Notes under the pieces: generated by a model | What the model saw: the letters and a program-made list of their open reading frames with translations, nothing else | Databases searched by the model: none | What the model was told of the DNA's origin: nothing | Program-made: the position numbers and the translations under genes | Origin: Neisseria cinerea | GTDB lineage: Bacteria; Pseudomonadota; Gammaproteobacteria; Burkholderiales; Neisseriaceae | Reading direction: 5' to 3' | DNA: 64,000 nucleotides | Assembly: GCF_900475315.1 (NCBI RefSeq) | Contig: NZ_LS483369.1 | Span: forward strand, 1,550,001 to 1,614,000 | Shown: piece after piece, positions 1-64,000 of the stretch | How the letters are laid out: every line of letters begins with the position of its first letter | Position numbering within the stretch: the first letter of the stretch is position 1

Positions 1-1486
1 CAACGCTGTTGGCGGCTTGCGGCAAAATGCCCAGCACTGCGCCGGTCGCGTCTGCCAGCTCTTGCGCGGCGGCATAAATGGCGGCGTAATCAGGATGGTT
101 TTGCACTTCCGCGCCCAAAATCACCGCTGCTTTTTCAGCGTTTTTCAGGCTGGCGGTAACGGCGTGTTCCGCATTGGCAGACAGGTTTTTCAGACGGCCT
201 GCCCACTCGTCGGGATGTACGGCTTCTTGGGACAGAAGCGGCATAAACAATTCTTCTTTGCTGCTGGCCAATACGCTCAAGGCCATACGGTCTTTGGCGG
301 CGCGGCGCAGACGGGCGGTCAGGAGCGGCTGTTCTTTGCGCAAGTTCGCACCGACTACCAATACGGCATCGTTGTCAGCCAAAGATTCAATGCTTTGTCC
401 CAACCATTGCGCACCTTTAAGGCCGTCTGAAAGACGTTTGTCTTGTTGGCGCAAACGGGTGGTAAAGTTTTTAACACCCAAGCCGTCGGCAAGTTTCTTA
501 GCCAGATACAGCTCTTCAACCGTATTCATCGGATTGGCCCAAACGCCGACTTGGTTTTGGTTGCCGTCTTTGGCGATACATTCAATCGCGCTGCGGACAT
601 ATTCCAGTGCGGTTTTCCAATCCACATTCATCCACTCGCCGCCCTGTTTGATTTTCGGGTTTTTCAGACGGCTTTCGTGATACAGGCCTTCGTAGGAGAA
701 ACGGTCGCGGTCGGACAGCCAGCATTCGTTTATAGCTTCGTTTTCCAACGGCAACACGCGGCGGACGGTATGGTCTTTGGTTTGTACAATCAGGTTGCTG
801 CCCAAAGCGTCATGGGCGGAAACGGATTTGCGGCGGTTCAATTCCCAAGTACGCGCGTTGAAGCGGAACGGTTTGCTGGTCAATGCGCCGACAGGACACA
901 AATCGATGACGTTGCCTGACAATTCGGTTTCCACTGCTTTTCCGATAAAAGGCATGATCTCGGAATGTTCGCCGCGGTTGGCCATAGCGATTTCTTGCAC
1001 GCCGGCGATTTCTTCAGTGAAACGAACGCAACGGGTACAGTGGATACAACGGCTCATTTCCTCGGCGGAAACCAAAGGACCCATGTCTTTGCCGACGACG
1101 GAACGTTTTTCTTCGGTATAACGGCTGGTGGTTTTGCCGTAGCCCACCGCTAAATCCTGCAACTGGCATTCGCCGCCTTGGTCGCAGGTCGGACAATCAA
1201 GCGGATGGTTGATGAGCAGGAACTCCATCACGCCTTCTTGCGCCTCTCGGGCTTTTGCCGAATGCGTGCGCACAATCATGCCGTCTGTAACCGGCGTGGC
1301 ACAGGCAGGCAGAGGTTTGGGGGCTTTTTCCACATCCACCAAACACATACGGCAGTTGGCGGCGATGGAAAGTTTTTTGTGGTAACAGAAATGCGGGATA
1401 TAAGTACCGAGCTTGTGCGCGGCTTCAATCACCGTCGCACCCTGCTCCACAGATACCTGTTTGCCGTCGATTTCGATTTGTAACAT
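1..1486 (-). CDS. nuoG: NADH-quinone oxidoreductase subunit G (partial, C-terminus outside window)
   Basis: Subunit of the peripheral arm of respiratory complex I, carrying several iron-sulfur clusters that pass electrons from NuoF/NuoE. Only the first 495 codons are present; the gene runs off the left edge. The ATG at 1486 opens the frame with MLQIEIDGKQV. An N-terminal ferredoxin-like [2Fe-2S] domain shows Cys34, Cys45, Cys48 and Cys62, followed by the typical CPTCDQGGECQLQD segment and a CIHCTRC cluster motif, then the molybdopterin-oxidoreductase-like region. It lies 58 bp behind nuoF in the same operon. Internal copies of the AG-type uptake sequence occur at 189-200 and 420-431. Confidence 0.95.
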   Translation of the reverse strand, partial: MLQIEIDGKQVSVEQGATVIEAAHKLGTYIPHFCYHKKLSIAANCRMCLVDVEKAPKPLPACATPVTDGMIVRTHSAKAREAQEGVMEFLLINHPLDCPTCDQGGECQLQDLAVGYGKTTSRYTEEKRSVVGKDMGPLVSAEEMSRCIHCTRCVRFTEEIAGVQEIAMANRGEHSEIMPFIGKAVETELSGNVIDLCPVGALTSKPFRFNARTWELNRRKSVSAHDALGSNLIVQTKDHTVRRVLPLENEAINECWLSDRDRFSYEGLYHESRLKNPKIKQGGEWMNVDWKTALEYVRSAIECIAKDGNQNQVGVWANPMNTVEELYLAKKLADGLGVKNFTTRLRQQDKRLSDGLKGAQWLGQSIESLADNDAVLVVGANLRKEQPLLTARLRRAAKDRMALSVLASSKEELFMPLLSQEAVHPDEWAGRLKNLSANAEHAVTASLKNAEKAAVILGAEVQNHPDYAAIYAAAQELADATGAVLGILPQAANSV

Positions 1487-1529
1487 GGTTCGTTCCTAGT
1501 TACGGGTATTTAATAAATAATTCTTTTAG

Positions 1530-1541
1530 AGGCCGTCTGAA
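1530..1541 (+). repeat. AG-type DNA uptake sequence between nuoF and nuoG
   Basis: AGGCCGTCTGAA, the AG-DUS variant. It is a single copy with no inverted partner, so it is unlikely to act as a terminator and the nuoF-nuoG transcript can continue. Confidence 0.8.
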
Positions 1542-1544
1542 AAC

Positions 1545-2840
1545 TTAGCACCACTTATTCGGTTTCATCGGTCCGCCGTGTTCGATGTAATGCACAAACT
1601 CATCACGGAAATGCTTGGTAAAGCTGCGGACAGGGAAGACGGCGGCATCGGCGAGGGCGCAGATGGTGCGGCCGGCCATTTGGTTGCCGACGGAATCGAG
1701 CAACTCCAAGTCTTCCATGCGGCCTTTGCCTTCTACGATGCGGTGGACGATACGGTAGAGCCAGCCCGTACCTTCACGACAAGGCGTACATTGACCGCAA
1801 GACTCGTCGTAGTAGAAATAGCTCAGACGCTCAAGGGCTTTGACCATGCACACATCTTCGTCCATCACGATAATCGCGCCGGAACCCAACATTGATCCCG
1901 CTTTGGAAATCGAGTCGTAGTCCATATTGGTCTGCATCATGATGTCGGCAGGCAATACCGGCGCGGACGAACCGCCGGGGATAACGGCTTTGAGTTTTTT
2001 GCCGCCGCGCATACCGCCCGCCATTTTCAGGATTTCGGCAAACGGCGTGCCTAACGGCACTTCATAGTTGCCCGGGCGCTCGACATGACCGGAAATACAG
2101 AACAATTTGGTACCGCCTGCATTCGGAATACCTTTGTCGGCAAACGCCTGTCCGCCATCACGGATAATGAAGGGGACAGAGGAGAACGTTTCGGTATTGT
2201 TGATAGTGGTCGGTTTGCCGTACAGGCCGAACGAGGCAGGGAATGGCGGTTTGAAGCGCGGCTGGCCTTTTTTGCCTTCCAACGATTCGAGCAATGCAGT
2301 TTCTTCGCCGCAAATATATGCGCCGTAGCCGTGGTGGGCGAAGAGTTCAAATTCAAAATCCGAACCCAAAATATTTTTACCCAAAAAGCCTGCGGCACGC
2401 GCCTGCTCCAAAGCGGCTTCAAAGCGTTGATAGCCTTCAAAAATCTCGCCGTGGATATAGTTGTAGCCGGCTTTCGCACCCATCGCATAACCGGCAATAA
2501 TCATGCCTTCAATCAGGGCATGAGGATTGAACATGATGATGTCGCGGTCTTTAAATGTACCCGGCTCGCCTTCGTCGGTGTTACAAACCACATATTTTTC
2601 GCCCGGGAAGGAACGGGGCATAAAGCTCCATTTCAAGCCGGCCGGGAAGCCCGCACCGCCACGACCGCGCAAACCGGAGGTTTTGACTTCGTCAATCACA
2701 TCGGTTTGCGAGATGTTTTCGGACAGGATTTTACGCAGGGCGGTATAACCGCCACGTTTGACGTATTCGTCCAATGTCCAGCAATCGGGATTGGCGGTAT
2801 CCACTTGGTCAAAAATCACGCCTGATTGGTAAATAGCCAT
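1545..2840 (-). CDS. nuoF: NADH-quinone oxidoreductase subunit F
   Basis: The 431-residue NADH-binding flavoprotein of complex I; it takes hydride from NADH onto FMN and passes electrons to the [4Fe-4S] cluster N3. Visible motifs are the glycine-rich FMN/NADH segment [13 protein letters not shown] (about residues 58-71), [17 protein letters not shown] (about 173-190) and the cluster-binding [13 protein letters not shown] (about 346-358). Length matches the family. It should directly follow nuoE, but here it is separated from it by an inserted DUF1643 gene and about 640 bp. Confidence 0.97.
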
Positions 2841-2884
2841 TTTTGGTGTGCCTGTTTGTTTTCGTATAGGTTGCAGCCGTTGTT

Positions 2885-2896
2885 TTCAGACGGCCT
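2885..2896 (-). repeat. AG-DUS, left copy flanking the inserted DUF1643 gene
   Basis: On the plus strand this reads TTCAGACGGCCT. An identical copy in the same orientation lies at 3470-3481. The two form a direct repeat bracketing the gene at 2931-3455. Confidence 0.8.
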
Positions 2897-2930
2897 GAAT
2901 GTATTTTGTATTGGTTCCCAACCTACTTCG

Positions 2931-3455
2931 CTAAATTTTCTCCAAAAAATTCAGCATGTCCATTTTCTTTAATTCGTTACTATACGCTGCATATAATGGG
3001 TGTCGAGGTTGTCCGCTCTTTAAAAACTCCCCAATTCTTAACCAATTTATAGGGTACTGTTTTAAGTTTTCGTAAAGCTGTTTTAAGCAGTCGGAAAAAT
3101 ACGCTCTAGAATAAAATAAACCACCCCAAGCCAACAAAATATCACTTGTTACTTGTTGCGAAATCAATTTAGAAATGATTTCAACATTTTTTTGTATAAT
3201 TTCTTTACTAGCTTCTTGCGGTAAATCATTAGGATTCGTTGCTCTTTGTGGATACAAATTAAACATTACAAAACTTATATATCCATTTTCCTCAGCAAAA
3301 CCCATGACTTTTCTAATTGTAGGATCAGGTTCTTTGTCATCTGCAGTACTAGGATTAATACCAAAAACAAAAAGCGTTTTTTCAGATATAGATCCTAATG
3401 CAAAACGATATTTATTTAATTCATCTGTTTCATAAATATCTATTATGTATTCCAT
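2931..3455 (-). CDS. DUF1643 domain-containing protein
   Basis: A 174-residue protein recognisable as DUF1643 from the LFVFGINPSTADDKEPDPTI segment, the NLYPQRATNP motif and the ILLAWGG motif. The function of the family is not established; members occur scattered in accessory and phage-associated settings. The gene is clearly more AT-rich than the surrounding nuo genes (many AAA, TTA and ATA codons). It interrupts the nuoE-nuoF junction and is bracketed by two directly repeated AG-DUS copies, which I read as signs of acquisition by transformation. It is codirectional with nuo, so it is probably transcribed with the operon. Confidence 0.8.
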   Translation of the reverse strand: MEYIIDIYETDELNKYRFALGSISEKTLFVFGINPSTADDKEPDPTIRKVMGFAEENGYISFVMFNLYPQRATNPNDLPQEASKEIIQKNVEIISKLISQQVTSDILLAWGGLFYSRAYFSDCLKQLYENLKQYPINWLRIGEFLKSGQPRHPLYAAYSNELKKMDMLNFLEKI

Positions 3456-3469
3456 ACCATACCCCCTTT

Positions 3470-3481
3470 TTCAGACGGCCT
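3470..3481 (-). repeat. AG-DUS, right copy flanking the inserted DUF1643 gene
   Basis: TTCAGACGGCCT on the plus strand, immediately downstream of the nuoE stop codon and in direct repeat with 2885-2896. Confidence 0.8.
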
Positions 3482-3482
3482 T

Positions 3483-3956
3483 TTATTTCAGTTCGGCAAG
3501 TTTCTTGTCAATCGCTTCTTCGGTCATAAAGCTGCACATACTGTGGTTGTTGACCAGCATGACCGGAGCGTCACCACATGCGCCCATGCATTCGCCTTCG
3601 ACAAGGGTAAATTTGCCGTCAGGCGTGGTTTCGCCGTAGCCGATACCGAGTTTTTGTTTGAGGTATTCGCCGGTAGCCATACCGCCGCGCAGGGCGCAGG
3701 GCAGGTTGGTACAAACGGTCAGTTTGTATTTACCGACAGGCTCAAGGTCGTACATATTGTAGAAAGTAGCGACTTCGTAGGCTTGTGCAGGCGAGATGCC
3801 GATATAGTCTGCAACAAAGGCGATGGTCTCGGGAGCAAGCCAGCCTTTTTCGGTTTGGGCGATACGCAACGCGCCCATGATGGCGCTGCGGCGTTGGTCG
3901 GCAGGATATTTTGCCAACTCAATGTCAATTTGTTTTAAAGATTCTGCGGATAACAT
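3483..3956 (-). CDS. nuoE: NADH-quinone oxidoreductase subunit E
   Basis: The 157-residue thioredoxin-fold subunit of the complex I NADH dehydrogenase module, carrying the [2Fe-2S] cluster N1a. The four ligands are visible as Cys82 and Cys87 (VCTNLPCALRGG) and Cys123 and Cys127 (ECMGACGDAP). The start codon overlaps the nuoD stop region by a base or so, which indicates translational coupling. Length is normal for the family. Confidence 0.96.
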   Translation of the reverse strand: MLSAESLKQIDIELAKYPADQRRSAIMGALRIAQTEKGWLAPETIAFVADYIGISPAQAYEVATFYNMYDLEPVGKYKLTVCTNLPCALRGGMATGEYLKQKLGIGYGETTPDGKFTLVEGECMGACGDAPVMLVNNHSMCSFMTEEAIDKKLAELK

Positions 3957-5212
3957 TATCGGTCAACCTCCCCGAATACGATGTCCTGCGTACCGATGAT
4001 GGCAACGACGTCGGCCAGCATGTGGCCTTTTGCCATTTCGTCCATGCCTTGCAGGTGGGCGAAGCCGGGTGCGCGGATTTTCAGGCGGTAGGGTTTGTTT
4101 GCGCCGTCTGAAATGATGTAAACGCCGAACTCGCCTTTCGGATGTTCGACAGCGGTGTAGGTCTCGCCCTCGGGAACGTGCATACCCTCGGTAAAGAGTT
4201 TGAAATGGTGAATCAGGTCTTCCATACCTGTTTTCATTTCGGTACGTTTGGGCGGAGCAAATTTGTGGTTTGTGGTAATGACCGGACCCGGATTGACACG
4301 CAACCACTCGGAACATTGTTTGATGATACGCACGGATTGACGCATTTCTTCCATGCGGCAGAGGTAACGGTCGTAGCAGTCGCCGTTGACGCCGACGGGG
4401 ATGTCGAAATCCATTTTGTCGTACACTTCGTAAGGCTGTGTCTTACGCACGTCCCATTCCACGCCGGAACCGCGTAACATCACCCCGGTAAAGCCTTTTT
4501 GCATGGCGCGCTCAGGAGTGACAACGCCGATGCCGACTGTACGCTGTTTCCAAATACGGTTGTCGGTCAGGAGGGTTTCAAGTGTATCGATGTTTTTCGG
4601 GAAACGTTCGCAGAAGGCATCGATAAAGTCGAGCATGGTGCCTTCGCGGGATTCATTGAGCTGCTTCAATACTTTGGCATTGCGGAATTTGCTGCTCTCG
4701 TATTTAGGCATGAAGTCGGGCAGGTCGCGGTAAACGCCGCCGGGACGGAAGTAGGCTGCGTGCATACGCGCGCCGGACACGGCTTCGTACAAGTCCATCA
4801 GCTCTTCGCGGTCGCGGAAGGCGTAAAGGATGGCGGTCATCGCGCCAATGTCGAAGGCGTGTGAACCGATGCCCATCAAGTGATTGAGGATGCGCGTTAC
4901 TTCGGCGAACATCACGCGAATATACTGGGCGCGGATAGGTACATCAATTCCGGCAAGTTTTTCTACTGCCAAACAATACGCCTGCTCGTTGACCATCATG
5001 GAAACGTAATCCAAGCGGTCCATATAGGGCAGGGCTTGCAGATAGGTTTTGGTTTCTGCCAGTTTTTCGGTACCTCGGTGCAGGAGGCCGATATGTGGGT
5101 CGGCACGGACGATGGTTTCGCCCTCCAACTCCAAAATCATACGCAATACGCCGTGCGCCGCAGGGTGTTGCGGGCCGAAGTTGATGGTGTAGTTTCTTAA
5201 TTTATTGGCCAC
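3956..5212 (-). CDS. nuoD: NADH-quinone oxidoreductase subunit D
   Basis: The 49-kDa-type subunit (418 residues) forming, with NuoB, the quinone-reduction site of complex I. It begins [21 protein letters not shown] and shows the conserved HPAAHGVLR and RGTEKL motifs. I chose the GTG at 5212 because it is preceded by a good GAGGAG ribosome-binding site and removes a non-conserved arginine/serine-rich extension. It overlaps the nuoC stop codon by 11 bp. NuoC and NuoD are separate proteins here, not fused as in Escherichia coli. Confidence 0.95.
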
Positions 5213-5795
5213 CGTAGTTCTCCTCACGGACGATACGCGGCGTGATCTCGCGCGGCTCAATGGTAACAGGTTGGTAAATCACGCGTTTTTGCTCTTCGTC
5301 GTAACGCATTTCCACATAACCGGAAATCGGGAAATCTTTGCGGAACGGATGTCCGACGAAACCGTAATCGGTCAGGATGCGGCGCAAGTCCGGATGGTTG
5401 TTGAACATGATGCCGTACATATCGAAGGCTTCGCGCTCGTACCAATCCGCACTGTTGTAAATATCGACTACGGATTCGACTACGGGGAAGTCGTCGTCTG
5501 AAACCCAGACGCGCACGCGGATGCGCTGATTGTTTTTAACGGAAAGCAGCTGGCTGACGACGGCAAAGCGCTTGCCCTGCCATAATTCGTTTTTATAAGT
5601 GCTGTAATCGACACCGCACAAGTCAACCAGAAGCTCGAAATGCAGTTCTTCATGGTCGCGCAGCGTGGTCATGACTGAAATATAGTGTTCAGGCAGACAC
5701 TCGACGGTAATTTCGCCCAAAGCTGAAATGACTTTGCTTGCCTGATCGCCAAGCACACTGACGACGGTTTCGTATAAGTTTTGAATGCTTGCCAT
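5202..5795 (-). CDS. nuoC: NADH-quinone oxidoreductase subunit C
   Basis: The 30-kDa-type subunit (197 residues) of the connecting module of complex I. The family signature ERE.FDMYGI....[19 protein letters not shown] is visible as [27 protein letters not shown] followed by GHPFRKDFP. It sits between nuoB and nuoD in standard order. Confidence 0.95.
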
Positions 5796-5807
5796 ATCGT
5801 CCTCTCC

Positions 5808-6290
5808 TTACTCATCACGCGCGATGGTGGAAGTGCGCTTGATTTTTTGTTGGAGCTGAATCAGGCCGTAAATCAGAGCTTCCGCAGTCGGTGGACAACC
5901 CGGCACATAAACATCTACCGGCACGACGCGGTCGGCACCGCGCACAACGGAATAAGAATAGTGATAATAGCCGCCGCCGTTGGCACACGAGCCCATAGAC
6001 AATACCCAGCGCGGCTCGGCGAGCTGGTCGTATACGCGGCGCAGGGCAGGCGCCATTTTGTTGGTCAGCGTACCTGCCACAATCATCAGGTCGGCCTGAC
6101 GGGGGGACGGACGGAAAATGATGCCAAAGCGGTCAAGGTCGTAACGCGCCATGCCCGCATGCATCATTTCTACGGCGCAGCAGGCCAAACCGAAAGTAAC
6201 CGGCCACAATGAACCGGTACGCATATAGTTCAACACCGTATCCGCGCTGGTGGTGATGAAACCTTTTTTCAAAACGCCTTCTATTCCCAT
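5808..6290 (-). CDS. nuoB: NADH-quinone oxidoreductase subunit B
   Basis: The 160-residue subunit holding the terminal [4Fe-4S] cluster N2 that reduces quinone. Cluster ligands are the tandem Cys37-Cys38 (LACCAVEMM), Cys102 (GSCANGGG) and Cys132 (VPGCPP). The start [11 protein letters not shown] at 6290 is chosen over an upstream in-frame extension because conservation begins here. It overlaps the end of nuoA by 10 bp, consistent with coupled translation. Confidence 0.95.
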
Positions 6291-6637
6291 TCCAGCGCAC
6301 CTTTTTTCCATTCGTAAATAAAGCCTACCGTCAGAACGACGATAAACACCAGCATAGACCAAAAGCCGTACGCGCCCAAATCTTTGAACACGACTGCCCA
6401 CGGCAACATGAACGCGACCTCCAAATCGAAGAGGATGAAGAGGATGGCGACGAGGTAATAGCGCACGTCGAACTTCATCCTTGCGTTTTCAAAGGCTTCG
6501 AAACCGCATTCGTAAGGCGCGTCTTTTTCGGCGTAGTGGCGTTTCGGGCCTAAAATCGTGCCGAGCAGGATAAACAGCACGCCGGCTGCAAGACCGACAA
6601 GGATAAAGACAAAGACGGGAAAGTAAGCGGACAACAT
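6281..6637 (-). CDS. nuoA: NADH-quinone oxidoreductase subunit A
   Basis: A 118-residue membrane subunit with three predicted transmembrane helices, the first gene of the nuo operon. It contains the conserved loop YECGFE (with its cysteine) and the segment [12 protein letters not shown]. The ATG at 6637 gives [15 protein letters not shown]; an upstream TTG would add eight residues and has no better ribosome-binding site. Confidence 0.94.
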
Positions 6638-6681
6638 GGTTACACCCAAATCCGTTAACAAAATTTCTACAATAATTTCGT

Positions 6682-6687
6682 ATTTTA
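6682..6687 (-). promoter_or_regulatory. Candidate -10 element of the nuoA promoter
   Basis: On the minus strand this reads TAAAAT, about 45 bp before the nuoA start codon. I see no convincing -35 at 16-18 bp, which would suit an activator-dependent promoter. Confidence 0.4.
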
Positions 6688-6745
6688 GCGAATTTCAAAA
6701 ACCTTTAAAAGGAAAACAGGCAAAAAAGTCCAATAAATACAATTA

Positions 6746-6768
6746 TTTTATGATAACGATTATTATTT
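6746..6768 (-). promoter_or_regulatory. Fur-box-like site upstream of nuoA
   Basis: The plus strand shows ATGATAACGATTATTAT, close to the GATAAT repeat pattern of Fur operators. It lies about 110-130 bp before the nuoA start, upstream of the likely promoter. From memory, the meningococcal nuoA promoter is one of a few reported to be activated by Fur; an upstream position would fit activation better than repression. Confidence 0.5.
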
Positions 6769-6844
6769 GAGTTTTTTGTAAATACCCTATCTGATTTTCC
6801 CTTTTCCGCTTACCCCTCGCATTCTTCCTTACCCGCATACAACA

Positions 6845-6871
6845 ATGCCGTCTGAAAGCTTCAGACGGCAT
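6845..6871 (-). terminator. Inverted AT-DUS pair behind sppA
   Basis: Two AT-DUS copies in inverted orientation separated by 3 bases form a stem 20 bp beyond the sppA stop codon. Confidence 0.75.
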
Positions 6872-6890
6872 GGGATAATGTATGGTAAAA

Positions 6891-7877
6891 CTATCGGACA
6901 GTCTGCAAGACTTCACGCACGCCAGCTTTAAGTTCTGCCCCAAAACGCCTGCCCAATAGTGTGCCGAAATCGTCCTGCCGTGTGTAATCGACCAAATCCG
7001 GAGCTTTGACGACATTGCGCGCCACGCTGTAGACATTGCCGATACCGTCTATCAACCCGACTTTCTGCGCATCCGCACCCGTATACACTCGACCGCTGAA
7101 CACATCGGGATACTGTTGGAACTTAAGTCGGCTGCCACGTCCTGCTTTAACAGCCTTGATAAATTCTCCGTGTATGCCGGTCAGCATTTCTTCCCAGATT
7201 TTCGACTGTTCGGGCGTTTCGGGAGAAAACGGATCGCCCATACCTTTGTTGCTGCCTGCAATTTTAACCCTGCGTTTCACGCCGATTTTTTCCATTAATT
7301 CAGTAGCATCAAAACTGCTGCCGATAACGCCGATGCTGCCGACGATGCTGGACGGGTCCGCATAAATTTTGTCTGCCGCCGCCGCAATATAGTAGCAGCC
7401 TGATGCACACATATCCTCCGCCACGAGATAAACGGGAATGTCGGGATGTTGCGCTTTCAGACGGCGTATTTCATCAAAGGCAGTATTGGATACGACGGGA
7501 GAGCCGCCCGGACTGTTGGCGCGGATGATAATGGCCTTTGCCTGCGGGTTCTTGTAGGCGGCTTCCATGCCGTCTTTCAGTTTCTTGACCTGATCTTCGA
7601 CGCCGTTGCCGATTTCTCCGTACAGGTTGACGACTGCCGTATGCGGCGTATTGCCTTCCAGCCGCAACGCCGTTTCATCTTTACGGAAAATGCCGGCAAG
7701 CAGGGCAATCAAAATCAGGGTGCCGACGGCACGCCAAATGTTTTTCCACATCCGTTCCCTGCGCCTGTCCCGATAGGCGGACAGCAGCACTTCACGCATG
7801 ATGTCGCGCTCCCAAGAAGTTTCCATGGTATTTTGGGCTTCAGAGGCTTCGTTTTCCCTCCTAATCCGATATTGCAT
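6891..7877 (-). CDS. sppA: Signal peptide peptidase SppA-type serine protease (family S49)
   Basis: A 328-residue, single-domain S49 protease of the short SppA type, anchored by one membrane segment (about residues 49-64) after a basic cytoplasmic N-terminus, with its catalytic domain facing the periplasm. It degrades signal peptides left in the membrane. The catalytic Ser/Lys dyad is probably Ser159 (CASGCYYIAAAADKI) and Lys211 (GSNKGMGDPF). The start has an AAAGG ribosome-binding site 7 bp upstream. Confidence 0.88.
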   Translation of the reverse strand: MQYRIRRENEASEAQNTMETSWERDIMREVLLSAYRDRRRERMWKNIWRAVGTLILIALLAGIFRKDETALRLEGNTPHTAVVNLYGEIGNGVEDQVKKLKDGMEAAYKNPQAKAIIIRANSPGGSPVVSNTAFDEIRRLKAQHPDIPVYLVAEDMCASGCYYIAAAADKIYADPSSIVGSIGVIGSSFDATELMEKIGVKRRVKIAGSNKGMGDPFSPETPEQSKIWEEMLTGIHGEFIKAVKAGRGSRLKFQQYPDVFSGRVYTGADAQKVGLIDGIGNVYSVARNVVKAPDLVDYTRQDDFGTLLGRRFGAELKAGVREVLQTVR

Positions 7878-7916
7878 ACTTGACCTTTCTTAAAATATCC
7901 CGAAGGGCAGAACTGT

Positions 7917-8729
7917 TCATTCTGCCCGATTTTTCCGTTCTACGCCCATTGCGTCCAAGTTGTCGGACACTTCTTTCCACGCAGCATCCAGAAGCTGCAC
8001 CACCTCACCCTCTGCCTTAATGCCGAACTCGATATGCGGCCTGACTGCCGTTCCGTCCGCATTGGTCCAACCGACGCTGGGCAGGCTGTAAGAACGCACG
8101 CCGGGATAAGTTTGTTCGATATACTCCATAAGCGGCGTCAGCCGTGATTCCGGCTGCTCGAACACATACACGCTGCGGCTGCCGCGTTCGGTTTGGTTGA
8201 AGCGGTCGGCGTAATAAGTATTCAAAACCCATTCGGCCATTGGGTGCGCCATCACAGGGAAGCCGGGGAAGAAATAATGCTCGCGGATGGAAAATCCGGC
8301 GATATTATTAAACGGATTGGGCACCAATTCCGCGCCTTCGGGAAAATCCGCCATCTTCAGGCGTTGGGCGTGTTCGGGCGAATCGAGCGGCTCGCCGCGT
8401 TTAAGGGTCACGCCTTCGATAAACTTAGCGGCTTCAGGATGGCGGACGACGGGCAAATCCAAAGCGGCGGCGGCCGCTTGGCGGGTATGATCGTCGGGCG
8501 TGGCGCCGATACCGCCGGTAACGAAAGTCGGCATGCCGTCTGAAAAGCTGCGGCGCAGTTGTTTGACCAGCAAATCGGGTTCGTCGGGCAGATATTGCAC
8601 CTGATTGAGCTTCAGTCCGTGCGATTCCAATAAGGATTTGAAAAAGGCGAAATGCTTGTCTTGACGGCTGCCATGAAGAATTTCATCGCCGATGATGATG
8701 AGGTTGAACAAATGCTGTCGGTCTTTCAT
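7917..8729 (-). CDS. CinA-like / MoCF-biosynthesis-domain protein
   Basis: A 270-residue protein with an N-terminal molybdopterin-binding (MoaB/CinA N-terminal) fold, shown by IIIGDEILHGSRQDKH and FVTGGIGATPDDHTRQA. The C-terminal deamidase half of full-length CinA (nicotinamide-nucleotide amidohydrolase) is not present, so this is the short form annotated as competence/damage-inducible protein A-like. The true substrate is unknown. AAGGAAAG precedes the ATG. It ends 40 bp before the sppA start and may be cotranscribed with it. Confidence 0.8.
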   Translation of the reverse strand: MKDRQHLFNLIIIGDEILHGSRQDKHFAFFKSLLESHGLKLNQVQYLPDEPDLLVKQLRRSFSDGMPTFVTGGIGATPDDHTRQAAAAALDLPVVRHPEAAKFIEGVTLKRGEPLDSPEHAQRLKMADFPEGAELVPNPFNNIAGFSIREHYFFPGFPVMAHPMAEWVLNTYYADRFNQTERGSRSVYVFEQPESRLTPLMEYIEQTYPGVRSYSLPSVGWTNADGTAVRPHIEFGIKAEGEVVQLLDAAWKEVSDNLDAMGVERKNRAE

Positions 8730-8820
8730 AATCTTTCCTTCTGCCTAAAGGCTATATTCATGATTCCCCATGATTACTGTTCCAATATTGCTTATTAGGT
8801 GCAACGGATAGGAGAGACTC

Positions 8821-9207
8821 ATGTCTGTAATCGGCATTGTTGCGTTTTTCATGTTCATTATCAGCCTTTTTGTGTGTGCGTTTGTGCTGATTGTTCAGTA
8901 TTTGATTATTCGCCGTAAAATTCATCAAGACAAACGTGCAGTCAATTTTCGCGCCAAATATGCTACGCTTTCCACATTTTTTATACAATGGGTTGTTCTG
9001 AGCGCATTCAGCTCCTTACCTGCAAACCGTATGATTTTTTCACTGGCAGTCTTTACGGATATTTTACTTGGTTTTTTGTGGTTGTTTTTTGTTGCAACCA
9101 ATGCAGATGAAATGTGGCGTTTGACCGGGCAAAAAGGCTACTTGTTGTGGCCTTTGGCAGCTGCTTCGGTTTGGGCAGCATGCTTCATTATATTCAGCTT
9201 CGGATAG
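8821..9207 (+). CDS. Small multipass membrane protein of unknown function
   Basis: A 128-residue hydrophobic protein with about four predicted membrane segments (residues about 5-30, 50-66, 72-92 and 108-126) separated by a basic loop (RRKIHQDKR). I do not recognise a family. A GGAGAG ribosome-binding site lies just before the ATG. It is divergent from the CinA-like gene and followed by a DUS-pair terminator. Confidence 0.7.
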   Translation: MSVIGIVAFFMFIISLFVCAFVLIVQYLIIRRKIHQDKRAVNFRAKYATLSTFFIQWVVLSAFSSLPANRMIFSLAVFTDILLGFLWLFFVATNADEMWRLTGQKGYLLWPLAAASVWAACFIIFSFG

Positions 9208-9228
9208 CGTCTCAATAATTGCGGACAA

Positions 9229-9266
9229 ATGCCGTCTGAAAACCTGAATGCTTTTTCAGACGGCAT
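9229..9266 (+). terminator. Inverted AT-DUS pair behind the membrane protein gene
   Basis: AT-DUS at 9229-9240 and its complement at 9255-9266, with a 14-base loop. Confidence 0.75.
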
Positions 9267-9315
9267 TAAACTAGATTATCTCATCTATTTATAAGATAAT
9301 AAGTTCAAATCATGT

Positions 9316-9350
9316 GCAGAGCGGTTTACCTCGTTCTGCTTTTATTTTTA
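9316..9350 (+). promoter_or_regulatory. Terminator-like hairpin in the argG leader
   Basis: GCAGAGCG (9316-9323) pairs with CGTTCTGC (9332-9339), one G-U pair, and is followed at once by TTTTATTTTTA. It lies 17 bp before the argG start codon, so if it terminates transcription it would act as an attenuator for argG. The upstream gene already has its own DUS terminator. Confidence 0.5.
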
Positions 9351-9351
9351 G

Positions 9352-10710
<1,359 letters not shown>

Positions 10711-10746
10711 AGCAGCCCTGTCATTTTGAACTGTTTCAAACGGGAA

Positions 10747-10778
10747 AGGTCGTCTAAAATTCAGTTTTCAGACGACCT
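10747..10778 (+). terminator. Inverted pair of mucosa-type DUS behind argG
   Basis: AGGTCGTCTAAA (10747-10758, one base off) and TTCAGACGACCT (10767-10778) form the stem, followed by T residues. This is the AG-mucDUS dialect, not the AT-DUS used by the neighbouring genes. Confidence 0.75.
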
Positions 10779-10808
10779 TTCTATTTTTTCCTCAAATCAT
10801 TTGAAATC

Positions 10809-11258
10809 ATGAAATTCTTTTCCCACTTTTATCTTGAAAACCATATGTATTTCAACGACTACTTGAAATACGTCCTGATTTTCGCCGCTCTTGTCGTCCT
10901 ACTGCTCGCCGTATCGCAATACCTGCGCCACCGCATGGACACCAAATACCGCGACCTGAGCATTATCGCCTTACTGCTGCTTATCCTCATCAGCGGCATC
11001 CAATACCTCTCATACAGCGAACGCCAAAACTTCGCCGCGGACACCTCGCGCATGGTCGGTTTTCTCAATGCACTGATTGAAAATCAAAAAGTGGAGAAAC
11101 AAGACATCATCGTCAACAGCACGCACCTATACAACGGCATGATTATCGGCATCAAAAGCCAATATTACGAAGTCCATTTCAATCAAGACTTCTCCGCCTA
11201 CACCCTGACCCCCACCAATCTGGTCAACAACAACATCGAACTCATCGACAAAGAATAA
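10809..11258 (+). CDS. DUF3290 family membrane protein
   Basis: A 149-residue protein with two N-terminal membrane segments (about residues 20-38 and 48-66) and a soluble C-terminal domain. The N-terminus YLENHMYFNDYLKY fits DUF3290, a family commonly encoded next to a DUF421 protein, as here. Function unknown. An internal ATG at 10845 would remove the family's N-terminal motif, so I keep the longer start. Confidence 0.8.
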   Translation: MKFFSHFYLENHMYFNDYLKYVLIFAALVVLLLAVSQYLRHRMDTKYRDLSIIALLLLILISGIQYLSYSERQNFAADTSRMVGFLNALIENQKVEKQDIIVNSTHLYNGMIIGIKSQYYEVHFNQDFSAYTLTPTNLVNNNIELIDKE

Positions 11259-11270
11259 CAGGACACACTC

Positions 11271-11900
11271 ATGGAAGCATACTCCCTCCTTGCCCTCAAA
11301 CTCCTCATGGGTATTTTAGGTTTGGTCTTTCAAATTAATATCTTGGGAAAAGGAAACCTCGCCCCCACTTCCGCTATGGACCAAGTACAAAACTATGTGC
11401 TTGGCGGCATCATCGGCGGCGTGATTTACAGCGACAGCGTCGGGCTGTTGCAATTTTTCCTCGTGCTGATTTTGTGGACGCTGTTGGTCTTGAGTCTGAA
11501 ATTCATCAAAAACCACAACCGCTGGATCAAATCCGTAATTGACGGCAAATCTGTTTGGGTCATCATCAACGGTAAAATCCAAGCAGAAGAATGTATGAAA
11601 AACGGCATCAGCGCACACGACCTCATGTTCAAACTCCGCGCCGCCGGCATCTACGAAATCTCAGCCGTCAAACGCGCCGTGATGGAACAAAACGGGCAAC
11701 TTACCGTCATCCAATACGGCGACGAAAGCCTGCGCTATCCGCTGATTACAGACGGTCAAGTCGATCCCGACATCCTCGAAATCATCAACCGCGATGAAGC
11801 GTGGCTGCAACAGGAACTCGACCGCCTCAAGCTCACTGCCGTGCAAGTCTATATCGGCGAATACATCGATGGGAAACTGGTGGCACATCCTTATCCGTAA
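11271..11900 (+). CDS. DUF421 (YetF-like) membrane protein
   Basis: A 209-residue protein with three N-terminal membrane segments (about residues 5-23, 38-55 and 60-79) and a soluble part containing the DUF421 signature segments WVIINGKI, AHDLMFKLRAAGI and AVMEQNGQLTV. The family occurs in spore and stress membrane proteins of other bacteria; its biochemical role is unknown. It starts 12 bp after the DUF3290 gene, forming a two-gene operon. Confidence 0.85.
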   Translation: MEAYSLLALKLLMGILGLVFQINILGKGNLAPTSAMDQVQNYVLGGIIGGVIYSDSVGLLQFFLVLILWTLLVLSLKFIKNHNRWIKSVIDGKSVWVIINGKIQAEECMKNGISAHDLMFKLRAAGIYEISAVKRAVMEQNGQLTVIQYGDESLRYPLITDGQVDPDILEIINRDEAWLQQELDRLKLTAVQVYIGEYIDGKLVAHPYP

Positions 11901-11978
11901 CTGCCGGAAATCCGATAACGGATTTATCTCCCGCCTTCCCAAGAAAGCGGTGCGGACAACCGTCAAACACCTAAAAAA

Positions 11979-12012
11979 ATGCCGTCTGAAACTTTACTGT
12001 TTCAGACGGCAT
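11979..12012. terminator. Bidirectional AT-DUS hairpin between convergent genes
   Basis: AT-DUS 11979-11990 and complement 12001-12012, between the ends of the DUF421 gene and sstT. Confidence 0.8.
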
Positions 12013-12025
12013 TCCATATCCAAGC

Positions 12026-13246
12026 CTATTTCCTCTGTCTGCCCATATCGGCGGCGGCAGTAAACAAAACATCGGTTGAAGAATTCAACGCTGTTTCTGC
12101 CGAATCCTGAATCACGCCGATGATAAAGCCGACTGCAACCACCTGCATAGCGACATCGTTATTGATACCGAACAGGCTGCACGCCAAAGGAACCAGCAGA
12201 AGGGAACCGCCTGCCACGCCGGATGCGCCGCACGCACTGACGGTTGCCACCAGGCTCAAAAGCAACGCAGTGGCAAAATCAACATGAATCCCTTGAGTGT
12301 ACGCGGCCGACATTGCCAACACGGTAATCGTAATCGCCGCACCCGCCATATTGATGGTTGCGCCCAAAGGAATGGAAATCGAATAAGTATCTTCATGCAA
12401 ACCCAACTTTTTCGCCAAAGCCATATTGACAGGAATATTGGCGGCAGAAGAACGGGTAAAGAAAGCATATACGCCGCTTTCGCGCAAACAGGTAAACACC
12501 AGCGGATAAGGATTACTGCGGATTTTCCACCATACAATGACCGGATTGACCACCAATGCGATAAACACCATACAGCCAAGCAGGACAGCAAGCAGCTTCA
12601 CATAACCGGAAAGCGCGCCGAAACCTGTTTCCGCAATCGTGGACGATACCAAACCAAAAATACCCAGAGGGGCAAAGCGGATAATCCATTTCACAACAGT
12701 AGAAACCGCTTCCGCCAAATCGGCGACGACCTGCCGCGTTACGTCCGAACCATGATTGCGCAATGCCGCACCCAAAACCAAAGCCCAAGCCAAAATACCG
12801 ATATAGTTGGCATTGGCAATCGCGTTAATCGGGTTGGCAACCAAACTCATCAGCAGGGATTTCAAAACCTCCACAATACCGGAAGGCGGCGCATTGGATA
12901 CCTCGCCCGCACCCGCCAATACGATGTGTACGGGAAACACCATGCTGGCCACTACCGCCACGACGGCGGCGGCAAACGTTCCAATCAAATATAAAATGAT
13001 AATAGGCTTGATAAACGCCTCATTGCCTTTTTGATGCTGCGCAACGGCTGCTGCGACCAAAACAAAAACCAAAACAGGGGCAACGGCTTTAAGCGCACCG
13101 ACAAACAGGCTGCCGAAAAGACCTGCCGCCAAACCCAGTTGCGGTGAAACCGAACCGATTACAACACCCAACACCAAACCGACGGCAATCTGTTTGACCA
13201 GGCTGACACTGTTAATCGCATTAAGTAAGGATCTGCCGAATGCCAT
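12026..13246 (-). CDS. sstT: Serine/threonine:sodium symporter SstT
   Basis: A 406-residue inner-membrane carrier of the dicarboxylate/amino acid:cation symporter family that imports serine and threonine with sodium. Eight or more membrane segments are visible, with the conserved [17 protein letters not shown] and [16 protein letters not shown] segments characteristic of this branch. It is monocistronic, convergent with the DUF421 gene and ends at a shared DUS terminator. Confidence 0.93.
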
Positions 13247-13411
13247 TATTCTTCCTTATGTTGTTATATGTTAAGAAACGTTGTATTTTAAAAGAAATCT
13301 CATCTCCCGTGTTTTTTTATTTTTTCCGCATGCCGATTTAAAACAAAATACCATCAAACAAATAAATAAAGACACAACAAACCACAACCGTTAAAATGCC
13401 CGAAATTTATA

Positions 13412-13423
13412 TGCCGTCTGAAA
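13412..13423 (+). repeat. Single AT-DUS upstream of tamA
   Basis: ATGCCGTCTGAA, without an inverted partner, in the 279 bp divergent intergenic region between sstT and tamA. Confidence 0.85.
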
Positions 13424-13525
13424 TACCTTATCCCTTTCAAACAATATAAGGCAGCCGTTCAAAACCCAGTAGAAACAATGTTAGAATCAAAAAGACCGAT
13501 ACCACCGCCCGACACGCATACCATT

Positions 13526-15352
13526 ATGATCAAATTGACCGCCCCGCTCCTTCTGGCTCTATCTTTCTTCCCATCAGCACATGCGCTTGCCGCCGACCAT
13601 ACCGAAAATAAGGCAGAGGGTTCCATACTGACGAAAAATAAAAATACAAACACCGAATCGGTCAAATTAAAACCCAAATTTCCCATCAGTATCGATACGC
13701 AAGACAGTGAAATTAAAGATATGATAGAAGAACACCTGCCACTCATCACACAGCAGCAGGAAGAGGTTTTGGATAAGGAACAGGTGGGCTTCCTTGCCGA
13801 AGAAGCGCCGGACAACGTCAAAACCATGCTCCGCAGCAAAGGCTATTTCAACAGCAAAGTCAGCCTGACGGAAAAAAACGGCGGCTACACAGTACATATC
13901 ATACCCGGCCCGCGCACCAAAATCAGCAATGTCAGCGTCGCCATCCTCGGCGACATCCTTTCAGACGGCAACCTTGCCGAATACTACCGCAACGCTATGT
14001 CAAACTGGCAGCAGCCGGTGGGCAGCGATTTTAATCAGGACGACTGGGAAAGCAGCAAAACATCCGTTCTCAGCGCGGTAACGCGCAAAGGTTATCCCCT
14101 GGCCAAACTCGGCAATACGCAGGCTACCGTCAACCCGGATACCGCCACCGCCGATTTGAACGTCATTGTAGACAGCAACCGCCCCATATTATTCGGCAAC
14201 TTTGAAATCACCGGCACACAGCGTTACCCTGAACAAATCGTTTCCGGCCTTGCGCGTTTCCAGCCCGGTATGCCGTACGACCTAGACCTGTTACTCGACC
14301 TCCAACAGGCCCTCGAACAAAACGGACATTATTCCGGCGCATCCGTACAAGCAGACTTCGACCACCTTCAAGACGACCGCGTTCCCGTCAAAGTCAGCGT
14401 AACCGAAGTCAAACGCCACAAACTCGAAACCGGCGTACGGCTTGATTCGGAATACGGTTTGGGCGGCAGGATCGCCTACGACCATTACAACCTCTTCAAC
14501 AAAGGCTATATCGGTTCGGTCGTTTGGGATATGGACAAATACGAAACCACGCTTGCCGCCGGTATCAGCCAACCCCGCAACTACAGGGGCAAATACTGGA
14601 CAACCAACGTTTCCTACAACCGTTCGACCACTCAAAACCTCGAAAAACGCTCCCTCTCCAGCGGCATCTGGCATGTACGCGACCGTAACGGCATCGATGC
14701 GCGGCTGGGTGTGGAATTCCTTGTAGAAGACCGAAAAATTCCCGATACGGATTACGATTTGGGAAAAAGCCATGCCACCATGCTGACCGCATCATGGAAA
14801 CGACAGTTGCTCAACAGCGAACTGCACCCTGAAAACGGCTATTACCTGGACGGCAAAATCGGTACGACTTTGGGCAAATTCCTGTCCTCTACCGTTCTGA
14901 CGCGTGCCTCCGCCCGTGCCGGCTATTTCTTCACGCCCGAAAACAAAAAAATCGGTACGTTCATCATACGCGGTCAGGCAGGGTACACCGTTGCCCGCAA
15001 AGATGCCGAAGTTCCTTCAGGGTTGATGTTCCGCAGCGGCGGCGCGTCCTCCGTACGCGGTTACGAACTCGACAGTATCGGACTTGCAGGTCCGAACGGA
15101 TCGGTTCTGCCCGAGCGTGCCGTCTTTGTGGGCAGCCTGGAATACCAACTGCCGTTTACGCGCACCCTTTCCGGCGCGGTGTTCCACGATATGGGCGATG
15201 TCTCCACCAATTTCAAACACATGACGCTGAAACACGGCTCCGGTTTGGGTGTGCGCTGGTTCAGTCCGCTCGCACCGTTTTCCTTCGATATTGCCTACGG
15301 GCACAGCGATAGAAAAATCCGTTGGCACATCAGCCTGGGAACACGCTTCTAA
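13526..15352 (+). CDS. tamA: Translocation and assembly module TamA (Omp85 family)
   Basis: Outer-membrane protein that works with TamB to insert or fold a subset of outer-membrane proteins and possibly move phospholipids. From the ATG at 13526 it has 608 residues: a signal peptide (MIKLTAPLLLALSFFPSAHA), POTRA-type domains, and a C-terminal 16-strand barrel with the SSVRGYELDS loop-6 motif and a terminal phenylalanine (SLGTRF). An upstream ATG at 13478 would put 16 polar residues before the signal peptide, so I reject it. tamB begins 54 bp downstream. Confidence 0.92.
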   Translation: MIKLTAPLLLALSFFPSAHALAADHTENKAEGSILTKNKNTNTESVKLKPKFPISIDTQDSEIKDMIEEHLPLITQQQEEVLDKEQVGFLAEEAPDNVKTMLRSKGYFNSKVSLTEKNGGYTVHIIPGPRTKISNVSVAILGDILSDGNLAEYYRNAMSNWQQPVGSDFNQDDWESSKTSVLSAVTRKGYPLAKLGNTQATVNPDTATADLNVIVDSNRPILFGNFEITGTQRYPEQIVSGLARFQPGMPYDLDLLLDLQQALEQNGHYSGASVQADFDHLQDDRVPVKVSVTEVKRHKLETGVRLDSEYGLGGRIAYDHYNLFNKGYIGSVVWDMDKYETTLAAGISQPRNYRGKYWTTNVSYNRSTTQNLEKRSLSSGIWHVRDRNGIDARLGVEFLVEDRKIPDTDYDLGKSHATMLTASWKRQLLNSELHPENGYYLDGKIGTTLGKFLSSTVLTRASARAGYFFTPENKKIGTFIIRGQAGYTVARKDAEVPSGLMFRSGGASSVRGYELDSIGLAGPNGSVLPERAVFVGSLEYQLPFTRTLSGAVFHDMGDVSTNFKHMTLKHGSGLGVRWFSPLAPFSFDIAYGHSDRKIRWHISLGTRF

Positions 15353-15405
15353 ACCGGTATAGCCGTTTCAGACGGCACCGACGCAACTATTTTGAAACAG
15401 ACACC

Positions 15406-18400
15406 ATGACCGATACTTCACCGACCGTCAACGACACACGACAAATGCCGTCTGAAAACCGCCCTACCCCGCCGGTAAAAAAACGCAAACTGTTCCGTAA
15501 ATCGGCAGCGGTATTGCTGTGCATCCTCATCCTGATAACGTCGTTTGCCGGCTGGCTTGCCGGTACGGAATCCGGTTTACGCTTCGGTCTGTACAAGATT
15601 CCGTCATGGTTCGGCGTAAACATCTCTTCCAAAAACCTCAAAGGTACGCTGATAGCCGGATTTGACGGCGACAACTGGTCGATAGAAACCGAAGGTGCCG
15701 ACATCACCGTCAGCCGTTTCCGATTCGATTGGAAACCGTCCGAGCTGATACGCCGCCGCCTGCACATTACCGAAATATCCGCCGGCGACATTTCCATCGT
15801 TACCAAACCGACCCCGCCTAAAGAAGAGCGTCCGGCACAAGGGCTGCCGGACAGTATAGACCTGCCTGCCGCCGTATCCGTCGACCGCTTTGAAACAGGT
15901 AAAATCAGCGTGGGCAAAGCCTTTGACAAACAAACCGTCTATCTCGAAAGGCTGGATGCTTCATACCGTTATGACATCAAAGGACACCGCCTCGACCTGA
16001 AAACCGCCGACACCCCGTGGAGCAAATCGACCGGTGCAGTCGTAATCGGTCTGAAAAAACCTTTTGTCCTCAACACCGCCATCTACACCAAAGGCGAACT
16101 GGAAGGCGAAACCATACACGGTACGGCGCGCCTGTGGGGTAGTTTGCAGGATATGCACACCGACCTGATACTGGATGGCGACAATATCCATTTATCGGGG
16201 AAATCCATCATCCACCCGTTTGCCGAATCATTGGATAAAACATTGGAAGAAGTGCTGATTAAAGGATTCAACATCAATCCGTCCGCCTTCCTGCCCTCCC
16301 TACCCAAAGCAAGGCTTAACTTTGACCTGACCGCCATTCCGTCTTTTTCAGACGGCATCGCACTGGATGGTTCTCTCGACCTGGAAAATACCGAGGCCGG
16401 TTTTGCCGACCGCAACAGCATCCCCGTCCGACAGATTTTGGGAGACTTCGTCATCGGTCAGGATGGTGTGGTACATATTGATAATGCGGGCATTGCCCTG
16501 CTCGAACGGGGAAATATCAACCTGTCCGGCGATATCGATACCGGAAAAAACATCCTGCAACTGGATATAGGCATAGACTCTGTCGGCTCGGATGATGTGA
16601 TTCAAACCGCAATCAACGGCAAGTTGAACGGAAATATCGGCATCAAAGGCCCAACCGCCTCACCAGGCATCACTTGGAAACTCAGCAACGGTACGGCACG
16701 CACGCACGGCAGTCTGGGTATTGAAAGCGACCCCGCAAACGGACAGCAAAAACTGGTGTTCGACACCGTTGGCATTGAAGCAGAGCAAGGCAGTTTGACC
16801 GCGCAAGGCTACCTCGAACTGTTTAAAGACCGCCTGCTCAAACTCGATATCCGCTCCCAAGCATTCAACCCCGCAAATATCGACCCGAAGTTTCCGTCAG
16901 GCAATATCAACGGCTCAATAAACCTTGCAGGAGAACTCGCAAAAGAGCAGTTTTCGGGAAAAATGCGGTTTTCCCCCAGCATACTCAACGGCGTACCGCT
17001 TAACGGTCATGCCGACATTGTTTACGAATCCCGCCACCTTCCGCGTGCCCTGATTGATTTGCGTCTGGGACAGAACATTATTAAAACAGACGGCAGCTTC
17101 GGTAAAAAAGGCGACCGTCTCAACCTCAATATCACCGCCCCCGATTTATCCCGCTTCGGTTTCGGACTGGAAGGCTTGTTAAACATACACGGCCATCTTT
17201 CCGGGGACCCATCCGAAGGCATCAAAACATTTGAAACCAACCTTTCCGGTACGGCACGCGGCCTGCATATCGGCAAGGCGGCAAACATTCGTTCCCTCGA
17301 TTTCACACTCAAAGGTTCGCCCGATATAAACCGTCCGCTCCATGCCGACATAAAAGGCAGCAGCCTCTCCGTATCCGGCGGGGCGGCAGTTATCGACACT
17401 GCCGACCTGACACTGGACGGCACGGGCGTGCAACACCGTATCCGTACGCATGCCTCCATGACTCTGGACGGCAAGCCGTTCAAATTCGACTTGGACGCTT
17501 CAGGCGGTATCAACAAGGCACTTACCCTATGGAAAGGCAGTATTAGTGTTTTCGACATCGGCGGCGCATTCAACCTCAAGTTGCAAAACCGTATGATGCT
17601 TGAAGCCGGTGCGGAACGTGTGGCCATGAGTACGGCAAACTGGCGAGCCATGGGTGGCAGCCTGAATCTGCAACACTTTTCCTGGGATAAAAAAAGCGGC
17701 ATATCGGCAAAAGGCAACGCACACAGCCTGCACATTGCCGAGCTGCACAATTTCTACAAACCGCCCGTCGAACACAATCTGGTTTTAGACGGAGATTGGG
17801 ATGTCGCCTACGGGCATAATGCGCACGGCTACCTCAACATCAGCCGCCAAAGCGGGGATGTCGTATTGGACGGGAAACATGCTTTGGGCTTGAATGCGCT
17901 TTCCTTGAAAACCCGTTTCCAAAACAACCGCATCGAAACCCTGCTTGACAGCGGCACGCGTTTCGGACGGATTAATGCCGATTTGGATATCGGCAACGCC
18001 TTCGGCGGTAATATGGCTGCCGCACCGATTGGCGGGAGGATTACCGTTTCCCTTCCCGATTTCGGTGCATTCAAACCCTTTCTGCCCGCTACCGTACAAA
18101 ATATCACCGGCAACCTGAACGCCGACGCGCATATCGGCGGACGGGTGGGCTCTCCGTCCGTCAACGCCGCTGTCAACGGTAACAGCAACTACGGGAAAAT
18201 CAACGGCAACATCACAATCGGGCAAAGTAATTCTTTCAGTACCTCGCCCCTGGGCGGGAAACTCAACCTGACCGTTGCCGATGCTGAAGTATTCCGCAAT
18301 TTCCTACCGGTCGGACAAACTGTCAAAGGCAGCCTGAATGCCGCCGTAACCCTTGGCGGCAACATTGCCAATCCGCACTTGGGCGGCAGCATCAACGGCG

Positions 18401-19560
18401 AAAAACTCTACTACCGCAACCAATCCCAAGGCATCATCTTGGATAACGGTTCACTGCGTTCCCATATAGAGGGTAGGAAATGGATAATTGACAGCTTGAA
18501 ATTCCGTCATGAAGGGACGGCGGAACTCTCCGGCACGGTCAGTATGGAAAACAGCGAACCCGATGTCGATATCAGCGCGGTATTCGACAAATACCGCATC
18601 CTGTCCCGCCCTAACCGCCGCCTTCTGGTTTCCGGCAATACGCGCCTGCTCTATTCTCTGCAAAAAGGCATATCCGTTACCGGTATGATTAAAACAGATC
18701 AAGGATTGTTCGGCTCGCAAAAATCCTCAATGCCGTCTGTCGGAGATGATGTCGTCGTATTGGGAGAACCCAAAAAAGAAGCCGCCGCAACCCTCCCCGT
18801 CAGCATGAACATTACCTTGGATTTAAACGACAATATCCGCTTCGTCGGTTATGGTGCAGACGTTACCGCAGGCGGAAAGCTGACTCTGACCTCGCATCCC
18901 GGAGAGAGCGTACAGGGAATAGGTACGGTACACATTGTCAAAGGACGTTATAAAGCATACGGGCAGGATTTGGACATCACCAAAGGCAGGGTTTCCTTTG
19001 TCGGACCGCTCAATGCCCCCAACCTCAACATCCGTGCCGAACGCCGCCTTTCCCCCGTGGGGGCGGGTGTAGAAATTTTAGGCAGCCTCAACAGCCCGCG
19101 CGTTACCCTGACGGCAAACGAACCGATGAGTGAAAAAGACAAGCTCTCATGGCTCGTCCTCAACCGTGCCAGCAGCGGCAGCAGCAGCGACAACGATACC
19201 CTGTCTGCCGCCGCAGGCGCACTACTTGCCGGACAAATCAACGACCGAATCGGACTGGTGGATGATTTGGGATTTACCAGCAAACGCAGCAGAAACGCGC
19301 AAACCGGCGAACTCAATCCTGCCGAACAGGTACTGACTATCGGCAAACAACTCACCGGCGACCTCTACATCGGATACGAATACGGCATTTCCAGTGCAGA
19401 ACAATCCATCAAAATGGTTTACCAGTTGACCCGTGCCATACAGGCGGTTGCCCGCATCGGCAGCCGTTCGTCGGGCGGCGAGCTGAAATACACCATACGT
19501 TTCGACCGTTTCTTCGGTTCAGACAAGAAAGACACCACGGAAAACGGCAAAGAAAAATAG
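15406..19560 (+). CDS. tamB: Translocation and assembly module TamB (AsmA/TamB-like, DUF490)
   Basis: A 1384-residue inner-membrane-anchored, periplasm-spanning protein built of beta-strand repeats, the partner of TamA and a member of the bridge-like lipid-transfer group. One membrane anchor follows a basic stretch (KKRKLFRKSAAVLLCILILI, about residues 25-45). The conserved TamB C-terminal domain is recognisable near the end (VKGRYKAYGQDLDITKGRVSF, then LNIRAERR). An AT-DUS is embedded in codons about 14-17 and translated as MPSE. The ATG at 15406 is chosen because it removes a poorly conserved extension that overlaps tamA. Confidence 0.92.
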   Translation: MTDTSPTVNDTRQMPSENRPTPPVKKRKLFRKSAAVLLCILILITSFAGWLAGTESGLRFGLYKIPSWFGVNISSKNLKGTLIAGFDGDNWSIETEGADITVSRFRFDWKPSELIRRRLHITEISAGDISIVTKPTPPKEERPAQGLPDSIDLPAAVSVDRFETGKISVGKAFDKQTVYLERLDASYRYDIKGHRLDLKTADTPWSKSTGAVVIGLKKPFVLNTAIYTKGELEGETIHGTARLWGSLQDMHTDLILDGDNIHLSGKSIIHPFAESLDKTLEEVLIKGFNINPSAFLPSLPKARLNFDLTAIPSFSDGIALDGSLDLENTEAGFADRNSIPVRQILGDFVIGQDGVVHIDNAGIALLERGNINLSGDIDTGKNILQLDIGIDSVGSDDVIQTAINGKLNGNIGIKGPTASPGITWKLSNGTARTHGSLGIESDPANGQQKLVFDTVGIEAEQGSLTAQGYLELFKDRLLKLDIRSQAFNPANIDPKFPSGNINGSINLAGELAKEQFSGKMRFSPSILNGVPLNGHADIVYESRHLPRALIDLRLGQNIIKTDGSFGKKGDRLNLNITAPDLSRFGFGLEGLLNIHGHLSGDPSEGIKTFETNLSGTARGLHIGKAANIRSLDFTLKGSPDINRPLHADIKGSSLSVSGGAAVIDTADLTLDGTGVQHRIRTHASMTLDGKPFKFDLDASGGINKALTLWKGSISVFDIGGAFNLKLQNRMMLEAGAERVAMSTANWRAMGGSLNLQHFSWDKKSGISAKGNAHSLHIAELHNFYKPPVEHNLVLDGDWDVAYGHNAHGYLNISRQSGDVVLDGKHALGLNALSLKTRFQNNRIETLLDSGTRFGRINADLDIGNAFGGNMAAAPIGGRITVSLPDFGAFKPFLPATVQNITGNLNADAHIGGRVGSPSVNAAVNGNSNYGKINGNITIGQSNSFSTSPLGGKLNLTVADAEVFRNFLPVGQTVKGSLNAAVTLGGNIANPHLGGSINGEKLYYRNQSQGIILDNGSLRSHIEGRKWIIDSLKFRHEGTAELSGTVSMENSEPDVDISAVFDKYRILSRPNRRLLVSGNTRLLYSLQKGISVTGMIKTDQGLFGSQKSSMPSVGDDVVVLGEPKKEAAATLPVSMNITLDLNDNIRFVGYGADVTAGGKLTLTSHPGESVQGIGTVHIVKGRYKAYGQDLDITKGRVSFVGPLNAPNLNIRAERRLSPVGAGVEILGSLNSPRVTLTANEPMSEKDKLSWLVLNRASSGSSSDNDTLSAAAGALLAGQINDRIGLVDDLGFTSKRSRNAQTGELNPAEQVLTIGKQLTGDLYIGYEYGISSAEQSIKMVYQLTRAIQAVARIGSRSSGGELKYTIRFDRFFGSDKKDTTENGKEK

Positions 19561-19756
19561 TCGGATTTCAGACGGCAAAGCCAACGATTCAAGCTGCGCC
19601 GTCTGCAAATCACACCGTCAAAAAGAGCTTTTGCTTAAATACAATTAATTGAATTTAAACGATTATTAAATAAATTCAACACAAAAAACCGTAATAATCT
19701 ATTTGACAATACATAAAAATATCGGTTACAACCGGATTTGATACAAGAAAAATACT

Positions 19757-19786
19757 GATGCCGTCTGCAACCGTTTCAGACGGCAT
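19757..19786. repeat. Imperfect inverted DUS pair upstream of the peptide transporter
   Basis: ATGCCGTCTGCA and TTCAGACGGCAT with a short loop, 28 bp before the next start codon. It could be the terminator of tamB, but it lies nearly 200 bp downstream of it. The 254 bp gap (19561-19814) is otherwise AT-rich with no gene. Confidence 0.6.
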
Positions 19787-19814
19787 TACGAGAAAATCTT
19801 TTAGGAGAATCCAC

Positions 19815-21272
19815 ATGTCCCAACACTCCTCCTGCTCCGAAGAAAAAAAATTCTTTGGGCATCCCTTCCAGCTTTCCACCCTCTTCCATATTGAATTGTG
19901 GGAACGTTTTTCCTTCTACGGAATGCAGGGCATCCTGCTGATTTACCTCTACTACACTGCCAACAAAGGAGGTTTGGGGATAGACAAAACCCTTGCAGGC
20001 GGTATTGTCGGCGCATACAGCGGCAGCGTGTACCTGTCCACCATTTTGGGCGCGTGGTTTGCCGACCGAGTATGGGGTGCGGAAAAAACCCTCTTCCTCT
20101 CGGGCATCGTCGTGATGCTCGGACACATCGTCCTTGCCGCAGCACCGGGCCTGTACGGCCTTTTAATCGGGCTGATATTCATCGCATTGGGCAGCGGCGG
20201 CGTGAAATCTACGGCCAGTTCAATGGTGGGCGCATTATACGAACAAGACGAAATGCGCCCGCTGCGCGATGCAGGTTTCTCCATCTTCTACATCGCCATC
20301 AACATCGGCGGCTTCTTAGGCCCCTTATTGACCGGACTGCTTCAAGAAAATATCGGTTTCCATTATGGCTTTGGCGCAGCAGCGGTCGGTATGGCATTCG
20401 GCTTGTGGCGTTATTCCTTAGGTCGTAAAAACCTCCCACATCCCACGGTTCCCCATCCGCTTTCAAAAGGACAAGGCAAAACTGCGGCTGCCATCGGCAT
20501 TGCCTTTATTGCCGCACTTGCAACCGCTATCAAAACCGGGCTTATCAACGTCGACAATTTCTCCACCGTCCTACTGTCTACCATCATCCTTGCCGTAATC
20601 GTCTATTTTACCCGGCTGCTGACCAATCCCCACGTTAGTTCCGACAATAAGCGGCACATCATCGCCTATATGCCCCTTTTCCTGACCATCTGTATGTTTT
20701 GGGCGGTCTGGTTTCAAGTCTATACGGTCGCCACGGTCTATTTTGACGAAACCGTTAACCGCACCATAGGATCATTTACCATACCGGTCTCATGGAAAGA
20801 CTCCATACAAAGCATGTGGGTTATCCTCTTTTCCGGCGTGATGGCGGCTATTTGGACCAAAATGGGGCGTAAACAGCCTAAAACTCCCCTTAAATTTGCT
20901 ATGGCGGTATTTGTAACCGGCGCATCCTTTCTATGTTTCATTCCCTTTATCTCATCAGGCACCCCGATGCCTATTATGGTTTTCTCACTGATTATCCTTG
21001 CCATCACGATAGGTGAATTAATGATTTCCCCTATTGCGCTATCCATATCCACCAAAATTGCCCCTCCTTTATTCAAAACCCAAATGGTCGCCCTCAACTT
21101 TCTTGCTTTTTCATTAGGTTTTACTTTGGGAGGAGTATTGTTTGAAAAAGGTTATCATGCCGGTAACGACATCGGATTTTACCAACTGCTCTTCTACATC
21201 GGTGCAGCAACAGGCACATTGCTCCTGCTGCTTATCCCTGTTTTAAATAAAATGCTGAAAGGTATAGACTGA
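19815..21272 (+). CDS. POT-family proton-dependent di-/tripeptide transporter
   Basis: A 485-residue inner-membrane permease with 12-14 membrane helices. The POT signature is visible as ELWERFSFYGMQGILLIYLY at the first helix (proton-coupling ExxERFxYY region), with the second family motif GGFLGPLLTGLL further on. It probably imports short peptides with protons. I chose the ATG at 19815 because TTAGGAGAA lies at ribosome-binding distance; the upstream extension would read through a DUS. A run of eight A residues (19843-19850) lies within codons 10-12. Confidence 0.9.
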   Translation: MSQHSSCSEEKKFFGHPFQLSTLFHIELWERFSFYGMQGILLIYLYYTANKGGLGIDKTLAGGIVGAYSGSVYLSTILGAWFADRVWGAEKTLFLSGIVVMLGHIVLAAAPGLYGLLIGLIFIALGSGGVKSTASSMVGALYEQDEMRPLRDAGFSIFYIAINIGGFLGPLLTGLLQENIGFHYGFGAAAVGMAFGLWRYSLGRKNLPHPTVPHPLSKGQGKTAAAIGIAFIAALATAIKTGLINVDNFSTVLLSTIILAVIVYFTRLLTNPHVSSDNKRHIIAYMPLFLTICMFWAVWFQVYTVATVYFDETVNRTIGSFTIPVSWKDSIQSMWVILFSGVMAAIWTKMGRKQPKTPLKFAMAVFVTGASFLCFIPFISSGTPMPIMVFSLIILAITIGELMISPIALSISTKIAPPLFKTQMVALNFLAFSLGFTLGGVLFEKGYHAGNDIGFYQLLFYIGAATGTLLLLLIPVLNKMLKGID

Positions 21273-21292
21273 AACCTGTTTTTGCCACAAAA

Positions 21293-21320
21293 ATGCCGTC
21301 TGAAAACCTTCAGACGGCAT
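21293..21320 (+). terminator. Inverted AT-DUS pair behind the peptide transporter
   Basis: AT-DUS 21293-21304 and complement 21309-21320, followed by a T-run. Confidence 0.8.
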
Positions 21321-21402
21321 TTTTCATATAATCCCCAATACCATTCGTATTGCAACCCGACATTAAAGGATGCCTATTTCCTTTCCGATATACGGAAATA
21401 AA

Positions 21403-21437
21403 ATGCCGTCTGAAACATTCGTTGTATCAGACGGCAC
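21403..21437 (-). terminator. Terminator of RNase P RNA (DUS-type hairpin)
   Basis: AT-DUS 21403-21414 pairs with a nearly complete complement at 21426-21436, a few bases beyond the RNA 3' end on the minus strand, and is followed by T residues in that direction. Confidence 0.7.
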
Positions 21438-21445
21438 TTTTATGT

Positions 21446-21816
21446 CGGATGCACACAGGACAGGCGGTAAGCCGGGTTCTGTCTCGGACAGTCATTCCTC
21501 TAGGCATACCGTTGCCAGTATGCTCAAGCAACCTACCCGAACGCTCGGCGGGCAGCGTCATTGCGTTCTGTTTGGTCTTGCTCCGAATGGGGTTTGGCCT
21601 GCCGCATATTGTTACCAAATGCGCGGTGCGCCCTTACCGCACCTTTTCACCCTTACCTGTGCTGCCAAAGCAGCCATCGGCGGTTTTGCTTTCTGTTCCA
21701 CTTTCCGTCGCGTTACCGCGCCCGGCCGTTAACCGGCATTCTACCCTGCGGAGCCCGGACTTTCCTCCCCGTATGCCTTACGCGATACGCAGCGACTGTC
21801 TGCCCGTCCCGTGTGC
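21446..21816 (-). ncRNA. rnpB: RNase P RNA component (class A)
   Basis: The catalytic RNA that trims 5' leaders from precursor tRNAs. Read on the minus strand it contains the universal elements CAGACAGTCGC near the 5' end, GAGGAAAGTCCGGGCTCC, the AGGGTAGA and GGTAAGGGTGAAAAGG segments, and the 3' conserved ACAGAACCCGGCTTA. The 5' end is placed about 8 bp after a TATAAT box (21824-21829) and the 3' end just before the DUS hairpin, giving about 370 nt. Ends are approximate to a few bases. Confidence 0.95.
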
Positions 21817-21823
21817 GGCGCGG

Positions 21824-21829
21824 ATTATA
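21824..21829 (-). promoter_or_regulatory. -10 element of the rnpB promoter
   Basis: A perfect TATAAT on the minus strand, 8 bp upstream of the predicted RNase P RNA 5' end. No strong -35 is evident; the DUS hairpin of prfB occupies that position. Confidence 0.7.
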
Positions 21830-21844
21830 ACACGAAACGCAAAA

Positions 21845-21879
21845 ATGCCGTCTGAAACGGTACAGGTTTCAGACGGCAT
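21845..21879 (-). terminator. Inverted AT-DUS pair behind prfB
   Basis: AT-DUS 21845-21856 and complement 21868-21879, 10 bp past the prfB stop. Confidence 0.8.
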
Positions 21880-21889
21880 ACAGTCTAAA

Positions 21890-22993
21890 CTACACGCCTT
21901 GTTTCAGGCTGGCTTCGATAAAGCCGTCCAAGTCGCCGTCCAATACGGCTTTGGTGTTGCCGACTTCGTAGCCTGTACGCAAGTCTTTAATGCGTGAGGA
22001 ATCCAAAACGTATGAGCGGATTTGGCTGCCCCAACCTACATCGGATTTACCTTCTTCCAATGCCTGTTTCTCTTCGTTACGTTTGCGCATTTCCAATTCG
22101 TACAGTTTGGATTTCAACATTTCCATCGCGGCCGCTTTGTTGGCGTGTTGCGAACGGTCGTTTTGACATTGCACCACAATACCGGTCGGCTCGTGGGTAA
22201 TACGCACGGCGGAGTCGGTTTTGTTAATATGCTGACCGCCCGCGCCCGATGCACGGTAGGTGTCAATGCGCAAATCGGCGGGGTTGATTTCGATTTCGAT
22301 GGAATCGTCGATTTCCGGATAGGCAAACACGGAGGCAAACGAGGTATGGCGTTTGTTGTTCGAGTCAAACGGCGAGTAACGCACCAAGCGGTGAACGCCG
22401 GTTTCAGTACGCAGCAAACCGTAGGCGTATTCGCCTTCCACTCGGATAGTCGCGCGGTTGATGCCCGCGATTTCGCCGTCGTCTTCTTCGAGGATTTCGA
22501 TTTTGAAGCCTTTGCGCTCGGCGTAGCGGCTGTACATGCGGAACAGCATACCCGCCCAGTCTTCCGCTTCGGTACCGCCCGCGCCTGCAGTGATGTCGAT
22601 AAAGCAGTTGTTCGGGTCGGCAGGCTGGTTGAACATCCGTTTAAACTCCAAATCCGCCATCTGTTTTTCCAGTCCCGACACGTCTTCCTGCACGGCGGCA
22701 AAACCTTCTTCGTCGTTTTCTTCGACGGTCATTTCAATCAGCATGCGGTTGTCTTCGATGCCCGACGCGATGTTGTCGAGCGTCAATACGATGCCTTCGA
22801 GGATTTTGCGCTCTTTGCCGATTTCTTGGGCGCGTTTCGGGTCGTTCCACAGCTCAGGGTCTTCAGAAAGACCGATGACTTCTTCCAATCGGTCTTTCTT
22901 ACCCTGATAATCCATATAAACGCGGATGTCTTCGCTGCGCTTTTCCAAATCGTTCAGGGTGTTGTTGAGCTGGTTGATTACTTCGGCTTCCAT
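21890..22993 (-). CDS. prfB: Peptide chain release factor 2
   Basis: Recognises UAA and UGA stop codons and triggers peptide release. The 367-residue protein shows the RF2 stop-codon tripeptide SPF (residues 207-209) and the catalytic GGQ (252-254, in [19 protein letters not shown], with alanine at the position equivalent to residue 246 of E. coli RF2). The reading frame is continuous: the region matching the E. coli programmed +1 frameshift (residues 24-29, RVYMDY) has no in-frame UGA. Autoregulation by frameshifting is therefore absent. Confidence 0.96.
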
Positions 22994-23096
22994 GATTCTT
23001 TTGTTCTTTCAAAATTTTAGGGGCGTATTGTACGGGATTCGGGTATTTTTTTCTATGGATAAAGCCTTCTGGAAACACGTTCAGACGGCATGACTG

Positions 23097-23990
23097 TCAA
23101 TAACGGTATGCCGCCAGTTTACGTTTAATTTCAGGCAATGCGGCACGTGCGGCCTCTTCACCTAACCGGATGGCGCGTTTTTTCTGATCGAATCCGCCAA
23201 CAGACCCCAAATCCAACACCTGCGGTTTGATGACAACATTTGCCTGCCCCAATTCGTTTTGCAGTGCGGAAACGCTCATTACGTTCAGTGTCTGATCGAG
23301 ATAAGAGAAGAACCCTTGATTGACATTTTTGCTCGGACGTGCGGAAATATCGACGGCAATGACAAAATTCGCTCCCTGCCGCCTGGCCGAACTGACAGGG
23401 ACGGGCTGCGACAGACCGCCGTCAACATATTTGTGCCTGCCGATGATGACTGGCTGGAACACATTGGGAATTGCTGCGGAAGCACGAACCGCCTGTCCGA
23501 CATTCCCCTGATTAAAAGCGACGGCTTTGCCGGTTTCAAAATCAGTGGCAACGGCGGCAAATTTAATGGGAAACTGCTGGATTTGCAATCCACCGACCTT
23601 TTGGTTGATATAAGACTGCAGTTTTTCACCTTTGATAAAACCACTGGTGGACAAGGTTAAATCGACTAAATCCGTTTTACCTAAAATCTCGGCTTCCAAT
23701 TCAAGGCGGTCTGGAGACATTCCTGATGCATAAAGACTGCCGACTATCGAACCTGCCGATGTACCGGTTACAACCTTCACAGGAATACCATTTTCTTTCA
23801 AAACCTTAATAATCCCTATATGGGCAAATCCTTTAGATGCCCCGCCACCGAGAGCCAAACCGACCACTGCAGTAGGTTTAGAGGTTTGTACGGGTTTGCG
23901 TGCAGTTTGGCTCCCTGTCGTACCGCATGCGGTAAACAGCAAAATTGCCGGCACAGCCCAAAACTGTTTGATTTTTGAAAAATTTAACAT
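23097..23990 (-). CDS. Patatin-like phospholipase family lipoprotein
   Basis: A 297-residue protein with a lipoprotein signal ending in LLFTAC and a patatin-like (RssA-type) domain: the oxyanion-hole segment GGGASKGFAHIG, the nucleophile elbow GTSAG and the catalytic aspartate in VDGGLSQPVPV. It is predicted to be a serine-aspartate lipid acyl hydrolase attached to a membrane on the periplasmic side; the substrate is unknown. ATG 23990 is used because AAAGGAA precedes it and it places the signal at the N-terminus. It is divergent from the DoxX-hvfA operon. Confidence 0.85.
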   Translation of the reverse strand: MLNFSKIKQFWAVPAILLFTACGTTGSQTARKPVQTSKPTAVVGLALGGGASKGFAHIGIIKVLKENGIPVKVVTGTSAGSIVGSLYASGMSPDRLELEAEILGKTDLVDLTLSTSGFIKGEKLQSYINQKVGGLQIQQFPIKFAAVATDFETGKAVAFNQGNVGQAVRASAAIPNVFQPVIIGRHKYVDGGLSQPVPVSSARRQGANFVIAVDISARPSKNVNQGFFSYLDQTLNVMSVSALQNELGQANVVIKPQVLDLGSVGGFDQKKRAIRLGEEAARAALPEIKRKLAAYRY

Positions 23991-24159
23991 ATTTATTATT
24001 CCTTTACCTGATACGGTCACTGCATTCTACACATTTTCCAATATTAGGAATTATCTCATAACGGCCCCATTCCCTAAACATCAACCTCATTCCCTTCACT
24101 CTATTAGTAGAATATTTATTATATATATTCAATGTGTTACTAAGATTTCAATGATTCAG

Positions 24160-24189
24160 TGTAAGTTTTACATAATAAATATCGTCTAA
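24160..24189 (+). promoter_or_regulatory. Candidate ECF sigma (sigma-E) promoter of the DoxX-hvfABC-rpoE operon
   Basis: GTAAGTTTT (24161-24169) and CGTCTAA (24183-24189) stand with about 17 bases between the GTAAG and CGTC cores, 28 bp before the first start codon. GTAA/CGTC pairs are a typical ECF sigma-factor promoter form, and the operon encodes its own ECF factor, so autoregulation is expected. Assignment is by pattern only. Confidence 0.55.
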
Positions 24190-24217
24190 TAGCATATCAA
24201 TAGAAACAGGAAATTTT

Positions 24218-24667
24218 ATGAAAAACGGAACAATCTGGCAGACGGCATTATCCATGCTGATTTTACGTTTGTTTGCCGCATATGAATTTTTAGAATCAGG
24301 TTTGCAAAAATGGAACGGGGAAAACTGGTTTTCAGAAATTAACAGCCAATTCCCTTTCCCATTTAACATCTTTCCTGACAGCTTAAACTGGAATCTCGCC
24401 ATGTATGCAGAGCTCTTGTTACCTGTCTTATTGCTCTTAGGACTGGCAACACGCCTTTCAGCATTAGGACTGATAATAGTTACTGCTGTCGCATGGGCTG
24501 CAGTTCATGCCGGTTTGGGCTACAATGTCTGCGACAACGGCTATAAAATGGCTTTAATTTATATCGTGGTTTTGATCCCCCTGCTGCTTCAAGGAGCGGG
24601 TATTTGGTCGCTTGACCAACTGATCAAACACCGTTTTTGCGCCAAATGCCGTCTAAAAAACAATTGA
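24218..24667 (+). CDS. DoxX family membrane protein
   Basis: A 149-residue inner-membrane protein with four predicted helices and the DoxX-like start LRLFAAYEFLESGLQKW. DoxX proteins are common accessory partners in HvfABC/bufferin-type RiPP operons, where their role is unsettled (redox or metal handling in the membrane has been suggested). ACAGGAAA precedes the ATG. It is the first gene of the operon. Its last codons (CRLKNN) run through a decayed uptake sequence, ATGCCGTCTAAA at 24646-24657. Confidence 0.85.
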   Translation: MKNGTIWQTALSMLILRLFAAYEFLESGLQKWNGENWFSEINSQFPFPFNIFPDSLNWNLAMYAELLLPVLLLLGLATRLSALGLIIVTAVAWAAVHAGLGYNVCDNGYKMALIYIVVLIPLLLQGAGIWSLDQLIKHRFCAKCRLKNN

Positions 24668-24737
24668 TTCGGTCGAGGAAGGCGACTTTAAAAACTTCCA
24701 ACTTAACTGCCTATTTTTTATTTAGAAAGGAATTACC

Positions 24738-24986
24738 ATGAAAAAAACCGTAGCAGCAGCCCTGGCCGGCGCATTATCCCTGTCTTTAGCATCCGGTGCA
24801 GTTGCCGCCGACAAACCTGCTACAGCAGAAAAACCTGCCGCTAAAGCAGCAGAAGGTACTTGCGGATCTGCAAAAGCTACTGAAGGAAAATGCGGGGCAA
24901 GTGCAAAAAAAGCGCCTGCCAAGCAAGCAAAAGCTACCAAAGCAGCAGAAGGTAAATGCGGCGAAGGTAAATGCGGTTCTAAATAA
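24738..24986 (+). CDS. HvfA-type cysteine-rich RiPP metallophore precursor
   Basis: An 82-residue precursor: a Sec signal peptide (residues 1-23, MKKTVAAALAGALSLSL then ASGAVA), a Lys/Ala/Pro-rich low-complexity stretch and four motifs EGTCG, EGKCG, EGKCG, EGKCG with Cys42, Cys52, Cys74 and Cys79. This is the pattern of HvfA/BufA2-type substrates, whose EGKC cysteines are converted to copper-binding sulfur heterocycles by a DUF692 enzyme and its DUF2063 partner, both encoded directly downstream. AAAGGAA precedes the ATG. Modification and metal binding here are inferred from family, not shown. Confidence 0.85.
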   Translation: MKKTVAAALAGALSLSLASGAVAADKPATAEKPAAKAAEGTCGSAKATEGKCGASAKKAPAKQAKATKAAEGKCGEGKCGSK

Positions 24987-24998
24987 CACCGTATTCTG

Positions 24999-25032
24999 AA
25001 AAGCCGCATTTTGACGATAAATGCGGCTTTTT
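24999..25032 (+). terminator. Intrinsic terminator/attenuator between hvfA and hvfB
   Basis: AAAAGCCGCATTT (24999-25011) pairs perfectly with AAATGCGGCTTTT (25019-25031) across a 7-base loop, followed by T residues. It lies just after the precursor gene, so it would give more precursor than enzyme transcript. Confidence 0.8.
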
Positions 25033-25080
25033 AACAACAAATAAAGGTTGTTACAGGCTCTTTTTTAATATTCTGTTGAT

Positions 25081-25098
25081 TTTGCATTATGATGCAAA
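25081..25098. repeat. Palindrome between hvfA and hvfB
   Basis: TTTGCAT-TATG-ATGCAAA, a perfect 7-bp inverted repeat in the 217 bp hvfA-hvfB gap. It could be a repressor operator for a second promoter in front of hvfB; a loose TATACT follows at 25182-25187. Significance unproven. Confidence 0.4.
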
Positions 25099-25203
25099 GT
25101 AATTGTTTTGTAATTTATTAAGTTTAGATGACCAAATCGACAGTATTTTAAAACATTGCTTTTTTCATCATCAAATTTCTTTATACTGCCTCCGGATGAA
25201 ATC

Positions 25204-26046
25204 ATGATTCAACATGCAGGCTTAGGCTACCGCCGCGACTTGGCGGAAGACTTTCTTTCACTTTCAGACAACAGCCCGATACGCTTTATCGAGGCCGCCC
25301 CCGAAAACTGGATGAAAATGGGCGGCAGGGCGCGCAAACAATTTGACCGCGTGGCGGAACGGCTACCGCTGGCGTTGCACGGATTATCCATGTCGCTGGG
25401 CGGACAAGCCCCGCTGGATACCGATTTGATAGACGGCATCAAAGAAATGATGCGCCGTTATGACTGCACGTTTTTCTCCGACCATTTGAGCTACTGCCAC
25501 GACGGCGGTCATCTTTACGATTTGTTGCCGCTGCCTTTCACTGAAGAAATGGTGCAACATACTGCGCGCCGTATCCACGAAGTGCAGGATCGGTTGGGCT
25601 GCCGTATTGCCGTAGAAAACACGTCCTACTACCTGCATTCTCCGCTTGCCGAGATGAACGAGGTTGAGTTCCTCAACGCTGTTGCCCGTGAAGCCGACTG
25701 TGGCATTCATTTGGACGTGAACAATATTTACGTCAACGCCGTCAACCACGGACTGTTGTCGCCTGAAGCCTTTTTAGAAAATGTGGACGCAGAGCGCGTG
25801 TGCTATATCCATATTGCCGGACATGATGTGGAAACGCCCGAGCTTTTGATTGATACGCATGGCGCGGCGGTTTTGCCGACCGTTTGGGATTTGCTCGAAC
25901 TCGCCTATGCCAAACTGCCGACGATTCCGCCCACCCTATTGGAACGCGATTTCAATTTTCCGCCTTTTGCCGAACTCGAAGTCGAAGTCGCCAAAATTAC
26001 CGACTATCAAACGCGTGCCGGAAAGGAACACCGCCGTGCAGCCTGA
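25204..26046 (+). CDS. DUF692 multinuclear iron oxygenase (MNIO, HvfB/BufB-type)
   Basis: A 280-residue TIM-barrel DUF692 protein. In this family two or three iron atoms oxidise peptide cysteines of a precursor. Candidate metal ligands are visible in conserved positions: [10 protein letters not shown] (His59), SDHLSYC (His94), VENTSYY (Glu138), [17 protein letters not shown] (His169, Asp171, His182), IHIAGHD (His203, His207), DTHGA (Asp218, His219) and LLERDFNFP (Glu247). The ATG at 25204 is preferred over an upstream extension lacking conservation. It overlaps the next gene by 11 bp, consistent with a HvfB-HvfC complex. Expected substrate: the product of 24738-24986. Confidence 0.9.
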
Positions 26047-26782
26047 AACCTCCGCCCAATACCAACACCGCTTTGCCCAAGCCATACGCGAAGGCGAAGC
26101 CGCCGACGGATTGCCGCAAGACCGCTTGAACGTCTATATCCGACTGATACGAAACAACATTCACAGCTTTATCGACCGCTGTTATACCGAAACGCTGCAA
26201 TACTTTGACAGTGAAGAATGGGGACGTCTGAAAGAAGATTTCGTCCGCGACGCGCACGCCCAAACGCCCTATTTTCAAGAAATCCCCGGCGAGTTCCTCC
26301 GATATTGCCAAAGCCTGCCGCTTTCAGACGGCATTTTGGCACTGATGGATTTTGAATATACACAATTGCTTGCAGAAGTTGCGCAAATTTCAGATATTCC
26401 AAATATTCGCTATTCAAATGACATTAAATATACTCTATCCCCTACGGCTTTTATACGGCGATATCGCTATGATGTTATTGATAGCCTGCAGGAAATAGAT
26501 TGGGGCTTATTAATCTGGAGAGACAGTGAAGATAATGTAATGTACCAAACACTGGATGATTTCGAAGCTATGCTGCTGGAAATGATGAACTCATCCTCAA
26601 TTTCACTTAACATGCTAACCCAAACTCTTATCGAATTTATGCCTGATACCGATAATTGGAAAAAAATGTTGATAGACAAATGGTTAAACTGGATTGATCA
26701 AAGAATTATAATCCCTGCTTTACCCGCTGCATCCCAAAATATAGAAAACAGCTCTGCATTTCAAAAGCACATATCCGCATAA
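26036..26782 (+). CDS. DUF2063 RiPP-recognition partner protein (HvfC/BufC-type)
   Basis: A 248-residue protein whose N-terminal half has the DUF2063 pattern ([38 protein letters not shown]). In related systems this protein binds the precursor and presents it to the DUF692 enzyme. The GTG at 26036, with AAGGA upstream, is chosen; the longer frame overlaps hvfB. Base composition drops sharply to AT-rich after an embedded AT-DUS at 26323-26334, so the second half of the gene may have a different origin from the first. Confidence 0.85.
26323..26334 (-). repeat. AT-DUS inside hvfC at a composition break
   Basis: TTCAGACGGCAT on the plus strand, translated as part of LSDGI. Sequence to its left is GC-rich; sequence to its right through rpoE is AT-rich. 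Confidence 0.85.
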
Positions 26783-26803
26783 AACCACCCTATTCCCGAT
26801 ACT

Positions 26804-27391
26804 ATGCCGCTACCCGACCTGACCGATGCCGAATTAATGGAGTCGCGCAAACTGCTTCTGCATTTTACGCAGCTCCAATTGCCTGACTATCCTGATTTGG
26901 CTGAAGATTTAGTGCAGGAAACATTACTGTCTGCATACAGCGCAGGCAACAGTTTTCAAGGCAGGGCGTTTGTCAACAGCTGGCTTTTTGCCATATTGAA
27001 AAACAAAATTATTGACGCATTACGTCAAATCGGGAGGCAAAGGAAAATCTTTACCGCACTGGATGACGAACTGCTGGATGAAACATTTGAAAGCCATTTT
27101 TTCCCAAACGGGCATTGGACACCGGAAGGGCAACCTCAACATTGGAACACTCCGGAAAAATCATTAAATAACAACGAATTTCAAAAAATTCTGCAAAGCT
27201 GCCTATACAACCTTCCTGAAAACACCGCACGGGTATTCACCCTGAAAGAAATACTCGGTTTTTCATCCAACGAAATACAACAAATGTGCGGTATCAGTAC
27301 AGCCAACTACCACACCATTATGCACCGCGCCCGAGAATCATTGCGCCAATGCTTACAAATTAAATGGTTCAACCAAGAAAACCCGAAGTAA
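26804..27391 (+). CDS. rpoE: ECF-type RNA polymerase sigma factor (sigma-E)
   Basis: A 195-residue extracytoplasmic-function sigma factor. Region 2 is seen in DLAEDLVQETLLSAY followed by SWLFAILKNKIIDALRQ, and region 4 in LPENTARVFTLKEI followed by ISTANYHTIMHRARESLRQ. It directs core polymerase to its own operon and, from published work on meningococcal and gonococcal Ecf, to the msrAB methionine sulfoxide reductase gene. It starts 21 bp after hvfC and is followed by its anti-sigma factor 5 bp downstream. Confidence 0.9.
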   Translation: MPLPDLTDAELMESRKLLLHFTQLQLPDYPDLAEDLVQETLLSAYSAGNSFQGRAFVNSWLFAILKNKIIDALRQIGRQRKIFTALDDELLDETFESHFFPNGHWTPEGQPQHWNTPEKSLNNNEFQKILQSCLYNLPENTARVFTLKEILGFSSNEIQQMCGISTANYHTIMHRARESLRQCLQIKWFNQENPK

Positions 27392-27396
27392 ACGTT

Positions 27397-27576
27397 ATGA
27401 AAAAATGCCGCGATATTACCCTGCTTCTTTCCAAACATCAGGAACGGGAAACCACCCCGAGCGAGAAGATTTCAATATACATACATCTGCTGTTCTGCCC
27501 GCATTGCCGGGAATATAAAAGACAGCTTCAAACCATCAAAATATCACTGGCAAAAACAACCCGAACTTCAAAATAA
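27397..27576 (+). CDS. Zinc-binding anti-sigma factor (ZAS family, MseR-like)
   Basis: A small soluble 59-residue protein with the ZAS metal motif His-x3-Cys-x2-Cys (His30, Cys34, Cys37 in HLLFCPHC) and an extra Cys4. It should hold the preceding sigma factor inactive until thiol oxidation or metal displacement. It matches the gene described in meningococcus as MseR, the sigma-E antagonist, in size, position and motif; the name is from memory. ATG 27397 is chosen because the longer frame overlaps rpoE by 28 bp. Confidence 0.88.
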   Translation: MKKCRDITLLLSKHQERETTPSEKISIYIHLLFCPHCREYKRQLQTIKISLAKTTRTSK

Positions 27577-27609
27577 ATGCCGTCTGAAATATCAACCTTC
27601 AGACGGCAT
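27577..27609 (+). terminator. Inverted AT-DUS pair ending the hvf-rpoE operon
   Basis: AT-DUS 27577-27588, overlapping the end of the anti-sigma gene, and complement 27598-27609. Confidence 0.8.
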
Positions 27610-27827
27610 AGCAGGAAATAAATCAAACTAATTTACTGTTGTAGACAGTTCATCCATAATATACACTTCAAAAGCAGCATATTTTCTATAATAAGAAATA
27701 CAAATATTCCAAACATGCAAAGTTACATGAGTGTTGCCATGTGTTTATCTCATTTAATAGAATATTATCTCCCTCGCTTAACCCCATATTTCTAAATAAC
27801 AAATTTACAACCATCAAGGAAATCCTA

Positions 27828-28247
27828 ATGCGTTCTACCTTACCCCTTATTTTACTTCCCATTTTACTGATCTCCTGCAGTACATTAAACAGTTCTTCTC
27901 AATGGGAAAATATCGGCACTATCTCAAACGGCAATATTCATGTATATATCAATAAAGACAATTTCAAAAAGAACGGAAATATTATAATTTTTCAAGATAA
28001 AAAAGTTGTTATCGATCTAAAACAAGAACGTTTCGCCAACACTCCCGCATATAAGACAGCCATTGCCGAATGGGAAATCCACTGCAACAATAAAACATAC
28101 CGCTTAAGTTCACTACAGTTGTTTGATACAAAAAACGTAGAAATTTCCAGACAATCCTACACAGCCTCTTCGCTTCGCCCAATGAGTATCTTATCTGGAA
28201 CATTAACTGAAAAACAATATGAAATCGTATGCAAAAGAAAACTATGA
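27828..28247 (+). CDS. Putative lipoprotein, surface-adhesin E-like
   Basis: A 139-residue protein with a lipoprotein signal peptide (MRSTLPLILLPILL then ISCS, lipobox Cys at residue 19). The mature part has a WENIG start, a V.ID pattern and paired cysteines (IHCNN and EIVCKR), resembling the small beta-rich surface-adhesin E / ACP-like fold. The family call is tentative. CAAGGAAATC precedes the ATG. The gene is AT-rich relative to its neighbours and stands alone. Confidence 0.65.
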   Translation: MRSTLPLILLPILLISCSTLNSSSQWENIGTISNGNIHVYINKDNFKKNGNIIIFQDKKVVIDLKQERFANTPAYKTAIAEWEIHCNNKTYRLSSLQLFDTKNVEISRQSYTASSLRPMSILSGTLTEKQYEIVCKRKL

Positions 28248-28555
28248 TTGATATTTATCCACAAATTTATCCATAGGTATTCAAATTTAAATACTTTCTA
28301 AAACGCCGTAATATCAATACTCGCCGAATACTAGAAACCATTCGGATAAGTTATACTCAAACTTATCCACAGCATTTCGGATTAATAAATTTACTGCTTT
28401 AATATAAAACATTTAACATCCATCCACTATCCAACTGTGGCTTTTATATAACATTTTGCATTTTTATTCCTATTTAACTAACGCTTTTCCATATAGATAT
28501 CACAGTTTAATTCAATAACCTTAACTATAAATAATTAACTGGTTTATAAAAAATG
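28248..28555. other. AT-rich gene-free segment with DnaA-box matches
   Basis: About 300 bp without a credible gene. It contains two exact DnaA-box sequences TTATCCACA (28255-28263 and 28363-28371) and a near match TTATCCATA (28267-28275). No other recognised element. Confidence 0.5.
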
Positions 28556-28587
28556 AAGGGCTGTCCTAGATACCTAGGATAGCCCTT
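28556..28587 (-). terminator. Strong hairpin between the lipoprotein gene and tsaC
   Basis: AAGGGCTGTCCTAG pairs with CTAGGATAGCCCTT (one G-U pair, 4-base loop). On the minus strand it is followed by a T-rich run, so it probably terminates tsaC transcription. It is not a DUS hairpin, which is unusual in this window. Confidence 0.65.
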
Positions 28588-28608
28588 TATCTTTCCCCAT
28601 TAAGTTTC

Positions 28609-29178
28609 CTAACGCAAACGCTTACCTGTTTCTCCATCAATAATCTGACTCGGTAATTTTTGCCTACCTATCCTTCCTCCTATAACCCATACATTCCGTC
28701 CAAATTGTCTTTTAACTTCCCTTTCTGTCCTACATGCACGTTTACCCGCCCTATTGCATGAGGTAGAAACTAAAGGCATACCCAATACCTGACACAAACG
28801 TCTTGCTCCATCATGATCGGGAACCCTGACTGCCAACTTATTGCGCCTCTTACCACGCAACTTAGGTAATACGCCAGATTTAGCCAACAATAGGAAAGTC
28901 TTAGGAGCAGGCCATTCTTTTATAAGTATATTCTGTAAATTTTCAGATGGCATTTTAAGCAAAGGCCGTAATTGTTCAAATTGATTCCCGATGACAATCA
29001 TCCCCTTATGTTGCGGTCTTTTTTTCAAATGTGTTAACTTACTAAGTGCATTAGCTAATGTTGGAAGACACCCCAATCCATAACATGATTCCGTTGGATA
29101 AGCTACCAAACCGCCTTTTTTCAAATAAACTCTTAACTTACGTTGCGCTGATGCAGCGATAATTCTCGGAAATAACAT
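28609..29178 (-). CDS. tsaC: L-threonylcarbamoyladenylate synthase (TsaC/YrdC type)
   Basis: Makes threonylcarbamoyl-AMP from threonine, bicarbonate and ATP, the first step of t6A formation at tRNA position 37. The 189-residue short form shows VAYPTESCYGLGC, THLKKRPQHKGMIVI and STSCNRAG (the STSANxxG-type nucleotide motif). The start MLFPRIIAASAQ at 29178 is chosen because the longer frame runs through the purD terminator. No clear ribosome-binding site is seen. trmO, acting later on the same modified base, lies at 35391-36065. Confidence 0.88.
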   Translation of the reverse strand: MLFPRIIAASAQRKLRVYLKKGGLVAYPTESCYGLGCLPTLANALSKLTHLKKRPQHKGMIVIGNQFEQLRPLLKMPSENLQNILIKEWPAPKTFLLLAKSGVLPKLRGKRRNKLAVRVPDHDGARRLCQVLGMPLVSTSCNRAGKRACRTEREVKRQFGRNVWVIGGRIGRQKLPSQIIDGETGKRLR

Positions 29179-29185
29179 AATATAA

Positions 29186-29229
29186 ATGCCGTCTGAAGCG
29201 TATAATTCATACTTAGCTTCAGACGGCAT
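29186..29229 (-). terminator. Inverted AT-DUS pair behind purD
   Basis: AT-DUS 29186-29197 and complement 29218-29229; the extended arms also pair (GAAGC with GCTTC). Confidence 0.8.
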
Positions 29230-29243
29230 CATCCTCTTTCTAA

Positions 29244-30515
29244 TTAACGATTAATAGCTTTATCAGCAATATCTTTACGGTATTGCATGCCGCCGAAGCT
29301 GATTTTTTCCAATGCGCCATACGCCGTGGCTTTGGCTTGAGCCACATCGTCGCCCAATCCTACGACACACAATACGCGCCCACCGTTGGTCAATACGTCG
29401 CCTTTCTCGTTTGCCGTTGTACCTGCATGGAAAACTTTGCCTACTTGGTTGGCAGCATCTAGACCGGAAATAACATCGCCTTTTTTAGGTGTTTCGGGAT
29501 AATTTTGAGCCGCCAGCACCACACCTACGGCAGTTTGCGGGTTCCATTCCGCGGTTACGCTATCGAGTTTGCCGTCTATTGCTGCTTCAACCAAATCCGC
29601 CAAATCGCTGTTCAGACGACTCATAATCGGCTGAGTTTCGGGATCACCAAAACGGCAGTTAAACTCAATCGTATAGGGTGCGCCACTTTGATCAATCATC
29701 AAACCTGCGTACAGGAAGCCGGTAAACTCATGTCCTTCCTCTTTTATACCCGCTACAGTCGGCAAAATAATCTCGTTCATCGCGCGCTCGTACACGGCTG
29801 GCGTTACCACAGGCGCGGGACTGTACGCACCCATACCGCCTGTATTCGGGCCTTTGTCGCCGTCTAAAAGACGCTTGTGGTCTTGGCTGGTCGCCATAGG
29901 CAATACATGATTACCATCAACCATGACGATAAAGCTCGCTTCTTCGCCTTGCAGAAAATCTTCAATCACAACGCGTGCACCGGCATTGCCCATTTTGTTG
30001 CCCAGCAGCATATCGTCAATCGCAACATGCGCTTCATCCAAAGTCATCGCCACAATTACGCCTTTACCTGCCGCCAAACCATCGGCTTTGATGACGATGG
30101 GCGCACCTTTCTGATTGACGTAATCGTGTGCAGCATCGGCATTTTCAAAGGTTTGATATTGCGCGGTCGGAATGTTGTATTTCGCCATAAATGCTTTGGC
30201 AAAATCTTTAGAACTTTCCAACTGCGCCGCATATTGTGTCGGACCAAATATTTTCAGCCCTGCGGCACGAAAATCATCCACAATACCTGCCGCCAAAGGC
30301 GCTTCAGGGCCAACGACGGTAAAAGTAATATTTTCTTTACGACAGAATTCGATCAAATCCTGATGCGCAGTCAAGGCGATGTTTTGGAGCTTGGGTTCAA
30401 TCGCCGTACCGGTATTACCGGGCGCAACAAATACTGTTTCCACTTTGGGCGACTGTGCCAATTTCCAAGCCAACGCGTGTTCGCGACCACCATTACCAAT
30501 AACCAGCAGTTTCAT
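29244..30515 (-). CDS. purD: Phosphoribosylamine-glycine ligase
   Basis: ATP-grasp enzyme of de novo purine synthesis joining phosphoribosylamine and glycine. The 423-residue protein begins MKLLVIGNGGREHALAWKL and contains GPEAPLAAGIVDDF, the GLAAGKGV ATP-grasp motif, GPNTGGMGAYSPAPV and NCRFGDPETQ. The ATG at 30515 has a strong AAGGAGA site; the longer frame has no support. Confidence 0.96.
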   Translation of the reverse strand: MKLLVIGNGGREHALAWKLAQSPKVETVFVAPGNTGTAIEPKLQNIALTAHQDLIEFCRKENITFTVVGPEAPLAAGIVDDFRAAGLKIFGPTQYAAQLESSKDFAKAFMAKYNIPTAQYQTFENADAAHDYVNQKGAPIVIKADGLAAGKGVIVAMTLDEAHVAIDDMLLGNKMGNAGARVVIEDFLQGEEASFIVMVDGNHVLPMATSQDHKRLLDGDKGPNTGGMGAYSPAPVVTPAVYERAMNEIILPTVAGIKEEGHEFTGFLYAGLMIDQSGAPYTIEFNCRFGDPETQPIMSRLNSDLADLVEAAIDGKLDSVTAEWNPQTAVGVVLAAQNYPETPKKGDVISGLDAANQVGKVFHAGTTANEKGDVLTNGGRVLCVVGLGDDVAQAKATAYGALEKISFGGMQYRKDIADKAINR

Positions 30516-30671
30516 GTCATCTCCTTGACAAATATGTACTTTTAACGAAAACTCAACACAAGGGGACTTTTGTCCCGTTTGAAGAAATTTTAGTGAAATC
30601 AAACAAAAAACCGCTTCATTCCACTCTGTAACCTATTCAACTTATCCACAAATTAAAAAGGACAAGCAACC

Positions 30672-30989
30672 ATGCAAAAATGTATTGATGAAATCCAAAA
30701 AAAATACCGCGAATGGTGTCATTTACTACCGCAATTAGAAGAAGACATCCGGCGTTGGAAACATGCCATAGCTTTGATTCGCGATATGGACAATTTCTAT
30801 ACCCATGAGTATCAGGTTTGCCATCAGGCCATTGAAGATGGAGTAGAACTGGATTTGCGTACAGAAGGCGAATACAGCATTATGAGTGAAGATGCATTAT
30901 GGAACGCGCTGGGCGAATTCCATCAATTAGCCTGGCTATATTTGCGCTCTAGCGTCGATGCCCTGGACAGATATACGCAAGAAGATTAA
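30672..30989 (+). CDS. DUF4298 family protein
   Basis: A 105-residue, acidic, probably all-helical cytoplasmic protein matching DUF4298 (an early W..LLPQLEEDI region and MSEDALWNAL near the end). Function unknown. AAAAGGA precedes the ATG. An exact DnaA box TTATCCACA (30643-30651) lies just upstream. Confidence 0.75.
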   Translation: MQKCIDEIQKKYREWCHLLPQLEEDIRRWKHAIALIRDMDNFYTHEYQVCHQAIEDGVELDLRTEGEYSIMSEDALWNALGEFHQLAWLYLRSSVDALDRYTQED

Positions 30990-30998
30990 TGAGCAAAG

Positions 30999-31040
30999 AG
31001 GTCGTCTAAAAACCCTAAGATATGAATTTTCAGACGACCT
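30999..31040. terminator. Mucosa-type DUS hairpin between convergent genes
   Basis: AGGTCGTCTAAA (30999-31010) and TTCAGACGACCT (31029-31040): the AG-mucDUS dialect, serving the DUF4298 and YigZ-family genes. Confidence 0.75.
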
Positions 31041-31042
31041 TT

Positions 31043-31654
31043 TCATTCAAAAGGCTTTTCCGTATCTACTTCAATCTGCCGTGTATTCTTCCAAGCCATA
31101 ACACAAGCCTCATATTTTGCCAACGACAAACTTACCGTCAATCGGCAATCCAACTGTAAATCCTGCTCCAATATATCTGCCTGATATTGTTTAGCGATGC
31201 GTATTGCTTCGTTCAAAAACGGATACTCACATTTTAGCCAAACGGTTTTTTCAATATTCTTTTCAACCACTTCCGCGATCACCAACGCCTGAGCCGTTGC
31301 CTCTTTGTATGCGTGAATCAGACCAGGAACTCCCAATAAAGTACCGCCAAAATAGCGCACAACAACGACCAAAACATCGGTTACACCTACCGAATCAATC
31401 TGCCCTAAAATCGGCCGACCCGCGCTTCCTGATGGCTCTCCATCATCATTGGCACGAAATTGCATACCATCCACACCCAAACGATAGGCATAGCACAAGT
31501 GTCGTGCTTTATGATGTTCTTCCTTTAACGGATCAAGGTATTTTTTCACATCAGCCAATGTCCGAATCGGATAGGCAAATGCAATAAAACGGCTGCCTTT
31601 ATCTTTAAACTCAGCCTGTGTCGGGGAAGTAATGGTGTTATAAGTCGTAATCAT
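31043..31654 (-). CDS. YigZ/IMPACT family protein
   Basis: A 203-residue member of the IMPACT/YigZ family, recognised by the KGSRFIAFAYPI start and DDGEPSGSAGRPILGQI followed by VVVVRYFGGTLLGVPGLIHAY. The precise function of bacterial members is unsettled (nucleic-acid or translation related). It is preceded by an AG-mucDUS hairpin and belongs to the mucosa-DUS block. Confidence 0.88.
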   Translation of the reverse strand: MITTYNTITSPTQAEFKDKGSRFIAFAYPIRTLADVKKYLDPLKEEHHKARHLCYAYRLGVDGMQFRANDDGEPSGSAGRPILGQIDSVGVTDVLVVVVRYFGGTLLGVPGLIHAYKEATAQALVIAEVVEKNIEKTVWLKCEYPFLNEAIRIAKQYQADILEQDLQLDCRLTVSLSLAKYEACVMAWKNTRQIEVDTEKPFE

Positions 31655-31665
31655 GCTGAAATGTT

Positions 31666-31700
31666 TTCAGACGACTTTATTAATAACAAGGTCGTCTGAA
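31666..31700 (-). terminator. Mucosa-type DUS hairpin behind etfA
   Basis: TTCAGACGACTT (31666-31677, one base off) and AGGTCGTCTGAA (31689-31700, exact AG-mucDUS). Confidence 0.75.
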
Positions 31701-31716
31701 CGTTTCACGTGAAACA

Positions 31717-32652
31717 TCAATTTTTCAATGCTTCTGTTAATTGCGGGACGATTTCGAATAAATCGCCTACCAACCCGTAATCGGCCACATTGAAAATCGG
31801 TGCATCAGCATCTTTGTTGATTGCGACAATCACTTTGCTGTCCTGCATACCGGCAACGTGTTGAATCGCACCTGAAATACCGATTGCAAAATAGAGCTGC
31901 GGCGCAACCACTTTACCGGTTTGTCCGACTTGCACGTCATTCGGCGCATATTCGGCATCAACTGCCGCACGGGATGCACCAATTGCCGCGCCTAAAACAT
32001 CTGCCAACGGTGTCAGCACTTCATTGAATTTTTCCGCACTACCCAAAGCACGACCACCGGAGACAATGACTTTTGCCTGAGTCAACTCGGGACGATCGGA
32101 ACAGGAAAGCTTACGGCTCACAAAACGGCTCAGGTTTTGAGCAGAGATTGCTTCAACATTAACTGCCTCGGCATGACCGCCTTGTGCAGGAGCTGCATCA
32201 AAAGCCGTTGCTCGAAAGGTCAGCACCAATTGTTCCGAATCAGCTTGCACGGTTTCAAATGCATTACCCGCATAAATCGGGCGTACAAAAGTCGTGTTAT
32301 CCACAATCTCGGTCAAATCAGAAATTTGCGATACGTCTAATAAGGCTGCTACGCGGGGTAGAAGGTTTTTACCGAATGTAGTCGCCGTTGCAGCAATATA
32401 GCGGTAATCCGCCGCCAATTTGACAACCAGCGGAGCCAACTCTTCAACCAAACCTTCGGCATAATGGACAGCATCTGCAACCAAAACTTTTTCCACACCC
32501 GCTACTTGTTTCGCGGATTCCACTACAGCCGATGAGCCATTTCCGGCAACCAATAAATCGACTTTACCCAGTTTGGCGGCAGCGGTAACAGCATGCAAAG
32601 TAGCAGGATTCAACTGTTTGTTATCGTGTTCGGCAATAATCAATACGCTCAT
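31717..32652 (-). CDS. etfA: Electron transfer flavoprotein subunit alpha
   Basis: The FAD-binding half of the ETF heterodimer that shuttles electrons from acyl-CoA and related dehydrogenases to the quinone pool. The 311-residue protein shows the C-terminal FAD domain motifs [47 protein letters not shown] and [22 protein letters not shown]. It starts 11 bp after etfB in one operon. Confidence 0.96.
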
Positions 32653-32662
32653 TTCAGTCTCC

Positions 32663-33412
32663 TCAAATCACTTTGGCTTCGTTTTTCAATTTTTCAACCA
32701 ATTCAGCAACGCTTGCTACTTTTATGCCTGCCTGACGCGCTTTAGGCTCTGCAAATTTCACCGTTTTCAGACGAGGTGAAATGTCGGCAACTAAATCGGC
32801 AGGAGTCAGTTTTTCCAAAGGTTTTTTCTTTGCCGCCATAATATTGGGGAGTTTGACAAAGCGCGGTTCGTTCAGACGCAAATCTGCACTGATGACTGCA
32901 GGCAGTTTCAACGCAATCGTTTCTTCGCCGCCATCGATTTCGCGCACAATCTGCACTTCGTCGCCTTCAATTTGTACTTTTGAAGCAAACGTACCTTGCG
33001 CCGCATTCAGCAAAGCTGCCAACATTTGCGCCACTTGGTTGGCATCATCATCGATCGCTTGTTTGCCCAAAAAGAAAATTTGCGGATTTTCTTTGTCCGC
33101 AACAGCTTTCAGCAGCTTAGCAACTGCCAACGGCTCCAATTTCGCATCAGTTTCAACATGAATTGCACGGTCGGCACCCATAGCCAAAGCGGTACGCAAC
33201 GTTTCTTCGCATTTTTTCTCACCCAAAGAAACCGCTACGATTTCGCTTACTTTTCCGGCTTCTTTCAGTCGGACGGCTTCTTCCACTGCGATTTCGTCAA
33301 ACGGGTTCATTGACATTTTGACATTGCCGATATCCACATCCGAACCATCGGCTTTTACACGAACTTTGACGTTGTAGTCCACTACGCGCTTTACTGCGAC
33401 CAGTGCTTTCAT
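32663..33412 (-). CDS. etfB: Electron transfer flavoprotein subunit beta
   Basis: AMP-binding partner of EtfA, 249 residues, beginning [20 protein letters not shown]. Conserved segments include [17 protein letters not shown] and [19 protein letters not shown], with the family signature near [21 protein letters not shown]. It is the first gene of the etfB-etfA operon. Confidence 0.96.
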
Positions 33413-33535
33413 TGAATTCTCCTAAAAAGAACGCTGCTTTCACCATCAAGTGAAACCAAACCTTCTTCTCTATAAAATCAAATCCGTTTTTCTTAAAAAC
33501 GAATTCATTCAGAAATTTTCGGATAATGCTTGCCG

Positions 33536-33544
33536 ATTATACCA
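33536..33544 (-). promoter_or_regulatory. Extended -10 promoter upstream of etfB
   Basis: On the minus strand this reads TGGTATAAT, a consensus extended -10 element, about 125 bp before etfB. It is the best promoter candidate in the gap between waaC and etfB. Confidence 0.55.
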
Positions 33545-33622
33545 TTTTAAAGCATTTACTCAGGCTGGTAGATATACATTCTTATACTTATCAAACTGGA
33601 AAATATCAGGCGCTATATCAGC

Positions 33623-33634
33623 TTCAGACGACCT
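33623..33634 (-). repeat. Mucosa-type DUS behind waaC
   Basis: TTCAGACGACCT (exact AG-mucDUS on the minus strand), directly after the waaC stop. Two further exact copies lie inside waaC at 34090-34101 and 34370-34381. Confidence 0.8.
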
Positions 33635-33635
33635 T

Positions 33636-34604
33636 TTAGCCTTTGTCTGCTGCGACACAATCCATCAGCGTTTCATAAACCAAATCTGCAGTCGGAATTT
33701 GCCCGATATTGCCCAAATTTTTTGCAACAGTCGAAACTTGAACGCCTGTTTTAATCGGATCGGTATCTGTATAAATACCGACCACAGGTTTTTCCAAAGC
33801 ATTTGCCAAATGCAGCAAACCGGTATCCACGCCGACAATTCCGACCGCGTGTTTCAGCAGATACGCCGCCTGCAATAAATTCATTTTGTTGCACACGATG
33901 GCAAATGGCAGTCCGTCTGCAATCTGTTCGGCACGCGTTTTTTCAGTTTCATTCCCCCATGGCAGATAAACATTGCATTGTTGTTCTTCATTCAGCTTTT
34001 GCAGAAACGCCCGCCAGTTTTCCACAGGCCATAACTTACTGTCCCGACTGGTCGCATGCAAAGCCGCATAATACGGCTGCTCCAAATTTTTCAGACGACC
34101 TGCTTCAGGAACGATCAAGCCGAATACCTGCGTTTCCGGCATTACATACCCAAATACTTGGGCGAACAGCTCACGATTGCGCCAAACAGCATTTTTCCCC
34201 TTAGGTACAGCGTATGTTTTCGCATACGCCAACGCAGCCAACCCCTCGCGCGCGCTGTGTTTATCCAAACCATAAATAGGGGATTTTGCCATTTTAGCGA
34301 AACACGAGCTTTTAATCAGACCTTGACTGTCCAATACAAAATCAAATGTTTCCTGCCGCAAGGCCTGTTTCAGACGACCTATTTCCTGCCAAGTTTCTGC
34401 CTGAAAGAGATGTTTGCGCCATTGCCGCCATTTCATCACATGGATTTTTTTCACAAACGGATGCAGGCGCGCAATATCCGCAAATCCGGCTTCACACAGC
34501 CAATGGAGTTCCACATCAGGGCATTGTCGCGCCAAATCTTCGATTGCGGGCAAAGTGTGAATTAAATCGCCCATACTAGACAAGCGGACAAGCAAAATTT
34601 TCAT
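33636..34604 (-). CDS. waaC: Lipopolysaccharide heptosyltransferase I
   Basis: Glycosyltransferase family 9 enzyme that adds the first heptose to Kdo in the lipooligosaccharide inner core. The 322-residue protein begins MKILLVRLSSMGDLIHTLPAI and contains HATSRDSKLWPVENW and VGVDTGLLHLANALEKPVVGIYTDTDP, typical of WaaC. Two mucosa-type DUS copies are embedded in the coding sequence. waaA, which attaches Kdo, is elsewhere in the window at 49943. Confidence 0.93.
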   Translation of the reverse strand: MKILLVRLSSMGDLIHTLPAIEDLARQCPDVELHWLCEAGFADIARLHPFVKKIHVMKWRQWRKHLFQAETWQEIGRLKQALRQETFDFVLDSQGLIKSSCFAKMAKSPIYGLDKHSAREGLAALAYAKTYAVPKGKNAVWRNRELFAQVFGYVMPETQVFGLIVPEAGRLKNLEQPYYAALHATSRDSKLWPVENWRAFLQKLNEEQQCNVYLPWGNETEKTRAEQIADGLPFAIVCNKMNLLQAAYLLKHAVGIVGVDTGLLHLANALEKPVVGIYTDTDPIKTGVQVSTVAKNLGNIGQIPTADLVYETLMDCVAADKG

Positions 34605-34640
34605 ATTTAGGAAGGGTGTTTCACGTGAAACAATTTTAAC

Positions 34641-35276
34641 TTATTGATTATTAATATATTTTTTAATTTCTTCAGCGTTTTTTAAGATCATTACACCGGC
34701 AGAACGCATTTCCTGCCATGCCGTTTCAATGGTATCCGGCGCAATGCCCCGACAAGCCGCTTCATTAACGATAACCTGCCAATTGCCGCCTTTAAGCAAC
34801 TGCAAAACCGTTGTTTTCACACAATAATCCGTAGCCAAACCGCCGACAATGACCGTATCCGTATTTTGACAACGCAGCCATTCAATCAATCCAGTGCTCA
34901 GTTTTTCCTCGATATCGTGAAAACACGCGCCGTAAGGATGCAATTCAGGATCAACGCCTTTCCAAACGCAATAATCGTATTCTTTGGCAGAAGGCAGTCC
35001 GTCCAACAATTCATATCCGCGTGTACCGACCATTGCATGAGCCACCCAAGTTAAATCCGCATCGGGCAAACCTGTCGGCTTCAACATATCAACAGGGTTA
35101 TCCACAAGCCATTTCGCTGCCGCATGATGCGCATCTTTCGTCATCACGCGCAAATCCGCCAAAGCGGCTTGGGCATTCAACTCTTCTACAATCAAATGCC
35201 CCTCATTCACAGGAAGCTCTTTAGGACACAAAGGCGTAAAAGTTTTTTGTGCATCGACATCAATGGAAACAATCAT
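34641..35276 (-). CDS. pncA: Nicotinamidase-like isochorismatase-family hydrolase
   Basis: A 211-residue cysteine hydrolase probably converting nicotinamide to nicotinate in NAD salvage. It starts MIVSIDVDAQKTFTPLCPKELPV (aspartate of the catalytic triad in the DVDAQ segment), has the metal-site histidines of KDAHHAAAKW, and the nucleophile cysteine in GGLATDYCVKTTVLQL. It is codirectional with waaC. The gene symbol is by family. Confidence 0.85.
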   Translation of the reverse strand: MIVSIDVDAQKTFTPLCPKELPVNEGHLIVEELNAQAALADLRVMTKDAHHAAAKWLVDNPVDMLKPTGLPDADLTWVAHAMVGTRGYELLDGLPSAKEYDYCVWKGVDPELHPYGACFHDIEEKLSTGLIEWLRCQNTDTVIVGGLATDYCVKTTVLQLLKGGNWQVIVNEAACRGIAPDTIETAWQEMRSAGVMILKNAEEIKKYINNQ

Positions 35277-35375
35277 CTCATCATTTCAACGCAATTAAAA
35301 TGCCCTGTATTATAACAAATTACTGCCCAAAAGCGGTAAAACCGACTGTGATAAGATAACGTTTTTCCGAAAAAC

Positions 35376-35384
35376 TTATCCACA
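35376..35384 (+). other. DnaA box just upstream of trmO
   Basis: Exact TTATCCACA, 6 bp before the trmO start codon; another exact copy in reverse orientation lies within trmO at 35554-35562. Confidence 0.5.
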
Positions 35385-35390
35385 ACTCTC

Positions 35391-36065
35391 ATGACTTACA
35401 CCATCACCCCCATCGCCACCGCCCGCTCGCCCTACAAACAGAAATTCGGCGTCGCCCGTCAGCCCGGCTTGGTTCCCGCCGCAGAAGTTTGCATCGAGCT
35501 AAATCCCGAATTTACCGCAGACAGCGTACGCGGATTGGAACACTTCGATTATGTGTGGATAAGTTTTATCTTTCACGGCGTACTGGATGAAGGCTGGGCA
35601 CAAATGGTGCGCCCGCCACGGCTCGGCGGCAAACAAAAAATGGGCGTCTTCGCCACGCGCAGCCCCCACCGCCCCAATCACCTCGGACTGTCACTCTTAA
35701 AGCTCGAACGCATCGAAACCGGCAAACCCGTCCACCTCCATTGCAGCGGCGCAGACCTACTCGATGGCACGCCGATTATCGACATCAAGCCCTACATCCC
35801 CTTTGTCGAATCCAAACCCGACGCATTATCTGGCTTCGTCAGCGGCAAACCCGAAGAGCTTGAAGTTGTATGGTTGGAAAACATCGGCGCGGAAAATTTA
35901 TCTGAAAGCACCCAAAACCTCATCAGCCAAAGCATTGCTCAAGACCCGCGCCCCGCCTATCAGAATATTCCCGAACGGATTTACGTCATGAATATTGAGG
36001 ATTATGAAGTCAGGTTTCAGATAGAGGGAAACCACGCGACGGTTATTGAGATAAGCGTTGTTTAA
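35391..36065 (+). CDS. trmO: tRNA (N6-threonylcarbamoyladenosine(37)-N6)-methyltransferase
   Basis: Methylates t6A37 of tRNA-Thr to m6t6A. The 224-residue TsaA/TrmO beta-barrel protein shows PIATARSPYKQKFGVARQPGL, GLEHFDYVWISFIFHGV, GVFATRSPHRPNHLGLSLL and DLLDGTPIIDIKPYIPF. It is functionally linked to tsaC at 28609, which helps make the t6A substrate. Confidence 0.93.
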   Translation: MTYTITPIATARSPYKQKFGVARQPGLVPAAEVCIELNPEFTADSVRGLEHFDYVWISFIFHGVLDEGWAQMVRPPRLGGKQKMGVFATRSPHRPNHLGLSLLKLERIETGKPVHLHCSGADLLDGTPIIDIKPYIPFVESKPDALSGFVSGKPEELEVVWLENIGAENLSESTQNLISQSIAQDPRPAYQNIPERIYVMNIEDYEVRFQIEGNHATVIEISVV

Positions 36066-36101
36066 ATTTAGTTATTTTATTATTTGATTCTATTAAAAAA
36101 C

Positions 36102-36128
36102 ATGCCGTCTGAAAATTTCAGACGGCAT
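36102..36128 (+). terminator. Inverted AT-DUS pair behind trmO
   Basis: AT-DUS 36102-36113 and complement 36117-36128, followed by TTTT. Confidence 0.8.
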
Positions 36129-36543
36129 GTTTTCTTTACCCATTCCGAATGTAGGATAAATATTCAAAAACAAGGACGATTTTTCAGATGTAAGACATTT
36201 CATTATCGTACAGCTACAGTTTTCAGTAATTTCAACTTTTCAATCAATGTAAATGTTGATGAAAACACAACTAAAACAGCAGCTAATAATTAAGGTTTTG
36301 TGATATTTGCAGATTGAGTTTCGCATTTCTAATCAGTTTTATTCAAATTTGCTGATTTTTTGTTTAAATAACTTCTAAAACAAATTTAAATTTTTTTATG
36401 ATGATTTTGATGATTACTGTCAGAAGCGGGTATAAGTCATAAATCTTCAAAATTTTCATAATCTTCTAAAAAAATAATATTGGGTTTAACACCTACCGTC
36501 CCGATAGAATATAAGTGGATAAAATTTATATAATTTCTTTTTT
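36129..36543. other. AT-rich gene-free segment upstream of mutS
   Basis: About 415 bp of AT-rich DNA with no convincing coding frame; short frames here lack ribosome-binding sites. A near-match DnaA box AGTGGATAA lies around 36514, leading into the box pair described next. Confidence 0.5.
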
Positions 36544-36610
36544 TGTGGATAAACTTAATATTTCCCTCTTTATTTCCACAAATTTATCAACAAAATTTCT
36601 GTTATTCACA
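36544..36610. other. Pair of exact DnaA boxes upstream of mutS
   Basis: TGTGGATAA (36544-36552) and TTATTCACA (36602-36610), with near matches TTTCCACAA and TTATCAACA between them. An AT-DUS-like ATGCCGTCTGAA follows immediately (36610-36621). Confidence 0.55.
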
Positions 36611-36672
36611 TGCCGTCTGAAGCATCTCCTTTTGCTACAATAATGCTGTTTTCAAAATTTATAAGCCTCATT

Positions 36673-39270
36673 ATGTCCAAGCCCACCGTTTCCCCTATGA
36701 TGCAGCAGTATCTCGCCATCAAATCGCAGCACGCCGACAAGCTGGTGTTTTACCGCATGGGCGATTTTTACGAGCTGTTTTTGGATGACGCGGTGGAAGC
36801 GGCGAAGCTGTTGGACATCACTCTGACCACGCGCGGGCAGATGGAAGGCGTGCCGATTAAGATGGCAGGCGTACCGTTTCACGCGGCGGAGCAGTATCTG
36901 GCTCGACTGGTGAAGATGGGCAAAAGCGTGGCGGTGTGCGAGCAGGTGGGCGAAGTCGGCGCGGGCAAAGGGCCGGTGGAACGCAAAGTCGTGCGCATCG
37001 TTACGCCCGGCACGCTGACCGACGCGGCGTTTCTGGAAGACAAGGAAACCAACCGCATCGCGGCAGTGAACTCGGATAAAAAACACATCGCCATCGCGTG
37101 GGCATCTTTGCAAAGCGGCGAATTCAAAACCAAGCTGACAACGGCGGACAAACTCGCCGACGAGCTGGCGCGTTTGCAGGCGGCGGAAATCCTGTTGCCC
37201 GAAGGCAAAAGCCTGCCTGATGGTTTTCAGGCAACATCTGCCAACATTACGCGCCTGAACTCATGGCAGTTTGCTGCCGACGCAGGCACGAAATTATTGA
37301 CCGAATACTTCGGCTGCCAAGACCTGCACGGCTTCGGTTTGGACGGCAAGGAACACGAAGCCGCCGTCGGCGCGGCGGGCGCGCTGTTGAACTACATCCG
37401 CCTGACGCAAAACCTGATGCCGCAACACCTCGACGGCATTTCGCTCGAAACCGACAGCCAATATATCGGCATGGACGCCGCCACGCGCCGCAATCTCGAA
37501 ATCACGCAAACCCTCTCCGGCAAAAAATCGCCGACCCTGTTTTCCATACTCGACGGCTGCGCCACCCACATGGGCAGCCGCCTCTTGGCACTTTGGCTGC
37601 ATCACCCCTTACGCAGCCGCGCCCACATCCGCGCCCGCCAAGAAGCCGTTGCCGCGCTGGGTTCGCAATACGAAACCCTGCAAGGCCGTCTGAAAAACAT
37701 CGCGGACATCGAACGCATCGCCGCCCGCATCGCCGTCGGCAACTCCCGCCCGCGCGACCTCGCCGCCCTGCGCGACAGCCTGTTTGCCCTATACGAAATC
37801 GAATTGTCCACTGAGGGCAGCAGCCTGTTGGAAACCCTCAAAGCCGTTTTCCCCGAAACCCTGCCCGTCGCCGAAACCCTCAAAGCCGCCGTGATGCCCG
37901 AGCCTGCCGTCTGGCTCAAAGACGGCGGCGTTATCAACCAAGGCTATTCGGCAGAACTCGACGAGTTGCGCCACATCCAAAACCACGGCGACGAATTCCT
38001 GCTCGACCTCGAAGCGCGCGAACGCGAACGCACCGGCCTCTCCACCCTCAAAGTCGAGTTCAACCGCATCCACGGCTTCTACATCGAGCTATCCAAAGTT
38101 CAAGCCGAACAAGCTCCCGCCGACTACCAACGCCGCCAGACCTTGAAAAACGCCGAACGCTTCATCACCCCCGAACTCAAAATCTTCGAAGACAAAGTCC
38201 TGACCGCGCAAGAGCAGGCGTTGGCATTGGAAAAACGCCTGTTTGAAGCCCTGCTGAAAGAAGTTCAGACGGCCTTGCCGCAGCTTCAAAAAGCAGCCAA
38301 AGCCACCGCAGCCCTCGACGTACTTTCTACGTTTGCTGCGATTGCGGCCGAACGCGGCTTCGTCTGTCCCGAGTTCGCCGACTACCCCGTCATCCATATC
38401 GAAAACGGCCGCCATCCCGTCGTCGAGCAACAAGTGCGCCACTTCACCGCCAACCACACCCGCCTCGACCACAAACACCGCCTCATGCTTTTAACCGGCC
38501 CAAACATGGGCGGCAAATCCACCTATATGCGCCAAGTTGCCCACATCGTCCTCATGGCGCACACCGGCAGCTTCGTCCCCGCCGATGCTGCCCAAATCGG
38601 CCCCATCGACCAAATCTTCACCCGCATCGGCGCTTCCGACGACCTCGCCTCCAACCGCTCCACCTTCATGGTCGAAATGAGCGAAACCGCCTACATACTC
38701 CACCACGCCACCGACCAATCCCTCGTCCTCATGGACGAAGTCGGACGCGGCACCTCCACCTTCGACGGCCTCGCCCTCGCGCACGCCATCGCCGAACACC
38801 TGCTGCAAAAAAACAAATCCTTCAGCCTCTTCGCCACCCACTATTTCGAACTGACCAAACTGCCCGAAGCCCACGCAACGGCAGTCAACATGCACCTCTC
38901 TGCACTCGAACAAGGACAAGACATCGTCTTCCTCCACCACATCAAACCCGGCCCCGCCAGCAAAAGCTACGGTATTGCCGTCGCCAAACTCGCCGGCCTA
39001 CCCAACCGCGCCCTCAAAGCCGCCCAAAAACATCTGAGCGAACTCGAAGCCCAAGCTGCCAACGCACAACCGCAGCTCGATATTTTCAACCTCATACCAT
39101 CCGAACAAGATGAATCAGACGGCAACCGACCGTCAGAAAAATATGAGGACGCAGCCCCCGAAGGGGTTTTGACGAAAGCTCTAAACCTCCTCAATCCCGA
39201 CAGCCTGACCCCATTGGAAGCCCTATCCGAACTGTACCGTTTAAAGGAGTTATCCCGACAGTCATCCTAA
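36673..39270 (+). CDS. mutS: DNA mismatch repair protein MutS
   Basis: Recognises mismatches and loops in DNA and starts repair with MutL. The 865-residue protein shows the mismatch-contacting [11 protein letters not shown] (Phe-x-Glu motif) near the N-terminus, the Walker A motif [10 protein letters not shown], the Walker B region [16 protein letters not shown] and [11 protein letters not shown]. The ATG at 36673 is used; an in-frame ATG formed by an uptake sequence at 36610 would add a non-conserved tail. MutS level influences phase-variation rates in Neisseria. Confidence 0.97.
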
Positions 39271-39323
39271 AATTTGTTTTGACAGGCTTTGTCTCCTTTT
39301 ACCCGATTCAAAGCACATAAAAA

Positions 39324-39350
39324 ATGCCGTCTGAACCTTTCAGACGGCAT
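39324..39350. terminator. AT-DUS hairpin between mutS and the GNAT gene
   Basis: AT-DUS 39324-39335 and complement 39339-39350; serves convergent genes. Confidence 0.8.
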
Positions 39351-39363
39351 TTGACAACTTTTC

Positions 39364-39882
39364 CTATATCTTCTCCACATCCAACATCATAAGCGTTACC
39401 CATTCCCCATTGTAAAAATGCCGTCTGACGGCTATCCAGCCGAATGACCGATAAAAGGCTTGCGCATCAGGCGTGTAAAGATACAACTGCCGTATACCTA
39501 ACGAGCGCGCAGCCTCTATGCAATGCGCAACCAAGTATCTGCCCACACCTTTTCCACGGTGCTCGGAAAGCACAAAGACATCGCCCAACCAATATTCATA
39601 TTGCGGGAACGTAGTAATATCATGCCGTTTGAGCGCCGCCGAACCCAGCAGTACATGAGAATGACCGATAGCGGCAAAAGCCAGTGGCAAATTATCGTCC
39701 CTCAAGCACTCGTGATAATAGCTGCGGATTTTATCCACAGAAGACCAAGGGGCAAAATCATGCCATTCTTCAAACAAAGCCTGAGCCAGATTGTCAATAT
39801 GCCGCACCTCTAAACGCACAATGGAAACAACATCATTCTTGCTCAGGCCACCGTATTTTCTTTCCTCAAAATCAGAATGCAT
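39364..39882 (-). CDS. GNAT-family N-acetyltransferase
   Basis: A 172-residue acetyl-CoA-dependent acetyltransferase; the acetyl-CoA loop is seen in VLSEHRGKGVGRYLVAHCIE (Q/RxxGxG/A motif) and the C-terminal AQAFYRSFGW motif is present. The acceptor substrate is unknown. It begins within a few bases of the end of the coiled-coil protein gene, so the two are probably cotranscribed. Confidence 0.85.
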   Translation of the reverse strand: MHSDFEERKYGGLSKNDVVSIVRLEVRHIDNLAQALFEEWHDFAPWSSVDKIRSYYHECLRDDNLPLAFAAIGHSHVLLGSAALKRHDITTFPQYEYWLGDVFVLSEHRGKGVGRYLVAHCIEAARSLGIRQLYLYTPDAQAFYRSFGWIAVRRHFYNGEWVTLMMLDVEKI

Positions 39883-39885
39883 CGG

Positions 39886-40227
39886 TTAATTTCCCGCCGC
39901 TTTCGTCCCTCCTGCACCATAAACCGCATTCCAAGCATTGTCCAAGCGCAGTCCCGCCTGTCTCAACTCTTCCTCCTGCCGCGCTTTCATCGCCATCGCA
40001 TTGGGAATTTCCGCTTCCAAACGGGTAATATCCGCCTGTGCCGCCTGCAACCGTCTGCGCGCATCTTCCAAATCCGACTGCATCCCGATAATTTTTCCAT
40101 CAAGATTGTTTTGTTTTTGCAATAAGGCGCGGTAACCGGATTGGATACTAAGTAAATTGTCTTCAGCATCCCCTGCCCATACACTGGTAGAAAAAACAAC
40201 CATCAGAAAATAAAATATTTTTTTCAT
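39886..40227 (-). CDS. Periplasmic coiled-coil protein of unknown function
   Basis: A 113-residue protein with a signal peptide (MKKIFYFLMVVFSTSVWAG) and a long heptad-rich coiled coil (about residues 30-95, LQKQNNLDGKI through ARQEEELRQ). I do not recognise a family. ATG 40227 is selected because the longer frame overlaps gltX on the same strand and hides the signal peptide. Confidence 0.75.
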   Translation of the reverse strand: MKKIFYFLMVVFSTSVWAGDAEDNLLSIQSGYRALLQKQNNLDGKIIGMQSDLEDARRRLQAAQADITRLEAEIPNAMAMKARQEEELRQAGLRLDNAWNAVYGAGGTKAAGN

Positions 40228-40244
40228 TTTTAACTTCCGTTTAA

Positions 40245-40281
40245 ATGCCGTCTGAAGCCGTATTCCGACATCAGACGGCAT
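40245..40281 (-). terminator. DUS hairpin behind gltX
   Basis: AT-DUS 40245-40256 and the nearly complete complement 40271-40281. An exact DnaA box TGTGGATAA (40292-40300) abuts the gltX stop codon. Confidence 0.75.
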
Positions 40282-40301
40282 CGCCCACACCTGTGGATAA
40301 C

Positions 40302-41696
40302 TTAAGCGCGGATACGTTTCAACACTTCTTCTTTGCCGATTAATGCCAACACGGCATCGACGCTTGGGGTTTTCGCCGTACCGCATACAGCGAGGCGCAG
40401 GGGCATGCCGAGTTTGCCCATTTTGATGCCTTCTTCGTCGCAGAAGGGTTTGAACAGGTCGTGGATGGCTTCGGCGTTCCAGTCTTCCAGCCCTTCGAGG
40501 CGTTCGGCGAAGCGCAGCATACGGGCGGCGGCTTCGTCGTCCCAGTGTTTCTGCACGTCCGCTTCGGCCGGCGTTTGTTTAACGTAGAAGTAGAGGCACT
40601 CGTCGGCAAGCGTGTTCAGGTCTTGGGCGCGGTCTTTGACCAATGCCAACACGTCCTCCAAAGCAGGCTTGCTTGTTTCGTGGATATCGCGCAGGGCGAG
40701 GCGCGGTTTCACCATTTCGGCAAGTTTTTCGTTGGCGGTAATTTTGATGTGTTCGCCGTTGATCCAGTAGAGCTTTTTCAAGTCCATACGGCTTGGAGAC
40801 GGGGAAACATCTTTCAAATCAAACCATTCGATGAATTGTTCCATCGTAAAGAACTCGTCGTCGCCGTGTGCCCAGCCCAAACGCGCCAGATAGTTGAGCA
40901 TGGCTTCGGGCAGGATACCCATCGCGCCGAAATCGGTAATGGCAACGGTATCGCCGCTGCGTTTGGAGATTTTTTTGCCTTGTTCGTTAAGAATCATGGG
41001 CAGGTGGCCGTATTCGGGCAGGTTTGCGCCGATGGCTTTTAAGATGTTGATTTGTTTCGGGGTGTTGTTCACATGGTCATCACCGCGGATAACGTGGGTA
41101 ACGCCCATGTCGTAGTCGTCCACGACGACGCAGAAGTTGTAGGTCGGCGTGCCGTCGGCGCGGGCGATAATCAGATCATCGAGTGCTTCGTTGGGAATGG
41201 AGATTTCGCCTTTGACCAAGTCCGTCCACTGGGTAACGCCGTCCAAAGGCGTTTTGAAGCGGACGACGGGTTGCACATCGGCAGGGATTTCGGGCAGGGT
41301 TTTGCCCTCTTCGGGACGCCAGCGGCGGTCGTAAGTCGCCGTGCCTTCTTTTTCGGCTTTCTCGCGCATGGCTTCCAGCTCTTCTTTGCTGCAATAGCAG
41401 TAGTAGGCATGGCCTTTTTCTAAAAGTTCGGCGATGACTTCTTTATAGCGGTCGAAACGGCGGGTTTGGTACACGACGTTGTCGGCGTTGTCGTAGTTCA
41501 GGCCGACCCATTTCATGCCGTCGAGGATGACGTTGACGGATTCGGCGGTGGAACGCGCCAAGTCGGTGTCTTCAATACGCAATAGGAACTCGCCTTTGTG
41601 ATGGCGGGCAAACGCCCATGAAAACAAGGCGGTGCGCACGCCGCCGATGTGCAGGTAGCCGGTGGGGCTGGGGGCGAAACGGGTTTTGACGGTCAT
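40302..41696 (-). CDS. gltX: Glutamate-tRNA ligase
   Basis: Class I aminoacyl-tRNA synthetase charging tRNA-Glu. The 464-residue protein shows FAPSPTGYLHIGGVRTALF (HIGH-type motif) and KKISKRSGDT (KMSKS-type motif), plus the HVIRGDDHVNNTPKQI segment. TGGAG precedes the ATG at 41696. Confidence 0.97.
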   Translation of the reverse strand: MTVKTRFAPSPTGYLHIGGVRTALFSWAFARHHKGEFLLRIEDTDLARSTAESVNVILDGMKWVGLNYDNADNVVYQTRRFDRYKEVIAELLEKGHAYYCYCSKEELEAMREKAEKEGTATYDRRWRPEEGKTLPEIPADVQPVVRFKTPLDGVTQWTDLVKGEISIPNEALDDLIIARADGTPTYNFCVVVDDYDMGVTHVIRGDDHVNNTPKQINILKAIGANLPEYGHLPMILNEQGKKISKRSGDTVAITDFGAMGILPEAMLNYLARLGWAHGDDEFFTMEQFIEWFDLKDVSPSPSRMDLKKLYWINGEHIKITANEKLAEMVKPRLALRDIHETSKPALEDVLALVKDRAQDLNTLADECLYFYVKQTPAEADVQKHWDDEAAARMLRFAERLEGLEDWNAEAIHDLFKPFCDEEGIKMGKLGMPLRLAVCGTAKTPSVDAVLALIGKEEVLKRIRA

Positions 41697-41759
41697 GATG
41701 GCTCCAGAATCTTTTAAAACGCCTTATTTTACTGTTTTTACCGTGCTTAAGCATTAAAA

Positions 41760-41801
41760 ATGCCGTCTGAAGCTTACTTGCGGATAAGTTTCAGACGGCA
41801 T
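41760..41801 (-). terminator. AT-DUS hairpin behind the DUF218 gene
   Basis: AT-DUS 41760-41771 and complement 41790-41801; the arms extend a few bases beyond the DUS. Confidence 0.75.
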
Positions 41802-41811
41802 TCCGTTGTTT

Positions 41812-42468
41812 TCAACCAAACAGCCAATTAAAAAAACGCCTCCCCCATTTTTCCAAACGGTAAAGGGTGAGGGCATATCCTTCATGAAGGATAAAATTTT
41901 TCTTTCCGCTCGCGGTATCAAAACGTGTCGTCGGCGTGGCGGAAACATAAACCCGAACCCCTAAATCCCCGGCCATTTCCGCAGCACGGGCCAAGTGATA
42001 GGGATCGCTGACGATTACTACGCTGGAAATACCGTTGGCCTGTAAAATCGGACGGATGTTGTTCAGATTTTCATAGGTATTGCGCGACGTGTTTTCAAAT
42101 AAGATATTGTGCGCCGGAACACCTTGCTTGAGCGCATACCGCCGCCCGACTTCGGCCTCCGTCATGTAACCCTTTTTACTTCTGCCGCCGGTAAAAATAA
42201 TTTTACCGACCCTGTGCCCCTGATAAAGCGCGATGGCATGGTTGATGCGTTCCCGAAAAACAGGGGACGGGCGTTTGTCCCATGCAGCAGCTCCCAAAAC
42301 CAATGCGGCATCCGCACGGGTACCTGCGGGTAAAACCCCTTCATTCAGCCGATACACCGTCCAAACGGATGAGGCAAACAACGAGGCAAACAAAAAAAAC
42401 CAAAAGCAAAAACCGCCAAGCAGGTAATAGCGCAACCCTTCACGGCTGCGAAACAGCCGTTTTTTCAC
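41812..42468 (-). CDS. YdcF/SanA-like DUF218 membrane protein
   Basis: A 218-residue protein with one N-terminal membrane segment (about residues 15-38) and a DUF218 domain: ADAALVLGAA, IIFTGGRS, NTYENLNNIRPIL and VVIVSDPYHLARA. Family members are linked to envelope integrity and vancomycin sensitivity (SanA), with no assigned reaction. It overlaps the ArsC-like gene by 4 bp. A run of eight A residues in the plus strand lies in the part coding for the membrane segment. Confidence 0.85.
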   Translation of the reverse strand: MKKRLFRSREGLRYYLLGGFCFWFFLFASLFASSVWTVYRLNEGVLPAGTRADAALVLGAAAWDKRPSPVFRERINHAIALYQGHRVGKIIFTGGRSKKGYMTEAEVGRRYALKQGVPAHNILFENTSRNTYENLNNIRPILQANGISSVVIVSDPYHLARAAEMAGDLGVRVYVSATPTTRFDTASGKKNFILHEGYALTLYRLEKWGRRFFNWLFG

Positions 42469-42818
42469 AATATTGCTTCAATATTTTCCAAAGGCCTTCC
42501 GATGGCAGCCTTACCGTTCGCCAAAACAATCGGGCGTTCCAGTAAAGCGGGGTGTTCGACAATCGCCTGCAGCAGCGCATCGTTATCCAAATCCGGATTA
42601 TCCAAACCCAAATCCCGATACAAATCATCCTTGACGCGCATCATGCCCCGAACCGAATCCAAACCCAATTTGTTAAAAATATCCCGTAATGCAGGCAAAT
42701 CAGGCGGGTTATCCAAATACCCGACCACATCGGCCGATATCCCGCGTTCCTCCAAAAGGGATAAGGCGGCTCGTGACTTACTGCAACGTGGATTGTGGAA
42801 AATTTTAATTTCAGACAT
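42465..42818 (-). CDS. arsC: ArsC-family arsenate reductase-like protein
   Basis: A 117-residue glutaredoxin-type ArsC with the active-site cysteine in FHNPRCSKSRAAL and the family segment ERPIVLANGKAAIGRP. It probably reduces arsenate with glutathione/glutaredoxin, although many chromosomal ArsC-like proteins have untested substrates; no ars transporter lies nearby. It overlaps the downstream DUF218 gene. Confidence 0.85.
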   Translation of the reverse strand: MSEIKIFHNPRCSKSRAALSLLEERGISADVVGYLDNPPDLPALRDIFNKLGLDSVRGMMRVKDDLYRDLGLDNPDLDNDALLQAIVEHPALLERPIVLANGKAAIGRPLENIEAIL

Positions 42819-42950
42819 GGTATTTCCTTATTTGTCGGCAACAGCCTCATTATCGGCTTCTGTAGAATTTTACTCAATATCCTCCTTCAAACCATAGACA
42901 GCCGCACCAAACGGTTTACAATACCCCAATCCATATACGGAGGACAAAAA

Positions 42951-43433
42951 ATGAAACACTTACCGCTTGCCGCAATCGCACTTGCCGGCGTACTGGTTTC
43001 CCATACTGCATCGGCAGACGAGCTTGCCGACTGGAAAGACAATGCCGCACAAACCCTGCAATCACTCAAAGCCCCTGTCCGCATAGTCAATCTTTGGGCA
43101 ACCTGGTGCGGCCCGTGCCGCAAAGAGATGCCGGTTATGTCCAAATGGTACAAAGCCCAGAAAAAAGGCAGCGTCGATATGGTCGGTATCGCGCTTGATA
43201 CATCCGACAATATCGGAAACTTCCTCAAGCAGACCCCGGTCAGCTACCCGATTTGGCGCTATACCGGAGCAAGCAGCCGAAACTTTATGAAATCCCACGG
43301 AAACAATATCGGTGTATTGCCCTTTACCGTCGTCGAAGCCCCGAAATGCGGATACAAGCAGACCATTACCGGGGAAGTAAACGAAAAAAGCCTGACGGAA
43401 GCTGTCAAACTAGCCTATTCAAAATGCCGTTAA
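42951..43433 (+). CDS. TlpA-like periplasmic thioredoxin
   Basis: A 160-residue exported thiol-disulfide protein: signal peptide (about residues 1-22, ending SHTASA), then a thioredoxin fold with the redox pair Cys53-Cys56 in WATWCGPCRKEMPV and the GVLPFTVV cis-proline loop. It is probably a reductant for periplasmic or cytochrome thiols. ACGGAGGA precedes the ATG at 42951, which decides the start against a longer frame overlapping the divergent arsC. Confidence 0.88.
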   Translation: MKHLPLAAIALAGVLVSHTASADELADWKDNAAQTLQSLKAPVRIVNLWATWCGPCRKEMPVMSKWYKAQKKGSVDMVGIALDTSDNIGNFLKQTPVSYPIWRYTGASSRNFMKSHGNNIGVLPFTVVEAPKCGYKQTITGEVNEKSLTEAVKLAYSKCR

Positions 43434-43440
43434 ATCTCTT

Positions 43441-43469
43441 ATGCCGTCTGAAATGACTTCAGACGGCAT
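43441..43469 (+). terminator. AT-DUS hairpin behind the thioredoxin gene
   Basis: AT-DUS 43441-43452 and complement 43458-43469, followed by T residues. Confidence 0.8.
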
Positions 43470-43566
43470 TTTTCCCTCCCAGCCTTCGGTATCCGCCAAA
43501 CTTATCCACTATCTAAAAACAAACGGAATCTTTATAATCTCCGTTACTTACTTATTGTTCAGACAG

Positions 43567-43614
43567 CATACCGCTCCCCCCCCATTTTCAGGCAAATAAC
43601 CTGATACGGTATGC
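43567..43614 (+). promoter_or_regulatory. Structured ftsE leader with C8 tract
   Basis: Outer arms GCATACCG (43567-43574) and CGGTATGC (43607-43614) enclose an inner stem TCAGG/CCTGA and a run of eight C residues (43576-43583), 19 bp before the ftsE start codon. This could be a transcript leader structure; the C tract is a potential slippage site. Confidence 0.45.
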
Positions 43615-43632
43615 CCCTCTATAGGAACTCTC

Positions 43633-44283
43633 ATGATCCGTTTCGAACAAGTTTCCAAAACCTATCCCGGCGGTTTTGAAGCCCTGAAAAATGTCAGCTT
43701 CCAAATCAACAAAGGCGAGATGATTTTTATTGCAGGACACTCCGGTTCAGGCAAATCCACCGTCCTCAAGCTAATTTCGGGCATTACCAAACCAAGCAGG
43801 GGCAAAGTCCACTTCAACAAACAAGACCTCGGCACACTGACCGACAACCAAATCGGCTTTATGCGCCAACATATCGGCATCGTGTTCCAAGACCACAAAA
43901 TCCTCTACGACCGCAACGTCCTGCAAAACGTCATCCTCCCGCTGCGGATTATCGGTTATCAACCGCGCAAAGCCGAAGAACGCGCCCGCATCGCTATTGA
44001 AAAAGTCGGCTTAAAAGGGCGAGAATTGGACGATCCCGTAACCCTCTCGGGCGGTGAACAACAACGCCTGTGCATTGCCCGCGCCGTCGTTCACCAGCCC
44101 AGCCTGCTGATTGCCGACGAACCCTCGGCCAACCTCGACCGCGCCTACGCGCTCGACATCATGGAATTGTTCAAAACCTTCCACGAAGCAGGAACCACCG
44201 TCATTGTTGCCGCCCATGACGAAACCCTTATGGCGGACTACGGACACCGCATCCTGCGCCTCTCGAAAGGACGTCTCGCATGA
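43633..44283 (+). CDS. ftsE: Cell division ATP-binding protein FtsE
   Basis: The ABC-type ATPase of the FtsEX complex, which couples ATP hydrolysis in the cytoplasm to activation of cell-wall hydrolysis at the septum. The 216-residue protein shows Walker A GHSGSGKST, signature LSGGEQQRLCIARA and Walker B LLIADEPSANLD. It overlaps ftsX by 4 bp (ATGA). Confidence 0.96.
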   Translation: MIRFEQVSKTYPGGFEALKNVSFQINKGEMIFIAGHSGSGKSTVLKLISGITKPSRGKVHFNKQDLGTLTDNQIGFMRQHIGIVFQDHKILYDRNVLQNVILPLRIIGYQPRKAEERARIAIEKVGLKGRELDDPVTLSGGEQQRLCIARAVVHQPSLLIADEPSANLDRAYALDIMELFKTFHEAGTTVIVAAHDETLMADYGHRILRLSKGRLA

Positions 44284-45197
44284 GCATCATTCACTACGTC
44301 TCGCTGCACGTCGAATCCGCACGCACCGCACTCAAACAACTCATGCGCCAACCTGTCGGCACGATACTGACCCTCCTGATGCTCGCCGTCGCCATGACGC
44401 TGCCGCTATTTATGTATTTGGGCATCCAAAGCGGACAAAGCGTTTTAGGCAAACTCAACGAGTCGCCGCAAATCACAATCTATATGGAAACCGCTGCCGC
44501 ACAAAGCGACAGCGAGACCGTGCGCAGCCTGCTGACGCGCGACAAACGGCTCGACAACATCCGCTTTATCAGCAAAGAAGACGGTCTGGAAGAATTACAG
44601 TCCAATCTCGACCAAAATCTAATTTCCATGCTTGACAGCAACCCCCTGCCGGATGTCTTTATCGTTACCCCCGACCCGGCAACTACTCCCGACCAAATGC
44701 AGGCAATCTACCGGGACATTACCAAACTGCCTATGGTCGAATCCGCCAACATGGATACAGAATGGGTACAGACACTGTACCAAATCAACGAATTCATCCG
44801 TAAAATTTTATGGTTTCTTTCACTGACGCTGGGGATGGCGTTCGTCCTTGTCGCACACAACACCATCCGCCTGCAAATCCTCAGCCGCAAAGAAGAAATC
44901 GAAATCACCAAGCTGCTCGGTGCGCCTGCATCGTTTATCCGCCGCCCATTCCTTTATCAAGCCATGTGGCAGAGCATTCTTTCCGCCGCCGTCAGTCTGG
45001 GGCTTTGCGGCTGGCTGCTCTCCGCCGTGCGCCCGTTGGTCGATGCCATCTTCAAACCCTATGGGCTTAATATCGGCTGGCGTTTCTTCTACCCGGGAGA
45101 AATCGCGCTGGTGTTCGGCTTCGTCGTCGCACTGGGGATATTGGGGGCGTGGCTTGCCACCACCCAACACCTGCTCGGTTTTAAAGCCAGAAAATAA
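44280..45197 (+). CDS. ftsX: Cell division membrane protein FtsX
   Basis: Four-helix membrane partner of FtsE, 305 residues, with a cytoplasmic N-terminus, a first helix at about residues 25-44, a large periplasmic domain that in other species contacts the hydrolase activator, and three C-terminal helices. The family segment VAHNTIRLQILSRKEEIEITKLLGA is clear. It is translationally coupled to ftsE. Confidence 0.95.
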   Translation: MSIIHYVSLHVESARTALKQLMRQPVGTILTLLMLAVAMTLPLFMYLGIQSGQSVLGKLNESPQITIYMETAAAQSDSETVRSLLTRDKRLDNIRFISKEDGLEELQSNLDQNLISMLDSNPLPDVFIVTPDPATTPDQMQAIYRDITKLPMVESANMDTEWVQTLYQINEFIRKILWFLSLTLGMAFVLVAHNTIRLQILSRKEEIEITKLLGAPASFIRRPFLYQAMWQSILSAAVSLGLCGWLLSAVRPLVDAIFKPYGLNIGWRFFYPGEIALVFGFVVALGILGAWLATTQHLLGFKARK

Positions 45198-45207
45198 TCC
45201 CGATAAA

Positions 45208-45237
45208 ATGCCGTCTGAAGCCGTTTTCAGACGGCAT
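45208..45237 (+). terminator. AT-DUS hairpin behind ftsX
   Basis: AT-DUS 45208-45219 and complement 45226-45237, with pairing extended by GCC/CGT bases. Confidence 0.8.
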
Positions 45238-45250
45238 TTCAATTTGCCAG

Positions 45251-45256
45251 TATAAT
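45251..45256 (+). promoter_or_regulatory. -10 element of the ibaG promoter
   Basis: Perfect TATAAT 29 bp before the ibaG start codon. The -35 position is occupied by the right arm of the ftsX terminator. Confidence 0.55.
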
Positions 45257-45284
45257 GGCGCATTTTTCCAACAAGGAACCTACC

Positions 45285-45533
45285 ATGCTGACCCCGGAAC
45301 AAGTAAAAGCCATGATTGAAGGCGTGGCAAAATGCGAACATATCGAAGTAGAAGGCGACGGACACCATTTTTTCGCCGTCATCGTTTCATCAGAATTTGA
45401 AGGCAAAGCACGCCTTGCACGCCACCGCCTGATTAAAGACGGGCTTAAAGCCCAACTGGAAAGCAACGAACTGCACGCACTTTCCATTTCGGTAGCCGCC
45501 ACACCGGCAGAATGGAATGCCAAAGCACAATAA
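45285..45533 (+). CDS. ibaG: BolA/IbaG family protein
   Basis: An 82-residue BolA-like protein of the short IbaG type, expected to bind monothiol glutaredoxin with a shared iron-sulfur cluster. It shows EVEGDGHHFFAVIVSSEFEGKARLARHRLI with the histidine that serves as cluster ligand in the family. ACAAGGA precedes the ATG at 45285; the longer frame overlaps the -10 box. murA downstream matches a common ibaG-murA neighbourhood, although pgk lies between here. Confidence 0.85.
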   Translation: MLTPEQVKAMIEGVAKCEHIEVEGDGHHFFAVIVSSEFEGKARLARHRLIKDGLKAQLESNELHALSISVAATPAEWNAKAQ

Positions 45534-45545
45534 CCGCCATACAAA

Positions 45546-45579
45546 ATGCCGTCTGAAACAAATTGTTTTCAGACGGCAT
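45546..45579. terminator. AT-DUS hairpin between ibaG and pgk
   Basis: AT-DUS 45546-45557 and complement 45568-45579, then TTTTTTT; serves convergent genes. Confidence 0.8.
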
Positions 45580-45597
45580 TTTTTTATATCAAACCGT

Positions 45598-46776
45598 TTA
45601 CTCGCCGCGTTTTTCCAAAGCGGCTACGGCTGGCAGCTCTTTACCTTCCAAGAACTCAAGGAACGCGCCGCCGCCGGTGGAGATGTAGCCGATTTGGTTG
45701 GTAACACCGAACTTGGCAATCGCCGCCAGCGTGTCGCCGCCGCCCGCAATCGAGAACGCTTTACTTTGGGCGATGGCTTCGGCAAGGGCTTTCGTGCCGC
45801 CTGCGAACTGGTCAAACTCGAACACACCGACCGGACCGTTCCACACCACCGTGCCGGCGGCTTTGAGCAACTCGGCAAGCGCGGCGGCGGATTTCGGACC
45901 GATGTCCAAAATCATGTCGTCTTCGGCAACGTCGGCAATGTCTTTAACGACCGCTTCGGCATCGGCGGCAAAGGCTTTGGCAACGACGACATCAGTCGGC
46001 AGCGGTACGGAGCCGCCTTTGGCCGCCATTTTCGCCATGATTTTTTTGGATTCTTCCACCAAATCATGTTCCGCCAAAGATTTGCCGATGGCTTTGCCTT
46101 CCGCCAACAGGAAAGTGTTGGCGATGCCACCGCCGACGATGAGTTGGTCGACTTTGTCCGCCAGCGATTCAAGGATGGTCAGTTTGGTGGACACTTTGCT
46201 GCCGGCGACAATCGCCACCATCGGGCGCGCAGGCTCTTTCAGGGCTTTGCCCAAAGCGTCGAGTTCGCCCGCCATCAATACGCCGGCGCAGGCAACGGGC
46301 GCGGCTTGGGCAACGGCTTCGGTCGAGGCTTGGGCGCGATGGGCGGTGCCGAACGCGTCATTGACGAACACGTCGCACAAGGCGGCGTAGGCTTTGCCCA
46401 GCTCCAAATCGTTTTTCTTCTCGCCTTTGTTGATGCGCACGTTTTGCAGCATGACGACATCGCCAGCGTTCAGGGTAGGTTTGTTTTCACGCCAGTCGTT
46501 CAATACTTTTACGTCTTTGCCCAACAGGCCGCCCAAATGCGCGGCAACGGGCGCGACATCGTCTTCGGGATGGAATTCGCCTTCGGTCGGGCGGCCCAAG
46601 TGGGTCATCACAATAACGGACGCACCGTTGTCCAAGCAGTATTTGATGGATGCGAGCGAGGCGCGGATACGGGTGTCGTCGCTGATTTTGCCGTCTTTGA
46701 ACGGCACGTTCATATCGGCGCGGATGAGGACGGTTTTACCTTGCACGTCTTGTTCGGTCAATTTTAAAAATGCCAT
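45598..46776 (-). CDS. pgk: Phosphoglycerate kinase
   Basis: Glycolytic kinase transferring phosphate from 1,3-bisphosphoglycerate to ADP. The 392-residue protein contains [31 protein letters not shown] and GGGDTLAAI near the end. Two adjacent ATG codons are possible (46779 and 46776); the second is better spaced from AAGGAC. Confidence 0.96.
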
Positions 46777-46822
46777 CATAAGTCCTTTTTTCCAAATAGG
46801 TTTTATTGTAGGGGAACGAATC

Positions 46823-46850
46823 ATGCCGTCTGAATTGTTTCAGACGGCAT
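46823..46850 (-). terminator. AT-DUS hairpin behind murA
   Basis: AT-DUS 46823-46834 and complement 46839-46850, 11 bp past the murA stop. Confidence 0.8.
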
Positions 46851-46860
46851 GACGAAACAT

Positions 46861-48114
46861 TTATCCGGAGATGCGTTCGATTGTCGCACCGACTTTACCG
46901 AGCTTTTTCTCAATATTTTCATAACCGCGATCCAAGTGGTAAATCTGTTCGACCACAGTTTCCCCCCGTGCAACCAAACCGGCGATAACAAGGCTGGCGG
47001 AAGCGCGCAAGTCCGTCGCCTTGACGACCGCACCGGAAAGCTGCTCCACCCCTTGGACAAATGCCGTATTGCCCTCGGTCGTTATTTTTGCCCCCATCCG
47101 GTTTAACTCCGGAACATGCATAAAGCGGTTTTCAAAAATTGTCTCTACCACACGGCAGCTCCCCTCAGACACGGCATTCAACGCCATGAACTGCGCCTGC
47201 ATATCGGTAGGAAAGCCGGGATGGACGACCGTACGGATGTCCACCGCCTTCGGACGTTGACGCATATCGATGGCAATCCAATCGTCTCCGACTTCGATTA
47301 ACGCCCCGGCCTCGACCAATTTATCCAAAACCACTTCCATGGTTTTCGGTGCGGCATTTCGCAAAACCACCTTGCCGCCGGTCATTGCCACCGCACACAG
47401 GAACGTACCCGCTTCAATCCGGTCGGGAACAACGCTGTGTTCGCAGCCGTGCAACTCATCCACTCCTTCCACAATCATGGTTGAGGTTCCTATACCGCTG
47501 ATTTTCGCACCCATTTTGACCAGGCATTCCGCCAAATCAACCACCTCAGGCTCGATGGCGCAATTTTCCAAAACCGTCGTACCCTCGGCCAGAGTAGCCG
47601 CCATCAGCAGGTTTTCCGTACCGCCGACCGTTACCACATCCATTGCCACACGCGTGCCTTTAAGCTTACCCTTGGCTTTGACGTAACCGTGTTCGATAAC
47701 AATCTCAGCACCCATCGCTTCCAAGCCTTTCAAATGCTGGTCGACAGGGCGGGAACCGATGGCACAACCGCCCGGCAGACTGACTTGCGCCTCACCGAAA
47801 CGCGCCAGCGTAGGGCCGAGTACCAAAATTGAGGCGCGCATGGTTCTGACCAATTCGTAAGGGGCACAGGTATTGTTTACCGTACCTCCGTTGATTTCAA
47901 ATTCGCTGATATTGTCGGTCAGAACGCGTGCGCCCATCCCTTGAAGCAGTTTTTGCGTGGTTTTGACATCAGCCAGCATGGGGACGTTTTTCAGGCGGAG
48001 CGTACCTGATGTCAGCAAGCCGGCACACATCAGCGGTAAAGCTGCATTTTTTGCACCGGAAACTGTAATTTCGCCGTTGAGCGGCCCGTTTGCGGAAATT
48101 TTCAGTTTATCCAC
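46861..48114 (-). CDS. murA: UDP-N-acetylglucosamine 1-carboxyvinyltransferase
   Basis: First committed step of peptidoglycan synthesis: transfers enolpyruvate from phosphoenolpyruvate to UDP-GlcNAc; the fosfomycin target. The 417-residue protein has the active-site cysteine in [24 protein letters not shown], so the fosfomycin-sensitive cysteine form. Start is the GTG at 48114 ([16 protein letters not shown]), preceded by GGAAGAAC; the longer frame is not conserved. Confidence 0.95.
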
Positions 48115-48270
48115 GTTTGTTCTTCCATGATAATCTCGGGAGGTATCTCCCTGAATAAGGTATATTTTCCGAATGGCAGAATTATAAAGGATTTTTACCG
48201 CCGATACGTTGTACTGAAAAGAATTTGGTGAAATACCGGCTATTTTTAGCATTACATTAAAAAAACAAAT

Positions 48271-48302
48271 AAAAAAGCCGAGCTTTAAAGCTCGGCTTTT
48301 TT
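48271..48302 (-). terminator. Perfect palindromic terminator of tRNA-Lys
   Basis: AAAAAAGCCGAGCTTT and its exact complement form a 32-base palindrome with A/T-rich flanks, 9 bases beyond the tRNA 3' end. It is not DUS-based. Confidence 0.85.
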
Positions 48303-48310
48303 ATTTTATC

Positions 48311-48386
48311 TGGTGGGTCGTGAGCGATTCGAACGCTCGACCAACGGATTAAAAGTCCGCTGCTCTACCGACTGAGCTAACGACCC
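48311..48386 (-). tRNA. tRNA-Lys (anticodon TTT)
   Basis: A complete 76-nt cloverleaf on the minus strand: acceptor GGGTCGT/ACGACCC, D-loop AGCTCAGTCGGTAGAGC, anticodon loop CTTTTAA, T-loop TTCGAAT, and an encoded CCA at 48311-48313. Confidence 0.97.
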
Positions 48387-48398
48387 AGTAAGTTTTGA

Positions 48399-48427
48399 AT
48401 TTTATATATCAGCTTAGTTGTTGTCAA
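48399..48427 (-). promoter_or_regulatory. Sigma-70 promoter of tRNA-Lys
   Basis: On the minus strand, a consensus -35 TTGACA (48422-48427) and a -10 TAAAAT (48399-48404) with exactly 17 bp spacing, ending 12 bp before the tRNA 5' end. Confidence 0.85.
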
Positions 48428-48454
48428 CCCCTCTCAGGAATTCAGACGGCATTT

Positions 48455-49426
48455 TTATTTATCAACCTGTTTTTTCGTATAAATTAATGATGTCAATATC
48501 GACGCTCCCAATGCGCCGAACACCACCGACAAAGAAATGGAAATCGGGATGTGTACCCAATGCATCATCAGCATTTTCAGACCGATGAAACTCAAAACAA
48601 ATGCCAATCCATATTTCAGGAATACAAAACGTTCCGCGACATCTGCCAGAAGGAAATACATCGCCCTCAAACCCAAAACGGCAAAAATATTGGATGTCAA
48701 CACGATGAACGGGTCTGTGGTTACCGCAAAAACCGCCGGTATGCTGTCCACCGCAAATATAACATCACTCAACTCAATCATGATTAAAACTAAAAACAGC
48801 GGAGTGGCTATTTTTTTGCCGTTTTCGATGGTGAAAAATTTATCTCCGTGAAATTCAGAGCCGACGGGAATAATTTTCTTCACAACACCCAACAGCCGGT
48901 TGCCGGACAAGTCTTCTTCATCCTCCTCCGACTTCATCATGCGTATACCCGTGTACAGCAGGAACGCGCCAAAAAGGTAAAGTATCCATTCAAACTGCCG
49001 AACCAGTGCCGCACCGATAAAAATCATTACGGCACGCAAAACCAATGCCCCAAATACGCCGTACAGCAAAACACGGTGCTGATACTTCGGAGCAACTTTA
49101 AAATAGCCGAAAATCATCAGGAATACGAATATGTTGTCCACCGCCAGCGACTTTTCCAAAATATATCCGGTAAAAAACTCCAAAACTTTTTCTTTAGCTA
49201 CTGCGGCTCCATACACGGGATTGCCGGCAAGCTCGATATACAGCCATCCGGCAAACAGGCAGGATACGGCAACCCATAATCCGCTCCACGCCAACGCTTC
49301 TTTGATGCCGACTTTATGGCTGCCGTTTTTCCTCAGTGAAAGCATATCGACGGCAACCATAAGCAATACGGCGGTAAAAAAAACGCCGTAAAACAACGGC
49401 GTCCCGACTTCGGGGAATTCAGACAT
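48455..49426 (-). CDS. TerC family integral membrane protein
   Basis: A 323-residue membrane protein with about nine helices and TerC signatures: LEKSLAVDNIFVFLMIFGYF, FGALVLRAVMIFIGAALV, and IELSDVIFAVDSIPAVFAVT with its acidic intramembrane residues. TerC/Alx-type proteins are associated with manganese export and metal loading of exported enzymes. No yybP-type manganese riboswitch lies upstream: only 29 bp separate it from the CopD-like gene. Confidence 0.9.
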   Translation of the reverse strand: MSEFPEVGTPLFYGVFFTAVLLMVAVDMLSLRKNGSHKVGIKEALAWSGLWVAVSCLFAGWLYIELAGNPVYGAAVAKEKVLEFFTGYILEKSLAVDNIFVFLMIFGYFKVAPKYQHRVLLYGVFGALVLRAVMIFIGAALVRQFEWILYLFGAFLLYTGIRMMKSEEDEEDLSGNRLLGVVKKIIPVGSEFHGDKFFTIENGKKIATPLFLVLIMIELSDVIFAVDSIPAVFAVTTDPFIVLTSNIFAVLGLRAMYFLLADVAERFVFLKYGLAFVLSFIGLKMLMMHWVHIPISISLSVVFGALGASILTSLIYTKKQVDK

Positions 49427-49455
49427 TATTCAATCTCCTATTTTGAGGATTTTAT

Positions 49456-49905
49456 TCACCAGCTGAGATAAAACATGGCCTTCGCCAAAAACACAATCAG
49501 CAGCATATGGGTAAAGACAACGGCGTGTATGTATTTCGACCACCTCACGGTTAACGTGGAGCGCGCCATTTTGACGACGGCTATGGCAAAGTGCACCAAC
49601 ACGCTGCATGCAAGCAGGATTTTCAAGGCCAGCATCGTACCGAAGGATGTGGTAAACGGTTCACCCAATACAGGAAGATAACGGTTTGCCGCCATCACGA
49701 TGCCGCTGGCAAACAAGAGTCCGACCACTGCCGGCATCACCCTGACGGCGCGGTAAGACATGGCTTTTTCCACTTCCCGCCGCGACTCCCTGGACACCCT
49801 GCCTGTATGCAGGACGGACAACACCAGCATTTCAAAAAATACGCCTCCGACAAAGGCAATGGCGCAATACAGGTGGACAATGTGCGCAACGGCATAAATG
49901 CTCAT
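49456..49905 (-). CDS. CopD-like four-helix membrane protein
   Basis: A 149-residue protein with four membrane helices and conserved intramembrane histidines (AVAHIVHLYCAIAFVGG, and others near HFAIAV and AVVFTHM), resembling CopD/YebZ-type domains. The copper link is by family only. It lies between waaA and terC, all codirectional, and is probably part of one transcript. Confidence 0.7.
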   Translation of the reverse strand: MSIYAVAHIVHLYCAIAFVGGVFFEMLVLSVLHTGRVSRESRREVEKAMSYRAVRVMPAVVGLLFASGIVMAANRYLPVLGEPFTTSFGTMLALKILLACSVLVHFAIAVVKMARSTLTVRWSKYIHAVVFTHMLLIVFLAKAMFYLSW

Positions 49906-49942
49906 ACGATACCCCTACCTAAATCTGTGAATGCCGATTGTA

Positions 49943-51220
49943 TCACTCGCATACAGAATCCGCATTTCGCACTGTCTGGCAAATCATTTCCGCCATTCTC
50001 CCACTAGCCCCGCGATGTTGGGAAATGAATTTTTCGATACGCTCACTCATCGGTGCGCCGCTTCCTCCTTGCGCCAATACCGATTCGACCGCCTCACGCC
50101 ATCCGTCTGCAGAATCTACCTGGATTGCCGCACCGGCCTCCAGTGCATGGCTGCATGCCTGGGCAAAGTTGTAAGTAGAAAAGCCGAATATCGTAGGAAC
50201 ATGACAGGAAAGCGGTTCGATGATGTTTTGACAGCCGGAATCCACCAAGCTTCCTCCGACAAAGGCGACATCGGCACTTAAATAATACGCATGCAGTTCC
50301 CCCATACTGTCCCCTATCCAGACCTGCGTATCGGCCGCCACCGGCAAACCGTCACTGCGCCGCTGAACCTTAAACCCGAAGCGTTCTGCCGTTTCAAATG
50401 CCGTCTGAAAATGCTCTGGATGCCGTGGGACAATAACCAAAAGTGCATTTCCGCGATATTTCCGCCATGCCGCCAACAGTTTCTCCGCCTCGTCCTCCCC
50501 TTTGTATACGCGCGTGCTGCCGCACACGGCAACCGGACGGCCTCCGATTCGTTTTTTAAATTTATCCGCCAGTATATTCATACTTTCAGACGGCATCATG
50601 TCGTATTTGGTATTGCCGCACACACTGCTTTCCCGTACGCCTATCCGCATCAGGCGGGCGGCATCCGCCTCCGTCTGAGCCAGACAGCCGGACAATGAAG
50701 CTGCTGCAGGACGGATCAGGCTGAGTATTTTTAAATATCCTTTCAGAGATTTTTCCGACAGCCTTGCATTTGCCAAAAACAGCGGAATCCCTTCCTCCCG
50801 ACACGCCGTCATCAGGTTGGGCCAGATTTCCGTTTCCATCAACACGCCGAACAAAGGGCGGTGTTCGCGCAAAAACTGCCTCACCCATGCCTTTCTGTCA
50901 TAAGGCAGGTAACGGCATTGCGCATCAGGAAACACCGCCTGAGCCGTTTCCCGCCCTGTCGGTGTCATCTGGGTAATCAGCAGCGGCACGCCGGGAAAAC
51001 GCTGCCTTAACTCATTCACCAGCGGTAAGGCGGCACGCGTTTCACCGACAGACACCGCATGTATCCAAATCGCACCACTAACCGGATGCGGATGCGGTTT
51101 GCCGAAGCGCTCCCCCCAATTTTCCCTATACGCCGGAGATTTCTCCGCCCGCTTGCGAAGCCGGTGCCGTATCAATACCGGCACAAACCGCCACAACACA
51201 TCATAAAGCCATTGAAACAT
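49943..51220 (-). CDS. waaA: 3-deoxy-D-manno-octulosonic acid (Kdo) transferase
   Basis: Inner-membrane-anchored glycosyltransferase adding Kdo residues to lipid IVA. The 425-residue protein begins MFQWLYDVLWRFVPVLIRHRLRKRA and shows GAIWIHAVSVGETRAALPL with the catalytic glutamate, the VLMETEIWPNL segment and FVGGSLVDSGCQNIIEPLS near the end. AT-DUS copies are embedded in the coding sequence at 50398-50409 and 50585-50596. Confidence 0.94.
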   Translation of the reverse strand: MFQWLYDVLWRFVPVLIRHRLRKRAEKSPAYRENWGERFGKPHPHPVSGAIWIHAVSVGETRAALPLVNELRQRFPGVPLLITQMTPTGRETAQAVFPDAQCRYLPYDRKAWVRQFLREHRPLFGVLMETEIWPNLMTACREEGIPLFLANARLSEKSLKGYLKILSLIRPAAASLSGCLAQTEADAARLMRIGVRESSVCGNTKYDMMPSESMNILADKFKKRIGGRPVAVCGSTRVYKGEDEAEKLLAAWRKYRGNALLVIVPRHPEHFQTAFETAERFGFKVQRRSDGLPVAADTQVWIGDSMGELHAYYLSADVAFVGGSLVDSGCQNIIEPLSCHVPTIFGFSTYNFAQACSHALEAGAAIQVDSADGWREAVESVLAQGGSGAPMSERIEKFISQHRGASGRMAEMICQTVRNADSVCE

Positions 51221-51240
51221 TAAAATTTTCCGTAAAACAA

Positions 51241-51267
51241 ATGCCGTCTGAACGGTTCAGACGGCAT
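51241..51267 (-). terminator. AT-DUS hairpin behind gnd
   Basis: AT-DUS 51241-51252 and complement 51256-51267, 15 bp past the gnd stop. Confidence 0.8.
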
Positions 51268-51281
51268 ATCCTGAAACAGTT

Positions 51282-52730
51282 TTAAATATCGTACGTCGTC
51301 GAAGCGGTATCTCCGCCTTTGCCCGTCCAGTTCGTATGGAAAAACTCGCCTCTCGGTTTATCGGTCCGTTCGTACGTATGCGCACCGAAATAGTCACGTT
51401 GCGCCTGCAGTAGGTTGGCAGGCAGCCGTTCGGACGTATAGCCGTCTAAAAACGTAACGGCGGAAGCCATACACGGCATGGGGATACCGCATTCGATTGC
51501 CTTGGCAACCACTTTTCGCCATGCCGGAAGGCATGTTTCCAAAATATTTTTAAAGTAGGGATCAGTACCTAAAAACACCAAATCCGGATTGTTTTCATAG
51601 GCATCGCGGATATTGCTTAAGAATGCGCTGCGAATGATGCACCCCTCGCGCCAGAGCAAGGCCGTTTTGCCGTAGTTTAAATTCCAGTTATAGGTTTCCC
51701 CAGCTTCCCGAATCAGCATAAATCCTTGCGCATACGAAATTATTTTTGATGCAAGCAATGCTTGGCGCAAATTGTCGACCCATTGTTTTTTATCCCCATC
51801 CACAGGGAAAACTTTTTGTCCGAACAATTTACTGTTTTGAGTACGCTGTTCTTTCAGCGAAGAAACACAACGGGCAAACACGGCTTCTGAAATCAGCGTC
51901 AGCGGAATACCTAAATCCAGCGCATTGATACCCGTCCATTTCCCCGTTCCCTTTTGTCCTGCCGTATCGAGGATTTTTTCAACCAGCGGTTCGCCTCCCT
52001 CGTCTTTGTACGCCAAAATGGATGCCGTAATTTCAATAAGATACGAGTTAAGCTCGGTTTGATTCCATTCGGCGAATACTTGATGCATTTCTTCGTGGGA
52101 CATACCTAGGCCATCTTTCATAAATTGGTATGCCTCGCAAATCAACTGCATATCGCCGTATTCGATACCGTTGTGTACCATTTTGACGAAATGTCCCGCC
52201 CCATCCCTGCCGACCCAATCGCAACACGGCTCACCTTGAGGGGTTTTCGCGGCAATCGCCTGGAAAATCGGTTTAACAGCTTCCCATGCACGCTCATCTC
52301 CGCCCGGCATGATAGACGGGCCGTGCCGCGCGCCTTCCTCTCCGCCGGAGACCCCCATGCCGACAAACAAAATACCTTTTTCGGAAAGGTAACGGGTGCG
52401 TCTGTTTGTATCCGGATAATTAGCATTTCCTCCGTCAATGATGATATCGCCCTTATCCAAAAGCGGCAACAGCTGTTCGATAAAGTTGTCAACCACCGAA
52501 CCTGCCTTAACCATCAGCATAATTTTTCTTGGTTTTTCCAGTTTATCAACCAAGTCCTGCAACGAATATGCGCCGATAACGTCCGTACCTTGTGCAGCAC
52601 CTTTTAAAAATTCGTCAACTTTAGAAACAGTCCGGTTATAGGCAACAACCTTAAAACCATGATCGTTCATATTCAGAATCAAGTTTTGTCCCATAACGGC
52701 CAAACCGATTAAACCCAGATTGCCTTTCAT
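51282..52730 (-). CDS. gnd: 6-phosphogluconate dehydrogenase, decarboxylating
   Basis: Pentose phosphate pathway enzyme producing ribulose 5-phosphate, CO2 and NADPH. The 482-residue protein has the N-terminal NADP fold GLIGLAVMGQNLILNM, the substrate loop VSGGEEGARHGPSIMPGG, and KMVHNGIEYGDMQ with the catalytic lysine. The ATG at 52730 is chosen because GGAG stands 9 bp upstream; an ATG at 52748 has no ribosome-binding site. Confidence 0.95.
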   Translation of the reverse strand: MKGNLGLIGLAVMGQNLILNMNDHGFKVVAYNRTVSKVDEFLKGAAQGTDVIGAYSLQDLVDKLEKPRKIMLMVKAGSVVDNFIEQLLPLLDKGDIIIDGGNANYPDTNRRTRYLSEKGILFVGMGVSGGEEGARHGPSIMPGGDERAWEAVKPIFQAIAAKTPQGEPCCDWVGRDGAGHFVKMVHNGIEYGDMQLICEAYQFMKDGLGMSHEEMHQVFAEWNQTELNSYLIEITASILAYKDEGGEPLVEKILDTAGQKGTGKWTGINALDLGIPLTLISEAVFARCVSSLKEQRTQNSKLFGQKVFPVDGDKKQWVDNLRQALLASKIISYAQGFMLIREAGETYNWNLNYGKTALLWREGCIIRSAFLSNIRDAYENNPDLVFLGTDPYFKNILETCLPAWRKVVAKAIECGIPMPCMASAVTFLDGYTSERLPANLLQAQRDYFGAHTYERTDKPRGEFFHTNWTGKGGDTASTTYDI

Positions 52731-53395
52731 TCCTGGAAGCTCCGTCATTGATTTAATTTATCAACTTTAACTCTACCTGATTTACATCTATTTAACAATA
52801 TTTAACGTTTAAAGTTTTGAAAAAGGTTCTTTACGCTTTTGCCAGACGTGCGTTGAAGAATTTAATTTAAATATAATTTTAAATAATAAAAAGCTGATGA
52901 TATTGAGTCTGAAAACCTTCTGTGAATAACTTTTTTTTGTATTTATTTTCAATAGGATGTTTTTTTATTTTGGGTGTCGGCAAGTTAGCAGGGGTTTTGT
53001 GCATTTCTGTGGATAGATTTGCCTGGAATTTAAGACCTGTGAATAACTTTACTGTTATGCAGCGATATTCTCGGTTTTGTTCCTCTGCGGGTGTTCGTAT
53101 ATTTCATGGAGGACGTAGCGGGGTGATTTATGGTGGCGGATGTTGCGTATTGGTGGAAATTTTTTAAAAAATATAGGTGATTTATGCAGAACGTTCAAAA
53201 CGGAAATAACAAAAAAACCATCTTGTGCATAAGTGGTGGAAAATTTATGGAGAAATCAGATTGTTTAATAAACTCAATATGTTATTTTTAATTGTAGTGT
53301 GTATAAATAAAAAATAGAAGTATGATGATATATAAAAATGCCGTCTGAAACATTGGATTTCCTTGTTCAGACGGCATTGGGGGGTAAGTTGGAAG
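52731..53395. other. AT-rich gene-free region with DnaA-box cluster (candidate oriC)
   Basis: Holds five exact DnaA boxes (TTATNCACA, either strand): 52921-52929, 53038-53046, 53224-53232, 53298-53306 and 53396-53404, the last overlapping the lpxC stop. A one-mismatch box lies at 53008-53016. A very AT-rich tract at about 52860-52895 could be an unwinding element. No credible gene is present. Function as an origin is inferred from box density only. Confidence 0.6.
53338..53377 (-). terminator. AT-DUS hairpin behind lpxC
   Basis: AT-DUS 53338-53349 and complement 53366-53377, 19 bp past the lpxC stop. Confidence 0.75.
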
Positions 53396-54319
53396 TTATC
53401 CACACTTCTTGAGGTTTAAGTCGTGAAATGCAGGAGGCAAGTCTTCGCTGTTGGAAAATTCGACCCATTCGTAGGTGGTCTCGTCCGCCAGAACTGCGCG
53501 TAATAGTGCATTGTTAATGGCATGTCCTGATTTGTAGCCTTCGAATGCGCCGATGAGCGGATGCCCGACGATATACAAATCGCCGATGGCATCAAGGATT
53601 TTGTGGCGGACAAACTCATCGGGATAGCGTAAACCTTCGGGATTCAGGACATCCGTGTCGTCAATCACGATGGCGTTGTTCAAATTGCCGCCTAAGCCGA
53701 GATTGTGGGCACGCATCATTTCAACTTCGTGCATAAAGCCGAAAGTGCGCGCGCGTGCGATTTCATCGATGTAGGATTTGCCAGCGAAATCGATTTCAAA
53801 AGTGGGCGAGCTGCGGTTGAAAACCGGATGGTCGAATTCGATGGTCAGGGTAACTTTAAATCCGTCATACGGTGTAAAGCGCACCCATTTTCCCGCTTCT
53901 TTGACTTCGACGGGTTTGAGGATTTTTAAAAAACGCTTTTGCGCCTTTTGGTCGACAACGCCCGCATCTTGCAGGAGGTAAATAAACGGCAGGCTGGAGC
54001 CGTCCATAATCGGGATTTCGGGCGCGTTCAACTCAATCAATGCATTGTCGATACCGTAGGCGGACAGTGCGGACATGATGTGTTCGATGGTGCCGACGCG
54101 CACGCCTTTGTCGGTAACGATGGTGGAGGAAAGGCGGGTATCGTTGATCAAATAAGGGGTCAGCTTGATTTGTTCGCCCATCTCGCCGTCCAAATCGGTG
54201 CGGCGGAAGGAAATCCCGCTGTTTTCAGGCGAGGGGTGCAGGGTCAGCGCGACCCGTTCGCCCGAATGTAGTCCGACTCCGGTAACGCTGATGGATTTAG
54301 CCAAAGTTCTTTGCAGCAT
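53396..54319 (-). CDS. lpxC: UDP-3-O-acyl-N-acetylglucosamine deacetylase
   Basis: Zinc amidase catalysing the committed step of lipid A synthesis. The 307-residue protein begins MLQRTLAKSISVTGVGLHSGE. Zinc ligands are His80 (GTIEHIMSAL), His239 and Asp243 (VRHKILDAIGD); Glu79 and His266 (SGHAINN) are the catalytic acid/base residues. ATG 54319 has AAGGAAG upstream. The adjacent locus lacks the pilin genes found there in some relatives. Confidence 0.97.
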   Translation of the reverse strand: MLQRTLAKSISVTGVGLHSGERVALTLHPSPENSGISFRRTDLDGEMGEQIKLTPYLINDTRLSSTIVTDKGVRVGTIEHIMSALSAYGIDNALIELNAPEIPIMDGSSLPFIYLLQDAGVVDQKAQKRFLKILKPVEVKEAGKWVRFTPYDGFKVTLTIEFDHPVFNRSSPTFEIDFAGKSYIDEIARARTFGFMHEVEMMRAHNLGLGGNLNNAIVIDDTDVLNPEGLRYPDEFVRHKILDAIGDLYIVGHPLIGAFEGYKSGHAINNALLRAVLADETTYEWVEFSNSEDLPPAFHDLNLKKCG

Positions 54320-54430
54320 AAACCGCTTCCTTATCAATGGGGTAAGTTGAGGAATGATACGATAAAACCGGAAAAACAGGCTATGTTTTTCAATAGTATT
54401 TGCCAATACGGATGTTTTATTTAAAACAAA

Positions 54431-54469
54431 ATGCCGTCTGAAACGATTTGTTTGTGTTTCAGACGGCAT
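54431..54469 (-). terminator. AT-DUS hairpin behind the FKBP gene
   Basis: AT-DUS 54431-54442 and complement 54458-54469, 14 bp past the FKBP stop codon. Confidence 0.8.
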
Positions 54470-54482
54470 GGGTCAGGCAGCT

Positions 54483-54812
54483 TTATTCGTACACTTTCAA
54501 CAGCTCGACTTCAAATATCAAAGTGGCGTGCGGGGGAATCACACCGCCGGCACCGTGTGCGCCGTAACCCATTTCCGAAGGGATGGTCAGCTTGCGTTTG
54601 CCGCCTTCCTTCATGCCGCCGAAGCCTTCGTCCCAACCTTTGATAACTTGTCCGACGCCGAGCGTGATGGTCAGCGGTTGGCGGCGGTCGAGGCTGGAGT
54701 CGAATTTGGTTCCGTTTTCCAGCCAGCCGGTGTAGTGGACGGTGATTTCTTTACCCTTTACCGCCTCTTTGCCGAAGCCTTCCTGCAAATCTTCAATAAT
54801 CAGGCTGCCCAT
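54483..54812 (-). CDS. FKBP-type peptidyl-prolyl cis-trans isomerase
   Basis: A compact 109-residue single FKBP domain without a signal peptide, so cytoplasmic. It has the classic motifs [49 protein letters not shown] and [16 protein letters not shown]. It accelerates proline isomerisation in folding proteins. Confidence 0.95.
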
Positions 54813-54889
54813 ATCTGTCCTTTCGTTGCTTGTTGGTTAAAACGGCAAGGGTAACATACCGTCCGTCGAAGTCAAATGCCGCTCAAACG

Positions 54890-55108
54890 TCAGCTGCACC
54901 GGTGCAGCTGAAACGGCTGTGTTTGTTGGACTGTTTTATTTTTTTCGTAAAGGTTCCATGCTTTTTCATGGAAATAGAAAACGACGGTGTTGATTAGGGG
55001 CTCGACCAGTGCGACCGCCCCCGATACGCCTATACTGCCCGTCAGTACATAGGTTACACTGAAGGCGACGCTGAAATGCAGTGCGGCAAAAGTCAAGGTT
55101 TTAAGCAT
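54890..55108 (-). CDS. DUF2061 small membrane protein
   Basis: A 72-residue protein with two membrane segments and the DUF2061 pattern (TLTFAALHFSVAFSVTYVLTG, then EPLINTVVFYFHEKAW). Function unknown. Three consecutive ATG codons follow AAGGAG; the third (55108) has the best spacing, so I start there. The C-terminal HRCS end is not conserved in families I know. Confidence 0.8.
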   Translation of the reverse strand: MLKTLTFAALHFSVAFSVTYVLTGSIGVSGAVALVEPLINTVVFYFHEKAWNLYEKNKTVQQTQPFQLHRCS

Positions 55109-55241
55109 CATCATCTCCTTGATTGAAAAATTAATTGAAAATTTACGGAGAGATGATAAAGATTATCCTAAGGCTGCGCGGTTTAAATTTGCTATTTACT
55201 GTTAGTGTAAATGAATCATTTTTCAAATAGGGATAAAAATT

Positions 55242-56195
55242 ATGAATCAGAAGAAAGTAGTCGTATTGGATGCGGATACTTTACCCGGTCGGGCTTTTCA
55301 CTTCGATTTCCCGCACGAGCTTGCGGTTTACGGCACGACAGATGCTGCGGAAACGGCGGTACGCGTATGCGGTGCGCACATTGTCATCACCAATAAGGTT
55401 GTCATTTCTGCCGATATCATTGCGGATAATCCTCAGCTTGAGCTGATTGCCGTCAGTGCGACCGGTGTGAACAATGTCGATATTGAGGCTGCGAAGGCGG
55501 CTGGCATTGTCGTATGCAATGTCCGCGCCTACGGAAACGAATCGGTTGCGGAACATGCCTTTATGCTGATGATTGCCTTGATGCGGAATTTGCCTGCTTA
55601 TCAGCGTGATGTTGCGGCAGGATTATGGGAGAAGTCGCCGTTTTTCTGCCATTACGGTGCGCCGATTCGGGATTTGAACGGTAAAATGCTGGCGGTTTTC
55701 GGACGCGGCAATATAGGACGGACGCTTGCCCGATATGCACAGGCGTTCGGTATGAGGGTGGTGTTTGCCGAACACAAACACGCGCCCGCTGTGCGTGAAG
55801 GCTATGTTTCCTTTGAAGATGCGGTACGGGCTGCTGATGTGTTGTCGCTGCACTGTCCGCTGAACGCCCAAACTGAAAATATGATAGGCGAAAACGAATT
55901 ACAGCAGATGAAGCCCGGTGCGGTTTTGATCAATTGCGGGCGCGGCGGGCTGGTGGATGAAAACGCGCTGGTTGCCGCACTCAAATACGGGCAGATCGGC
56001 GGGGCAGGTGTTGATGTTTTGACGGAGGAACCGCCTAGGGGCGGCAATCCCCTGTTGAATGCCCGCCTTCCCAATCTGATTGTTACGCCGCATACCGCGT
56101 GGGCAAGCCGTGAAGCGTTGGACAGGCTGTTCGATATATTGTTGGCGAACATTAACGCCTTTGTGAAAGGCGAGGCGCAAAACCGGGTGGTTTGA
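55242..56195 (+). CDS. D-2-hydroxyacid dehydrogenase (glycerate dehydrogenase-like)
   Basis: A 317-residue NAD-dependent D-isomer-specific dehydrogenase, with the Rossmann motif AVFGRGNIGRTLARYAQAFG, the substrate arginine in INCGRGGLVDENALVAAL, glutamate in DVLTEEPP and the catalytic histidine in VTPHTAWAS. It probably acts on hydroxypyruvate/glycerate or a similar acid; substrate not determinable from sequence. Confidence 0.88.
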   Translation: MNQKKVVVLDADTLPGRAFHFDFPHELAVYGTTDAAETAVRVCGAHIVITNKVVISADIIADNPQLELIAVSATGVNNVDIEAAKAAGIVVCNVRAYGNESVAEHAFMLMIALMRNLPAYQRDVAAGLWEKSPFFCHYGAPIRDLNGKMLAVFGRGNIGRTLARYAQAFGMRVVFAEHKHAPAVREGYVSFEDAVRAADVLSLHCPLNAQTENMIGENELQQMKPGAVLINCGRGGLVDENALVAALKYGQIGGAGVDVLTEEPPRGGNPLLNARLPNLIVTPHTAWASREALDRLFDILLANINAFVKGEAQNRVV

Positions 56196-56217
56196 GCTTG
56201 TCGGGATGACGAAAAAA

Positions 56218-56252
56218 ATGCCGTCTGAACGCCCAAAGGGTTCAGACGGCAT
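56218..56252. terminator. AT-DUS hairpin between the dehydrogenase gene and metG
   Basis: AT-DUS 56218-56229 and complement 56241-56252, then T-run; serves convergent genes. Confidence 0.8.
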
Positions 56253-56269
56253 TTTTTTGATATTTCTGC

Positions 56270-58327
56270 TTAACCGACTTTGTCGCCCGGTTGCGCGCCT
56301 GCGTCGACATCGAGGAGCTTCAGTTTGCCCTCTGCTGTGGCGGCGGAGAGGATCATGCCTTCGGATACGCCGAATTTTGCCATTTTGCGCGGGGCGAAGT
56401 TGGCGACGGCGATGACCATGCGGCCGTTCAATTCGGCTGGATTTGGGTAAGACGCGGCGATGCCGGAGAAGATGATGCGTTTTTCAAAACCGAAATCGAG
56501 GTCGAATTTCAAAAGTTTGGTGCTGCCTTCGACGGCTTCGCAGTTCAATACTTTGGCGACGCGCATGTCGATTTTCATGAAGTCGTCGAAGCTGGCCTGT
56601 TCGGCGACTTTTTCGTATTTGCTCTCTTCGGCGGCAGGCGCGGCTGCCGCGGCGATGCTTTGTTTGTTGGCTTCGATTAAATCGTCCACTTGTTTTTGCT
56701 CCACTCGTTGCATTAAATGTTCGTATTTGTTGATGGCGTGTTCGCCCAAGGTTTCGCGTGTATTTGCCCAAGTGATGGCTTCCAAATTCAGGAATTTGGC
56801 GGCATTTTCGGCCACTTTCGGCAATACGGGGGCGAGGTAGGCGGTTAACACGGTAAAGGCGTTGATGAGCTCGCTGCATACTTTGTGCAGGCGTGCGTCT
56901 TGGCCTTCTTGTTTGGCGAGTTCCCAAGGTTTGTTGGCATCAACGTATTCGTTGACAATGTCCGCCAAGGCCATGATGTCGCGCAGGGCTTTGGCGTATT
57001 CGCGGCTTTCGTAGCATTCGGCAATGGCTTCGCTTTGCGCAGTTAGTTTTGCCAGCAATGCACTGTCGGCAACGTCTTTCAGACAGCCTTCAAAGCGTTT
57101 GGCGATGAAACCTGAAGCACGGGCGGCGATGTTGACGTATTTGCCGACGAGGTCGCTGTTGACGCGCGAAATAAAGTCTTGCAGGTTCAAATCGATGTCT
57201 TCGATTTTGCTGTTGAGTTTGGCAGCGATGTAGTAGCGCATCCACTCGGGGTTCAGGCCTTGTTCCAGGTAGGATTTGGCGGTGATGAAGGTGCCGCGCG
57301 ATTTGGACATTTTTTGTCCGTCGACAGTCAAGAAGCCGTGTGCGTACACGCCAGTCGGGGCGCGGTGGCCGGAGAAATGCAGCATGGCGGGCCAGAACAG
57401 GGCGTGGAAATAGAGGATGTCTTTGCCGATGAAGTGGTACATCTCGGTTTGGCTGTCGGCTTTGAAGTATTCGTCAAAATTGACGCCGATGCGGTCGCAC
57501 AGGTTTTTAAACGACGCCATGTAGCCGACGGGCGCGTCCAGCCAGACGTAGAAGTATTTGCCCGGCGCGTCGGGGATTTCGAAACCGAAATACGGCGCGT
57601 CGCGGGAGATGTCCCAGTCGGACAGGGTGGTTTCTTCGCCTTCGCCCAGCCATTCTTTCATTTTGTTGAGGGCTTCAGGTTGCAGATGGGGCTTGCCGTC
57701 GTGCGGATTGTTGCCGGAAGTCCATGCTTTGAGGAAGTCGGCGCATTCGCCCAGTTTGAAGAAAAAGTGTTCGGATTCGCGCAATTCGGGTTTGGCACCG
57801 GATACAGCGGAATACGGGTTAATCAGTTCGGTCGGGGAATAGGTCGTGCCGCAGACTTCGCAGTTGTCGCCGTATTGGTCTTGGGCGTGGCATTTCGGGC
57901 ATTCGCCTTTGACGAAGCGGTCGGGCAGGAACATTTGTTTTTCTGGGTCGAAAAGTTGTTCGATGACGCGGCTCTCAATCTTGCCGTTGGCTTTCAGCGC
58001 GCGGTAAATGTCTTGGGAAAACTGTTTGTTTTCAGGGGAATGGGTGCTGTAATAATTGTCGTAGCCGATACCGAAACCGGTAAAGTCGGCGAGGTGTTCT
58101 TCGCGCACTTTGGCAATCATGTCTTCGGGAGCAATGCCTTGTTTTTGCGCGGCAAGCATTACAGGCGTGCCGTGAGTGTCGTCGGCGCAGCAGTAGTAGC
58201 ATTCGTGGCCGCGCAGTTTTTGGAAGCGCACCCAAACGTCGGTTTGGATGTGTTCGACCATGTGGCCGAGGTGGATGCTGCCGTTGGCATAGGGCAGGGC
58301 AGAGGTAACGAGGATTTTGCGTGTCAT
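56270..58327 (-). CDS. metG: Methionine-tRNA ligase
   Basis: A 685-residue long-form class I synthetase. It has [16 protein letters not shown] (HIGH-type motif), a zinc knuckle ([17 protein letters not shown]), [12 protein letters not shown] (KMSKS) and a C-terminal tRNA-binding EMAP/OB domain ([20 protein letters not shown]) for dimerisation. No strong ribosome-binding site is evident. Confidence 0.97.
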
Positions 58328-58386
58328 GGTTTATGCTTTTGGGGATAGATGGTAAAGGGGAATTATACCGTAAATCCGATGGATAA

Positions 58387-58426
58387 ATGCCGTCTGAAGC
58401 CTGAAAAATCAGGCTTCAGACGGCAT
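58387..58426 (-). terminator. Extended AT-DUS hairpin behind glmS
   Basis: AT-DUS 58387-58398 and complement 58415-58426; pairing continues through GCCTGA/TCAGGC, giving an 18-bp perfect stem. Confidence 0.85.
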
Positions 58427-58445
58427 GTTCGCAAACTATCCGGAC

Positions 58446-60284
58446 TTATTCGACCGTAACGGATTTCGCCAGGTTGCGCGGTTTGTCCACATCGGTACCG
58501 CGTGCGAGGGCAACATGGTAGGAAAGGAGCTGCACGGGGATAGTATGCACGACGGGGGATAATTCGCCGACATGGCGCGGCGCGCGGATAACGTGCACGC
58601 CTTCGGTGGCATTAAAATTGCTGTCGAGGTCGGCAAAGACGAAAAGTTCGCCGCCGCGTGCGCCGACTTCCTGCATATTGGCTTTGACTTTGTCCAACAG
58701 GCTGTCGTTGGGCGCGATGACGACGACGGGCATGTTTTCGTCCACTAAGGCAAGCGGCCCGTGCTTCAGCTCGCCGGCAGGATAGGCTTCGGCGTGGATG
58801 TAGGTGATTTCCTTCAGTTTTAACGCGCCTTCGAGGGCAATCGGGTAATGGATGCCGCGCCCCAAAAACAGAGCGCTGGTTTTCTTGGCAAACTGTTGCG
58901 CCCATGCGGCAATTTGAGGTTCGAGGTTCAAAGCGTGCTGAACGCTGCCGGGAAGCTGGCGGAGTTCTTCGGTATAACGTGCTTCATCTTCGCCGGATAC
59001 CAAGCCGCGTACCTTCGCCAGCGTTACCGCCAAACCGAACAGTGCAACCAGTTGCGTGGTAAATGCTTTGGTCGAAGCGACGCCGATTTCCGCACCGGCA
59101 CGGGTATAAAGCACGAGGCTGCTTTCGCGCGGCAGGGCGGATTCCATCACGTTGCAGATGGAGAGGCTGTGGCGGTGTCCCAAGGATTTGGCGTATTTCA
59201 AAGCTTCCATCGTGTCCAGCGTTTCGCCGGATTGGGAAATGGTAATGACCAGTTGGTCAGGATCGGCAATCACGCTGCGGTATCGGTATTCGCTGGCGAT
59301 TTCGACGTCGGTCGGAATTTTGGCGATGGATTCGAGCCAGTATTTGGCGGTCAGCGCGGCATAATAGGAAGTGCCGCAGGCAAGGATTTTGACGCTGCGG
59401 ATGCTTTCAAATACGCTTTTGGCGTCTTTGCCGAAGTTTTCGGGGATGAAGCCGCCGTCGAGGAAAACTTCCGCCGTGTCCGCAATCGCGCGCGGTTGCT
59501 CGTGGATTTCCTTTTGCATAAAGTGGCTGTACGGCCCCAGCTCCAAAGAGGCAAGGGAGAGTTCGGATACCTTGACTTTGCGTTCGGCGGGCAGGCCGCT
59601 TTTATCGGTCAGCCTTTTGATGCCGTCTGAAGCCAGCAGCGCGATGTCGCCGTCTTCGAGGTACGCCACGCGGCGCGTAAAGGCGATGACGGCGGATACG
59701 TCCGAAGCGATAAAGGTTTCATCGTCGCCCAAAGCGACCAAAAGCGGGCAGCCCATACGTGCCACGACCATCTCGTCCGGGTTGTCCTGAGCCATGACGG
59801 CAATCGCATATGCGCCGTGGAAACGGGCGGATGCGGATTGCACGGCTTCAAACAGCCTGCCGCCGTTTTGCGCGTATTCGTGATTGATGCTGTGTGCGAT
59901 GACTTCGGTATCTGTTTGAGATTCAAAACGGTATCCCAAACCTTCCAAACGTTCGCGTTCGCTTTCAAAGTTTTCGATAATGCCGTTGTGTACGACGGCA
60001 ATCATACCGCCGCTGATGTGCGGGTGGGCGTTCGGCTCGGTAACGCCGCCGTGTGTCGCCCAGCGCGTATGTCCGATGCCGATGCTGCCCGCTATTCCTT
60101 TTTCACGGGCCGCGTCTTCCATCAACTGAACCCGGCCGACACGGCGCACGCGCTTGATGTTGCCGTCGGTATTGACGGCAATGCCTGATGAATCATACCC
60201 CCGGTATTCGAGGCGTTTGAGGCCGTCGGTCAGAAAATCGACGACGTTGTGATGGGCGCGGATGGCGCCGACGATACCGCACAT
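58446..60284 (-). CDS. glmS: Glutamine-fructose-6-phosphate aminotransferase (isomerizing)
   Basis: Makes glucosamine 6-phosphate for peptidoglycan and lipid A. The 612-residue protein has the glutaminase domain with nucleophile Cys2 (MCGIVGAI, Cys1 after Met removal), GHTRWATHG, and two SIS isomerase domains ([19 protein letters not shown]), ending [18 protein letters not shown] precedes the ATG. No glmS ribozyme is seen upstream, as expected outside Gram-positives. Confidence 0.97.
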
Positions 60285-60388
60285 GACTGTTCCTTAGTAT
60301 CAGGTTGAAAAAAACAGGCGCGGACGGCTCCCGTGCCGCACCTTCCGCTTCGGATTATAAACCGCCTTCCGTGTCGGAAAACAGCAAA

Positions 60389-60415
60389 ATGCCGTCTGAA
60401 GGTTTCAGACGGCAT
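60389..60415 (-). terminator. AT-DUS hairpin behind mltA
   Basis: AT-DUS 60389-60400 and complement 60404-60415, 13 bp past the mltA stop. Confidence 0.8.
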
Positions 60416-60427
60416 TGTTTTGCCGGT

Positions 60428-61753
60428 TTACGGCCGGTATTCGGGTTTCATGCCGTTGGGCAGAAGCTGCCAGACGTAACCCGGTTCTTTCATTTTACCT
60501 GCCGTTTCCCCTGCTTCGTCGCCGTAACCCCAGAAATAATCCACGCGCACCGCGCCTTTAATCGCGCTGCCGGTATCCTGCGCCATAATCAGGCGGTTGA
60601 GTGCTTTACGGGTAACCGGGTGGGCGGTAGCGACAAATAAGGGTGCGCCCAAGGTAATGTAGTGCCGGTCGACTGCACCGGCATATTCACCCATCAGCGG
60701 AGTGCCCAGTGCGCCGACGGGACCGTCATTGTTGCTTCCGGCAAGCTCGCGGAAAAAGACATAGCTGGGGTTTTGCCCCAAAACTTCGGCGAGGCGTTGC
60801 GGATTTTGCCGCATATAAGACTTAATGCCCTGCATGGAGGTTTGTCCGAGTTTGAGGTAGCCCTTATCCGCCATGTATTTTCCGATGGAAACATACGGAT
60901 GCTCGTTTTTGTCGGCATAGCCGATGCGGATGTATTTGCCGGACGGAGTTTTCAGACGGCCCGAGCCTTGTATGTGCATGAAAAAAAGTTCGACGGGGTC
61001 ATCGGCATATCCGAGGATGGGGGCTTTGCCGTCAAGCGCGCCGCCGTTGATTTGGTTTCGCGTGTGGTAAGGGAGGAAGCGGCTTCCTTCAAACCTGCCT
61101 TTAATTGCCGTTGTGCGTGCGGTGATGGGGAATTGGGAGAGGTCGGCGGTATGCGTGCCTCCGGCATTGTCGATTGTGCCGCTGTTTCTTCCCGTCTGCC
61201 TGATGCGGACAAGGTTTTTTCCGCTCCTCAAACCTGCAGGCAGCGGGACGGAAATAAAATCATTGGGAATGCCATAAATAGGGAAGCGGGCTTGGGCCGT
61301 CCGTCTGTCATCCCCTTGCAGTACCGGTTCGTAATATCCGGTAACCGTGCCGGCAAGGCTTCCGTTGCCTGCAACCTGCCAAGGGGTGAAATAGCGTTCA
61401 AAAAAGTATTTTGCCGGCAAATGTTGCACAGGGGTTTGAAAGGCTTGGGCACACACATCCTGCCAGCCTTGGCGGTTTTTCAAACTTGAGCATCCGAGCC
61501 TGAAAGACTGCAGGCTCTGGGTAAAGTTTTGCGCGCTCCAGTGCGGCAGGCTGTCGTGAGGAACCGCCGTGTAAACCGCCCCTCCGCCCGAAACTGCCGT
61601 ACCGGCGGGAAAAGGGGTGCCCGCAGGGCGGTCGGGGCCTTGAATAACGGATGTATCGGGAATCGGGAGGGTTTGGATGCTTTTGCTTTGACAGGCGGCA
61701 AGAATGGCGGCAACCATGCCGAACAGCGCCGTTTGAAACAGGTGTTTTTTCAT
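60428..61753 (-). CDS. mltA: Membrane-bound lytic murein transglycosylase A lipoprotein
   Basis: Cleaves glycan strands of peptidoglycan with formation of 1,6-anhydro-muramic acid ends. The 441-residue protein has a lipoprotein signal ending ILAAC and MltA-domain segments (GTVTGYYEPVL, MHIQGSGRLKTPSG, RIGYADKNEHPYVSIGKYM) plus the 3D domain near the C-terminus with AQDTGSAIKGAVRVDYFWGYG. It matches GNA33 of meningococcus as I know it. Confidence 0.92.
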   Translation of the reverse strand: MKKHLFQTALFGMVAAILAACQSKSIQTLPIPDTSVIQGPDRPAGTPFPAGTAVSGGGAVYTAVPHDSLPHWSAQNFTQSLQSFRLGCSSLKNRQGWQDVCAQAFQTPVQHLPAKYFFERYFTPWQVAGNGSLAGTVTGYYEPVLQGDDRRTAQARFPIYGIPNDFISVPLPAGLRSGKNLVRIRQTGRNSGTIDNAGGTHTADLSQFPITARTTAIKGRFEGSRFLPYHTRNQINGGALDGKAPILGYADDPVELFFMHIQGSGRLKTPSGKYIRIGYADKNEHPYVSIGKYMADKGYLKLGQTSMQGIKSYMRQNPQRLAEVLGQNPSYVFFRELAGSNNDGPVGALGTPLMGEYAGAVDRHYITLGAPLFVATAHPVTRKALNRLIMAQDTGSAIKGAVRVDYFWGYGDEAGETAGKMKEPGYVWQLLPNGMKPEYRP

Positions 61754-61883
61754 AATGGGGCAATGCTGTTGAAATCCTTGAATCGGATTTTCAAGAGACT
61801 GATTTCTTAAAGTTTTAAAAAATGGGATTTTAACACAGCCCTGAAGTTTTCCGGCTGCTGGGTAGTCTAAAAATAAAATAAAA

Positions 61884-61903
61884 TAGTTTATATTCTCATT
61901 TAC
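61884..61903 (+). promoter_or_regulatory. Weak Fur-box-like sequence upstream of efeU
   Basis: TTTATATTCTCATTTAC partly matches the Fur operator pattern, about 60 bp before efeU in an AT-rich promoter region. Plausible for an iron importer but a weak match. Confidence 0.3.
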
Positions 61904-61962
61904 AAGTCATACATATAAATGTCCTGATAATATGCCGTCCATTTACTTATAAACTGATACTT

Positions 61963-63965
<2,003 letters not shown>

Positions 63966-63975
63966 GCCTCAAGCG

Positions 63976-63987
63976 TTCAGACGGCAT
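63976..63987 (-). repeat. AT-DUS downstream of efeO
   Basis: TTCAGACGGCAT on the plus strand. A partner may lie beyond the window edge. Confidence 0.8.
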
Positions 63988-64000
63988 TTGGCGACAGATG

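Follow-up and report, generated by a model that had tools for sequence, protein, structure and literature searches.

A probable captophorin cluster carrying its own sigma-E switch in Neisseria

Results and Discussion

Identity and organisation of the operon

The window (the whole 64,000-nucleotide stretch of DNA that was analysed) contains an operon of six genes, all on one strand, which is the orthologue of the published neisserial sigma-E operon NMB2140-2145/NGO1948-1943. The best explanation for the operon as a whole, to which we assign a probability of about 0.8, is a captophorin (5-thiooxazole copper-peptide) cluster that carries its own switch. The host is a Neisseria with a genome of 1.83 Mb. 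The genes follow the order doxX, precursor, MNIO, DUF2063, sigma factor and anti-sigma factor, which is identical in loci L003-L006. This layout had been given in a preliminary description of the DNA, and the list of open reading frames and the Pfam and NCBIfam matches placed every gene where it had been put. For five of the six proteins the NCBIfam score exceeds the curated cut-off, and the precursor passes one domain model; therefore the operon is not a chance assembly. The call of a RiPP copper metallophore, made in the same description, is supported in the form of a captophorin cluster by the families of the MNIO, the HvfC protein and the EGxCG precursor.

The cluster is mostly ordinary, since close relatives of both of its halves are published. 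The operon, its autoregulation, MseR and msrAB have been in print since 2010-2011 (PMC2893595, PMC3240639, as far as their available text goes), and the gonococcal product has been described as a Cu-binding 5-thiooxazole peptide since 2025-26 (PMC12668002, available portion). The words MseR, anti-sigma and msrAB are absent from the main text of two versions of the captophorin paper, and thus the RiPP and sigma-E halves were not found explicitly joined there. Joining them links a small Neisseria sigma-E regulon, consisting of four once-hypothetical genes and msrAB, with a copper peptide of defined chemistry, and the purpose of the regulon thereby becomes testable in a commensal. Some details of layout and evolution are new. 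Added here are the placement of the sigma pair, an internal hairpin, precursors with a lipobox, and a precursor and RRE that have diverged around a conserved catalytic core; the last three extend a known system in specific ways and are cheap to test.

Precursor peptide and maturation enzymes

The operon starts with doxX/hvfX (24218..24667, plus strand), which encodes a DoxX-family membrane protein of 149 aa (PF07681, 79 bits; NF050144 HvfX, 135.9 bits with a cut-off of 80). It is followed by the gene for an HvfA/gonophorin-like RiPP precursor of 82 aa (24738..24986, plus strand; NF050137, 31.4 bits with a cut-off of 19.5). By eye the precursor has a Sec-type N-terminus, and its 4 Cys lie in one EGTCG and three EGKCG motifs, exactly the four EG(T/K)CG motifs described earlier. 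It reaches 37 of the 95 bits of the HvfA equivalog NF050188, and a Pfam profile search gave no match at E 0.1, DUF2282 included. Among Neisseriaceae operons, 14 of 38 encode a lipobox precursor according to a regular expression rather than a signal-peptide predictor; in this tally L130-L132, where a near-lipobox is present, were counted as Sec, and L118 can be read either way.

The MNIO (DUF692) gene (25204..26046, plus strand) encodes an HvfB-type maturase of 280 aa (PF05114, 327.6 bits; NF003818, 375 bits with a cut-off of 360) which matches PDB 3bww with an E value of 3.6e-117. We have taken its start as the ATG at 25204, while the list of open reading frames gives a longer TTG start at 25156. 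The HvfC/PME1 partner of 248 aa (26036..26782, plus strand; PF09836 and PF22106; NF050145, 159.3 bits with a cut-off of 142) combines DUF2063 with an RRE and matches PDB 3dee residues 2-249 over its full length (E 4e-129). Its GTG start gives an overlap of 11 bp with the MNIO gene (26036-26046), and with this start the overlap noted earlier is correct. By NF003818 and NF050145 both an HvfB-type MNIO and its PME1/HvfC partner with DUF2063 and RRE are present. HvfB is described as a di-iron enzyme, and HvfC is named as its required partner, in the available text of PMC13419390.

Sigma-E promoter and the sigma/anti-sigma pair

A sigma-E promoter, GTAAGTTTT - 13 nt - CGTCTAAT (24161..24190, plus strand), follows the published neisserial consensus GTMAGBWTT/CGTCTAAH and lies 28 nt before doxX. 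The consensus has two matches in the whole genome, before doxX and before msrAB, and a reversed-pattern control gave one match. The second promoter lies 32 nt before msrAB, the identity of which was established by a profile match (MsrAB, 1014.9 bits with a cut-off of 522). As sequence evidence, the two consensus promoters support the co-regulation with msrAB that had been proposed. Across the 30 promoter-pattern loci examined, DoxX or MsrAB is encoded less than 200 nt downstream in 21, and the exact pattern occurs in only 19 of the 38 HvfC-bearing genomes.

The ECF sigma factor (sigma-E/Ecf) of 195 aa (26804..27391, plus strand; NF009184, 373.6 bits with a cut-off of 276) is 94-95% identical to those of five close relatives. 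The adjacent gene (27397..27576, plus strand) encodes an anti-sigma factor of 59 aa with matches to NF052368 (75.2 bits, cut-off 50) and zf-HC2 (29.5 bits, cut-off 22.2). Its C4, H30, C34 and C37 are the residues of published MseR, in agreement with the earlier assignment as an MseR-type zinc anti-sigma factor. The meningococcal operon is reported to be co-transcribed and autoregulated, Cys mutants of MseR have been described (PMC2893595, available portion), and RNA-seq of a delta-mseR strain of N. meningitidis is reported to show doxX up 35.9-fold and msrA up 80.5-fold (PMC3240639, likewise).

Hairpins within and behind the operon

The preliminary description had allowed the operon one terminator, which is wrong on two counts. 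It missed a terminator-like hairpin with a T-run between the precursor and MNIO genes (24997..25033, plus strand), which has an MFE of -20 kcal/mol and a z of -5.6, with 0 of 200 shuffles equally stable; this hairpin is not in the program's list of terminator-like hairpins for the window. The distal hairpin (27577..27609, no strand assigned) is an inverted repeat 3' of the operon that folds at -19 kcal/mol and is listed as terminator-like on the minus strand only. We take this repeat to be DUS-like. The precursor-MNIO gap also holds a hairpin in the five close relatives and in 23 of 38 operons, the latter figure coming from an ad hoc detector that compared each gap with 10 mononucleotide shuffles and was applied to related rows, with weak matches in L099, L115, L130 and L131 and a gap in L124 shortened by an altered reading frame. 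The internal hairpin would probably result in more doxX/precursor mRNA than mRNA for the enzymes and regulators.

Distribution and divergence

HvfC is present in 38 of 83 Neisseriaceae genomes and the anti-sigma factor accompanies it in all 38, with only three of the 83 containing the anti-sigma factor without HvfC. The sigma pair lies 3' of the RiPP genes in 36 of the 38 Neisseriaceae operons. In other families it was found upstream of the RiPP genes in three loci, these being the linked loci read in a class sample from which weak HvfC matches near an anti-sigma match (e.g. G215, G295, G333, G344) were left out. A Microbulbifer relative of the anti-sigma factor (L007) is found with a sigma factor and no HvfB match within the 12 kb examined, and for this reason was set aside.

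The precursor and RRE segments of the window have diverged, in contrast to the conserved catalytic core, and HvfC residues 109-248 are 64-65% identical to those of the neisserial sigma-E operon relatives. Among 46 genomes of the genus, no donor of the two divergent segments closer than the gonococcal group was found, and this group has 73-75% DNA identity to them over long stretches. The segments may have diverged rapidly in place or may have been imported from a lineage outside the sample. The non-coding stretch 27601-27900 3' of the operon is also divergent (48-76%), and segment one may therefore owe part of its divergence to the ordinary drift of non-coding DNA. The row at 23901, the first on the upstream side, was left out as an alignment edge.

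Inducing signal and function

From the orthologues, a sequence of events can be proposed in which a change at the Cys/Zn site of the anti-sigma factor would free sigma-E, the trigger probably being an oxidant of the phagocyte type, and not the same one in every species. Freed sigma-E would transcribe its own operon and msrAB. In the cytoplasm HvfC, through its RRE, would present the precursor to HvfB, the di-iron MNIO, and the EGxCG cysteines would become 5-thiooxazoles. The modified peptide would then be exported by Sec and may bind copper in the periplasm, with MsrAB repairing oxidised methionines.

The preliminary description had copper releasing sigma-E, and this claim is unsupported: no statement of it was found in the literature searched, and the reported inducers are H2O2, neutrophils and hypochlorite. 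In the available texts, H2O2 induces NGO1947 3.3-fold and NGO1948 5.9-fold in the gonococcus (PMC3745409), neutrophils are a reported inducer there (PMC11257400), and hypochlorite induces RpoE2 of H. influenzae (PMC7907618). Redox release is not general, because H2O2, diamide and singlet oxygen all failed to induce meningococcal sigma-E (PMC2893595, available portion). Survival with neutrophils is reported to be unchanged by gonococcal ecf deletion (PMC11257400) and by insertion in NGO1948, the doxX gene (PMC3745409). That copper, or zinc loss driven by copper, releases sigma-E and that the operon serves solely in defence against copper seems unlikely to us. The gonococcal product does bind Cu, the anti-sigma factor belongs to a zinc-finger family, and the captophorin papers, in their available text, state that other such clusters are induced by excess metal, copper or gold. 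However, the co-regulated gene is msrAB, which repairs oxidant damage, and the literature searched (main text) yielded no statement on an effect of copper on neisserial sigma-E. The word 'copper' has 0 occurrences in the text available from PMC2893595 and PMC3240639, indicating that copper was untried there rather than excluded.

The peptide might instead be mainly a periplasmic oxidant sink or thiol buffer with copper binding secondary, a reading that is possible but doubtful. It would fit msrAB as the regulon partner, the oxidants and neutrophils reported as inducers, and the ready alkylation of 5-thiooxazoles (PMC12668002, available portion); it sits less well with the copper loading which the same text reports for gonophorin and fontiphorin, and no measurement of oxidant scavenging was found in the literature searched. 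A paper on the crystal structure of an HvfC-type protein (PMC2954202, available text) proposed DNA binding, which would make the DUF2063 protein a regulator and the operon mainly regulatory. We reject this as highly improbable, since the protein of that structure, 3dee, was later reassigned as an RRE-containing MNIO partner and HvfC is named as the required partner of HvfB (PMC13419390). For related pairs, modification of the precursor in a purified system is reported to depend on HvfC. Our own joint reading, offered tentatively, is that the captophorin cluster deals with metal and oxidant within a response to phagocyte oxidants and does not belong to a copper response, that a partial terminator between the precursor and enzyme genes sets the dose of substrate, that precursor and HvfC RRE change together as matched partners while HvfB and the HvfC N-domain form a conserved catalytic core, and that some relatives have soluble periplasmic as well as lipid-anchored forms of the peptide.

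Comparison with known systems

Bufferins (Buf1/DUF2282, Buf2) resemble the window operon in their MNIO, signal peptide and copper, and often in DUF2063 and DoxX genes. We reject membership of this family, since the window precursor has no DUF2282 match and the window MNIO stays under the BufB cut-off (260.8 of 310). The named anti-sigma factor of Buf1 clusters is NrsF, whereas that of the window is a zinc-finger protein.

The oxazolin system of H. influenzae (hvfABC, hvfX), with RpoE2/HrsE, has the same four biosynthetic families as the window, and both are under ECF/zinc anti-sigma control together with msrAB. In H. influenzae, however, the sigma and anti-sigma genes are near msrAB, separated from it by a single gene, and the doxX cluster is found at another place (PMC7907618, available text).

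Gonophorin, the captophorin of N. gonorrhoeae (ngoABC), is reported to contain 5-thiooxazoles and to bind 1-2 Cu (PMC12668002, available portion), while the window peptide is predicted from its genes. The two share EGxCG repeats and a Sec-type N-terminus, HvfB is 95% identical and HvfC residues 1-108 are 92% identical. The precursor of the gonococcal locus is longer, with 102 aa and six Cys as compared to 82 aa and four in the window.

The neisserial sigma-E operon NMB2140-2145/NGO1948-1943 (rpoE/ecf, mseR) shares with the window its gene order, promoter consensus, anti-sigma Cys/His residues and msrAB as second target. The promoter spacer is 13 nt in the window as compared to 12 in the five close relatives.

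Gene content and mosaic divergence of the operon

The six genes (doxX/hvfX, precursor, hvfB, hvfC, ECF sigma factor and anti-sigma factor, all on the forward strand) were recovered by gene calling in the window with the order, strand and lengths of the preliminary description. The 11-bp overlap of hvfB and hvfC is also correct, given a GTG start for HvfC, and the zinc-thiol motif of the anti-sigma factor is present as C4, H30, C34 and C37. Family searches identified HvfX (DoxX), an HvfA-like precursor, HvfB (MNIO/DUF692), HvfC (DUF2063 and NGO1945_C) and a regulator pair made up of an ECF sigma factor and a zf-HC2 anti-sigma factor. Five of the six proteins score above a curated NCBIfam cut-off; the precursor exceeds the threshold of the KCGExKCG domain model and stays below that of the HvfA equivalog. 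HvfB has a match in PDB entry 3bww, and HvfC aligns end to end with 3dee, which is gonococcal NGO1945. An Adhesin_E-family gene (27828-28247) lies directly 3' of the operon, and likewise downstream in the close relatives L003, L004, L006 and L120.

DNA comparison in 100-base steps with five close relatives (L003-L006 and L120) gave 85-99% identity for the MNIO gene, the initial portion of hvfC and the sigma and anti-sigma genes. Identity falls to 31-87% in the stretch that holds the promoter, doxX, the precursor and the gap (24001-25200) and to 69-78% in the second half of hvfC (26401-26800), where one relative is lower due to an insertion. The non-coding DNA after the operon (27601-27900) is also divergent (48-76%; the sequence of one relative stops there). 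The proteins have identities to the gonococcal locus of 85% (DoxX), 69% (precursor), 95% (HvfB), 95% (sigma) and 93% (anti-sigma), while HvfC, cut at residue 108 by our own choice, is 92% identical over residues 1-108 and 65% over 109-248. In seven more distant relatives within the genus (L098, L100, L101, L103, L104, L107 and L113), HvfB is 95-98% and HvfC 1-108 is 88-94% identical, whereas HvfC 109-248 is only 49-53% identical; the sigma factor, where present, is 69-73% identical. The conserved part is therefore the catalytic core and the variable part the precursor and its reader, the RRE of HvfC, which suggests, at the level of sequence, a joint change of substrate and RRE. No nearer source for the divergent segments was found among 46 genomes of the genus.

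Two relatives carry altered copies. In the N. polysaccharea draft (L006/L124) the end of the precursor frame is altered and the last EGKCG pair is missing, and in N. viridiae (L004/L125) about 0.85 kb of extra DNA interrupts hvfC near its 3' end, before the sigma gene.

An internal hairpin between precursor and MNIO genes

A single terminator had been assigned to the operon. This finds no support, since a further hairpin (15 bp, -20 kcal/mol), accompanied by a T-run, lies in the 217-nt gap that separates the precursor stop codon from the MNIO start codon. None of 200 shuffles was as stable (mean -6.2 kcal/mol). The five close relatives also have a hairpin in this gap, although its sequence differs somewhat. 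Across 38 operons (37 relatives and the window), which are related to one another, an ad hoc detector found a gap hairpin in 23 and none in 15, with 0.5 expected in total from ten mononucleotide shuffles per gap.

Read densities recomputed from a table in PMC3240639 for a meningococcal delta-mseR strain, with gene lengths taken from the window or from gonococcus and loci paired by order, are about 416 reads/nt for doxX, 196 for the precursor, 75 for MNIO, 54 for HvfC and 17 for sigma. A drop at the hairpin gap is compatible with these counts; the fall goes on beyond the gap, and therefore polarity may contribute. RT-PCR products have been reported to cross the gap (PMC2893595), so read-through occurs and the hairpin would be a partial terminator.

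Lipobox precursors

Sorting of precursors by regular expression found a lipobox and Sec-type pair in 12 of the 38 operons, a lipobox precursor alone in two and only Sec-type precursors in 24, including the window. The 14 lipobox precursors (L106, L108, L109, L111, L112, L114-L118, L122, L123, L127 and L128) are EGKCG-type, and it is possible from their sequences that they are lipid-anchored captophorins. A 2025 survey notes lipoprotein signals in about 16% of Buf2 bufferins, its sole use of the term (PMC12452194), and a preprint of 2025 whose title names the lipoprotein pathway deals with a different MNIO peptide (PMC12636315). The word "lipoprotein" is absent from the main text of PMC12668002, PMC13097082 and PMC13419390.

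Sigma coupling and the sigma-E promoter

Among 83 Neisseriaceae genomes HvfC occurs in 38 and the anti-sigma factor in 41; all 38 HvfC genomes have the anti-sigma factor, three have it alone and 42 have neither. These three (G003, G009 and G029; loci L136-L138) carry sigma and anti-sigma genes with no HvfC match genome-wide and represent a natural switch without RiPP genes. The sigma pair lies 3' of hvfC on the same strand in 36 of the 38 operons, within about 0.35 kb (about 0.9 kb in L125), the exceptions being G015 and G016. In G015 (L104, L140) the pair is about 11 kb away from the RiPP genes, and msrAB begins about 2.5 kb past hvfC on the strand of the RiPP operon.

In a class sample of 274 genomes, HvfC matches were found in 161 (93 above cut-off) and anti-sigma matches in 59 (43 above cut-off). 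Three loci from three other families (L160-L162), chosen among the HvfC matches listed, each combine on a single strand the genes for sigma, anti-sigma, an EGKCG precursor, HvfB and HvfC, and in all three the sigma pair lies 5' of the precursor gene; the anti-sigma score in one of them (G317) is slightly below cut-off. No DoxX match was found in 9 kb of any of the three. Sigma coupling therefore extends beyond Neisseria, which fits a functional association.

The consensus published for neisserial sigma-E promoters (GTMAGBWTT, spacer 12-13, CGTCTAAH; PMC2893595) matches twice in the 1,832,904-base genome, against one match for the reversed pattern. One match is 28 nt 5' of doxX and the other 32 nt 5' of a 522-aa gene identified as MsrAB (1014.9 bits, cut-off 522). 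The proposed tie to methionine sulfoxide repair was right, although msrAB itself is outside the window. The 83 genomes hold 40 matches spread over 23 genomes (reversed pattern, 8), and in 21 of 30 loci inspected among the 40, DoxX or MsrAB lies less than 200 nt downstream; in nine it does not. At least one match is present in 19 of the 38 HvfC-bearing genomes and none in the other 19, so the exact pattern suits only part of the family.

The releasing signal

Copper or oxidised thiols had been proposed to release sigma-E. In the literature searched, no induction by copper is reported for Neisseria, which leaves the claim for copper unsupported. In gonococcus, H2O2 is reported to raise NGO1947 3.3-fold and NGO1948 5.9-fold (PMC3745409), and neutrophils to raise msrAB, NGO1944, NGO1945, NGO1946 and NGO1948; the precursor gene NGO1947 is missing from that list, and survival of an ecf mutant with neutrophils is described as unchanged (PMC11257400). 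Meningococcal sigma-E is described as unresponsive to H2O2, diamide and singlet oxygen (PMC2893595). The best description of the releasing signal is a probable oxidant that depends on the species. Fur is reported to bind a predicted box in the NGO1948 (doxX) promoter region, with expression unchanged under the conditions tested (PMC4014563). In a published gonococcal screen, a transposon allele of NGO1947 gave no colonies and a doxX allele was recovered (PMC3745409).

Comparison with known systems

Hopman et al. (2010) described NMB2140-2145 as a single sigma-E-dependent operon, with msrA/msrB as the other target, NMB2145 (MseR) as an anti-sigma factor with important cysteines and NGO1948-1943 as the gonococcal orthologues (PMC2893595); RNA-seq is reported to agree (PMC3240639). 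Under HOCl, Haemophilus RpoE2 is reported to govern both msrAB and a doxX cluster homologous to this one (PMC7907618). Gonophorin, made from expressed ngo genes, is reported to contain 5-thiooxazoles and to bind one or two Cu atoms (PMC12668002; journal version PMC13097082). The captophorin paper relates such clusters to metals and oxidative stress by reviewing earlier literature, the RpoE2 and gonococcal H2O2 studies among it (PMC12668002), and the main text of either version contains none of the terms MseR, anti-sigma, msrAB, Hopman and Gunesekere. Because of the papers on the sigma-E operon, MseR and msrAB and those on gonophorin chemistry and copper, both halves of the preliminary idea are already in print. 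The operon is real and was correctly read, and its core is known from earlier work on close relatives; its interest lies in the hairpin inside the operon, the repeated coupling to a sigma pair, the precursors with a lipobox and the divergence of precursor and RRE.
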